A stretch of 37,920 nucleotides of DNA from a virus, in the IMG/VR virus record IMGVR_UViG_3300010371_001396, positions 1 through 37,920 of that record. One strand, 5' to 3'. Shown here piece by piece: positions 1 to 37,920 of the stretch. How positions within the stretch are numbered: the first letter of the stretch is position 1; each line of letters begins with the position of its first letter. A program made the position numbers and the translations under genes. The notes beneath the pieces are model-generated. The model was given only the letters and a program-made list of their open reading frames with translations, ran no database searches and was not told where the DNA came from.

Positions 1-801
1 TTACGGTAGCTTTATGGGATAGTTGGCTGTGATGACCTCAATTTTCTTTTTTAGAGGCTTGGTGGAGTTGTGGTTGGCCACAGACACCGTTTGTTCTATC
101 TGTACCTGATACCAACCCTTAGCTTTCACGTATTTGGTTAAAACATCACTTGGGTAAGAACTCAACATAAACTTGCCCTTCACTTTAGAGAGTGATTTTA
201 ACAGGTTTTCATAGTCCTGTATGCTATAACCATTGTAATGGCCGCAATCAGAGTTATAGTAAGGAGGGTCGCAATAAAAGAAGGCGTCTTTAGTATCTCG
301 GCTCTCAATTATATGTAAGGCATCCCTACGCTCAATTTGCACATTTTGTAGCCTAATAGCGTACTCTTCGGTAAACGAGTCCCTTTTATTAGTTATTTTC
401 TTTGTGGTGGTGTTTTTGGAAATATCGTAACCCCAACTACCATCTATAATAGAGGCAAAGCTTTGACTCGCTAATGTCCAAAAAGCCCATGCACGCTCAA
501 TAGCTGAAAACATATCCGGGTTATTGTACATTACACTTGCCTTTCTATGTAAGTCCTTGCTATGTAAAGTTATTCTTATATGCTTTTCAAGCCCAATAAA
601 ATCATCCTGTACAACCTGATAAAAATTTATAAGCTCTTTATTAGTGTCGTTTATGACTTCAACAGCCGATTGCGGCTTTGAAAAAAATATTGCGCCTCCA
701 CCCAAAAATGGTTCGCAATAAAGTGTATGTTTTGGAATTAAGCTAACAATGATAGAGGCAAGCTTCTGCTTGCCTCCGTAATAAGTTATAGGTGTCTTCA
801 T
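1..801 (-). CDS. dam: Dam-type DNA adenine N6-methyltransferase (D12 class)
   Basis: The 266-aa product should transfer a methyl group from S-adenosylmethionine to adenine in duplex DNA. Visible motifs are the N-terminal YYGGK (residues 8-12), the SAM-binding EPFLGGGAIFF (about 31-41) and the catalytic DPPYYNSD (about 178-185), in the order typical of D12-class enzymes. The length is normal for the family and the reading frame is complete, with its stop at the window edge. It is the last gene at the late end, the position of the mom modification gene in Mu, so protection of phage DNA from host restriction is a reasonable inference. It has its own promoter-like sequence and palindrome just upstream and is probably transcribed separately from the tail genes. 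The target sequence cannot be read from the protein. Confidence 0.93.
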   Translation of the reverse strand: MKTPITYYGGKQKLASIIVSLIPKHTLYCEPFLGGGAIFFSKPQSAVEVINDTNKELINFYQVVQDDFIGLEKHIRITLHSKDLHRKASVMYNNPDMFSAIERAWAFWTLASQSFASIIDGSWGYDISKNTTTKKITNKRDSFTEEYAIRLQNVQIERRDALHIIESRDTKDAFFYCDPPYYNSDCGHYNGYSIQDYENLLKSLSKVKGKFMLSSYPSDVLTKYVKAKGWYQVQIEQTVSVANHNSTKPLKKKIEVITANYPIKLP

Positions 802-811
802 CTTTTTTTTA

Positions 812-867
812 CAAAGGTAAACACAAAATAACTTTTGCTAAAATATTTAGCGTTAATTTGCTAAAAT
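812..867 (-). promoter_or_regulatory. Promoter and palindromic operator candidate upstream of dam
   Basis: Read on the - strand, TACCTTTG at 819-812 matches the Bacteroidota -7 consensus TAnnTTTG, about 11 bases before the dam start at 801, so the transcript would be almost leaderless. Just upstream, 837-851 is a palindrome GCTAAA-ATA-TTTAGC. The 11-mer TTTGCTAAAAT occurs twice as a direct repeat (834-844 and 857-867), so one full site and a further half site cover the expected -33 region. A clear TTG -33 box is not evident. The arrangement suggests a repressor- or activator-controlled gene; this is inference. Confidence 0.5.
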
Positions 868-880
868 TATTAGTTTCTTT

Positions 881-1681
881 TTATACCTCCTTAACACTTG
901 CATAGCCACCCATACATAATGTACCCGGGCCATTACTGGCAAGAGTAATCTGATTAAAATTAATCGCTGTATTTGGTGCTACTCCAAGTATTATAACTTT
1001 ACAAGTTAAAGTTGTTGTTTGGCCAAGACCCGATGTACCGGGTGCGTTAAACCAAAATTCTCCAAAAGCTTGTTGAGTACTGCCTATTTTAATTTCAATT
1101 TGGTTATGTGCTTGACCACCTCCATTCGGTTGTATATTAACAGTTGCAACAAACTCAACCTCATAATTACGAGTAACACCATCATCAGGAGTTGTAATAG
1201 TATATATTGTATAGGTACCTGTTTGATAAGATTGATAAACAATGTTATGAAATATTTTAACTGATTTCTTTATTGCACGGTAATAATCAAGCGTACTACG
1301 CATATCATTTACAGTAGCATTTACTATAACCGATGCTTGGTAATCAATATAAGTATGTTGCGTTGACCCATCTTCGTAAACATCATCGCCTGCACTTAAT
1401 GTAACAGATGCAAATTGCCAATTTAAATACTGTGCGCCCGAAACTACCTGACTGCCTGCAGCAAGCCGATATATGTTTCCATTATAATATACAAGTCCGG
1501 CAGTCCAATTCCATTGTCCGGTAACGGGTGTTGTAAAAACACATCCGCTTAACACCATTGGAACTCCAACTACATCTTGCATGGTTGCCATTCCGCCTTC
1601 TCTTGCGCCATCTTGCATAAACATTAAATCGTCTCCGACTAATGGGTGTCCTCCGTTGTGTGTGGTGTCTAATTCTTGCAT
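881..1681 (-). CDS. Putative distal tail or fibre-associated structural protein
   Basis: The 266-aa protein has no family I recognise. It is rich in Thr, Ser, Asn, Gly and aromatic residues, with a predicted beta-rich character. A short segment, WNWTAGLVYYNGNIYRL, lies near residues 57-73. It is the last gene of the leftward tail operon, directly after the gp48-like baseplate gene, which is where Mu-type phages place tail-fibre genes. A fibre, fibre-tip or baseplate-decoration role is inferred from position and composition only. The spacing to the upstream gene is 11 bases, so they are probably co-transcribed. No signal peptide or membrane segment is visible. Confidence 0.6.
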   Translation of the reverse strand: MQELDTTHNGGHPLVGDDLMFMQDGAREGGMATMQDVVGVPMVLSGCVFTTPVTGQWNWTAGLVYYNGNIYRLAAGSQVVSGAQYLNWQFASVTLSAGDDVYEDGSTQHTYIDYQASVIVNATVNDMRSTLDYYRAIKKSVKIFHNIVYQSYQTGTYTIYTITTPDDGVTRNYEVEFVATVNIQPNGGGQAHNQIEIKIGSTQQAFGEFWFNAPGTSGLGQTTTLTCKVIILGVAPNTAINFNQITLASNGPGTLCMGGYASVKEV

Positions 1682-1692
1682 TTTTATTTATT

Positions 1693-2295
1693 TTAAAATA
1701 ATACTATTTGATACATTTTGCTTAAAAACCTGTAATAATCTATTTGTGCACGCATTGATGAATCATTAAATGGAAGTCCAAGTGGAACATAAACAGTAAA
1801 ATCATACGATGTTACAAACTCACTTCTGCGTCTTAAATACTGTACGTTTTTGTAATAAGCCCATTTAGTAGGATTTAAAGAAGGCTGTTCACCAGTTGTG
1901 GTTACAAGAGCAACATACACTCTATTATTTTCAACAGCATATTGATTAGCGGTGTAAGTAGTTGCCGATTTCCATCTATTATAAATATAGATGGGCGGCT
2001 TGCTTTCTGCTTTTTGATAAACCCAAAACAAAGTACTTGACCCGGTATTTTCAATATATATTCGCCTTGCGGTCGGGTCAAACTTATCATTAAGCAACAT
2101 TTCTAAATACTCAATTTGCGAATTGAACTGCGCTTTATATATGAAGTCAGACTTTGCTTGCAAAAAAGATGCATATATAGCTTGAAACGGAGAAATAAGC
2201 GATTGTATCCATGTCACCCTACCTATGTTTTGCAAATCAATTGCAAGATTCTCATAAATGATTTTTAACCAATTTATATTATAATTAAATGGCAT
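1693..2295 (-). CDS. Mu gp48/P2 gpI-like baseplate protein with inserted CBM-like module
   Basis: The 200-aa protein follows the baseplate J-like gene by one base, the place of gp48 in Mu and gpI in P2. The N-terminal helical part (residues 1-75) and the C-terminal part (about 150-200) are compatible with that family, but I assign it mainly by order. Residues 108-145 form a small module beginning WKSATTYTANQYAV and ending with a Trp. Its W...Y...Y.V...Y...P...W spacing resembles chitin-binding type 3 (CBM5/12-like) modules. A closely similar module sits in the head gene at 20776-21321. The module could bind a surface glycan or strengthen contacts within the virion; neither is shown. Confidence 0.65.
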   Translation of the reverse strand: MPFNYNINWLKIIYENLAIDLQNIGRVTWIQSLISPFQAIYASFLQAKSDFIYKAQFNSQIEYLEMLLNDKFDPTARRIYIENTGSSTLFWVYQKAESKPPIYIYNRWKSATTYTANQYAVENNRVYVALVTTTGEQPSLNPTKWAYYKNVQYLRRRSEFVTSYDFTVYVPLGLPFNDSSMRAQIDYYRFLSKMYQIVLF

Positions 2296-2296
2296 A

Positions 2297-3175
2297 TTAA
2301 GATGTATAAGTTATTGTTGACGATAAAGGTGTTCCACTGTAAATGGTCATATAACCCGCAAAAGCGTTATATCGCTGACTAAATCCAACAAAAGAATTTG
2401 TTCCTGTTCTTGCTGCTGCCCAATTTATATAGGCTTCTTTTACACCCACGGCAGCTTGCATGGCATCTACCAAATCGCATAACTCAAATACCCCATTAAA
2501 GTTTCCAGTATTTTGATTACTTATAAATGCGTTAATTGCATCTTGAACAGGAAATGTGCCGGGACTAGCAATTGACTCTCCGGTGGTAAGCAATAACAAA
2601 GGGTCGATTTTTATCGTAGCATATAATTGCAAATCGTCAGGGTCTGTGCTTCTAACACTTACATTAACTCCTGCAGGTTTTAATTTCTGGTCGTTGACGT
2701 ATGATACAAAAACAGGCAGTTCGGTTGATGCATCTAATTTTACAATAGTATTTCCAGATAATTTAGCCACCTTAAGTATAACAGAATTGTTAGCCTCCTC
2801 AGCAGAAGCCATTGCAATAATTTGTTTAGTTGGGTCAATAACCGCATAATTCCAAGCATTATTAATAAACACTAAAGTGTCGCCATACTGAAACATTTTG
2901 CAAGTAGCAACCCACCAAGGCAATGTGCCATATCTTGAGTTAGCTATAATGTTTTCTACATCAGCCCTAAATACATCAAACAACACTTCTACCGCATAAG
3001 CGCAAGCTGCAACACACCAAATCCATATTCGCCAACGTGCAACCCTACTAGTAGATGTAATATCCGTAAGCAATGTCTGCGAATTATCAATGGTAGGCTG
3101 CAAACCACTAAGCTCTGTATAGTTTTCTTTTTCAGCGGTTATGTAATCGTACCAATATGGTATTGAGTGTGCCAT
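2297..3175 (-). CDS. Baseplate J/gp47-like wedge protein
   Basis: The 292-aa protein lies between fibre genes and the gp48-like gene. The C-terminal half (about 165-275) has the pattern of baseplate J proteins: a beta strand with VNVSVRSTDPDDL, a second with YATIKIDPLLLL, then a helix (VQDAINAFI) and a final segment around a conserved-looking GVKEAYI. In Mu and P2 such proteins form the wedges around the central hub and link it to the fibres. The N-terminal region is more divergent and contains the Trp-rich RWRIWIWCVAACAYAVEVLF, which could be mistaken for a membrane helix but fits the J-family N-terminal helices. Confidence rests on order plus this pattern. Confidence 0.72.
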   Translation of the reverse strand: MAHSIPYWYDYITAEKENYTELSGLQPTIDNSQTLLTDITSTSRVARWRIWIWCVAACAYAVEVLFDVFRADVENIIANSRYGTLPWWVATCKMFQYGDTLVFINNAWNYAVIDPTKQIIAMASAEEANNSVILKVAKLSGNTIVKLDASTELPVFVSYVNDQKLKPAGVNVSVRSTDPDDLQLYATIKIDPLLLLTTGESIASPGTFPVQDAINAFISNQNTGNFNGVFELCDLVDAMQAAVGVKEAYINWAAARTGTNSFVGFSQRYNAFAGYMTIYSGTPLSSTITYTS

Positions 3176-3181
3176 TGATTT

Positions 3182-3439
3182 CTATTTTTTTGATTGTTGT
3201 AATTGTTCCTCTAATGATTTAATTATTTCCAATTGCGAGCTTATAGTCGTTTGTAAATCAGTAACCGTTTGTTCTAATATATCTGCTGTTGCCGCTTTAT
3301 TTGCTAAAAACTCAATACCTACTTTTCTAACATCATGTTCATCTGCAGTTCCAACTATTGAACGCAAGCATATATAAATAGACTGAGCTACCTCTTGAAC
3401 TGTTGGTGTTTTTTCTTGCGTGGGTTTAGTTGTTTCCAT
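3182..3439 (-). CDS. Small coiled-coil protein in the tail-fibre cluster
   Basis: The 85-aa protein is of unknown family. After a Pro/Thr-rich start, residues 12-45 look helical and residues 46-85 form a probable coiled coil with Leu/Ile at heptad spacing and a Lys/Gln-rich end. It lies between the beta-rich fibre gene and the J-like gene with gaps of 9 and 6 bases, so it belongs to the same operon. A fibre assembly chaperone or a small trimerising structural piece are both possible. Nothing in the sequence decides between them. Confidence 0.6.
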   Translation of the reverse strand: METTKPTQEKTPTVQEVAQSIYICLRSIVGTADEHDVRKVGIEFLANKAATADILEQTVTDLQTTISSQLEIIKSLEEQLQQSKK

Positions 3440-3448
3440 CTTGATTTA

Positions 3449-4999
3449 TTAATTAAACATGAAAAAGTTACTGAGGGTGTTTGCCCAGTTTATAGTGTTA
3501 CTTAAAACACCACCTATGCTTCGTATAGTAGCTCCTAACGAGCTATCTATCCATGTGCCGTTAGTGTATGTTATATTTTGCACAGAACCAGTCATAGTTA
3601 AAACAGCTCTTACGCTAGTACTACTCGATTTTATTATTTGATGAGAGCCTGAAGTTCCGGTAACCGTTATAGAATTTGTTACAGTATAAGTATTACCCGC
3701 TTGTAAAACCATCTGAGCGCCTGCGGTTGCAGTCATAACAAATGAGCCAACTGTCCAGCCTGCTGAACCTGCAAATGTTAGGTTATTTGACGTGTACGTC
3801 ATTGTACCTGTTGCATTTAAAGCTGAGTTTAATGTAACAACAGGTGCATTATTTAAAGTTATATTAACGAAAGTTATTGCCGATACATCTAAAGTGCATC
3901 CTTGGTTTATTGTAAATGTAGTGCCAGGCGTTACATTCACTGTTCCTGCAGTATATGTAAAAGTGCCAGAGTTTCTGCTAATATTGCCAATAGTAATAGT
4001 ACCTGATGTGTTTATTATAACGTTTGAATTTATTTGAGATGAACTTGCAACACCTGAACAACTAAATGTGCCCGTACCGTTTAATATTATTGTAGCTGCG
4101 GTTGAAGGCCCTACAATTGAATTACCGGCATTGTTTAAATTACCGCCAACATACACATTGTATACACCCGAAAAAGTACAATTAGCTGTCGTGCCAAAAG
4201 TACAATTACCTAAAACCCATACATCGTTTGTCAATGTTATACTACCGTTAAACGATGCTGTTGGGAATTTAACGGCACTCCCTAAACTTAATGTACAACC
4301 GCCTCCGGTTGTACTACAACCAAATGATAAAGAACTAACATTTACCGTGCCTGATGAATACGCAAAAGTACCCTGTACCATTGTTAACCCATTGCTCATT
4401 GTAAGCGTTCCGCTAACCGAAATAGTAAGGTTAGATTTTAAAAATAAATTGATGCAATTATAGGATGGATTTGCGCCATTGAAAATTATATTAGTTGTAC
4501 CTACAAAGGTGTTTCCGTTTTGACCTGTCAATAACGTGCCTATATAAATATTATTACCATTAAAAGTGTATGTTATACCTCCTGTACCTAAATTTAAAGT
4601 GCCGATATTTAAGTTATCTGCTAAAGTATAAGTAGCTGTTACGGAACACAGAATATAAGGTATAGTTAACCCATTTGTAGTTATAGTTGTAGCGGAACCA
4701 CCTAAAATAAAATAGCCGCTACTTGTTACAATAGTCATACCTGCACTAAATGTCAACACTGTACCGTTAACCGTTAAAATATTGGTGGTTGTTATAGTTC
4801 CTGTATAACCAGTGAAGTCTAAATTAGCGCAAGACAAGCTTGTTGTATTCACGCCAATATTACCGGAATGAGAGTCAAAAAAAACATTATCAACAGAGGT
4901 AGGCACACCTGCTCCACTTGCACCTCCACTTGTAGATGCCCAATTTGTTGATGAGTTCCAATTTCCGTTACCGCCCGCTACTTCGTAATAATTAGCCAT
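3449..4999 (-). CDS. Large beta-rich tail fibre or spike protein
   Basis: The 516-aa protein starts with NYYEVAGGNGNWNSSTNW followed by a Gly/Ser-rich stretch, then a long run of short repeats rich in Thr, Gly, Asn, Val and Ile (for example GTITIGN and GTFTYTAGTVNV). This composition is typical of a beta-helix or beta-solenoid. The C-terminus, about residues 440-516, loses the repeat character and could be a receptor-binding or trimerisation tip. No catalytic motif is recognisable. The start codon overlaps the stop of the upstream fibre gene (TAATG), implying coupled translation. The host-recognition role is inferred from its position between baseplate genes. Confidence 0.7.
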   Translation of the reverse strand: MANYYEVAGGNGNWNSSTNWASTSGGASGAGVPTSVDNVFFDSHSGNIGVNTTSLSCANLDFTGYTGTITTTNILTVNGTVLTFSAGMTIVTSSGYFILGGSATTITTNGLTIPYILCSVTATYTLADNLNIGTLNLGTGGITYTFNGNNIYIGTLLTGQNGNTFVGTTNIIFNGANPSYNCINLFLKSNLTISVSGTLTMSNGLTMVQGTFAYSSGTVNVSSLSFGCSTTGGGCTLSLGSAVKFPTASFNGSITLTNDVWVLGNCTFGTTANCTFSGVYNVYVGGNLNNAGNSIVGPSTAATIILNGTGTFSCSGVASSSQINSNVIINTSGTITIGNISRNSGTFTYTAGTVNVTPGTTFTINQGCTLDVSAITFVNITLNNAPVVTLNSALNATGTMTYTSNNLTFAGSAGWTVGSFVMTATAGAQMVLQAGNTYTVTNSITVTGTSGSHQIIKSSSTSVRAVLTMTGSVQNITYTNGTWIDSSLGATIRSIGGVLSNTINWANTLSNFFMFN

Positions 5000-6465
5000 T
5001 AAAAATTATCTAAAAAAGGTGAAATACAATCCCATTTGCTATCCGCTGCGTTGTACGAAAAACCTATATACATAGTTTTTGATATAGTTGTAGTTGCTGG
5101 CGCAGGTGCGCTTGTGCTAAACCTAAAAATTGAATTAAAAGTTAATGCACGAGCTGTTGCGTTATCCTTAATTCTTATGATAAGTTTCTGACCATCATTA
5201 GGAGTTCCTGTTGCTGTAATTGTATCAGCAGATGCTAACGCAGTAATAGTCCACACATCATAATTATCTGTGTTTATAGAAGTAGCTGTGTTAGTTGCTT
5301 CAGTTCCTACTCGTAGTTTTGTTCGGGAGTTCCAAATACCTGCTGTTATAGTACCAACCGTTGCAATATCTGTACCTACTAATTTTGATGCAGCAATAGA
5401 GCCGCCTAACATTGAGTTAAGAACTTTTCCAGCTCCTATGCTAATTACTCCTGTGCTTATAGTCGCATCTCCACTAAAATAAGTGTTATCTAAAACAAAA
5501 TTATTGCCTGATAAAGTGATACCATTACTACCTGTATAAGTAGTGTTGCTGCCTTTAATGTAAGTTAAAGAAGTAGTCCCTATTGTAATTACAGCATTAT
5601 TAGATAACAACCACATTTGGTCTGCATAAGTACCCTCCTCAATTGTAATTACCATCCCAAGCACACCAGTATTAGAATAATCTCCAGTAGAGCAATCAGT
5701 AGCTCTAGTCATAGCGGAAGCTGCACCATTAAAAACATAAACACCGTTTTGAGTTCCGGTTGTTTGTGCATTTAAAACAACTCTATCACCATTTGATAGT
5801 GTTACACCATCAATAGAAGATGGTGCAGAAGAAACGTTTATGTTAGTATTAGACATAACACGTGCAGCAGCCTTCCAACCACCTATGCCAATCATAAGGT
5901 TGTTTAGTTGGTTTTGTATATTAGATGTTGCTCCACTTAAATAAGAAATCTGTGTAGGCGTAACACCATTTAAGTTTCCGGTCAATGTGCCGCCTGTTAA
6001 TGGCAAATACAAATTAGCAAGAGCAATTAATTGTTGGTATGTTGTAGCTTGTTTACCTGTCGTTGCATCAGCATTTAAAACCAGTGTACCAGTTAAAGTG
6101 CCGCCCGCTAATGGCAAATACATATTGGCAAGAGCAATTAATTGCTGGTATGTTGTAGCTTGTTTACCCGTCGTTGCATCAGCGTTTAAAACAAGCGTTC
6201 CAGTTAAGGTGCCACCCCCTAAAGGTAAATAAGTTCCTCCGGTTAAATATCTTGCGTCGGCATAAGCTTTGTTAATTAACGAAAGTGCACCGAACCCTGC
6301 TGACACATCTGTATTATAATTTAAAACAGCTGTAGCATTATTACTACCGTCCTTTGCTAAATATGGCGCACCGCTTTCGGCACCATAAAATGATATTAGT
6401 TGGTTTAACTTGGCTCTTACCGAGTCGCCTCTTTCTCCGTCTGTTATTATTGATATTGTTGGCAT
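4999..6465 (-). CDS. Tail fibre protein with tandem repeats
   Basis: The 488-aa protein has an N-terminal region resembling fibre attachment domains (residues 1-75), followed by two near-identical 37-aa repeats of the YLPLAGGTLTGTLVLNADAT type and a third, shorter LPLTGGTLTGNL segment. The 'LPLxGGTLTGxL' motif is common in phage tail fibres and usually forms a trimeric shaft. The middle (about 195-300) resembles a fibre segment with VVLNAQTTGTQNGVYVFNG, seen in many phage fibres. The C-terminal about 100 residues probably form a knob. It lies directly after the LysM tail gene and before a second fibre gene. Confidence 0.78.
   Translation of the reverse strand: MPTISIITDGERGDSVRAKLNQLISFYGAESGAPYLAKDGSNNATAVLNYNTDVSAGFGALSLINKAYADARYLTGGTYLPLGGGTLTGTLVLNADATTGKQATTYQQLIALANMYLPLAGGTLTGTLVLNADATTGKQATTYQQLIALANLYLPLTGGTLTGNLNGVTPTQISYLSGATSNIQNQLNNLMIGIGGWKAAARVMSNTNINVSSAPSSIDGVTLSNGDRVVLNAQTTGTQNGVYVFNGAASAMTRATDCSTGDYSNTGVLGMVITIEEGTYADQMWLLSNNAVITIGTTSLTYIKGSNTTYTGSNGITLSGNNFVLDNTYFSGDATISTGVISIGAGKVLNSMLGGSIAASKLVGTDIATVGTITAGIWNSRTKLRVGTEATNTATSINTDNYDVWTITALASADTITATGTPNDGQKLIIRIKDNATARALTFNSIFRFSTSAPAPATTTISKTMYIGFSYNAADSKWDCISPFLDNF
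5987..6208 (-). repeat. Two 111-bp tandem direct repeats in the fibre gene
   Basis: Copies at 5987-6097 and 6098-6208 are each 111 bp (37 codons) and nearly identical, with a truncated third copy at about 6209-6233. The unit is in frame, so unequal recombination would add or remove whole 37-aa shaft units without breaking the gene. Most differences between copies are single bases, which points to a recent duplication. Confidence 0.85.
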
Positions 6466-6475
6466 TATTATTATT

Positions 6476-6823
6476 TTATGGTGTTAATGGTGGTGGTGTA
6501 CTTACAATTACAGTTGCTCCGTCGTTCCAGCGCATACTATCATACCATTGCCCGGTATCATCCCAGTATCCGCTTGCAAGTATCCAGTTCCGAACATCTA
6601 CTGCAGTGGCCATTATAGTGCCATTCGCTTTTAAATAATCAACTATTGCTTTGTTAATTGGCGGCTTACTGATTAATATTTTAGTGCCAACAGGAATAGA
6701 GTCGTTAAAGTTTATTGTGTTTGGATTATCAGTTATTAAATATTCAACGCCCGCGCTATCGCCATACTCTTGCATGGCTAAGTCCCAAATACTTTGATTA
6801 TATTTTGTTGTTATAAACGGCAT
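6476..6823 (-). CDS. LysM-containing tail protein (gpX-like)
   Basis: The 115-aa protein begins with a LysM-type fold: YNQSIWDLAMQEYGD, a short helix-turn region, then DSIPVGTKILIS (residues about 8-58). This matches small tail proteins such as P2 gpX and the LysM baseplate proteins of contractile tails. The C-terminal half is Trp-rich, with two WxD(S)G-like segments (about 80-105). Its start codon overlaps the stop of the upstream gp46-like gene by one base. It probably sits at the hub or tube-baseplate junction; peptidoglycan binding is possible but less likely for this family. Confidence 0.75.
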   Translation of the reverse strand: MPFITTKYNQSIWDLAMQEYGDSAGVEYLITDNPNTINFNDSIPVGTKILISKPPINKAIVDYLKANGTIMATAVDVRNWILASGYWDDTGQWYDSMRWNDGATVIVSTPPPLTP

Positions 6824-7116
6824 TACATTTCAAGCTTTATGTTACCATTAACTACATTTAAAGTTTTTGGTGTTTTATTATCACGCTTTAAATTCAGCAA
6901 CAATATTTGTTTAATTTGAGTAGGCGACATTTTACTGTTAATCATTTTTTGTAGCTCAGGGCCAAGTATCGGGTCTGATTTTAAAGCCCCTTTATTTAGT
7001 TTAAAAATGATAAGGCAATCATCAAGCGTACCATCGCCAATAGCAAAGTCTCCATCCCTGATTAAATCATCTCCGGCAGCATCTCTCAATATGTCAACAT
7101 TAGGCTGGTTATCCAT
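6823..7116 (-). CDS. Mu gp46/gp25-like baseplate protein
   Basis: The 97-aa protein lies between the spike-like gene and the LysM tail gene, the slot of gp46 in Mu and W/gp25-type proteins in other contractile tails. The sequence shows a short N-terminal strand with DLIRDGDFAIGDGTLDD, then a helix-rich middle (residues 35-75) and a C-terminal strand ending KTLNVVNGNIKLEM. The same general layout occurs in gp46-type baseplate wedges. It overlaps the gene before it by 8 bases. Assignment rests on position and layout; no catalytic residues are expected. Confidence 0.62.
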   Translation of the reverse strand: MDNQPNVDILRDAAGDDLIRDGDFAIGDGTLDDCLIIFKLNKGALKSDPILGPELQKMINSKMSPTQIKQILLLNLKRDNKTPKTLNVVNGNIKLEM

Positions 7117-7624
7117 TTCCGTGTTTTACTTTTTGGTTTTCCATGCTCACAAAATTTACAGGCGAAGCATTAACAGCAGTTGTATAGGCTGTTGCCGCAG
7201 CAGTTCCTATGGCACTACTTGGGTATTGCCCAACAGAAGTTAAGCCAGCAGCAATCGCAACATCTTGTGCGTTTAAATGCGTTTTAATGGCGTTTAAATT
7301 GTCTAATATTTCCTGCGCTATTGGTATGCCGCCATTTGCATCACCCATCAATTCTACATTATCTGTTTGCGATGCATCAATTACTCTTCCGGTTAAAGAG
7401 TCGTCAACAAACATTACAAGCACATCGCTGCCCTGAGTAGGGTAAAGCACAACACCACTTTTAGATGTTCCCAAGTCAATATTTTCAATATCTAAATCAT
7501 CAACAGTAATTGTACATGATGTATCTGCAATGGATACAGATTTACAGACAGCCCAAATACAAATCATGCCTTGTTTTTTAGCAAGAGATTTTATAGCGTT
7601 TATAAATTCTGACTTCTTACTCAT
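7109..7624 (-). CDS. gp45/gpV-like central baseplate spike protein
   Basis: The 171-aa protein sits directly after the hub gene. Residues about 15-75 form a beta-rich, OB-like segment (IWAVCKSVSIADTSCTITV ... GVVLYPTQGSDVLVMF), the fold of the N-terminal domain of Mu gp45 and P2 gpV spikes, including the 'P-x-x-G-S-x-V-L-V' signature. The C-terminal half is Ala/Thr-rich and ends in KVKHGNG. A long beta-helical needle with an iron-binding HxH tip is not obvious, so this spike is short or is completed by another protein. It overlaps both neighbours by a few bases, which implies coupled translation. Confidence 0.72.
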   Translation of the reverse strand: MSKKSEFINAIKSLAKKQGMICIWAVCKSVSIADTSCTITVDDLDIENIDLGTSKSGVVLYPTQGSDVLVMFVDDSLTGRVIDASQTDNVELMGDANGGIPIAQEILDNLNAIKTHLNAQDVAIAAGLTSVGQYPSSAIGTAAATAYTTAVNASPVNFVSMENQKVKHGNG

Positions 7625-8595
7625 GCTGCTTTCGGGCCAAGGGTTAATAGTTTTCTTAGCCCACCGTTCTCATCACAATTAGGGTCTACATTATCAACAT
7701 AATAATGTCCAGCTCTTTCAGGCCACTCATCACTTGTTAGGTTAATTATGTCCCCAATCTTAATTGGGATGTTTCCAAAAATTAAAATTGTGCCTTGGTA
7801 ACCATCAAATTTTAAACGGTCTAAAGTTTTAGTTGCAAGGGCTAATAAAACAGTTTCATCAGTAACGTTAGTGCAAACTAATTTTTGCTCTTCGCCATCT
7901 TTATCACCTACATGTACAACTTTCTTTTTACCCTTGGCGTTGTAACTTGTCATCGTTACACGTATTTTTATTTGGTCTTTGCTACGGTATTCTAAATTGT
8001 TTGTAATGCAATCTTTTAAAAGGTCAAGCGTGTAAACTTTAGCGTGTGTATTATCGCTGTAAATTTTACCGCAAATCAATTTATTACCATCAAAATAAGA
8101 GTATAAACCCTTTTGGTCTTTTAGCAAAGTAAGTACCCCGGCAACAGTCATTTTTGGTAAAAAAACGCTGCCTAATTCAATATCATAAGCATCTATTTCG
8201 TAATTGCTTGGTACGATATTTTTTAATAATTGTTGAAGGTTTATACTTGAATAGCTTACATTAACAGGGGTGCGCTTCATTAGCCACATTGGAGACTCCA
8301 TTTGTAAAACAACAGGCATTGTGTCATTTACAAAACTTACAAAGCCTGTAAAATCTAAATTATAGTCGCCATCATAACCACTCCATAATTCAACCGGGTC
8401 TCCTGCTTGTATTAATTTGTAAACCTGTCCTAATTCATCAAAATAAAGCTTCTTAGCAACTTTTACTTCCGAATTATCCGTAAGCTGCTTCCAACTTTTT
8501 GTTGCGTTAAATGAATTGACTGTGTAAAAAGTAAAACCCTTTCTGCCTCTGTAGTCAGGAAAAACCATTTTAATATTTACAACATAGTATTGCAT
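7621..8595 (-). CDS. Baseplate hub protein (Mu gp44/gpP-like)
   Basis: The 324-aa protein has a beta-rich N-terminal domain (residues 1-115: strand-rich, with a GDPVELWSGYDGDYNLDFTGFV segment split around a Gly turn), a middle helical-strand part, and a C-terminal OB-like part around IPIKIGDIINLTSDEWPERAGHYYVD (given in pieces, about 275-300). This is the arrangement of gp27/gp44-type hubs, which form the central ring of the baseplate and hold the spike. The following gene encodes the spike-like protein and overlaps it by 4 bases, as expected for this pair. Confidence 0.75.
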   Translation of the reverse strand: MQYYVVNIKMVFPDYRGRKGFTFYTVNSFNATKSWKQLTDNSEVKVAKKLYFDELGQVYKLIQAGDPVELWSGYDGDYNLDFTGFVSFVNDTMPVVLQMESPMWLMKRTPVNVSYSSINLQQLLKNIVPSNYEIDAYDIELGSVFLPKMTVAGVLTLLKDQKGLYSYFDGNKLICGKIYSDNTHAKVYTLDLLKDCITNNLEYRSKDQIKIRVTMTSYNAKGKKKVVHVGDKDGEEQKLVCTNVTDETVLLALATKTLDRLKFDGYQGTILIFGNIPIKIGDIINLTSDEWPERAGHYYVDNVDPNCDENGGLRKLLTLGPKAA

Positions 8596-8596
8596 T

Positions 8597-8959
8597 TTAA
8601 TCTACCAACTCAATTACTTTTGAAATGAATTTATCAGCGGCATCTTTGTAATCAGAATCGTTATATTCTTTAATAAAATCCTTTAACTGATTTATAATCT
8701 CACTCTTATGGTTAACGTGGTTTTTCAGTTCATCTACAGTAATTTTTAATGAAGCGTTTTCCTTCATTAAATCATATTGTATTTTAAACAACTCCGTTAC
8801 TTGTTTGCGTAAATCTCTAACCTCAGTAACAAACTCTTTTCGCTCTTCAAAAGCAACATCTATTTTTTTTACACGTACTTTACTCCACGCATTAAATGCC
8901 GCCGCACCTAAGCCGCTCCCTACAAGTAAAGTTGATATTAGTTCCCACGGTTGGTTCAT
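8597..8959 (-). CDS. Membrane-anchored coiled-coil protein within the tail cluster
   Basis: The 120-aa protein has one hydrophobic N-terminal segment (STLLVGSGLGAAAFNAW, residues 9-25) and then a long probable coiled coil (about 30-110), ending in a Lys/Asp-rich helix. The layout resembles inner-membrane Rz-like or holin-associated proteins, but the gene is embedded between the 218-aa baseplate gene and the hub gene, not in the lysis cassette at 14.5-16 kb. It overlaps the upstream gene by 4 bases. A role in DNA injection or as a tail-associated membrane anchor is possible; the family is not recognised. Confidence 0.6.
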   Translation of the reverse strand: MNQPWELISTLLVGSGLGAAAFNAWSKVRVKKIDVAFEERKEFVTEVRDLRKQVTELFKIQYDLMKENASLKITVDELKNHVNHKSEIINQLKDFIKEYNDSDYKDAADKFISKVIELVD

Positions 8960-9612
8960 GCTGCTAAAAGTTCTATTGGTTTTACACTACGTGCGATTAT
9001 CTCATACGGTTTAATCACACTCATATCTAAGTCTCTTGCGTCCGGATAGTTTATTGAAATGATTGCTATTTTATGAATGCCAAGCCATTCAAATATTTTT
9101 CCGGTTACGCCAATGGCATCAGCTAACTCTTCATATTGTTGTAATTGCTTAACCTGTTCTTCAATAGATAGAGTGCCTTTATCAATTAAGCTTCTTTCGC
9201 CTGCGATTATAAAACCTTTAATAGTTATACTCCACGCATTAAATCCCATCATTTCAATAACTGCATCATCCTGTCCGCTCATTTTTGTTTCGGTCATAAC
9301 CTTACTCCGGCTAAATGATGCTACGCTTGCAAAAGGCAAATAACAACCACCTAAAAACTTCTTTTTTACTTGGCCATTGTCTAAGTATTTATATGCGCTA
9401 CTTCCATTAAATGCCATTGGAAACTGAACAGGCAACCCCAAGGAGTTTGTAGTAAAATCACTTTCGTCACTTTCACCTACTTGAATATTGTAAGCTCCTA
9501 AATATTCTTTGCTTTCGTCTTTGACTACTTTATATTTTCGTATAGCAGGCCCTGCTATACCAAAAGTATCTCTAAACAAAGTATCAATAGGTATGGTATA
9601 TGATATATTCAT
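8956..9612 (-). CDS. Tail protein between tape measure and hub (possible DUF6046 family)
   Basis: The 218-aa protein occupies the position of Mu gp43 (N), after the tape measure and before the hub. Residues 95-205 contain a strand-helix-strand region (AWSITIKGFIIAGERSLID, then a helix with EEQVKQLQQYEELADAI, then FEWLGIHKIAIISINYPDAR). I recall similar proteins in Bacteroidota phages under DUF6046, but I cannot verify this here. The role is probably to join tail tube to hub. It overlaps the tape-measure stop by one base and the next gene by 4 bases, so this block is tightly coupled. Confidence 0.6.
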   Translation of the reverse strand: MNISYTIPIDTLFRDTFGIAGPAIRKYKVVKDESKEYLGAYNIQVGESDESDFTTNSLGLPVQFPMAFNGSSAYKYLDNGQVKKKFLGGCYLPFASVASFSRSKVMTETKMSGQDDAVIEMMGFNAWSITIKGFIIAGERSLIDKGTLSIEEQVKQLQQYEELADAIGVTGKIFEWLGIHKIAIISINYPDARDLDMSVIKPYEIIARSVKPIELLAA

Positions 9613-11516
9613 TACACGCCAATAGTTATTAATCCGTCCCTCGCAGCATCTACTATTTTATCCATCACTTCATCTGCCAGTTTTTTCACATCTACTCCTG
9701 TAGCTGCCATTATTTTCTGGTCAAACTTTATATTCATAATTAAACTGCGGTTTCCGGTACTTGCAGGTTTACCCTTTATTTCTTCAGGGTCATTAGCTCC
9801 GGCAGGTAATCCTTTGTTTACGTTGTTTAAAGCTTTTTCTGCGGCTGAAGCTTCGTTAGGGTCAATATTGTTTTTAGTGTCTTTATTTCTTCTATCAAAA
9901 GCTATTTTTTGTGCAGCACTAAAGAATGCCCATTGGTCTTTGGTGTATTTTGCATCAGATGATAAACCAAATTGCTTGTGTGTTAAAGCATGGGCAAATT
10001 CAGTGGATTTCTCCATATTATATATTTTCGAACGCTCAGCCCACTCTTTTTGAGTGGCCTCTTTATATAATTTTCCTTCATATTTTCTGAAAGAAACTAA
10101 ACTCACTATTTCATCAAGGATTAAATACGTGCCTTTTAAAGCAGCAACTAATCCATCAACAAAAGGAAGTATGATGCTACCTAAATCCTCACCTAAATCT
10201 TTGAAACTATCCCATACATCTCCCCATGTTCGACTGTAATTTTGTGTCAATTCTAATTGCCTATTTGTCTCACCAATAGAATTATTAACCCCCCCCATAA
10301 CTTCTTTAAACTTCTCAGCATCAGAGGTAAGTACACTAAACGCCGTTAAGGCTTGAGCATCATGTAATTTTATATTGCTTAAAAATATTGCCCTTCCTTT
10401 GTCGCTAAGGCTTTGCCATTTTTTTGTAAAATCTCCAAGTATATCACTAATATTCCTCCGCATACCTTTTGCATCAAAAACTTTAATGCCGGTCTTTTCC
10501 ATTTCTTTTAAAATGGGGAGCTTATTCATCGCTGTAAATGCGTTTTTCATAAGCATTGTGGCATCAGCTGCACTTTGACCTTTAGCAGTCATAAATGCAA
10601 ATATTCCGGCAACATCTTTAAAATTTATCCCAAGTACTTTACCATCAGCAACTAACTGGGGTAGGTATTGCGCAAAATCTTTAAACTCTCCTGCCCCAAA
10701 TTTTTTAGCGGCAAACAAAGTATCCATTACTTGAGCTGCAGTGGCATTTTTTTCTCCTACAATAGACAATGTTCGGGCTAGTGCTCCGGCTACCGTATCA
10801 ATATCTGTAAATCCTGCTTTCGCTCCTTTAACCGAGGTTTCAAGTATATCTAAAGATAAATTGACCTTATTTGTTTGACTTAATATTTTCTCATAAGCTC
10901 CAGGTATTAGTTCAAAATTTCCACCGCTGCTGCTTCCAATCTCCTTTAAACGGCCTTTAAGTTTGCCAAGTTGCTCATCACCTAACTGAGCAGTAGCATT
11001 TACTTTAGCCATTCCTTCATTAAAATTTAACGCTATTTGCGTAGATTTTAATAAAGTGGCACCAACTAATGCTGCTCCACCCGCAAGCAATATCATAGGA
11101 TTGTTAAGCATACTCATGCCTCGGCTAAGTCCCGGTATCTCAGATGCGCTTTCTTGCATCATAGACTTATACTTAGCCCATCCTGTTAATGGTGCTGGGG
11201 TTGGGTTTGTAACTTGGTTGAGTTTATCCATCTCCGCTTTAGTTTTGTTAATCATAGATTGATATTTCAATATATGCTCAGTACTAAAAGCGGCTTTTTG
11301 TCTTTTCTCTAAACTCTTTAGGATGTTTTCTAACTGTCCATAACTACGTTTAAAAACCTCTCCGGTAGAGTTAGCTTGTTTAGATAAATTTTTTAATGAA
11401 TTTGTATTGGCATTAAACTTTGATTGCACACCTGTAGCTACGGCTTTTATTTTTTGAAAAGCCCCCATCACATTTTCTTTTAATCGTAAGTTCCATGTGG
11501 TGGTAGTTTCGCCCAT
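9612..11516 (-). CDS. Tail tape measure protein (TP901-like core)
   Basis: The 634-aa protein is the longest in the tail operon. It has an N-terminal coiled-coil region (residues 1-100), a hydrophobic helix around NPMILLAGGAALVGATLLKS (about 137-156), and a TP901-type core (about 165-400) with the usual Ala/Gly-rich helices and AGFTDIDTVAGALARTL. A second hydrophobic segment lies near 450-475 (LGSIILPFVDGLVAALKG). It should set tail length and pass DNA on ejection. 634 residues is short for a tape measure and implies a comparatively short tail. It follows the frameshifted tail chaperone gene, the standard order. Confidence 0.9.
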   Translation of the reverse strand: MGETTTTWNLRLKENVMGAFQKIKAVATGVQSKFNANTNSLKNLSKQANSTGEVFKRSYGQLENILKSLEKRQKAAFSTEHILKYQSMINKTKAEMDKLNQVTNPTPAPLTGWAKYKSMMQESASEIPGLSRGMSMLNNPMILLAGGAALVGATLLKSTQIALNFNEGMAKVNATAQLGDEQLGKLKGRLKEIGSSSGGNFELIPGAYEKILSQTNKVNLSLDILETSVKGAKAGFTDIDTVAGALARTLSIVGEKNATAAQVMDTLFAAKKFGAGEFKDFAQYLPQLVADGKVLGINFKDVAGIFAFMTAKGQSAADATMLMKNAFTAMNKLPILKEMEKTGIKVFDAKGMRRNISDILGDFTKKWQSLSDKGRAIFLSNIKLHDAQALTAFSVLTSDAEKFKEVMGGVNNSIGETNRQLELTQNYSRTWGDVWDSFKDLGEDLGSIILPFVDGLVAALKGTYLILDEIVSLVSFRKYEGKLYKEATQKEWAERSKIYNMEKSTEFAHALTHKQFGLSSDAKYTKDQWAFFSAAQKIAFDRRNKDTKNNIDPNEASAAEKALNNVNKGLPAGANDPEEIKGKPASTGNRSLIMNIKFDQKIMAATGVDVKKLADEVMDKIVDAARDGLITIGV

Positions 11517-11519
11517 TGT

Positions 11520-11750
11520 TTAATCTTGTTTGCCGTGAAAGGCTTCTGTTAATGCTTGTTTAAATGTTTCAAACAACAACTCCCTATCTACTTTTTGCAG
11601 GTATAGAAAATCAGCGTATGCCTTGTAGTACTGTTCTCTAGGTAACTGCTCCGGATTAGGAATGTTCATTTTATATTTCAGGACGAGGTCTATTTTACGG
11701 AATTTATCCTCGCCCTGTGCCTCGCCTACAAGAGCAAGGCTTAAAGCTCC
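11520..11750 (-). CDS. Tail assembly chaperone -1 frameshift extension (gpGT-like)
   Basis: This stretch between the chaperone gene and the tape measure is open in the -1 frame relative to the upstream gene and would add 76 residues. It begins GALSLALVGEAQGEDKFRK and ends with a stop at 11520-11522, four bases before the tape-measure start. The two frames overlap without a stop only over about eight codons. Inside that overlap is an A-AAG slip site (11750-11753, in AGAAAAG), after which the -1 frame reads on past the zero-frame stop at 11741. An internal ATG at 11669-11667 could start a separate 49-aa protein instead. Tail chaperones with a frameshifted long form at exactly this position are a conserved feature of tailed phages. 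Confidence 0.75.
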   Translation of the reverse strand, partial: GALSLALVGEAQGEDKFRKIDLVLKYKMNIPNPEQLPREQYYKAYADFLYLQKVDRELLFETFKQALTEAFHGKQD

Positions 11751-12082
11751 TTTTCTTCTACCTGTAATTTATCAAACCAATCGGTTATTTTCCCATAAAC
11801 AGTTTCAGCTACAGTTATGTCTTTTTGATTATTAATGGCATCCATGTTTCCGGCAAGTATGCAATTAGCGTTTAGCACTTCGCGAGCCTTGTGGTCTTTA
11901 CCATCATTGTAATATTTACTAAGCACATCAAGTGTAGTACGGGTAGGCTGGGCGATGATATAGCTTTCTTTACTTCCGTCTTTTAATGTTACATCTATCT
12001 GCTTTAGTGCGCCATATTTTTGCTTAGCCTCTTCAATTTTATCTTGTGTAAATTCTGCTACTGTCGGTTTTGTTGGTGCCAT
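11741..12082 (-). CDS. Tail assembly chaperone, short form (gpG-like)
   Basis: The 113-aa acidic protein lies between tail tube and tape measure. It has a mixed helix-strand layout (VTLKDGSKESYIIAQPTRTT at about 27-46, then helices). Small proteins in this slot act as chaperones that coat the tape measure while the tube polymerises. The zero-frame product stops at 11741 after VEEKEL. A -1 slip on the codon before last but one would yield a 187-residue long form, described separately. The start at 12082 is the first ATG and the gap to the tube gene is 26 bases. Confidence 0.8.
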   Translation of the reverse strand: MAPTKPTVAEFTQDKIEEAKQKYGALKQIDVTLKDGSKESYIIAQPTRTTLDVLSKYYNDGKDHKAREVLNANCILAGNMDAINNQKDITVAETVYGKITDWFDKLQVEEKEL

Positions 12083-12108
12083 CTCGTTTTGTTTTTAAGG
12101 GTTTTTAA

Positions 12109-12546
12109 TTAAGGTTTATTCCAAGTAATGTCTGATATAAGTAGGTCAATTTTTTGTACAATTTTGCCGTCGCCTTGTTTAACTTCACGTCCGTTGCTTT
12201 TAAAACGACAGTTGTTAAGCACGTCTTTATAAAACACACCGTTATTTTCGTAGTTAACGGTAATAGGAAACGGCGGTATATCTTGTATGCGAACGCCTTG
12301 TGGTAATGCAGCTACTATAGAGCGTAACTCTTCACTAAATAAAGACACATAACTTTCGGCTTTGTAGTTTCCAATTGATTGGCCTTGCGGGTATTTACCT
12401 TGACCATACTCATTATTCATTTCAACCTCGTCGGTATAACTAATCTCTGTTATACCTTCTACATCTCTTCCAAGTACGTTTAAAGTAATGTTGTTCCAAC
12501 CTGTTAGGGTTCCGAATTTATTTATAATGGTTACTTCTTGTGCCAT
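12109..12546 (-). CDS. Tail tube protein
   Basis: The 145-aa protein is beta-rich, with strands at INKFGTLTGWNNITLNVLG (residues 8-26), ITEISYTDEVEMNNEYGQG and a C-terminal KIDLLISDITWNKP. The size and fold pattern fit the tube proteins of contractile tails (Mu gp40/M type), which form the inner tube through which DNA passes. It directly follows the sheath gene and precedes the chaperone, the canonical order. I cannot confirm the family by search. Confidence 0.8.
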   Translation of the reverse strand: MAQEVTIINKFGTLTGWNNITLNVLGRDVEGITEISYTDEVEMNNEYGQGKYPQGQSIGNYKAESYVSLFSEELRSIVAALPQGVRIQDIPPFPITVNYENNGVFYKDVLNNCRFKSNGREVKQGDGKIVQKIDLLISDITWNKP

Positions 12547-12569
12547 GTTATTTTTTTAGTCTTTAATTT

Positions 12570-13841
12570 TTATTGAAAAGAAATGTCGCCTTCTATTGTA
12601 CGTGAGTATCCATAACGCTGCACATATATTTTAATCACAAAATTTCCTGTGCCTTTTACGTTTTGAGTAGGGTCAATTATGCAATATGCTTTTGTTGCAA
12701 TACCATTTACAACCATAATACCTAAGCCCCTTTGAGGGTGGTTTATATCTTCCTGCCAGCCTGCAATAAAACTTGCTTTAATAGTTCCGTCATCGTTAAA
12801 TGGTACTTTAGAGTTTAGCTTTGGCGTTAAACGATTAACAGCAATACGAGCTGCATAATTCCATACGCTACAATCAACAACATAAGCAAAGTCGCTCGTG
12901 CTAACTGTACATGATGCAGCAGTGCAAAAGAAAATACCATTATACTGAGGGTAACGGTCAGCAAATAAATAACCTTGCGCAATTAAAGCAGCGATTTTTG
13001 TAGATGATAACGTACTCGTTTTTTCTCCGGTGCTTAAGGCAACGTCCAACCATTTTCCGGTAACATCACTTGCTGCATCAATAGCAAAAGCTTCTGTATT
13101 TTTATCAGGATTATCAGCAATAACCAATGCTCCTAAATCCTCTTCGGTTCTACGAACACACCACATGCCTAAAGCGGTTCCCACTGCAGCGTGCGTTGCA
13201 TATAAAGTATTTAACGATGCAATGCCCGGGTCTTGAGCATTAATAATCGTAACACCATCAGCAGTAAGCGTACGCAAATCTGTAAATGTGGCTTGTACGG
13301 TAGGATTTCCTCTACCTTCAATTAAAGCGTCATTAATATATACTTTAAGCGTCGCAAAATAAGCAAGTAATGCTTTTGCTTTTGGTACAGCAGCCAACAC
13401 TTCATCTTCTATGATTTGAGTTCCTGTAAAGACAGGAGTGTAAGAACCCGTTGGGTTTCTTACTGTACCAACCATACGAATAGTATTGCCGGAGTCGTTA
13501 ACTAATTTTTTTACATAGTTATTTGCAATGTCCCACATTTGAGTTTGTGTAACAGTTTGCGATACCAACATCAAATACAATTTTCCGTTAGGCGCATATT
13601 GAAAAAACTCTTCAATATGATATCTAACTAACACATGGTTAGCAGCATCATAAGCTGCCGTTAAACCCATTGCATCTGCGTCAGATGGTTGAGTTAAAAC
13701 AACGGTAGTTCCTAAAGTGGTATATGTACCAGGCGATGTTGCGGCTACGCCACCAAGCACCATTCCATATACTTTCTCTACATCAGCAGAAGAGCTGCCG
13801 GAGTTGGTATCTATCTTTACTATATTAGGGCCTGCAAACAT
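12570..13841 (-). CDS. Contractile tail sheath protein (DUF2586-like)
   Basis: The 423-aa protein starts MFAGPNIVKIDTNSG and has a long alpha/beta body with a C-terminal domain (about 300-423) containing VVDCSVWNYAARIAVNRLTP and a strand-rich end (NFVIKIYVQRYGYSRTIEG). This layout matches sheath proteins annotated as DUF2586 in Bacteroidota phages. The sheath surrounds the tube and contracts during infection, so the virion should be myovirus-like, consistent with Mu. It is followed 24 bases later by the tube gene. Confidence 0.82.
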   Translation of the reverse strand: MFAGPNIVKIDTNSGSSSADVEKVYGMVLGGVAATSPGTYTTLGTTVVLTQPSDADAMGLTAAYDAANHVLVRYHIEEFFQYAPNGKLYLMLVSQTVTQTQMWDIANNYVKKLVNDSGNTIRMVGTVRNPTGSYTPVFTGTQIIEDEVLAAVPKAKALLAYFATLKVYINDALIEGRGNPTVQATFTDLRTLTADGVTIINAQDPGIASLNTLYATHAAVGTALGMWCVRRTEEDLGALVIADNPDKNTEAFAIDAASDVTGKWLDVALSTGEKTSTLSSTKIAALIAQGYLFADRYPQYNGIFFCTAASCTVSTSDFAYVVDCSVWNYAARIAVNRLTPKLNSKVPFNDDGTIKASFIAGWQEDINHPQRGLGIMVVNGIATKAYCIIDPTQNVKGTGNFVIKIYVQRYGYSRTIEGDISFQ

Positions 13842-13857
13842 TTTCTATTTTTTTAAA

Positions 13858-14514
13858 TTATTTTTTACCTTTTTTAGCTGCTTTTACATTAGTAACATCA
13901 GTAGTATCATCTGTTTTAGTCAAAGCATCTAAAGCAGCTTGTGCAGTTGCAATAACTGTTTCATCACCGCCTGTTTTTGCTGTTTCTAAATCTGCGGTTG
14001 CTTTTGCAATCGCTTCAGTTTTAGCTTGTTCTGCCGCTGCAGCATCTGCATCAGCTTGCTCTTTTGCTTTAGCATCATCAGCTTTTTTTTGTAAATCAGC
14101 CGCTAATTGTGCTTTCGCATCGTCAGAAGCTTTTTTATCTGCCTCGGCTTTTGCTTTAGCATCTGCATCAGCTTTTTTATCTGCCTCGGCTTTTGCTTTA
14201 GCATCTGCATCAGCTTTTGCCTTTGCATCAGCTTTTGCTTGTTCATCGGCTACTCGTTTAGCTTGTTCTGCAGCTGCTTTATCTTCTAATGATTTATCAT
14301 AGAGTTCTTGCATACCTTCTTTTACGTAATCAATACGCTGCGCTTCAAACGATGCGTGTTGAATTAACTTAGCATGGTTAATGGCGTGCCCTTTGTCTTC
14401 ATCAAAAAAACAATTACCATCAGGTGTTACGTGAAGCTTCTCAGCTTTTTTGTTGTGTAAAAAAGCAAGTGTTACCACTTCGTCAAGTTTTTCTTTGTCT
14501 AATATTTTTGCCAT
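13858..14514 (-). CDS. Ala/Lys-rich helical repeat protein
   Basis: The 218-aa protein has an N-terminal unique domain (residues 1-75, with HVTPDGNCFFDEDKGHAI). It then has about 100 residues dominated by Ala, Lys, Asp and Glu with heptad-like repeats (KAKADADAKAKAEADKK), followed by an Ala/Thr-rich tail ending in a basic KAAKKGKK. The repeated part must be a long, highly charged single helix or coiled coil, as in TolA-like stalks. It lies between the lysis genes and the sheath gene. Structural, scaffolding or tail-completion roles are all possible. The Lys-rich C-terminus could contact DNA. Confidence 0.65.
   Translation of the reverse strand: MAKILDKEKLDEVVTLAFLHNKKAEKLHVTPDGNCFFDEDKGHAINHAKLIQHASFEAQRIDYVKEGMQELYDKSLEDKAAAEQAKRVADEQAKADAKAKADADAKAKAEADKKADADAKAKAEADKKASDDAKAQLAADLQKKADDAKAKEQADADAAAAEQAKTEAIAKATADLETAKTGGDETVIATAQAALDALTKTDDTTDVTNVKAAKKGKK
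14128..14211 (-). repeat. Two identical 42-bp tandem repeats in the Ala/Lys-rich gene
   Basis: Units at 14128-14169 and 14170-14211 appear identical and encode 14-aa blocks of the ADADAKAKAEADKK type. The array is extended on the left-hand coordinate side of unit 2 by a shorter, related block. In-frame duplication would vary the length of the helical stalk. Confidence 0.85.
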
Positions 14515-14516
14515 TT

Positions 14517-15026
14517 TTAAAGGGGTTTAAATTTTAAATACAGTTTAACTACTACATAAATGATAAGTCCAAGCCAAACAGCAGCACTTATCCATGCAAA
14601 TTTTTTAAGCCAATCCGGTATATACTTTATCGGAACTTCTACTCGTGTAGTGTCGCTCTTCTTTTCTGTAAGTACTTGTAGCTCTTTTATTCGATGCTCT
14701 TGCCATTGACATTTTAATTCTAACTCCTTGCATATACAGTTCGCTTGCAAATGGCCGTTTGATATTAACACATCTATTTCCGATCGTTCCGTTTCCGATT
14801 TTATCTGCGGCATATTTATCACACCATTTTTGTCGGCTGTTACCGTTGCATTTATTTTCGCCGCAACTTCTTTGACTACATATACTGTATCGTGAATTAT
14901 AATCGAGTCCCGAATTGTGATAGTTTTTGTAATTGTGTCCGTAATTGTATGCGTGCTTTGTATTAACCTTCGATTGCAGCTCGAACAAAGGCTTATTAAA
15001 ATAAAGAATGCTATTATTTTTTTCAT
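14517..15026 (-). CDS. Unimolecular spanin candidate (lipoprotein with C-terminal membrane helix)
   Basis: The 169-aa protein has a lipoprotein signal with a lipobox ending LCSSC (Cys17), a periplasmic part rich in Thr/Ile and then a coiled coil (about 75-130), and one strong C-terminal transmembrane helix (AWISAAVWLGLIIYVVV, about 144-160). Outer-membrane lipidation at one end and an inner-membrane helix at the other is the defining layout of u-spanins such as T1 gp11, which fuse the two membranes in the last step of lysis. The context agrees: endolysin and holin candidates lie immediately upstream. The start codon ATG at 15026-15024 overlaps a TGA in the -1 frame of the endolysin gene (ATGA). 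Confidence 0.75.
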   Translation of the reverse strand: MKKIIAFFILISLCSSCNRRLIQSTHTITDTITKTITIRDSIIIHDTVYVVKEVAAKINATVTADKNGVINMPQIKSETERSEIDVLISNGHLQANCICKELELKCQWQEHRIKELQVLTEKKSDTTRVEVPIKYIPDWLKKFAWISAAVWLGLIIYVVVKLYLKFKPL

Positions 15027-15642
15027 GTGTTTTTAAATAAGGGGTTATGTAATTAGTAACTGCGTAAATCTTATGTTTATCACGTTTGTAGCTATGTACG
15101 CCTTGGTCATATATACTTCCAGTGTTTCCCTCGGTCGTTATAAAATAGCCGCTTAATTCACCTGTAATAAACCCTACGTGTTCAACTGTGTTAGTGCCCG
15201 AATAAGCAACTGTAAAACAATCGCCGGGCATCGGATATGCTTTTACCTTATGTGTTTTTTCAAGTGCCGGACTCCAAACTATATATTGTTGATTTGCAAA
15301 AGAAGGTGCCCATGCTGTTTTGGGGTTTATTGGCGGGGCAACTCCAACATCATACAAGTTTTTCGAGCAGAAGGCAGCACACCATGCATTGCCTTTTTTG
15401 GCATTAACAAATTGTAAGTAGGCTTCCACCTCTATGCCGTCGTTATGTCCGGTTACTTCACGCACATACATTTGCTCATGCAAAGTATCTATAAGCTCAA
15501 AGCGTATGCTTGCTTCCGATAATGGTGGCGACTCTTTAACCTGATAGTTTTTTTCAGATGTAAACTTTTTTTCGTTGGCTTGTAAGGCTACTGTTGAACC
15601 TAACATCGCACCGCATGCAATTATTAAAATGGCTTTTTTCAT
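14605..15642 (-). CDS. Secreted CHAP/NlpC-like endolysin with long out-of-frame extension
   Basis: The first about 205 residues form a peptidoglycan hydrolase: an N-terminal signal peptide (cleavage likely after ALQA, residue 22), a catalytic Cys88 in NAWCAAFCSKN, a PGDCF segment (139-143) and His155 in VEHVGFITG, the CHAP/NlpC-P60 pattern. The signal peptide means Sec export, so the holin would trigger lysis by depolarisation or simply set timing. From about residue 205 the same frame continues for 140 more residues, entirely overlapping the spanin gene. This extension is Lys/Asn/Ser/Arg-rich, unlike a folded domain. A -1 slip at T-TTA-AAA (15037-15031) would end the protein at TGA 15025-15023, giving PYLKNT. 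The functional enzyme probably ends near 15.03 kb. Confidence 0.78.
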   Translation of the reverse strand: MKKAILIIACGAMLGSTVALQANEKKFTSEKNYQVKESPPLSEASIRFELIDTLHEQMYVREVTGHNDGIEVEAYLQFVNAKKGNAWCAAFCSKNLYDVGVAPPINPKTAWAPSFANQQYIVWSPALEKTHKVKAYPMPGDCFTVAYSGTNTVEHVGFITGELSGYFITTEGNTGSIYDQGVHSYKRDKHKIYAVTNYITPYLKTHEKNNSILYFNKPLFELQSKVNTKHAYNYGHNYKNYHNSGLDYNSRYSICSQRSCGENKCNGNSRQKWCDKYAADKIGNGTIGNRCVNIKRPFASELYMQGVRIKMSMARASNKRATSTYRKEERHYTSRSSDKVYTGLA

Positions 15643-15670
15643 ATTTGGTTTTTTATTGTTTAATACTGGT

Positions 15671-16012
15671 TTAAGGCTTCATTAAATAAATCAGGGCAAA
15701 AAAGAAGCAGAAGAAAATTCTAATGCTGTAGGCTCGTTTCTTCTCATCAGGCAATGTGGCAAACCCTGTATAAAAAGCTTTCATGGCATCATACACACTC
15801 GGAAACACAATCCTAAGCAATACCCATACTGCTGATGTAGCCCATACAAGTTTCCAAATGCTTACTAAAAAGGTTTCAAATTCAGAGCCTCTATCAAACA
15901 AAGCTGTCTCGGGGCTAATCTTTAAAATGATAAACCTGAATAGCTCTATCACTACAAACATCAATGGTATAAAAACCATCTCTTGTTTTAATATGCTTCT
16001 TATTTTGTTCAT
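15671..16012 (-). CDS. Holin candidate, three membrane segments
   Basis: The 113-aa protein has hydrophobic segments at about residues 12-32 (MVFIPLMFVVIELFRFIIL), 48-70 (FLVSIWKLVWATSAVWVLL) and 96-112 (IRIFFCFFFALIYLM), with a basic N-terminus. It lies 28 bases upstream of the exported endolysin, which is followed by the spanin. A small polytopic protein in this position is most simply the holin. The family is not recognised and no start ambiguity (dual start motif) is evident. Confidence 0.6.
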   Translation of the reverse strand: MNKIRSILKQEMVFIPLMFVVIELFRFIILKISPETALFDRGSEFETFLVSIWKLVWATSAVWVLLRIVFPSVYDAMKAFYTGFATLPDEKKRAYSIRIFFCFFFALIYLMKP

Positions 16013-16223
16013 GCTTTTTTACTTAATTTTTATCCTGTTAAGGAGCGGTCTTTGCCTGCTGTCAACCTTTTTTATTCTTAGTTGCAATGATTTTTATTTC
16101 TAACAACAACTTTACCCACACTAAAAGCGAAATAAATTCAGTGGTACTTTTTAGTTAGGGAGAATAAACTCTCCAAGTTTCCCGATAAGGACCAACTCTC
16201 ATACTTGTTAGAACCACTTAATT
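16013..16223 (-). other. 211-bp intergenic gap with possible structured RNA
   Basis: This gap between the 78-aa gene and the holin candidate has no credible reading frame. On the transcribed strand, GGAGA/TCTCC pair in a hairpin (16159-16174), and AGTGGT/ACCACT (16140-16145 with 16213-16218) can close a larger 79-nt domain around it. The lower part contains TTGACA-like sequence near 16.06 kb but no matching TAnnTTTG at proper distance. It may be a leader or attenuator that separates capsid from lysis expression. The stems are short and chance is possible. Confidence 0.35.
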
Positions 16224-16460
16224 TTATTCTACTGAAGGAGATATAACAATGTCATAATCTTTACCAAGTACAAACATGTCAGCAGCATCTTTATTAACCG
16301 TGTTAAGGGTGATATTTGTGCCGCCTGATAATTTCCAATAAATGGAGGTTTGGTTGTAAGGCACTTCTAACTCAATAGCTGTAGCAATTGGGTTTTCAAC
16401 GTTATACGATTGGCTTTCTTTTTTAGAAATGCATTTAACTTTTACTTTTGTGATATCCAT
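16224..16460 (-). CDS. Small beta-rich protein downstream of the capsid gene
   Basis: The 78-aa protein is not recognised. It has alternating hydrophobic strands (KVKVKCISKKESQSY, TAIELEVPYNQTSIYWKL, DYDIVISPSVE) and no membrane segment. It follows the major capsid gene after an 80-base gap containing a GC-rich hairpin. Small beta proteins after a capsid gene are often decoration or head-stabilising proteins, but this is inference from position alone. Confidence 0.6.
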   Translation of the reverse strand: MDITKVKVKCISKKESQSYNVENPIATAIELEVPYNQTSIYWKLSGGTNITLNTVNKDAADMFVLGKDYDIVISPSVE

Positions 16461-16494
16461 TTTTTGTTTTATTAAAATTTATAGTTACCCGCAC

Positions 16495-16520
16495 GCCCCT
16501 ACGCCTTTCGGTTTCAGGGC
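16495..16520 (-). terminator. GC-rich hairpin between capsid gene and next gene (attenuator candidate)
   Basis: On the - strand the segment reads GCCCT...CCGAAAGG...AGGGGC, a stem with an inner CC-GAAA-GG tetraloop, in a locally GC-rich patch of an AT-rich genome. No U-tract follows at once, although a T-poor AT-rich stretch begins about 15 bases later. It could attenuate read-through from the strongly expressed capsid gene or stabilise its mRNA 3' end. Confidence 0.35.
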
Positions 16521-16540
16521 TCCTCGGGATGGTTTCTTGT

Positions 16541-17452
16541 TTAGAATACGTCGCTGATAATTGCTCCGTTACCACCTGTTACTACAGGGCTCATAATAAA
16601 ACGAGTACGGCAACCAAATAAAGACGAACGTGTGTCAGGCGATAACTCTTCAGGACGGTAGAACACTTTTACAGTTCCTGATGCACGCATTGCATTTTGT
16701 GTGTTATACATAACAGACGATGGGGTGTCTGTTCCTGCCGCCGATGCTCCAAATGCTGTTTTTGCATAAGTGGTGTTATTGTATTTCGGCGTGTTGTTAT
16801 TGCTATACAATTTAAAGCCTTCTAATTTTGCAATTAGTTTTCCGGTCTCAGTATTATTGAAACGGTCACGGAACGATTGGTCAAAGCTCATGATATCACC
16901 AGCGTGTTCAGGAGATAAAATAAATGCGCAATCATCAATGTTAAAACCTTGTGCAACGCAACGCTGACGGTAGGTAATAAAATCATTCAGAGTTAATGTT
17001 TTGCGTGTTCCTGTAGCGGTACCTAATGCATTACCTGTTGTTCTTAAAACAGGCGTGGTAGCTGTGTCAGATGCCGGAGCAAAACTCCATAAACCTTTTT
17101 TAATTTTCATTAACTGCAATGCGGTTAAATGGTCAGCCATTACTGATGATTTTTTGTCGTATGCAAGTGCATATAACTCATCGTCTGTAATCTCCGTGTT
17201 TACGGTATCAAATTTATCAAGGGCAACAGGGTGGCCTTGGTCTGTTCTTTGTGCGCTTCCAATCGGAGAGCTTGAACTAACAGCCGTGTTTACCAATACA
17301 CTTGGTAATGCACCTACCTCGTTAAAGTTAATGGTGTTATTGTTTACAAGACCTGAATAGTCTTTTATGTCAGCCATCCAATCGTCTTTCACTTCTAAAA
17401 AACGTGTTCTTAATTCGGCTACTACTACTTGTAATAAAACTACTGCGCTCAT
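16541..17452 (-). CDS. Major capsid protein
   Basis: The 303-aa protein follows the protease/scaffold gene by about 40 bases, the Mu order (I then T). The N-terminal helix-rich arm (residues 1-45), a middle region with DHLTALQLMKIKKGLWSF, and a C-terminal region with AMRASGTVKVFYRPEELSPD and SLFGCRTRFIMSP fit a HK97-fold capsid subunit similar to Mu gp34-type proteins. Codon use looks somewhat more GC-rich than in neighbours, as for a highly expressed gene. It has no cleavage signal I can identify with certainty. Confidence 0.85.
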   Translation of the reverse strand: MSAVVLLQVVVAELRTRFLEVKDDWMADIKDYSGLVNNNTINFNEVGALPSVLVNTAVSSSSPIGSAQRTDQGHPVALDKFDTVNTEITDDELYALAYDKKSSVMADHLTALQLMKIKKGLWSFAPASDTATTPVLRTTGNALGTATGTRKTLTLNDFITYRQRCVAQGFNIDDCAFILSPEHAGDIMSFDQSFRDRFNNTETGKLIAKLEGFKLYSNNNTPKYNNTTYAKTAFGASAAGTDTPSSVMYNTQNAMRASGTVKVFYRPEELSPDTRSSLFGCRTRFIMSPVVTGGNGAIISDVF

Positions 17453-17492
17453 GGTGTTTTTTGGGTTTTAATTTTTATTTAGGGTTAGTTAA

Positions 17493-18638
17493 TTATATGT
17501 TTGTCCAAGCCGCTCCGTAGTGTGCAGATGCTAAAGCATTGTAAGCATCTTTATCAGTTGATGCCATTGCGTGTAAACCTTTAGGGTCTTTCTCAGCCCA
17601 ATCACTAAACTTCCAAGTGCTGCGGTCTCCTTCAGTAGCTTTTTTATTGGCATCAAGCTGCAGGCTTAAAGCATTAATCTTTGGTAGTTTAGCTACCTCT
17701 GCTTTTGTTCCTTCAAAATCAGCTTTATAATTTTTTTTATAAAACTCGCGTTGTGCTGCAACAATTTGTTTGTTGTTAATAGCAGCATCCAGTTCAACAT
17801 TTATTTTTGCTTCAAAAGCAGTTTCTTTTACTGCATCCAATTCGGTTTTTACAGCATCGTATTTTGTAGCTTTTGCTACCATTGCTTGAAACTGAGCCAG
17901 TACTTGGTCGTCAGTAGATGCCGAGTCCATCGCCATCGCTTGAATCATTAATTTTTTGTATTCCATGTTTGCTTGGGGTTGATTTTTATTTATTGGGTTT
18001 TTGTTTACGGTGGCGGTTATTTTAGGGGCATTCTTGTAAGCGGTTAATGCGTCAACATCATCATCTTTAACCTCTGCTTCTTCGGTATCATAATCATTTA
18101 TAAATCCTAATTCTTTGGCTTCCTTGGCATTCATCCAGTAGTCTTGCGCCCACATAGCCTCTATTTTATCTGCAGCTAATCCGGTCTTTTTTACATAAGC
18201 ATCCAAATACTCGGCTTGCAAATTTTCAAGAGCTTTTAAATCAGCTTTAATTTCATCCGTATTACCCATAAACACACCCATAGGTTTGTGTATCATGTAA
18301 TTGGTATTTGCAGCAGCAATAACACTATTGCATTTACTTACAATGTAAGTTGCTGCACTTGCGCATAATGCGCCAAGCTCTGCGTCAATAGTTCCTTCAA
18401 AATTTAAAATGACATTAGAAATTTCTGCCGCTTCAAAACAATCGCCGCCGCCAGAGTTAACATACAGCTTAGCGTTTTTAATCCCACTTGATATCAGATT
18501 GTTTACTTGTGCTTTAAAATTTGCAGATGTGTTTGCATAATCTTCGCACATATCGCCAATGTAACCGTCAATGGTAATTATTGCAACCGTGTTGTTTTCG
18601 TTTGCTACTGCCGATATTTTTAAAGTTTTTTTGCTCAT
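17493..18638 (-). CDS. Prohead protease (ClpP/S49-like) fused to scaffold domain, Mu I/gp32-like
   Basis: I start the gene at the ATG at 18638 (MSKKTLKIS, 381 aa); an upstream in-frame extension to 18686 is possible but unlikely. Residues 1-190 form a ClpP-fold serine protease: AKLYVNSGGGDCFEAAEI (oxyanion loop, 56-73), the nucleophile Ser94 in LCASAATYI, and His117 in YMIHKP. Residues about 195-381 are helical, Ala/Lys/Glu-rich and fit an internal scaffold that would be cut away during head maturation. In Mu the I gene likewise encodes protease plus scaffold. The capsid gene follows immediately. Confidence 0.85.
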   Translation of the reverse strand: MSKKTLKISAVANENNTVAIITIDGYIGDMCEDYANTSANFKAQVNNLISSGIKNAKLYVNSGGGDCFEAAEISNVILNFEGTIDAELGALCASAATYIVSKCNSVIAAANTNYMIHKPMGVFMGNTDEIKADLKALENLQAEYLDAYVKKTGLAADKIEAMWAQDYWMNAKEAKELGFINDYDTEEAEVKDDDVDALTAYKNAPKITATVNKNPINKNQPQANMEYKKLMIQAMAMDSASTDDQVLAQFQAMVAKATKYDAVKTELDAVKETAFEAKINVELDAAINNKQIVAAQREFYKKNYKADFEGTKAEVAKLPKINALSLQLDANKKATEGDRSTWKFSDWAEKDPKGLHAMASTDKDAYNALASAHYGAAWTNI

Positions 18639-18784
18639 CGCTCGGTACAAAATTGGCGTGCGTTTGAGCCAAAAAAAAATTAGCAAAACAACACAGTCCT
18701 TTATTTACACCGTGTTGCAGCCGTTTTGTCAGTGTCGTGTTTTCATAATTTTAAATACACTCTTTGTTGGCGCAACTTTGTAGT
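18639..18784. promoter_or_regulatory. Divergent late control region between terminase and protease operons
   Basis: This 146-bp spacer separates the + strand packaging operon from the - strand capsid/tail operon and must hold both promoters if they do not rely on read-through. No exact TAnnTTTG with a spaced TTG is present in either orientation. The nearest are CAACTTTG at 18773-18780 (+) and CAATTTTG before the protease start (-). Weak promoters that need a phage activator, as Mu late promoters do, would fit. An A-tract of nine lies near 18671-18679. Confidence 0.45.
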
Positions 18785-19255
18785 ATGGCAAAAGATACTC
18801 AGAGGCAATTAGCACAAACCTTGTACATCGACGAGTGCTTAACAGCTAAAGAAATAGCTGTAAAAGTTGATGTTACCGAAAAAACTGTAAGCTCTTGGGT
18901 AACTGCCGGTAAATGGAAAGATTTACGATTGGCTAAACAAACTGGCCCTGAAAACCTAATTAAAAATCTTAACGAGTTGCTTAACATGATGCTTGAAAAG
19001 CGAATTGCTTTAGAGCGCAAAAAAGTTAAAACAAAAGACGAAGAGGCAGAATATACCCGCATTATTGATGAGATGAGTAAGCTTTCTAAAATGATTGATA
19101 CAAACCAAAAAGAAGGTAAAACCTCTTTGCGTATACACATTTTTTGTATCGAAAAATTTATGTCGGCATTGCATCAGCATAACACAAAATTATTTACAGA
19201 GTTGCTGAATTTTCAACCCGAGTACTTAAACAAATTGGCTGATGAGCTTAAGTAA
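18785..19255 (+). CDS. Terminase small subunit-like DNA-binding protein
   Basis: The start is placed at ATG 18785 (MAKDTQRQLAQ), giving 156 residues; an upstream in-frame TTG at 18764 is less likely. The N-terminal 50 residues form a helix-turn-helix (LTAKEIAVKVDVTEKTVSSW), followed by a helical coiled-coil region with KRIALERKKVKTKDEE and a C-terminal helical end. This is the layout of small terminases and of Mu-type DUF1804 proteins. The stop overlaps the large terminase start by 14 bases. Confidence 0.8.
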   Translation: MAKDTQRQLAQTLYIDECLTAKEIAVKVDVTEKTVSSWVTAGKWKDLRLAKQTGPENLIKNLNELLNMMLEKRIALERKKVKTKDEEAEYTRIIDEMSKLSKMIDTNQKEGKTSLRIHIFCIEKFMSALHQHNTKLFTELLNFQPEYLNKLADELK

Positions 19256-20753
19256 AGATGATAAAATTGCATTAGAGCGGTACCTCGCCAAAATTGCACA
19301 CATAAAAGAGTTTAGTCAGGTTAACCCAAATGAAACTGAACCCGAAAAAAAGAAGCGTATCGAACACGCTAAGCGTGATTATGCCTTTTTTGTAAAATAT
19401 TATTTTCCGCATTATGCCAATTGCGATTGTGCCGATTTTCATATCGATGCCGCAAATCAAATCCGTAAAAATAAATTCATAGTAGCTATTGAAGAGTGGG
19501 CTCGTGCGCATGCTAAGAGTACCCACTTCGATATTATGATACCTTTTTGGCTTTGGATAAACAACGATATAAATGTGATGTTGTTGGTAGGTAAAAGCGA
19601 AGAAGATGCAAAAACTTTATTGAGTGATTTACAAGCTGAGTTCGAAAACAATCCGCAAATACTGGCCGATTTTGGCAAACAAATAAGTCTTGGAGATTGG
19701 CAGGACGGAAACTTTGTAACCAAAAATGGTAAAGCCTTTTTTAGTTTGGGTCGTGGCCAATCTCCTCGTGGAGTTAGGCATCGTCAGCATAGACCTGATT
19801 ATATTGTTTGTGATGATATCGACGACGATACGCTTGTAAAAAACCCTAAACGGGTTAAAGAAATTGTTAACTGGATACTAGAAGCTCTGTTTAACACAAT
19901 GGATGTAAACGGCGCTCGCTTCGTGTTAGTTAATAATCGCATAGGCACTAACACCATACTTACCAATATGGTTAAGCGTCCTAATGTAAAGCATCGTATT
20001 GTAAACGCATTAAATAAACTTGGTCAACCTACATGGTGGCAAAAATACAGCATTGATTATTTTAAACAACGCCGTGAGCAAATAGGAGAGTATGCTTTTC
20101 AAAAGGAGTTTATGAATAACCCGCAAGTGCAAGGGGAAATTTTTAAGGACGAGCAAATACAGTTTGCACCTATTCCTAAGCTAACTGAGTTTGATTGCAT
20201 TGTAGGCCATTGGGATGTTGCTTATGCAGGCACTTCTACCGGAGATTATAATGCAATTACAATATGGGGTTTAAAAGGCACTATGTTTTATCACATTAAA
20301 GCTTTTGTGCGTCAATGCAAAATGTATGAGGCAATTAAATGGATGATTGATTATGATGCCTCAACTCCTTCAAACGTAAAAATACAATGGCGTTTTGAGA
20401 GCCAGTTTTGGAACGATGCTTTAAAAATGACTTTAGAACAAGTTAGAAAAGATACCGGCAAAGATTTTAACTTAATTCAATGCGAACGTCCGGTTAAAAA
20501 CAAGTTCGACCGTATAGTAAGTCTACAGCCTTACTTTCAAAACATGCGTGTTTATTTTAATGAAAAAGAAAAATATAACATCGACATGCAAACAGGTGTA
20601 AGCCAGTTAAAAGCAATAGAACCCGGGTATAAATCACACGATGATGCACCCGATGCATACGAGGGCGCAATTACATACCTAAGCAGGCATATAGCATCAA
20701 ATAACGAATTACCACTACTTGGTAAAAGAAATGGTGGTTCATCAGCATGGTAA
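19242..20753 (+). CDS. terL: Terminase large subunit
   Basis: The 503-aa protein is the DNA-packaging motor. An N-terminal ATPase domain shows a Walker A-like WARAHAKST (residues 86-94, with the Arg/Lys-rich form found in Mu-type terminases) and Walker B YIVCDDIDDD (187-196). The C-terminal nuclease domain has acidic residues at GHWDVAYAGTSTGDYNAI (Asp325, Asp335) and late KSHDDAPDAYEG. These fit an RNase H-like headful nuclease. Mu packages by headful cutting in flanking host DNA, and the same is inferred here. Confidence 0.93.
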   Translation: MSLSKDDKIALERYLAKIAHIKEFSQVNPNETEPEKKKRIEHAKRDYAFFVKYYFPHYANCDCADFHIDAANQIRKNKFIVAIEEWARAHAKSTHFDIMIPFWLWINNDINVMLLVGKSEEDAKTLLSDLQAEFENNPQILADFGKQISLGDWQDGNFVTKNGKAFFSLGRGQSPRGVRHRQHRPDYIVCDDIDDDTLVKNPKRVKEIVNWILEALFNTMDVNGARFVLVNNRIGTNTILTNMVKRPNVKHRIVNALNKLGQPTWWQKYSIDYFKQRREQIGEYAFQKEFMNNPQVQGEIFKDEQIQFAPIPKLTEFDCIVGHWDVAYAGTSTGDYNAITIWGLKGTMFYHIKAFVRQCKMYEAIKWMIDYDASTPSNVKIQWRFESQFWNDALKMTLEQVRKDTGKDFNLIQCERPVKNKFDRIVSLQPYFQNMRVYFNEKEKYNIDMQTGVSQLKAIEPGYKSHDDAPDAYEGAITYLSRHIASNNELPLLGKRNGGSSAW

Positions 20754-20775
20754 ATAATTTAAATTTTTAATTAAT

Positions 20776-21321
20776 ATGTTATATCAATTTCTTACAGACC
20801 GTGACTTAAACGTCGGAATGAAAAAATACTTCCGAGACCAAATTACGGTCGATGCAGATAATGCAATGGCTCTTAGTGAAGGTGCAGCACTTACACTAAT
20901 TAAAGCTAAAATTAATAACAGATACGATTTAACTAAATTGTTTCCGGTTATTTTATCTTGGAGCAACGCAACATCTTACGCTATTGGCGACTATGCTGTT
21001 GGCTCAAACGATAATTTTTATATCTGCACAACTGCAAATACAAATCAAAACCCTACCACAGCATCATCCTATTGGGCTGCATCCGACCCACGAGACGGAA
21101 TGTTAGTAATGAATTGCATTTATATTGCTATTTTCTTTTTTTTCAAAAGTGCTGATAAGCGCAAGATAACCGAAGACCTTAGTAATGACTTTGCTTCAGC
21201 TTGCGATTGGTTTGATATGGTAAAAGGTGGTCAGGAAAACCCCGATTGGATTTTATTACCCGACGCAGCTTCTATTCCAATTGCCGGAAGCCGTCCTCCT
21301 GAGCAAACTTATAGATGGTAA
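20776..21321 (+). CDS. Mu gp36-like (DUF1320) head protein with inserted CBM-like module
   Basis: The 181-aa protein begins YQFLTDRDLNVGM and has Ala-rich helices, then IKAKINNRYDLTKLF, the typical start of DUF1320 head-tail connector proteins. The C-terminal part (FKSADKRKITEDLSNDFASACDWFDMVKGGQ, in pieces) completes that fold. Between them, residues 62-100 form an insert with WSNATSYAIGDYAVGSN and a closing Trp, similar to chitin-binding type 3 modules and to the insert in the baseplate gene at 1693-2295. It sits between terminase and portal; in Mu, gp36 lies after the capsid gene, so the order is altered. Confidence 0.7.
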   Translation: MLYQFLTDRDLNVGMKKYFRDQITVDADNAMALSEGAALTLIKAKINNRYDLTKLFPVILSWSNATSYAIGDYAVGSNDNFYICTTANTNQNPTTASSYWAASDPRDGMLVMNCIYIAIFFFFKSADKRKITEDLSNDFASACDWFDMVKGGQENPDWILLPDAASIPIAGSRPPEQTYRW

Positions 21322-21355
21322 AACAATAATTAAACAGCATTAAAACCCTTTTTAA

Positions 21356-23419
21356 ATGGCAGAAAATCAAAATAGCAGAATAGGCAAACGCTTTGTTAAG
21401 GATATAAACAGCAAACCATTAAGCACATTGGTTACACCTCAGTTTCCAAACCTACCTAAAGTAGACTTGGATAAATGGAAGTACGCTTATTTATCAGCTA
21501 AAAACCCTGCTTATCCTAACAGATGGATGTTGTATTCCATTTATGATAACATAGATATAGATGGCACACTAACATCTTTAATTGATAAACGAATTATTAA
21601 AGTTCAAAAAGCTAAGTTTAATATCATTGATAAAAAAAGCGGTAAACCTAATGCCGAAAAAACAGAGTTATTACAAAAGCTTTGGTTTAATGACTTACTA
21701 AAGTATATGATGGAGGCAAAATTTTGGGGTTTCTCTTTGGTAGAAGCTTTCAATTTTTTAGCTGACGGTCAAATTAACAACGTCACTCTAATTGATAGAT
21801 ATCACGTAAAACCTGAAAAAGGTGTTGTAGTACAAACAATTTACGAGCAGGATGGTTGGAATTATTTAGAAAACCCCCTTTGCAATTATTATTTGCCTAT
21901 TGGTGATGTAAAAGATTTAGGACTTCTTTATAAAGCTGCTCCATTAATTATAGCGATAAAATATGCTATTGGTAATTGGGGTGCTTATAATGAAAAGCTT
22001 GGTATTCCATTTCGTTATGTTACAAGCCCGGGCATAAATAAAAATCGCCAAAAACAACTTGGTGTTATTTTAGAGCAAATGGGCTCAGCTGGATGGGCGG
22101 TAATTAACGAAGACGAAAAAATACAGCTACTTGAAAACTCGGGGGCTAATCCTACAGACTGTTTTGATAAATTAATTGCCAAGCTTGACGATAGGCTTTC
22201 ACTTCTTTTAGTTGGGCAAAGTGGCACTACAAACAGCCATACTAACAAAGGCACTTATGGCAGCATGAAAATGCTTGCCGATATCAGCGAAGACATACAT
22301 GATGCTGATTTGATTTATTGCGGTTATTACATCAACAATGTATTATTACCAAAGCTAAGATTGTATGGTTATAATATTAGCGAAACAGATGTTTTTAAAT
22401 GGGATAAAAGCGTAGATATCAGTGTTCCTGAAATGGTTGACTTTGTTGTAAAGCTTGAACAGTTTTACGATTTGGATTATACTGAAATTTCACAAAAAAC
22501 AGGCATTACAATTTTAGGCCGAAAACCTGCTCCTGGCACATTAAAAACCAACCCTCAAAAAATAGAGGCGTCAAAAAAAAAAAGTAGTCAAAAAAAGATA
22601 ACTGCTTTTTATGCTAAGGTTTGCTGCACTTCGCATGCCCCAAAATTTAAAGCAAAGGATACGGACTTTGATAAAATTATGCGGGGTGTTGCCAAGCGCA
22701 TTTTCGATGGCAAACAAAATGGCCCTGTAGATAAAACACTTCTTAAGGCAACTGCAAGCGAGTTAATGCAGGGTTTGTTTAAAGGTTTTAAAACAGGCGC
22801 CGATGATCAGTCACAAGCTGATAAAGATTTGTTTGAGTCTCTTAAAGAAAACGTCTATGTGTTTTCAGGCTTCAAAACTGAAAAAACATTAAAAGCAGCT
22901 TCCGCTTTATTGCTTGATGAGGAAGGTAAAACACGAACCAAATCCGACTTTATAAATCAAGTCTTAAAACTTAATCCTACGTACAATGGCTCGTATTTGG
23001 ATGCTGAATACGACAATGCATTAATAAGCTCGGATATGGGCAGCAAATGGCTTAAATTCCAAAATCAAAAGGATGATTTAGGTTGGTTGGTTTTTGATGC
23101 AACGCTTGATAATAAAACTACAAGTATTTGCCGTGCATTGGATGGCTTAACCGCTCCGGTTGACCATCCGGTTTGGAAAACATATTTTTTGCCATTGCAT
23201 TTTCACGAGCGTAGTGATATTCGACAAGCAGCTTCAGGTGTACTTACCGATATGTCAAAAATTTCATTTCCCGATGTAGCTACAATGTTCTCACAAAACG
23301 TAGGCATAACAGGTGTGGCTTTTCCCGACTCACATCCTTATTTCAGCGATGTATCATACAAGCAGGCAAAAGTTATTACTAAAGAGGCTATGGATGTAAT
23401 GAAAAATGCTAAAAAATAA
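21356..23419 (+). CDS. Portal protein (DUF935, Mu gp29-like) fused to MuF head morphogenesis domain
   Basis: The 687-aa product is a fusion. Residues about 1-400 match DUF935 portals in pattern (an N-terminal arm, RWMLYSIYDNIDIDGTLTSL, FWGFSLVEAFNF, and the later KMLADISEDIHDADL). A Lys/Ser-rich linker follows near 405-415. Residues about 425-687 contain a MuF-like domain with TLDNKTTSICRALDGL and FLPLHFHERSDIR at about 575-625, the conserved core of gp30/SPP1 gp7-type proteins. In Mu, gp29 and gp30 are separate genes. The fused form would put about one MuF domain on each portal subunit. The stop and next start share ATAATG. Confidence 0.87.
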   Translation: MAENQNSRIGKRFVKDINSKPLSTLVTPQFPNLPKVDLDKWKYAYLSAKNPAYPNRWMLYSIYDNIDIDGTLTSLIDKRIIKVQKAKFNIIDKKSGKPNAEKTELLQKLWFNDLLKYMMEAKFWGFSLVEAFNFLADGQINNVTLIDRYHVKPEKGVVVQTIYEQDGWNYLENPLCNYYLPIGDVKDLGLLYKAAPLIIAIKYAIGNWGAYNEKLGIPFRYVTSPGINKNRQKQLGVILEQMGSAGWAVINEDEKIQLLENSGANPTDCFDKLIAKLDDRLSLLLVGQSGTTNSHTNKGTYGSMKMLADISEDIHDADLIYCGYYINNVLLPKLRLYGYNISETDVFKWDKSVDISVPEMVDFVVKLEQFYDLDYTEISQKTGITILGRKPAPGTLKTNPQKIEASKKKSSQKKITAFYAKVCCTSHAPKFKAKDTDFDKIMRGVAKRIFDGKQNGPVDKTLLKATASELMQGLFKGFKTGADDQSQADKDLFESLKENVYVFSGFKTEKTLKAASALLLDEEGKTRTKSDFINQVLKLNPTYNGSYLDAEYDNALISSDMGSKWLKFQNQKDDLGWLVFDATLDNKTTSICRALDGLTAPVDHPVWKTYFLPLHFHERSDIRQAASGVLTDMSKISFPDVATMFSQNVGITGVAFPDSHPYFSDVSYKQAKVITKEAMDVMKNAKK

Positions 23420-23955
23420 TGTCCGACGATTTAGGCAGAGACTTCGAATATCTTTATGAGCAAACTCGGGTTGTATTTAACCGCTTGCCTGTTATTTTGG
23501 GTAATGTAGCCGAAAATTTTTTTAAAGATAGTTTTCGTCGTCAGGCTTGGATTGATACCACTACTGAAAATTGGGCTAAGGTAAAAAAACCTAAACGTAA
23601 AGGTGCGGCCATACTCGTTAAAACAGGTGGTTTAAAAAGAGATATCCGCACAATTCAGGCTAATTGGGATGGAGTTATCATTAAAAACGAAAAGCCTTAT
23701 GCGGGCATTCACAACGATGGTTTTAGCGGTACTGAAAAGGTAAAAGGCTTCAAGAGAAAGCAGGTAATTAAAAAAGCAAGAAAAGGTAAAAGCGCACAAG
23801 GTTATAAATTATTAGCCATGAAACGTGTTAGGATAGAATATGTTAAGCCGTTCACACGCAAAATGCGTATGCCACGCCGCCGTTTTATGGGGCCAAGTGT
23901 ATATCTAAACATGCAGCTTGATAGAGCAGCTATTAATCAATTAAAAACTATTTAA
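23419..23955 (+). CDS. Virion morphogenesis protein, Mu G (gp31)-like
   Basis: The 178-aa basic protein follows the portal-MuF gene with a one-base overlap. A helical N-terminus (VILGNVAENFFKDSFRRQAW), then an inserted Lys-rich region, and a conserved-looking pair 'VKTGGLKRDIRTI' and 'YAGIHNDG' (about 68-105) are typical of the gpG/tail-completion family, where the G-L-x-x-S/D and YAxxHNxG patterns recur. The C-terminus PRRRFMGPSVYL is another hallmark. It probably acts in head-to-tail joining. Confidence is good from these motifs plus order. Confidence 0.83.
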   Translation: MSDDLGRDFEYLYEQTRVVFNRLPVILGNVAENFFKDSFRRQAWIDTTTENWAKVKKPKRKGAAILVKTGGLKRDIRTIQANWDGVIIKNEKPYAGIHNDGFSGTEKVKGFKRKQVIKKARKGKSAQGYKLLAMKRVRIEYVKPFTRKMRMPRRRFMGPSVYLNMQLDRAAINQLKTI

Positions 23956-23957
23956 AC

Positions 23958-24524
23958 ATGGATGCAACACAAGATTGGATTGAAGCCTACAAAGAATTAT
24001 GTACGCTCATTAAAGCCAAGGTTACTGAAGTTAAATACACCGACCTATGGTATCAGCAAATAGACTTCGAACAAAAAGAGTATCCTTTCCCAAGGCACTC
24101 GGTATTTTTTGAGTTCTTTTGTGATAGAACCGAAACAATTGGAGGAGGCGCACAGGATATGTACACCTCAATTAGCGTGTACCATGTTTTTTATACGTAT
24201 AGCGATACTTTCGACGAAGCAACCAACCAAGCTACCGCTTTTGAGTTTGGCGACGTTATACGCAAAATAAACAACTCCCTGCAGGGCACTGAAGGTGTTA
24301 ACTTTAGTTCTTTAAACCGCACCGGGTTTAAACGCTACCCAGCCGACTCATATTTGGTTTGTTACTGTCAAACCTATAACACCATTATACGTGATTACTC
24401 CGGTGTTAAATCTTACGATACAAGCAAATCACTTAATGATATTCCGGTAAACGTACAGGTACAAAATCAACCAACTGAGCCAACTGGCGACTCCCGAAAC
24501 ATTGGTTACACAATAGAGGTATAA
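23958..24524 (+). CDS. Mu gp37/tail-terminator-like protein
   Basis: The 188-aa protein is the last gene of the + strand operon. It has an N-terminal helix (residues 3-22), then strands and helices with FPRHSVFFEFF and SISVYHVFYTYSDTFDEATN (about 36-100), a pattern seen in tail-terminator and gp37-type proteins. The C-terminal 40 residues are probably disordered (NVQVQNQPTEPTGDSRN). The position after the gpG-like gene supports a role at the head-tail junction. A strong terminator follows directly. Confidence 0.6.
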   Translation: MDATQDWIEAYKELCTLIKAKVTEVKYTDLWYQQIDFEQKEYPFPRHSVFFEFFCDRTETIGGGAQDMYTSISVYHVFYTYSDTFDEATNQATAFEFGDVIRKINNSLQGTEGVNFSSLNRTGFKRYPADSYLVCYCQTYNTIIRDYSGVKSYDTSKSLNDIPVNVQVQNQPTEPTGDSRNIGYTIEV

Positions 24525-24527
24525 AAC

Positions 24528-24559
24528 AAAAAAGCCCCACTAATTAGCGGGGCTTTTTT
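24528..24559. terminator. Bidirectional rho-independent terminator between convergent operons
   Basis: The segment reads six A, GCCCC, an 11-base loop region, GGGGC, seven T. The GCCCC arm (24534-24538) pairs with GGGGC (24549-24553), and the flanking A and T tracts give a U-tail on both strands. It ends the + strand packaging operon (stop at 24524) and the leftward operon, whose last stop codon at 24559-24561 sits in the T-tract. Confidence 0.95.
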
Positions 24560-24966
24560 TAATCTTCTAATTCAGTAAACGTAAATTTATCTTGCTTATC
24601 TAAATGACTTGGGAGAGGCTCAATATAACTTTCAACTTCATAAAATATTGCATCAGCAATAGGCACGGCTTCTCTATTTAAAATTTTATACCCCATATCT
24701 TTCATATCAATATCAGGATGTTTGTTAATGTTAACTTTATGAGCGCCTATTAAATCGTAGCGTATAATGTTTTGTTTTTGATAATTCATAAATTCTCTCT
24801 TTGGGTTATTAGTTATACCATCTCCTGCTTTAGGTATTTCAAAATTTCCTCCATTAACCAAGGCCTGTGCTAAATTGACAGCCTCCTGTAATGAGTTTAC
24901 TTCTAAGTTAACATTTTGAGTTACTTTATCATCAGTCTGCACGGTTTCTACTTTAGTTATTTTCAT
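24559..24966 (-). CDS. Conserved-looking hypothetical protein, end of leftward accessory operon
   Basis: The 135-aa protein is not recognised. It is acidic, with strands at the N-terminus (VTQNVNLEVNSLQEAVNLAQAL, about 14-36), a central KREFMNYQKQNIIRYDLIG, and a C-terminal strand FYEVESYIEP. No membrane segment, signal or catalytic motif is visible. It is the last gene before the terminator, 17 bases after the lipoprotein gene. It could be a non-essential (moron) cargo gene; this is inference. Confidence 0.55.
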   Translation of the reverse strand: MKITKVETVQTDDKVTQNVNLEVNSLQEAVNLAQALVNGGNFEIPKAGDGITNNPKREFMNYQKQNIIRYDLIGAHKVNINKHPDIDMKDMGYKILNREAVPIADAIFYEVESYIEPLPSHLDKQDKFTFTELED

Positions 24967-24983
24967 AATAATTATTTTAAAGG

Positions 24984-25391
24984 TTATTGTTTTTCCGATG
25001 CTCTTGCTGCTGCATCCGCTTCTTTTGCTATCCTCTCCATTTCAACTGGGTCGTTTTCTATTGCCTGCATAACTGAATCCTGTCTGTTTTTTTCTATTTC
25101 AAACAAAGAGTCTACCCTATGTTTTTTAATGGCTTCGATATCTCTTAAATAAGCCGCATCCGCTAATATGTCATTCCTAAATAATAGTGCTATCGAGTCT
25201 TTTTTATAAAGCCAGTACTCGGCACTAATACCTAAAAACACTTTTCTATCAACTGAATCCGGTTTACCAAATTTGCTTTCTACATCAGCAGGCCTATCAG
25301 CGTTTAATTTTAAATCAGTTATACTGTTTTTATGGCCGCAAGCTGACAAAATCAGCACACAAACTACTATTGCAATTATTTTGTTTTTCAT
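24984..25391 (-). CDS. Putative lipoprotein, possible BamE-like fold
   Basis: The 135-aa product has a clear type II signal: MKNKIIAIVVCVLILSAC with lipobox LSAC (Cys18) followed by Gly-His, so it should be lipidated. Residues 30-72 carry the pattern DRPADVESKFGKPDSVDRK ... YWLYKKDSIALLFRND, which resembles the compact BamE/SmpA-type fold. Residues about 75-135 form a charged helix. Phage lipoproteins of lysogens often exclude superinfecting phages or change the host surface. That is a guess from localisation; the fold assignment is tentative. Confidence 0.72.
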   Translation of the reverse strand: MKNKIIAIVVCVLILSACGHKNSITDLKLNADRPADVESKFGKPDSVDRKVFLGISAEYWLYKKDSIALLFRNDILADAAYLRDIEAIKKHRVDSLFEIEKNRQDSVMQAIENDPVEMERIAKEADAAARASEKQ

Positions 25392-25424
25392 TAGCTTAAT
25401 TTTTTGGTTAGTAAATATATTAAA

Positions 25425-25847
25425 TTATAGTTTTGTATGAATATCTATTTCAAGTTTAGCGAGGTTAATTAGTGTCTGTGCCGACTTTGAAATTTGTTGT
25501 GCCTGAGGCACATAATCCCGGCTTGCCACAACTTTATCCATACTATCCAATAAAACATCCCTTATTTTCTCTAAAGTCTGATTAGGCGCAATTCTCGACC
25601 TTGATACCATTTGTTTTTCTGGCGTATTTGCAACAGCAACAATATCATTCCCCTTAACTTCAACTTCTTTATACTCCCGCATAAATACGTTTACATTATA
25701 AATAGTTGTTTCAAGCCAATCCTTGTCTGTGGCAACAAGTATAGTTTCTCCGGTTTCTTTAAAGCTCAAAAATTTATAAATTTCTTCGCTCGTTCTGTGC
25801 TGATAAGTTTTACCCATCATAGCACTTAATGCTTTAGTTCTGCTCAT
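25425..25847 (-). CDS. Hypothetical protein, conserved-looking phage type
   Basis: The 140-aa protein is not recognised. It begins with a basic segment (MSRTKALSAMMGKTYQHRTSEEIYKFLSF), continues with an alpha/beta part (TILVATDKDWLETTIYNVN) and ends in two helices (LEKIRDVLLDSMDKVV and AQTLINLAKLEIDI). Its start overlaps the stop of the HNH gene (ATGA), so the two are co-translated. No signal or membrane segment is visible. Confidence 0.6.
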   Translation of the reverse strand: MSRTKALSAMMGKTYQHRTSEEIYKFLSFKETGETILVATDKDWLETTIYNVNVFMREYKEVEVKGNDIVAVANTPEKQMVSRSRIAPNQTLEKIRDVLLDSMDKVVASRDYVPQAQQISKSAQTLINLAKLEIDIHTKL

Positions 25848-26467
25848 AATTTTTCATTTGTTTTTTTAGTTATTGTTCTGTTTAATTTATGCACTAGACG
25901 TATTGTTGATTTTAGCTCGGGCGAGTATCTGTGAATTGTGTTTTTACTCATGTGTTGCGACCTGTTTATTAATTCAAGATTACTTACTTCGCAATTCATT
26001 GTGTTGCCATCTTTAAAGCGTATAATCATGCCGGGTGGTATTTCCCCTTTTTCCTTTTCCCAATTGTATCTGTGCAATGGAAGCCATTTGCTTAAAGATG
26101 TTCGGATGAACTGATACTTAACACCTCTTTTATCAGGCCGGATAGATATTACTCCATTTGCTTTTGTATTGTGGGGCAAGTTCCCTTTTTTAAACCGTGT
26201 TTTCTTTGTTCTTGCTATGGCTTTTTTGTCCATGTACTCCGATTGCTTTCTTCCTTTATTAAAGGAAATATGACCCTCTCTAAATCTACCTATACTCGAA
26301 CGTACTTCTCGTATGGAATCAGGAAGTTTTAATCCTAATTTAAAAAGTCTGTTTTTAATAGAGCTTAAAGTGGTATTTAACTCATTTGCCAGCTCCACAT
26401 ATGGTTTAGTGCAAATGTTTTTACGTAAGTAATTATCCTCTTTTTTAGTCCAAATTTTACGGGGCAT
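25844..26467 (-). CDS. HNH endonuclease with N-terminal Myb/SANT-like DNA-binding domain
   Basis: The 207-aa protein begins with a SANT/Myb-like helical domain (IWTKKEDNYLRKNI ... ELANELNTTLSSIKNRLFKLG, residues 4-45). The C-terminal part has LPLHRYNWEKEKGEIPPGM (about 131-149) and an Asn-rich DGNTMNCEVSNLELI, the HNH_3-type arrangement with His at 134 and conserved Asn residues. Such proteins are usually free-standing homing or mobility endonucleases. It sits between a MazG-like gene and a hypothetical gene in the same operon as the DGR, with a 1-base gap and a 4-base overlap, so it is integrated in the transcript instead of being an obvious recent insertion. Confidence 0.8.
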   Translation of the reverse strand: MPRKIWTKKEDNYLRKNICTKPYVELANELNTTLSSIKNRLFKLGLKLPDSIREVRSSIGRFREGHISFNKGRKQSEYMDKKAIARTKKTRFKKGNLPHNTKANGVISIRPDKRGVKYQFIRTSLSKWLPLHRYNWEKEKGEIPPGMIIRFKDGNTMNCEVSNLELINRSQHMSKNTIHRYSPELKSTIRLVHKLNRTITKKTNEKL

Positions 26468-26468
26468 A

Positions 26469-26954
26469 CTAGTAAATTTTAAGTTTTATTCTATCAGCCA
26501 ATCTTGCAAGCTTTCTATTTTCAGATAAAGCAATAGCCTCCTTATCAAGCATATTCTCTAATTGCGCAAGCATTATTTTCACGTCGGCAACTTCTCCACA
26601 CAAGCTAAAGTAAGCAAGTGAATATTTAGTTCCATTGTGCAAGTCCTTATTAGCGTGCATTATTTCCCTTTCCATTACACCCCCTAAACGTTTAAGTTTA
26701 TTAATACTTTGCATAAGCTCTCCAATCTCTTCGTGCAGCATATCAATTTGTTTAGGGCAACCGTGTAAAGCAACAGCAGCTTGTAAAATTTTATCCCTGT
26801 TATTGATTGCGGCAATTATTTTAACCTGCTCGGTTTGTTTTTTATCAACTTCTCGCTTATCAATTTTTGTTTTGTGCTCATAACCTAAACTAAACCCTAT
26901 AATTAATGCAAAAAACATTAACCAAAATGCGTATAAAAATATTTCGTATCCCAT
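26469..26954 (-). CDS. Membrane-anchored MazG-like nucleotide pyrophosphohydrolase
   Basis: The 161-aa protein has one N-terminal transmembrane helix (FLYAFWLMFFALIIGFSLGY, residues 6-25), a charged linker, and then a MazG-like all-alpha domain. The metal-binding motif EExxE appears as E75-E76-IG-E79 and the second motif ExxD as E121-VA-D124, in CGEVADVKIML. This family hydrolyses (d)NTPs to monophosphates and pyrophosphate. The membrane anchor is unusual. It lies in the DGR-containing operon, between the 107-aa gene and the HNH gene. Confidence 0.75.
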   Translation of the reverse strand: MGYEIFLYAFWLMFFALIIGFSLGYEHKTKIDKREVDKKQTEQVKIIAAINNRDKILQAAVALHGCPKQIDMLHEEIGELMQSINKLKRLGGVMEREIMHANKDLHNGTKYSLAYFSLCGEVADVKIMLAQLENMLDKEAIALSENRKLARLADRIKLKIY

Positions 26955-26968
26955 TGTTTTTTTTGTTT

Positions 26969-27292
26969 TTAAGTGAATTTAAATCCCTTGTTATCTTCTT
27001 TTATAGTGGTTTCAAATGGTAAATTTTCTTCCGGTACTTGGCTTATTTGCTCTCTAAGCAACATGGAGTTAGTCCAAAGTATGTGCTGCTTACCACTATA
27101 TATAAGCTGCATTGTTAGCCGTTTACCATCTCCCTTATCCTTAAAGTTAGACGGCTCAACTTTATACTTCTGTACTATAATTGGTCTGTCAAGCACTTTG
27201 TTTATGCTAATCTTATCGCCCGAAAAGGTTAAGTTTTTAGGCTCTTTAATCCCCATATCACTAAATTTTTTTACCGCAGGTTTTTCTTCCAT
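26969..27292 (-). CDS. 107-aa protein overlapping the DGR reverse transcriptase gene
   Basis: The protein has no family I can name with confidence. A central beta-rich part contains KISINKVLDRPIIVQKYKV (residues 28-46), KRLTMQLIYSGKQHILW (about 58-74) and then a helix MLLREQISQ, which would fit a small OB-like fold. The start codon lies 32 bases inside the RT gene, so translation is probably coupled. The tight link makes it a candidate DGR accessory protein or a single-strand nucleic-acid binding protein; this is inference. It does not resemble the helical-bundle Avd. Confidence 0.65.
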   Translation of the reverse strand: MEEKPAVKKFSDMGIKEPKNLTFSGDKISINKVLDRPIIVQKYKVEPSNFKDKGDGKRLTMQLIYSGKQHILWTNSMLLREQISQVPEENLPFETTIKEDNKGFKFT

Positions 27293-28238
27293 ATAAAAGT
27301 TTATTAATTAATGTTTTTGTATTAGCATGCTTTGCCTGCCCCAAATACGATGCAATAGTTGAAGCAGGTTTATTTCTTGCAATGGCACGTGCCATTTTTT
27401 GTTTGTTCCTTTTTCTTAAAAGCACATGAGTATGAAAATATTTATAACCCAACACATCTACTCCTCTGTCTTCAACCTTAAATACTTGATAATTGCCTTT
27501 AAGCTCTAAGTTTAAATTATCTTTTAAATAGCTTTTAATCTCATGTAAAAGTGCGTGCAGCTCTTCTTTGGTAGCTCCAAATAATATTAAATCATCTGCA
27601 TATCTAAAATAGTATCTGCGGCGTTTTACCTCCTTAATCCAATGGTCAAATGGTGTTAAGTAAAAGTTTGCTAAGTACTGGCTTAGATAGTTACCAATAG
27701 GCAATCCGGGTGCGCTGTCAATTATCTCATCCAAAAACCACAACAGGTCTTTATCTTTAAATTTACGGCGCAAAAGCTGTTTTAGTATAGCGTGGTCAAC
27801 ATTCGGGTAAAACTTCTTTATATCCAGTTGCAGGCAATAAGTTGTGCCCTCCACATCAAGCAATGCTTTTTTTATTGCCCGGTGTGCAGCATGTACGCCT
27901 CGCTTTTTTATGCAACTGTAAGTATCAGCTGTAAATGCCGATATAAAAACAGGCTCCAAAACATTCATAATTGCATGGTGTGCTATCCTGTCCGGAAAGA
28001 AGGGCAATCTGTAAACCTCACGTTCTTTTGGCTCATACACTTTAAAAGTGGTGTATTTGGATGTCTTAAAAGTTTTGGTTATCAAAAGCCTTTGTAGCTC
28101 TTGGAGGTTTAACTCTCTTTGTTGCAAATGTAATTTAACGCCAAATTGTTTACGCTTGCCTCGTATGGCTTTCGTTTCTGCTTGCAACAGGTTTTCTGTT
28201 GAGCATATTTGTTGGTATAGGTTATTTAACCTTTTCAT
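27261..28238 (-). CDS. DGR reverse transcriptase
   Basis: The 325-aa protein copies the TR transcript into adenine-mutated cDNA. RT motifs are visible in order: LQLDIKKFYPNV (catalytic Asp139), GLPIGNYLSQYLANFYL (178-194, the IGxxxSQ form found in DGR-type RTs in place of the QGxxxSP of group II intron RTs), FRYADDLILFG (211-221, catalytic YADD), and a later GVDVLGYKYF (259-268). There is no maturase, RNase H or integrase domain, and the length is typical of DGR RTs. It sits 116 bases downstream of the TR on the same strand, and downstream of two VR-bearing target genes. Confidence 0.95.
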   Translation of the reverse strand: MKRLNNLYQQICSTENLLQAETKAIRGKRKQFGVKLHLQQRELNLQELQRLLITKTFKTSKYTTFKVYEPKEREVYRLPFFPDRIAHHAIMNVLEPVFISAFTADTYSCIKKRGVHAAHRAIKKALLDVEGTTYCLQLDIKKFYPNVDHAILKQLLRRKFKDKDLLWFLDEIIDSAPGLPIGNYLSQYLANFYLTPFDHWIKEVKRRRYYFRYADDLILFGATKEELHALLHEIKSYLKDNLNLELKGNYQVFKVEDRGVDVLGYKYFHTHVLLRKRNKQKMARAIARNKPASTIASYLGQAKHANTKTLINKLLYGRKTCGKKI

Positions 28239-28353
28239 GTGCCTTTGCTTGTAAGGTCTTCTTCGCTTTCGCTACCAAAGCCCTTGTAAGTTTTAGTTCT
28301 TTTTTTGCTATGTGAGCAAGGTTTGCATTGTGATTTTAAAATAGTCTCGCTTA

Positions 28354-28418
28354 GGTGCGAGCTGACATTCGAATTCGAGTTCCAGTTGTCGTAGTTCGTA
28401 TCCGAGAAGCGACCGCTC
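28354..28418 (-). repeat. DGR template repeat (TR)
   Basis: This 65-bp non-coding copy lies between the first target gene and the RT. On the coding strand its virtual peptide contains TNYDNWNSNSNVS with repeated AAC and AAT codons, the codons most freely diversified by A mutagenesis without creating stops. Compared with VR1 and VR2, all 48 positions that are not A (coding strand) are identical. Of its 17 A residues, 13 are changed in at least one VR. Similarity stops sharply at both ends. Confidence 0.95.
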
Positions 28419-28465
28419 GAAATCCAACACTCAAGTCAGCTCTCCAATGCACAACCTGTTTTGGT

Positions 28466-28894
28466 TTAACCCAAATGATGCATCAAATGATATTTTTCTG
28501 CATGTTCTTGAAAAAATGCAACCTTCTCAGTCGTATCAAACATAAGGCGCGAGCCGACAAACGAATCCGAGTACCAGCTGCCGTAGCCCGTATCCGAGAA
28601 GCGACCGCCCCTTGGTTTGTCCGCTGTGGGTGCAATTGCAAACGCCGCAAAAGGTTTCCAAGTTCCGTCTGTAAAGTCAGGCTCCCATACCGTGCCATCT
28701 TCGTTAGTGTTTATAGCTTTTGCCCATACATGCAAAACGTAATCACTCTCGGCACGTGGTCTGTACCATTCCGGGTATTGGTCAAAACTTGGTAATTTAC
28801 TAAAGTCTTCGCCCGCTCTTTTAAATGCCGCTTCCGGTGTTGTTAGGTCTTCGTAATACAACTTTTTTTCTACTTCTTTTTTTGTTTTTGCCAT
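28466..28894 (-). CDS. DGR target protein 1 (C-type lectin-like variable domain)
   Basis: The 142-aa protein carries VR1 at residues about 95-117 near its C-terminus, as DGR targets do. The surrounding Trp- and Gly-rich sequence (WAKAINTNEDGTVWEPDF, then WKPFAAFAI, then RGGRFSDTGYGSWYSDSFVG) is the pattern of the CLec-type ligand-binding fold. Diversified residues are Gly96, Asp101, Gly103, Gly105, Ser106, Tyr108, Asp110, Phe112, Gly114 and Arg116. After the VR, VGSRLMF and a 20-residue helix follow. There is no signal peptide or membrane segment, and no tail-fibre domain. The N-terminal 30 residues are helical and basic. The ligand is unknown. Confidence 0.9.
   Translation of the reverse strand: MAKTKKEVEKKLYYEDLTTPEAAFKRAGEDFSKLPSFDQYPEWYRPRAESDYVLHVWAKAINTNEDGTVWEPDFTDGTWKPFAAFAIAPTADKPRGGRFSDTGYGSWYSDSFVGSRLMFDTTEKVAFFQEHAEKYHLMHHLG
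28546..28610 (-). repeat. DGR variable repeat VR1
   Basis: This 65-bp copy inside target gene 1 differs from the TR at 11 positions, each of them A on the coding strand in the TR: (+ strand view) 5 of the T residues became C at isolated sites, others became A or C. No non-A position differs. Identity ends at the same base on both sides as for VR2, except two more matching bases at the 3' side. Confidence 0.93.
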
Positions 28895-28912
28895 CTTGCT
28901 TTTTATTATTGG

Positions 28913-29401
28913 TTATTTAATTACTTTTTTGTGGGCCCATCCTTCAAATACTTTCGGGAATTTTGCAACCGCATCCAAGGCGTGTGCAGATCTTAAAAAT
29001 GTTTGGCGCGAGCCGACAAGCGAATGCGAGGACCAGTTGCCGTAGCGCGTACCCGAGAAGCGACCGCCCCGCATATCATAATACACATTGTATTTATCGA
29101 ATTTGCCGTTATCCCAATCCGGCTCTTTACCTTCATTATAAGCTTCAACAATAAGGCATATAAGCATACTGTTTTTAGCTCCTAACAAACGCAGGTTATC
29201 GCCTTCGTAGTTAATAATGTCAAGCACTTCTTTTTCAGGCTTTGTTAATTCAATAATATCCTCAATCGAATTAATTCGGTCTTTAACATCCGTGCTAAAT
29301 AGTTTCGGTAACAGTTTAGCTAAAAAGCTTTTGTTACTTGCATCGCCTTCGTTGTAGGCTTTTTTTACGTCGTCTTCAAACAACTCTACTGTTTTACTCA
29401 T
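28913..29401 (-). CDS. DGR target protein 2 (C-type lectin-like variable domain)
   Basis: The 162-aa protein has a unique helical N-terminus (residues 1-75, FEDDVKKAYNEGDASNKSF) followed by a DGR-type C-terminal domain (about 78-155). VR2 spans residues about 111-132: RGGRFSGTRYGNWSSHSLVG. After it, SRQTFLRS and a helix ALDAVAKFPKVFEGW close the fold, as in many Bacteroidota DGR targets where GSR-x-x-F precedes a helical end. The N-terminus is unrelated to target 1, so the two genes share only the lectin-like module. The spacing to target 1 is 18 bases. Neither protein has obvious tail attachment sequence. Confidence 0.9.
   Translation of the reverse strand: MSKTVELFEDDVKKAYNEGDASNKSFLAKLLPKLFSTDVKDRINSIEDIIELTKPEKEVLDIINYEGDNLRLLGAKNSMLICLIVEAYNEGKEPDWDNGKFDKYNVYYDMRGGRFSGTRYGNWSSHSLVGSRQTFLRSAHALDAVAKFPKVFEGWAHKKVIK
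29005..29069 (-). repeat. DGR variable repeat VR2
   Basis: This 65-bp copy in target gene 2 differs from the TR at 12 positions, all A on the coding strand in the TR, and from VR1 at 7 positions. Six sites differ between the two VRs in the base installed or in being changed at all, so the two copies were diversified independently. Confidence 0.93.
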
Positions 29402-29443
29402 TTTTTGTTTTGGTTTTTATGGTTATTATTAGTTACTACTTTT

Positions 29444-29668
29444 TTAAAATTGTTGTGGGTGGCAATGGCCGCATAACTGTTTACTGTTGTACTCGGTTAG
29501 CTTCATTCCTATTTCACCGCATCGTTCGCACTTGGGTAATTTCTTAATAGCATAATAAACAGTATTAAAAAATTCCATAGGCGATAATTCTCCCATTTCA
29601 TACTGTACAATCCATTTGTGGCAAAATTTGTTTTCTAAGTCTTCTTTTGTTTTTAGTGTTTCAGGCAT
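29444..29668 (-). CDS. Small zinc-ribbon-like protein
   Basis: I place the start at ATG 29668 (MPETLKTKEDL, 74 aa); an upstream in-frame TTG would lengthen it by 10 residues but overlap the preceding gene. Residues about 45-72 contain CERCGEIGMKL and LCGHCH, a C-x2-C...C-x2-C pattern that should bind one zinc ion. The N-terminal half is helical with acidic residues (HKWIVQYEMGELSPMEFF). Such proteins are common among early phage genes and may bind nucleic acid or a host protein. Confidence 0.65.
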   Translation of the reverse strand: MPETLKTKEDLENKFCHKWIVQYEMGELSPMEFFNTVYYAIKKLPKCERCGEIGMKLTEYNSKQLCGHCHPQQF

Positions 29669-29687
29669 GATTTGTTTTTTATGGTTT

Positions 29688-29921
29688 TCATTCTTCAAAT
29701 AATTCTAATTGATTTGTTGGTTCTTCCGGAGCAGATAAAATGTTATCAATCGTAACGGGCGATAGCCAAAACCTTTTTGAAAGCATTATTAAAATGGCTT
29801 CACGTCTGTATAACTCAATCTCTCTGCCTTTTTTATCTTTAATGGTTTTTTTAGCCAATTCATCATACTTGGCCTTTATAGCTTCGTTTCTTTCAATTAA
29901 TAAACTTTTGTCTCTGCTCAT
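29688..29921 (-). CDS. Small helical protein with possible clamp-binding tail
   Basis: The 77-aa protein is highly charged and helical (IERNEAIKAKYDELAKK), with an HTH-like second half (YRREAILIMLSKRFWLSPVTIDNIL, in pieces, about 38-62). The C-terminus is NQLELFEE. QLELF matches the QLxLF pentapeptide used by many bacterial proteins to bind the DNA polymerase sliding clamp, and it lies in a free tail, where such motifs usually occur. A role in replication is inferred. It follows the replisome-organizer-like gene by one base. Confidence 0.6.
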   Translation of the reverse strand: MSRDKSLLIERNEAIKAKYDELAKKTIKDKKGREIELYRREAILIMLSKRFWLSPVTIDNILSAPEEPTNQLELFEE

Positions 29922-29922
29922 G

Positions 29923-30339
29923 TTATATATCCCAGCGTGCTTGGTTTAGGTAAGTGGTTGCGTATGCTTTTGCTGTTTTAGTTGTGTTTAAAATGCTATT
30001 GTATTTTTTTATATAATCAAATGCTTTTAGCTGCTCTTCCTTTGGCAATTTTTCCCACGATTGTATTGCTTTCTTTTTACCACAGTTTTTTTCAGCATAA
30101 GCATCCCAAAACATATCAAAGCTCACTTCCCTGTTTATCTCGGTTAACTTTACCTTATTTTCAATCGCAGCCTTAATAAATGCCTCCTGAAGGATGTATA
30201 AATTAAAAGCACCTTTTGCGCTTTCTTTTTTTTGCCCGGCCTCAATAACTTCAAACGAGCTAAATATGCCATCAGTAAAACTTACTTTTACTTCTGATAA
30301 AAACAGGCTGCTGTAGTATGTATATATTTTTATGGCCAC
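29923..30339 (-). CDS. Phage replisome organizer/DnaT-like C-terminal protein
   Basis: The 138-aa protein ends with a domain seen at the C-terminus of phage replication-initiation proteins: FDMFWDAYAEKNCGKKKAIQSW (in pieces, about 74-95), then EEQLKAFDYIKKYNSI and AYATTYLNQARWDI. The pattern FW-x-x-Y...K...A-x-x-W-x-x-L...YLNQxRW is characteristic. The N-terminus is beta-rich (SSLFLSEVKVSFTDGIFSSF) and not recognised. It may help load helicase at phage origins or forks. It overlaps its upstream neighbour by 10 bases. Confidence 0.65.
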   Translation of the reverse strand: MAIKIYTYYSSLFLSEVKVSFTDGIFSSFEVIEAGQKKESAKGAFNLYILQEAFIKAAIENKVKLTEINREVSFDMFWDAYAEKNCGKKKAIQSWEKLPKEEQLKAFDYIKKYNSILNTTKTAKAYATTYLNQARWDI

Positions 30340-30650
30340 GGTTGCACAGGTATTGTTTTGTCTATTTCGGTTGCTATTTGTGCAGAAGTTGTGTTGTGGG
30401 CTATTTGCTTACGCTTATAGGCTGTTAAAAAGGCAAGAGCTTCGATTGCATTCATTGTAAACTTGCATTCCGGCTTAGGCCATTTAAACGCCTCCTGAAG
30501 CTTTGTAGCAGGCTTAAATAAAATCTTAATAAGCATAAGCTGCTCAACGCTTATTTTCTCTTGGTAATCCTCCATCAAATGGTTCATACCACTGTTAAGC
30601 ATTACTACTTGATGCTGCTTAAGTTTAAAAGTGTATTTATCCTTTAGCAT
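30330..30650 (-). CDS. Hypothetical early protein
   Basis: The 106-aa protein is unrecognised. It is mostly helical, with a first half of KLKQHQVVMLNSGMNHLM and a second with FTMNAIEALAFLTAYKRKQIA. No metal-binding Cys/His cluster, membrane helix or signal is visible. It overlaps both neighbours by 10-14 bases, so it is translationally coupled to the GemA-like and replisome-organizer-like genes and may act with them. Confidence 0.55.
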   Translation of the reverse strand: MLKDKYTFKLKQHQVVMLNSGMNHLMEDYQEKISVEQLMLIKILFKPATKLQEAFKWPKPECKFTMNAIEALAFLTAYKRKQIAHNTTSAQIATEIDKTIPVQPWP

Positions 30651-31056
30651 AATAGCTTTTTAAAAGGTTTTCAAATTGCGTTACAAGCTTTGGTAATTCT
30701 GCTTCGGTATAGTCATCTAACTTTTTGTGCAGGTAACCATATTTGTTTAGCCAAAAATTAATTCTACTCCAGTCTAATTTTCCGGCAAGCGTCCATTGCA
30801 TTTCATAACAGATGCTAAAAATCTTCTTGCGCATTTTTTGGCAAGCTTCAGTTTGGTTTGGCATTTGAGTTTTCTTACTGCTCATACTTTCTAAATGCGA
30901 TATCAGGTTAGCACACTCATGTACAAGCATTTTGCTGCTGCTTGTAGTTCTGCCTCCGGTGTAGCTATGAACTAAATCCTCTTTAGTTTCGGCGTCTATT
31001 TTTAACTCCCCAATAAGGGCGTGTAGCTTTTTATTTTGTTCTCGGTTTCTAAACAT
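30637..31056 (-). CDS. GemA-like (Mu gp16, DUF1018-type) protein
   Basis: The 139-aa protein begins QNKKLHALIGELKIDAETKEDLV (in pieces) and ends with LDDYTEAELPKLVTQFENLL. These are the two conserved ends of GemA/gp16-type proteins of transposable phages, which modulate host gene expression and DNA topology in Mu. The middle (about 78-100, KKIFSICYEMQWTLAGKLDW) fits the helical centre of the family. I do not see a diagnostic catalytic motif, so the assignment rests on the overall pattern and the transposable-phage context. Confidence 0.6.
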   Translation of the reverse strand: MFRNREQNKKLHALIGELKIDAETKEDLVHSYTGGRTTSSSKMLVHECANLISHLESMSSKKTQMPNQTEACQKMRKKIFSICYEMQWTLAGKLDWSRINFWLNKYGYLHKKLDDYTEAELPKLVTQFENLLKSYYAKG

Positions 31057-31059
31057 GAT

Positions 31060-31434
31060 TTAAATAAGGTTTAAAAGCAGTTTAATTTTCATCCAAGTAC
31101 TTAAGCGCACTTCGTTCATGGTTTCAATTTCATAAACAGGTATTTGCAAAAACAAGGCAATAAATATTTCTCTTACAGCTCCTCTGCTTTTTCGCCAATC
31201 ATCTAAGGCAAATACGGCATCACACCAAATAAGCGCAGCTATGCAGCATTTCATGTATGCAATCCAACTTTTGTTATGGTTATCATCAAGCTTATGTGGG
31301 TTTACAGGTATAAATTTTCTACCTATAATAAAAGCTTCCGCTGCGGCGAACTTCGCCTTGTTACCATTGGGTGCGCCCGTTATGCGTCCCGATATGTAAA
31401 CTTTTTCTCTTTGTATTTCTGTGTTATTTTCCAT
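31060..31434 (-). CDS. DUF4406 (nucleoside deoxyribosyltransferase-like) protein
   Basis: The 124-aa protein has the DUF4406 pattern: VYISGRITGAPNG at the N-terminus (residues 12-24), a helix with F-x-x-A-E, then FIPVNPHKLDD, SWIAYMKCCIAALIWCDAVFAL and DDWRKSRGAVREIFIAL. These elements make a Rossmann-like fold related to nucleoside 2-deoxyribosyltransferases, in which YISG/P and the late Asp-W...S-x-G-A-x-x-E are conserved. A role in nucleotide metabolism or signalling is possible; the substrate is unknown. The start lies 26 bases downstream of the cloverleaf-like element. Confidence 0.8.
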   Translation of the reverse strand: MENNTEIQREKVYISGRITGAPNGNKAKFAAAEAFIIGRKFIPVNPHKLDDNHNKSWIAYMKCCIAALIWCDAVFALDDWRKSRGAVREIFIALFLQIPVYEIETMNEVRLSTWMKIKLLLNLI

Positions 31435-31460
31435 CCCTTGGTTATTTTATATTTTAATCT

Positions 31461-31540
31461 TTGGCCCCGCCGGAGGTTTCGAGCCTCCGCTAATGAAAAT
31501 CTCAAAACATTAGTGCCTCATGGCATCGGGCGTGGCGGTA
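31461..31540 (-). ncRNA. Cloverleaf-like structured element (degenerate tRNA-like)
   Basis: The 122-bp gap between the DUF3164 and DUF4406 genes is GC-rich and highly structured. On the - strand, in order: a closing stem (TACCGCC with GGCGGGG, six of seven pairs), TGCC-ATGA-GGCA, CTAATG/CATTAG with a 12-base loop, GGAGG-CTCGAAA-CCTCC like a T arm, then the end of the closing stem and, close after it, CCA. The order matches a tRNA, but the middle loop is too long, the variable region is one base, position 8 is not T and the D arm lacks GG. It may be a tRNA remnant, a regulatory RNA or a processing signal. Confidence 0.45.
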
Positions 31541-31556
31541 AACAGCAGCCGCCAGT

Positions 31557-32183
31557 TTAAATGCTGCTAAAGTTTAGGTCTATGCTTTTGTATTTACCCT
31601 CTTCATCCTTAGCAGATACACGATAGTATGTTTTGCTATCAGGTCTACGTATGCTTTGCTCCAATAAATCCAAAGCCTCCTGAAACAATTTGTTTTTAAT
31701 TTTTTGGCGATGTTTTAATAAGCTTAAAACCTTCTTAGCATCCAACGAGCCTTTAGTATTTGTAAAAGCACTATCAACAAGCTCTTTTACAAACTCATCG
31801 CTTGCAGTAAGGTTCTTTTTCAGAAACTCGTCAAGCTTCTCTTTACATAGTTTAATAAGCACATCGTCAAACTCAATGCGCTCATTAATACTTACTTCCA
31901 CTTTAATACTGCGGTCTACATTATACCAAGTAAAATTGCCTTTACGCTCTTTATCTTCTCCATTAGCAGCTTTAACAGATTTTCTAAGTACTTCCTGGCT
32001 TGTGCTTTTAACGTACTCTTTAAATTCAGCTATCGACTGTTGTATAGCAAGTGCCTTGGTAGCAATTTTAAAAGCGTGCTTCTCTTTAAAGCGCTCGGTA
32101 TCATTTATGCGGTTAAACGGAATGTTTATACCTGCTTCATCTTTCCAAAATTGGTCGGTCTTTTTTTGTTCTGTTATATTCAT
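31557..32183 (-). CDS. DUF3164 family protein
   Basis: The 208-aa protein has the layout of DUF3164 proteins, which are widespread in Mu-like phages: a N-terminal segment with FWKDEAGINIPFNRIN, a long helix, a beta hairpin with NFTWYNVDRSIKVEVSI (about 83-99), then helices and a C-terminal strand with YYRVSAKDEEGKYKSIDLNF. The function is unknown; in other transposable phages it is an early gene, as here. It follows the 84-aa gene by 10 bases. Confidence 0.78.
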   Translation of the reverse strand: MNITEQKKTDQFWKDEAGINIPFNRINDTERFKEKHAFKIATKALAIQQSIAEFKEYVKSTSQEVLRKSVKAANGEDKERKGNFTWYNVDRSIKVEVSINERIEFDDVLIKLCKEKLDEFLKKNLTASDEFVKELVDSAFTNTKGSLDAKKVLSLLKHRQKIKNKLFQEALDLLEQSIRRPDSKTYYRVSAKDEEGKYKSIDLNFSSI

Positions 32184-32193
32184 GGTTTATTTT

Positions 32194-32448
32194 TTAATTA
32201 TTTGATGTGCGTTTTACTTCTGTTATTTTTTCGTAAAAGTTCAGGTCTTCCCCATATCCCAGTATAGGTTCTCCGGCTTGTACATTTTTTATTTTAAATC
32301 TTATAGTTGATAGCTTAACACTTAATGCGTTTTTGTCAGCTACTATTTTACCTCTGTCCGGGTTATCAAAATTTTTCACAAGCCAGTTAGCGTAAAAATC
32401 AATCTTGTCTTTAATCGCTTGCTCCTGTATTCTCAATTCGTTAAGCAT
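32194..32448 (-). CDS. Small helical hypothetical protein
   Basis: The 84-aa protein has an N-terminal coiled-coil segment (LNELRIQEQAIKDKIDFYAN) and a C-terminal part ending EPILGYGEDLNFYEKITEV. No motif is recognised. Its start overlaps the stop of the DnaA-like gene by 8 bases, so it is probably translated in a coupled way with it. It may be a partner of the neighbouring replication proteins. Confidence 0.55.
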   Translation of the reverse strand: MLNELRIQEQAIKDKIDFYANWLVKNFDNPDRGKIVADKNALSVKLSTIRFKIKNVQAGEPILGYGEDLNFYEKITEVKRTSNN

Positions 32449-32827
32449 AATATGTTTGTATTAGTTTGGTGTGGATGCTTTTAAATAAATTATTGTTGTT
32501 TCGCATATATTGGGCCTCTGTGTAAGAGTGTAGAACAGTGCAATGGTCTCTGTTTATATATGCGCCAAGCTGCTCAAGGGTAGCTGATGCTCCAACCTTT
32601 TCTTTAGCTATTAAAATAAACATCCGTCTTGCAAATACATTTGCGTGTTTATTACTTCCTTCAAAATCTTCAACGGTTACACTACACGCATCAATAACAC
32701 GTTGCTTTAATAAAATCAAGTCGTTTTCATTAAACTTTTTTCGTTCACATTCGCTACATACAAACTCATGCGTTTGTAGTATTTTCATTATTTCGGTAGC
32801 CAATTGATGTATGTTTATTTTACTCAT
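32441..32827 (-). CDS. DnaA domain IV-like DNA-binding protein
   Basis: The 128-aa protein consists largely of the DNA-binding domain of DnaA. Residues 65-105 contain FARRMFILIAKEKVGA and the signature RDHCTVLH (93-100), equivalent to the DnaA box-binding motif RDHTTVLH. There is no ATPase domain, and the N-terminal 60 residues carry a CSEC pair (24-27) of unknown role. A protein with only this domain might bind phage or host DnaA boxes, to direct replication or interfere with host initiation. Its stop overlaps the next gene by 8 bases and its start the previous by 8. Confidence 0.85.
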   Translation of the reverse strand: MSKINIHQLATEIMKILQTHEFVCSECERKKFNENDLILLKQRVIDACSVTVEDFEGSNKHANVFARRMFILIAKEKVGASATLEQLGAYINRDHCTVLHSYTEAQYMRNNNNLFKSIHTKLIQTYYA

Positions 32828-33230
32828 GTATTGCTATGTTTATTTTGTTGCGCTCTTTTTTTATCTCTTCTGTTAACACCTTTTTTATTTCGTTCCTAAC
32901 CCACACATTAGGCAGTATTTTCAATTTTGTTGGCTCGTGGTAATCAATGTATATTTCAATAGCCGCTCTTCTTACGTTGCCTGTTAAGGGCAATTCTAAC
33001 TCTTCAATAGGCGCATATTTCAAATAGGCTGTGTCCCTAATCTCCCATTGGTTTTTCCACCAGTTCCAAAACATGCCACATTTAGATGTTGCATCAATAA
33101 GCGTAGCATCATTTATAAAATAAAAATGCATCCACTCATACCCGGCATCCATAATTATTTTACAGTATGCCAGTTCTGTTAGCCCAAAGGCTTCACAGAT
33201 GATTTGTTTATTTTTCTGTTTGTTTGTCAT
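32820..33230 (-). CDS. Hypothetical early protein between ATPase and DnaA-like genes
   Basis: The 136-aa protein is unrecognised. It has an N-terminal helical part (NKQIICEAFGLTEL, residues 7-20), an aromatic central segment with YEWMHFYFINDATLIDA and FWNWWKNQWEIRD, and a charged C-terminal helix (EIKKVLTEEIKKERNKI). The aromatic-rich centre could form a protein-protein interface. It overlaps the RecA-like ATPase gene by 23 bases and the DnaA-like gene by 8, so the three are translated together. Confidence 0.55.
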   Translation of the reverse strand: MTNKQKNKQIICEAFGLTELAYCKIIMDAGYEWMHFYFINDATLIDATSKCGMFWNWWKNQWEIRDTAYLKYAPIEELELPLTGNVRRAAIEIYIDYHEPTKLKILPNVWVRNEIKKVLTEEIKKERNKINIAIHE

Positions 33231-33846
33231 TTAAACCCCAATATTTTGTTGCTCCTTCATCCCAAATAGTATAGTATCCTCCAGCGTTGTACCTTCCCTG
33301 ACTTATAGCCCTGAAGCCTTCAACCCAAATTTTTAAATCGGCGTAGTAGCGTACATCTTCTGCTACTTTACCCTTTGGGCTTTTTCCTTCTACCTGGCTG
33401 ATAAAGATTAGAAGCCTTGTGTATTGGTACTTCTCTTTAAAAGCAGCAAATTCGGCTTTTGTAAATCGTGCAGCCTGTATGCTGTCGAATATTACTACTC
33501 GTGGAGATTTGCGTTTGCTTAATCTTATGTCAACCTCTTTTAAACTTTCAGAACCTATAAGAACATTTTTTTTTACTTCCTCAATACCATGCTTGCGTAT
33601 GCTGTCTTGTAATGTTTTTCTCGTACCCTCTTCAAACGAGTCGAAAAATATTTTACCTATGTTCAGCGTTGCAAGCTCTTTCATCAACTCCATGATAAAA
33701 CTTGTTTTGCCGTTAGTGCTTCCACCTGCTATAAACCATATTCCGGTTGTTTCAGGATTACTAAACGCCTCTACCCACTTTGGCCGCCACTGTAATGTGG
33801 CATAGTTCATCTTTAATATTTCACTTGGCGAATAAGCTCTTGACAT
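33208..33846 (-). CDS. RecA-like P-loop ATPase
   Basis: The 212-aa protein has a clean Walker A motif, GGSTNGKTS (residues 41-49), and Walker B RVVIFDSIQ (116-124, Asp121), followed by a sensor-like LLIFISQVEG and a C-terminal strand region. The fold is RecA/DnaB/RadA-like. It lies directly after MuB and is a second ATPase of the transposition/replication block, absent from Mu itself. It may load or move a helicase or remodel the transpososome; this is inference. Its N-terminus contains YATLQWRPKWVEAF, where an interaction surface could lie. Confidence 0.8.
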   Translation of the reverse strand: MSRAYSPSEILKMNYATLQWRPKWVEAFSNPETTGIWFIAGGSTNGKTSFIMELMKELATLNIGKIFFDSFEEGTRKTLQDSIRKHGIEEVKKNVLIGSESLKEVDIRLSKRKSPRVVIFDSIQAARFTKAEFAAFKEKYQYTRLLIFISQVEGKSPKGKVAEDVRYYADLKIWVEGFRAISQGRYNAGGYYTIWDEGATKYWGLNDKQTEK

Positions 33847-33851
33847 ATATT

Positions 33852-34772
33852 TTATCGTAGCACCTCTCTTTTAATTAATCGTTTCATTAACCTAAAATCT
33901 TCTACATAAGAAATCATTACTTCTTTTGTGCCTTTAGCTGTTTTTACTTGGGTTGGCTTTTCTGTTTTTTTAAGTTCACTCCAAATTTGACCTTGTTTAA
34001 GTGGGTCAATCACACCGTTAGCTCCACATATATCATACACCTCTTTTTCAGATGCACCACGTAACGATATATACGTTCTGCCAAAGCGGCTTTCCAATTC
34101 GTCAAAGCCTTTTTTATTCAGGCGCACACCGTTTTTAATCTCTTTTTTAAGGTTTTCTGTACCGTTTAGTATTAATCCTAAACACTCTTCTGTTCTGTTG
34201 TATAATGGTATCAACGTGCGAAGAGCAGCCGGGCGAAGTTTATCTCCTTCGTCAATGATGAGTAAAGGTTTTTCAAAACTCATATCGTTGAAGTATCCGC
34301 AAATAATGTCAGTTAATTCAGCAATTGTTTTATAACCTTTTTCTAAGGCTTGCGCACCAACTGTTTTGCTTGCCAGTTTAATTAAGAATTGGCGAGCACT
34401 CCATTCTTCGGCCTGAATATAAACTACCGTTCCAGTTCTGTCCTTGTTGTATAAATCCTCCAACGTAGCAGATTTACAGGCTCCAGCCTTTTCACTAATT
34501 GCAAACCACATCCCCTCTGCTTTAGCATCATTAAAAACACTTGCAATGCGGCGGTAGTTGCCAATGCTTTCAACTAAGTTCCAGTTGCTTTCTCTGTAGC
34601 CAAGTTCGTTTGCTATTTTTTGAAGCATCTGAGCCTCATTTGCGCCGTATTTACCACGCATGATAGTGCTTAAAGATGCCTCGCTTATATTAGCTCTACG
34701 TGCTACTGCTGCGTAGCTACCAAGCTTTGTTTTCCATTGCTCTACATGCTGTATGATGCTATTTCTGTTCAT
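33852..34772 (-). CDS. MuB-like transposition ATPase (AAA) with N-terminal HTH
   Basis: The 306-aa protein has an N-terminal helix-turn-helix (YAAVARRANISEASLSTIMRG, residues about 20-40) followed by an AAA ATPase core. Walker A is at 93-101 (SEKAGACKS) and Walker B at 171-177 (LIIDEGD). In Mu, MuB chooses the transposition target, delivers it to MuA and stimulates strand transfer. Here the Gly that normally precedes the P-loop Lys is Cys99 (codon TGT), a departure from G-x-x-x-x-G-K-S/T. A sensor-like LILNGTEN (about 199-206) follows. It lies 18 bases after MuA. Confidence 0.87.
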   Translation of the reverse strand: MNRNSIIQHVEQWKTKLGSYAAVARRANISEASLSTIMRGKYGANEAQMLQKIANELGYRESNWNLVESIGNYRRIASVFNDAKAEGMWFAISEKAGACKSATLEDLYNKDRTGTVVYIQAEEWSARQFLIKLASKTVGAQALEKGYKTIAELTDIICGYFNDMSFEKPLLIIDEGDKLRPAALRTLIPLYNRTEECLGLILNGTENLKKEIKNGVRLNKKGFDELESRFGRTYISLRGASEKEVYDICGANGVIDPLKQGQIWSELKKTEKPTQVKTAKGTKEVMISYVEDFRLMKRLIKREVLR

Positions 34773-34790
34773 TTTTTTGAGATTTTATTT

Positions 34791-36899
34791 TTATTCGGTT
34801 GCGCCGTATTGGTTTCTTACATCATCATCTAAAATTTCGTAATCCTCTTTTGTTGTATTTGCAGCAGGTAAATTGATTACTTGCTTTTTGCGAGGCAATT
34901 TGTGTTCGTTGCGTGTATTTTTATGCTGGCCGTTGCTGTCAACTAAAATCAATTTGGTTAGTGTGTCGTTTAGTTGAGGGTTTTCAATAAATGTTTTCTC
35001 AACTAATTGGTGATTATGCGTAGCTCTTTCAATAATTGATTGCTCAAGCTGCTTATTATAATCACGTACTTTTTGTAATTGTTCTGCGTCTCCGTCTTTT
35101 CGGTCATACAAGGCCATTGGCTGTATGTATTTAGATGTCAATTCAAAACGATATGTGCCTACTATTTCTTTTACTCGGCGAGAAGATGCATCTGTATTAG
35201 CATTTAGCACAAGTACAGAGCTTAGGTCTTCGGGGTCATATTTTACAGCCCAGTCAACATAACCAAGCTCTCTAAATTTTTGGTCAAACGAATCAAAGGT
35301 TATTGTTTCGCCCAATAAGGTTACATTTAAACCGCTTGGCTGCAGGCGGTTAGTAAATTGATGAGTGTCGCCAAACAAGTATAAATAATCGCTGTTTTCA
35401 AGTGGTAAACGGTCTTGCTCGTGTAGGTTTTCAAAACGCTCTACATATTCGCTTATTTTTTCTGAGCGTTCCATTTCAATTATGCGTTTAATTTGGTCTC
35501 GGCATCCTTGTTCATCAGGGAAAGTGTGGCGTATTTTATTTAAAAAATCGGCGTTAGGTTGGTTGTCTTTATTTGAGGTAACTCCAAAGCCCGACCAGTT
35601 TTTAAAATACAACTGGCACTTTCTGTTCATGTGTAAAAAATATGGCTCAATTACTTTGGCTTTAGAGTTCTTTACTTGCGCAGGTGTAAAGTGCTTTGTC
35701 ATTGCTTCGTATAGCGTAGCCATTTTATTTAGCGCATATCTATCGCTTTGTACTTGCAATGGTTTGTATCTGCTGCCAAATAGCTCACGAGTATGGTTTG
35801 CTGCATTACGCATAGCCTCACGTATCAAATCAGGTGTTTCGTGCGTTCCTATGGCATAACCTATTGGGTATTTTATTCCGGCAACAGGGTCAAGCACAAT
35901 CACTACATTTAATCGGTTGTGGTAAGTAATACGTTGGTGGCCTTTTTCGTCTCGTTCTGTTTTTTGATATAATAGCTCGGCATCCCATCCATCAATAGTC
36001 CAATACGACATTGATGCGGTTGGCGCACTACGTTTAACCTGCATGCTTTTTGTGTTGCGAAATTTCGTTTCACCTTTTGCCCCGGCAAAAACGTACAACC
36101 CAAACTCTTTACGATAATTGGCAACCGTAGCTGCTGTGATATCTTTCCAACCAAGTTGTTTGGCAGCAGTGTTGTATAACAATTCTATTTGCTCATTATT
36201 AAAGTTGTTGTGCTTACGCATCAACTCCTCAAGCATAGCCTTATTTACATCAGATTTTACTTTAGCGGCGTTTTGGTTTTTATTACGGCCATCTATAACA
36301 TACGGATAACCTTCCTTCATATACTCAGCAAGTGCAACGCCAAGCTTCCTTTCATTTTTTGGCAACGTGTGCTGTGCGCCACTGTATTTTTGCTTTAAAA
36401 CATCGTTAAAAGCATTGCAATCGTTAACAACAGTTGCCCAAACACCACGAGTCGGGCGGTTTTTTTGTTTACGCATCGCTTTACGGTTCAAAAACAAGGC
36501 GTTTAAGGCGTTTAAAACAGATGCGTTAAGCGTATATTGGCTTATTTGAGACTGAGTAAGATGGGTTTCATCAACATTTCTATGAGTTTCAAACCATACA
36601 CGGGCTTTACCATCAATGGCAAAATGCTCTTCCATTGGGTTGTGTTCTGTCTTTGGGTTGCCAAACTTGTTTATTAACTGCTCTTGATGTTCGTAAACCT
36701 CTTGCCACCTTATCAAAACGTCTTTATTTTTGCCACCACCTTTACGTAAAACAAAATTTGAATTACGGAGAGCCCTCTTTTTATATGCGTCGTAACTAAA
36801 CAAGCACAAACTATCGCTAACTTTTTTATCTTCATCAGATACCAAGTAGCAAAGGCGAACACCAACTTCGTTGTTATATGTTATGTAAGGGCTTAACAT
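34791..36899 (-). CDS. MuA-like DDE transposase
   Basis: The 702-aa protein catalyses strand transfer for integration and replicative transposition. An N-terminal region (about 1-290) is expected to bind phage ends. The catalytic core is of the rve type: first Asp in YWTIDGWDAEL (Asp303), second in LQVQSDRYAL (Asp386) and the Glu in KVIEPYF (Glu418), all spaced as in Mu-type transposases. After the core comes the Mu-type beta barrel (SFDQKFRELGYVDWAVKYDP at about 540-560) and a charged C-terminus (about 610-702) likely to contact MuB. The gene directly follows a small HTH gene and precedes MuB. Confidence 0.95.
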   Translation of the reverse strand: MLSPYITYNNEVGVRLCYLVSDEDKKVSDSLCLFSYDAYKKRALRNSNFVLRKGGGKNKDVLIRWQEVYEHQEQLINKFGNPKTEHNPMEEHFAIDGKARVWFETHRNVDETHLTQSQISQYTLNASVLNALNALFLNRKAMRKQKNRPTRGVWATVVNDCNAFNDVLKQKYSGAQHTLPKNERKLGVALAEYMKEGYPYVIDGRNKNQNAAKVKSDVNKAMLEELMRKHNNFNNEQIELLYNTAAKQLGWKDITAATVANYRKEFGLYVFAGAKGETKFRNTKSMQVKRSAPTASMSYWTIDGWDAELLYQKTERDEKGHQRITYHNRLNVVIVLDPVAGIKYPIGYAIGTHETPDLIREAMRNAANHTRELFGSRYKPLQVQSDRYALNKMATLYEAMTKHFTPAQVKNSKAKVIEPYFLHMNRKCQLYFKNWSGFGVTSNKDNQPNADFLNKIRHTFPDEQGCRDQIKRIIEMERSEKISEYVERFENLHEQDRLPLENSDYLYLFGDTHQFTNRLQPSGLNVTLLGETITFDSFDQKFRELGYVDWAVKYDPEDLSSVLVLNANTDASSRRVKEIVGTYRFELTSKYIQPMALYDRKDGDAEQLQKVRDYNKQLEQSIIERATHNHQLVEKTFIENPQLNDTLTKLILVDSNGQHKNTRNEHKLPRKKQVINLPAANTTKEDYEILDDDVRNQYGATE

Positions 36900-36907
36900 C
36901 TTTAATT

Positions 36908-37135
36908 TTATTCTTGGTCTAAAAGTTCAGCGTCCAGTCGGGCGTTTAGTTTTTCGTTATTGGCTATAATTATTTTAGCCCCCTTAACTATTTTTTTGGC
37001 TATACGGGTTTTAGCAGTTATCTGACCTGATGATATTAAGCGCACATATTCTCTACTGCAACCCACTCTGCGTGTAATTAGGTTAAGCTCCCGGGTGCTT
37101 AACTTTTTTTTAGGTTCTGTTTCGTGTTGGCCCAT
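36908..37135 (-). CDS. Small HTH protein (Ner/Cro-like)
   Basis: I place the start at the ATG at 37135 (MGQHETEPKKK, 75 aa); the longer form from 37186 would run over its own promoter. The protein is very basic, with a helix-turn-helix-like segment (ITRRVGCSREYVRLISSGQI, about residues 19-38) and a basic helix afterwards. As the first gene of the leftward early operon opposite the repressor, it occupies the position of ner in Mu, which turns down both early and repressor transcription. Confidence in the DNA-binding call is moderate. Confidence 0.72.
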   Translation of the reverse strand: MGQHETEPKKKLSTRELNLITRRVGCSREYVRLISSGQITAKTRIAKKIVKGAKIIIANNEKLNARLDAELLDQE

Positions 37136-37154
37136 TTTTTTTATTATATATTTG
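37127..37154 (+). promoter_or_regulatory. Promoter for the repressor gene (TTG-N17-TATATTTG)
   Basis: TTG at 37127-37129 and TATATTTG at 37147-37154 are 17 bases apart, within the Bacteroidota promoter range. Transcription would start near 37160 and run right to the repressor ATG at 37207, giving a leader of about 45 bases. TATATTTG is the exact TAnnTTTG consensus. The start of transcription would meet that of the opposite promoter. Confidence 0.6.
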
Positions 37155-37166
37155 TTGTAGGTTCTG

Positions 37167-37196
37167 CAAATATAGTCAAGAAACATAACCTGTCAA
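37167..37196 (-). promoter_or_regulatory. Early lytic promoter (TTG-N19-TATATTTG) with GTCAAG direct repeats
   Basis: Read on the - strand, TTG (37196-37194), 19 bases, then TATATTTG (37174-37167) is an ideal Bacteroidota promoter pointing to the Ner-like gene. It overlaps two direct repeats GTCAAG (37175-37180 and 37192-37197, + strand view). Together with the + strand TATATTTG 12 bases away it forms an inverted repeat TATATTTG-N12-CAAATATA (37147-37174), which may be the repressor or Ner operator. Confidence 0.72.
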
Positions 37197-37206
37197 GTAT
37201 TATAAC

Positions 37207-37920
37207 ATGAAAAATAACAAACTTTCATCTAACTTATTGATTTTAAGGCAAAAAAAATCTATTAGTCAGGACACTTTAGCCAAGTTTTTAAACATAAGTC
37301 GCACTACAATTACCAATTACGAAGGTGGTTTGAGCGAACCTGACTACGAAAAACTAATACTAATTGCCAAGTATTTTGACATTTCTCTTGATGATTTGCT
37401 TACTAAAGACCTGAGCAAGGCTAAAAGCCATGAGCCATCAGGAGCGGCAGATATAGTTCACGAACCTTCCGCCATTTATAAGTTAAAGACGGATAAAAAC
37501 AAGGAGGTACAATCAATACCGCTATATTCAATAGAAGTAGCGGCGGGTATAGTTCAGTTGTTTAGAGACCATGCTCCAACAAAAGAGTATATAACTATTC
37601 CAAATCTTCCAAAATCTGATGGTGCATTATATGTAACTGGGGATTCAATGTACCCTTTATTAAAAAGCGGGGATATTGTAATTTATAAGCAAATAAATGA
37701 TATTGCTAATTGCATATTTGTTTGGGGAGAAATGTATTTAATATGCTTTCAGATGGATGGGGGCGACTATACATCAGTTAAGTACATTCAAAAAAGCTCT
37801 ACCAAAGGGTATATAAAACTTGTAAGTCAAAACAAACACCACGATGATATGGATATACCTAGCGACAGTATTAGGGCATTGGCTTTAGTTAAGGCTAGTA
37901 TCCGAATGAATGCCATGTAA
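37207..37920 (+). CDS. Phage repressor, HTH (XRE) plus S24 LexA-like domain
   Basis: The 237-aa protein has a N-terminal XRE-type helix-turn-helix (SISQDTLAKFLNISRTTITN, residues about 18-37) and a C-terminal S24 peptidase domain with Ser147 in VTGDSMYPLLKSGDI and Lys192 in SVKYIQ. An Ala-Gly pair within VAAGIVQ (113-114) fits the LexA/CI-type autocleavage site. It should hold the prophage silent and may be inactivated on DNA damage. Its gene is opposite to the transposition operon, with 71 bases between the starts. The stop lies at the window end. Confidence 0.9.
   Translation: MKNNKLSSNLLILRQKKSISQDTLAKFLNISRTTITNYEGGLSEPDYEKLILIAKYFDISLDDLLTKDLSKAKSHEPSGAADIVHEPSAIYKLKTDKNKEVQSIPLYSIEVAAGIVQLFRDHAPTKEYITIPNLPKSDGALYVTGDSMYPLLKSGDIVIYKQINDIANCIFVWGEMYLICFQMDGGDYTSVKYIQKSSTKGYIKLVSQNKHHDDMDIPSDSIRALALVKASIRMNAM

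Follow-up and report, generated by a model that had tools for sequence, protein, structure and literature searches.

The question raised by this locus is whether a short repeat next to a reverse transcriptase (RT) gene and two imperfect copies of it form a working diversity-generating retroelement (DGR) and, if so, of what kind. The window, by which we mean the whole stretch of DNA analyzed, is the complete virus record IMGVR_UViG_3300010371_001396 (37,920 bp). It comes from a Mu-like phage, with a MuA that matches phrog_310 (E 6.6e-28) and is 39% identical to that of Elizabethkingia phage TCUEAP3, a MuB ATPase that matches phrog_296 (E 9e-34), and a set of contractile-tail genes that includes the sheath and the tape measure. 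The cassette is found downstream of the MuA and MuB genes, within the early/replication region and apart from the tail genes, and primase, helicase or methyltransferase genes adjoin it in most of the 10 relatives inspected. A MazG-like pyrophosphohydrolase domain (phrog_2245), preceded by an N-terminal hydrophobic segment, is encoded immediately downstream of the DGR (26469-26954), and an HNH endonuclease gene is found within a few kilobases (25844-26467). HNH endonuclease genes also occur near the DGR, on either side, in ca. 10 relatives (e.g., L019, L020, L028, and L087).

The template repeat (TR; 28354..28418) aligned without gaps over 65 bp with VR1 (28546..28610) and VR2 (29005..29069), all three on the - strand, as are the other parts of the cassette described below. 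The TR holds 17 adenines, 11 of them changed in VR1 and 12 in VR2, and together the two VRs define 13 variable positions, each of them an adenine in the TR, while none of the 48 non-A positions differed in either VR. The counts given in the original prediction (a 65-bp TR, 13 variable positions, 11 and 12 changes) were thus reproduced, and so was the identity of the three copies at the 48 non-A positions. The probability of all differences landing on adenines is 1.4e-8 for VR1 and 1.5e-9 for VR2. An independent scan near the RT, in which mismatches were accepted only where the TR has an A, returned exactly the pairs TR-VR1 and TR-VR2 on the - strand and zero pairs on the + strand. The scan for additional VRs covered 21.3-34.2 kb of the window; outside this range, at 4999-6465, there is a structural protein with internal direct repeats (YLPLxGGTLTGTLVLNADATTGKQATTYQQLIALAN). 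Tandem paralogous targets are the kind of setting in which gene conversion or recombination could create such copies with no retroelement involved, but the confinement of the changes to the adenines of one copy (p ~1e-8), the adjacent DGR RT, and the recurrence of the same pattern in ca. 100 relatives make this origin scarcely conceivable.

The RT gene (27261..28238) encodes 325 aa with the motifs LPIGNYLSQ and YADD. Its product matches phrog_1423 (E 2e-114), is 34% identical from end to end to the Brt of BPP-1, and has as its best PDB relative the reverse transcriptase entry 8ub7, which we take to be the Bordetella DGR complex. Judging from these sequence comparisons, it belongs to the DGR RT lineage and has intact motifs, an assignment that is supported by the RT tree as well. 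An intact RT gene had been noted downstream of the TR and was confirmed there, with the ORF starting at 28238 and the distance amounting to 115 nt instead of the 116 given earlier. Targets, TR, a 115-nt spacer, and RT follow one another in the DGR arrangement. One TR, two tandem targets whose VRs depart from it at adenines alone, and an RT of the DGR lineage are therefore all present, and the window cassette is a real DGR. DGR-type adenine mutagenesis of two targets, as originally proposed, is strongly supported by the DGR-family RT and by nearly identical relatives that differ only at VR adenines.

To place the cassette among its relatives, RT homologs were collected from viral contigs (387 confirmed, 80 kept) and from genomes (177 confirmed, 80 kept). 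Close relatives of the RT are mostly found in (pro)phages of Bacteroidota, and ca. 115 of them share one layout, with two or three tandem small targets, the TR, the RT, and then a gene of ca. 100 aa overlapping the end of the RT. An automatic TR/VR search recovered this layout in almost every close relative; in the viral set, it found 51 loci with two and 12 with three tandem target genes, followed by the TR, a spacer of ca. 105 nt, and the RT. Outside Bacteroidota, an Ignavibacteriales MAG (L110) carries a DGR RT of the window type, together with the spacer RNA and the small gene (g107, see below). Across 196 TR-VR pairs of the family, 70% of the TR adenines differ compared to 0.3% of the other positions, the latter figure being partly a product of construction because the pairs were preselected for few non-A mismatches.

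Not every variable adenine behaves alike. When TR and VR positions of the relatives were counted from a conserved GTC anchor, the zone from -36 to -2 (28368..28402 in the window TR) appeared truly diversified, with all four bases found in the VRs. On both sides of it, the change from A in the TR to G in the VR is nearly fixed, namely in 118/119 cases at position +3 and 117/117 at +10, and in the 5' flank in 61/64 at -45, 28/31 at -51, and 42/44 at -52 (131/139 in total). Positions 28356, 28363, and 28417 of the window (TR indices 3, 57, and 64) belong to this near-fixed class, so that 10 of the 13 variable positions are truly diversified. The description of the diversification as strict holds for these ca. 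10 positions but not for the three that are near-fixed A/G across relatives. The near-fixed 3' pair encodes the nearly invariant G and R of a VGSR motif and lies within the last 10 bases of the TR (28354..28363), where the TR reads AGCTCGCACC and both VRs read GGCTCGCGCC. From this sequence pattern, we infer that GGCTCGCGCC in the VRs and AGCTCGCACC in the TR may play roles like those of IMH and IMH*, respectively. A hairpin or cruciform of the BPP-1 type was not found just 3' of the VRs, where the longest stem averaged 4.35 compared to 4.30 in control stretches.

Comparison of nearly identical loci indicated that the family is active in nature, since they differ almost only at VR adenines. 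Thus, L048 and L049 differ at 13/57 VR adenines and 0/2343 other positions, L044 and L046 at 11/36 VR adenines and nowhere else, and L049 and L052 at 12/38 VR adenines with one additional difference. By analogy, the DGR of the window phage is probably active too. The opposite case, a decayed cassette whose VR differences are fossils, could account for the fact that VR1 and VR2 show identical new bases at 7 of the 10 doubly changed positions. However, three of these seven bases fall on near-fixed A/G positions, the close relatives are active, and in the window itself the RT, g107, and both target genes are open and the RNA helices (see below) are intact, all of which makes decay very unlikely.

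The two target genes encode 142 aa (target 1, 28466..28894, containing VR1) and 162 aa (target 2, 28913..29401, containing VR2). They are tandem paralogs of a single small-protein family (median length, 138 aa; mostly 120-165 aa). Of 110 members, 104 match phrog_11581 (function unknown); target 2, which belongs to family A1, does so with an E value of 0.0011. Target 1, as modeled by AlphaFold2 (AF2; pLDDT 85.6), is helical in its N-terminal part, and its VR zone is weakly modeled (pLDDT 59-66). The lectin-like variable domains of the original prediction found no backing in these proteins: Foldseek gave no fold match of the target in the PDB, the target profile showed no similarity to Mtd, and Pfam, apart from a single stray match, gave nothing across the 110 members of the family. 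No transmembrane segments were detected in any of the 110 targets. Target homologs without a DGR directly beside them are found in Bacteroides phage BT-TP2, where the unannotated orphan gene is located at the end of the record (L163), away from the RT, and in LoVEphage, whose gene 79 has methyltransferase and resolvase genes nearby.

The conventional interpretation would be an ordinary phage DGR of the kind known from BPP-1 and hankyphage p00, in which receptor-binding tail proteins of the C-type-lectin class are diversified, given that tail proteins with a C-Lec fold make up the majority of phage DGR targets (PMC8144416). The VR codons are indeed derived from AAC/AAT, as the original prediction had it, and the poorly modeled VR zone leaves room for a reduced C-Lec fold. 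Yet the small size of the targets, the failure to match Pfam, PDB folds, or the Mtd profile, the placement of the cassettes among transposition and replication genes, and the existence of orphan homologs away from any DGR, such as LoVEphage gene 79, argue against it, and we consider this interpretation unlikely, if still deserving some weight. Our preferred but unproven and weaker reading is that the targets may be intracellular or early-expressed binding proteins rather than tail tips, because they have no membrane segments and no recognized fold and because their neighbors are transposition, primase, and helicase genes throughout the family.

Three features had no place in the original prediction, namely an accessory-like gene overlapping the RT, a structured TR RNA, and the lack of Avd. 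The gene, here called g107 (26969..27292), overlaps the 3' end of the RT gene by 32 nt and encodes a candidate DGR accessory protein that is kept in the relatives. With tblastn, a homolog was located at the corresponding position of 113 of the 116 loci, to which a profile search added L067 and L116, and within 4.5 kb only the RT, the targets, and g107 are conserved in more than half of the 116 loci. In three cases (L076, L102, and phage BT-TP2), g107 is fused to the RT. The BT-TP2 RT is annotated as gp45 (L163, 2011-3381), and its g107-like C-terminal domain corresponds to residues 352-441 of the open frame. Across 395 Bacteroidota genomes, the g107 profile gave five matches, all five adjoining a DGR RT, and an archaeal virus, Methanogenium, and an alphaproteobacterial MAG also have g107 next to their RTs. 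In L119, L122, and L115 it is located upstream of the RT, still inside the cassette.

The distribution of g107 excludes that of Avd. Among 175 RT loci, 129 had g107, 34 had Avd, 12 had neither, and none had both; the first number is inflated because the search started from the RT of the window, which does not affect the zero co-occurrence. The Avd-type RTs form one well-supported clade of the RT tree, with no g107 inside. bAvd (PF22296) was absent from the whole window phage and from 24 relatives, in a search that, run identically, detects bAvd beside other (Avd-type) DGR RTs. According to the literature, Avd is encoded by most but not all DGRs, so its absence does not disqualify the window cassette as a DGR. 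Could g107 instead be an unrelated early gene that hitchhikes 3' of the RT by translational coupling? The overlap of the two genes would fit, and their association is drawn from sequence. However, g107 stays by the RT while all other neighbors turn over, at least three RT-g107 fusions are known, the gene can move upstream and remain within the cassette, and it accompanies DGR RTs across phyla and domains without ever co-occurring with Avd. We therefore give the hitchhiking scenario little weight. Its position beside the RT, the RT fusions, and its exclusion from Avd make it very likely that g107 serves as a DGR accessory protein instead of Avd.

As to what kind of protein g107 is, its AF2 model (pLDDT 86.6) has an OB-like topology, the order of elements fitting b1-b2-b3-a-b4-b5, and on this predicted topology we consider it OB-like. 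The best Foldseek match was not significant (E 0.09), with RPA and HIN folds among the weak matches. g107 had no Pfam assignment, no significant relative by sequence in the PDB, and no remote homology to Avd. The earlier survey that proposed accessory genes for DGRs is reportedly that of Wu et al. 2018 (NAR). One accessory protein proposed in an earlier DGR survey has no Pfam or CDD assignment (PMC10053308), and g107 may be the Pfam-less protein of Wu et al.

The RNA around the TR was compared in an alignment of 82 sequences that extends from about the stop of target 1 to the start of the RT. A long-range stem, P1, encloses the TR, with its consensus GGUU-G-UGyrnUG upstream of the TR pairing with CAnyGCA-AACC downstream. 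In the window, the 5' strand (GGUU-G-UGCAUUG, 28445..28456) lies between the target 1 stop and the TR, and the 3' strand is CAAUGCAAACC (28320..28330); 9 of its 11 pairs are double-changed. The TR-RT spacer RNA contains two further hairpins, P3 (28305..28319, 3/4 pairs double-changed) and P4 (28254..28284, 8/8 pairs), the latter with an invariant GUA/GAA internal loop that is sarcin-ricin-like by sequence. Overall, 96.3% of the cells of P1, P3, and P4 are paired and 20 of the 23 pairs have double changes, with 362 double-changed cells observed versus 86 in shuffles, while sliding the alignment by one to three columns reduced pairing to 33-45%. Comparison of the relatives thus shows, at the level of covariation, that the RNA around the TR would fold into a conserved structure. 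A candidate stem P2, in which GAGCUGAC would pair over 8 bp in the window with GUCAGCUC at the 3' end of the TR, was rejected, as the true partners gave 5.71 versus 5.61 +/- 0.12 for swapped ones.

Rfam gave no match at the gathering threshold in 20 relatives, and a sub-threshold match to RT-17 (E 0.21) was found in the window spacer. The spacer covariance model also matched directly upstream of RTs in rumen Bacteroidales, in a crAss-like phage, and in phages Perkons and LBR48, but not at BPP-1 or at the typical Avd-type loci searched. Since a similar spacer RNA was present at the RTs of L172, L174, L176, and L118, which have no detectable g107, the RNA class is somewhat wider than g107. One of these loci (L172) belongs to the crAss-like phage cr52_1, where the annotated tail protein (1495-2736) next to the DGR RT is interrupted by two in-frame stops when read with table 11, which suggests that this phage uses stop-codon reassignment.

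The family also allowed a look at the context of the mutations. At second codon positions of the family TRs (L002-L116), A changed to C in 1.7% of AAC compared to 19.8% of AAU codons; when matched by position, the odds ratio was 0.16 (0.06-0.31 on bootstrapping of loci). The two rates differ even though NCC and NCU are synonymous. In BPP-1, G misincorporation is 26.8% at NAC and 2.5% at NAT (PMC12875486). The context bias would then be opposite to that of BPP-1, which we regard as no more than a lead, because VRs sampled from nature are also shaped by selection and common descent.

Putting these elements together, we propose that the RT and the small OB-like protein g107, standing in for the Avd of BPP-1, would bind the P1/P3/P4 RNA. 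The cDNA would be primed next to the TR 3' end, adenines would be miscopied, and the cDNA would replace VR1 or VR2 next to the IMH-like GGCTCGCGCC, distinct from the TR copy by its fixed A/G changes. As a whole, an intact and probably functional DGR that works in this way in the early/replication region of a Mu-like contractile-tail phage of Bacteroidota is an explanation in which we have considerable confidence. The broader proposal is more tentative, with prospects somewhat short of even, namely that this is a second mechanistic type of DGR, with an RT and an OB-like non-Avd accessory protein, its own class of TR-enclosing RNA, a context preference opposite to that of BPP-1, and tandem intracellular early targets in Bacteroidota phages.

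The mechanism of DGRs is known from the RT-Avd-RNA complex of BPP-1. A widespread lineage that lacks Avd but has a fixed small partner of its own and a distinct, covariation-supported template RNA offers an independent system in which to ask how adenines are miscopied, and possibly a further tool for targeted mutagenesis. Should the targets prove to be intracellular, they would also depart from the usual view of phage DGRs as serving host attachment. Multi-target DGRs (PMC10743442) and DGRs of Mu-like phages (PMC6199706) are already known. In the literature searched, this variant type has not been described as a unit, and what appears to be new is that g107/Avd exclusion, RT fusions, a covariation-supported RNA enclosing the TR, and tandem small targets in the early region occur together.

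Compared with known systems, the window cassette shares with the BPP-1 DGR (mtd-avd-TR-brt) the order of VR gene, TR, spacer, and RT, an RT 34% identical over its full length, TR/VR differences restricted to A in the mutable part (verified in L177), and a structured TR-RT spacer (PMC12875486). Unlike BPP-1, it has no Avd and instead a nonhomologous small gene downstream of the RT, and its type of spacer RNA gives no model match there. BPP-1 diversifies one tail protein, in contrast to the two small early-region targets of the window, it has a post-VR hairpin where none was found here, and its TR-VR differences at the 3' end are mostly non-A, whereas those of the window are A/G. The hankyphage p00 (PMC6199706), a Bacteroides prophage, is likewise a Mu-like phage of Bacteroidota with a DGR. 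However, its single VR is at the C terminus of a C-Lec protein of >2,000 residues, it has an Avd-like small ORF, and its MuA is only ca. 22% identical to that of the window. The tentaclin DGRs nd4 and nd12 (PMC10743442) also use one TR to feed two target genes, but these are two dissimilar C-Lec proteins accompanied by an annotated AVD, whereas the window has tandem paralogs of one small family and no Avd.
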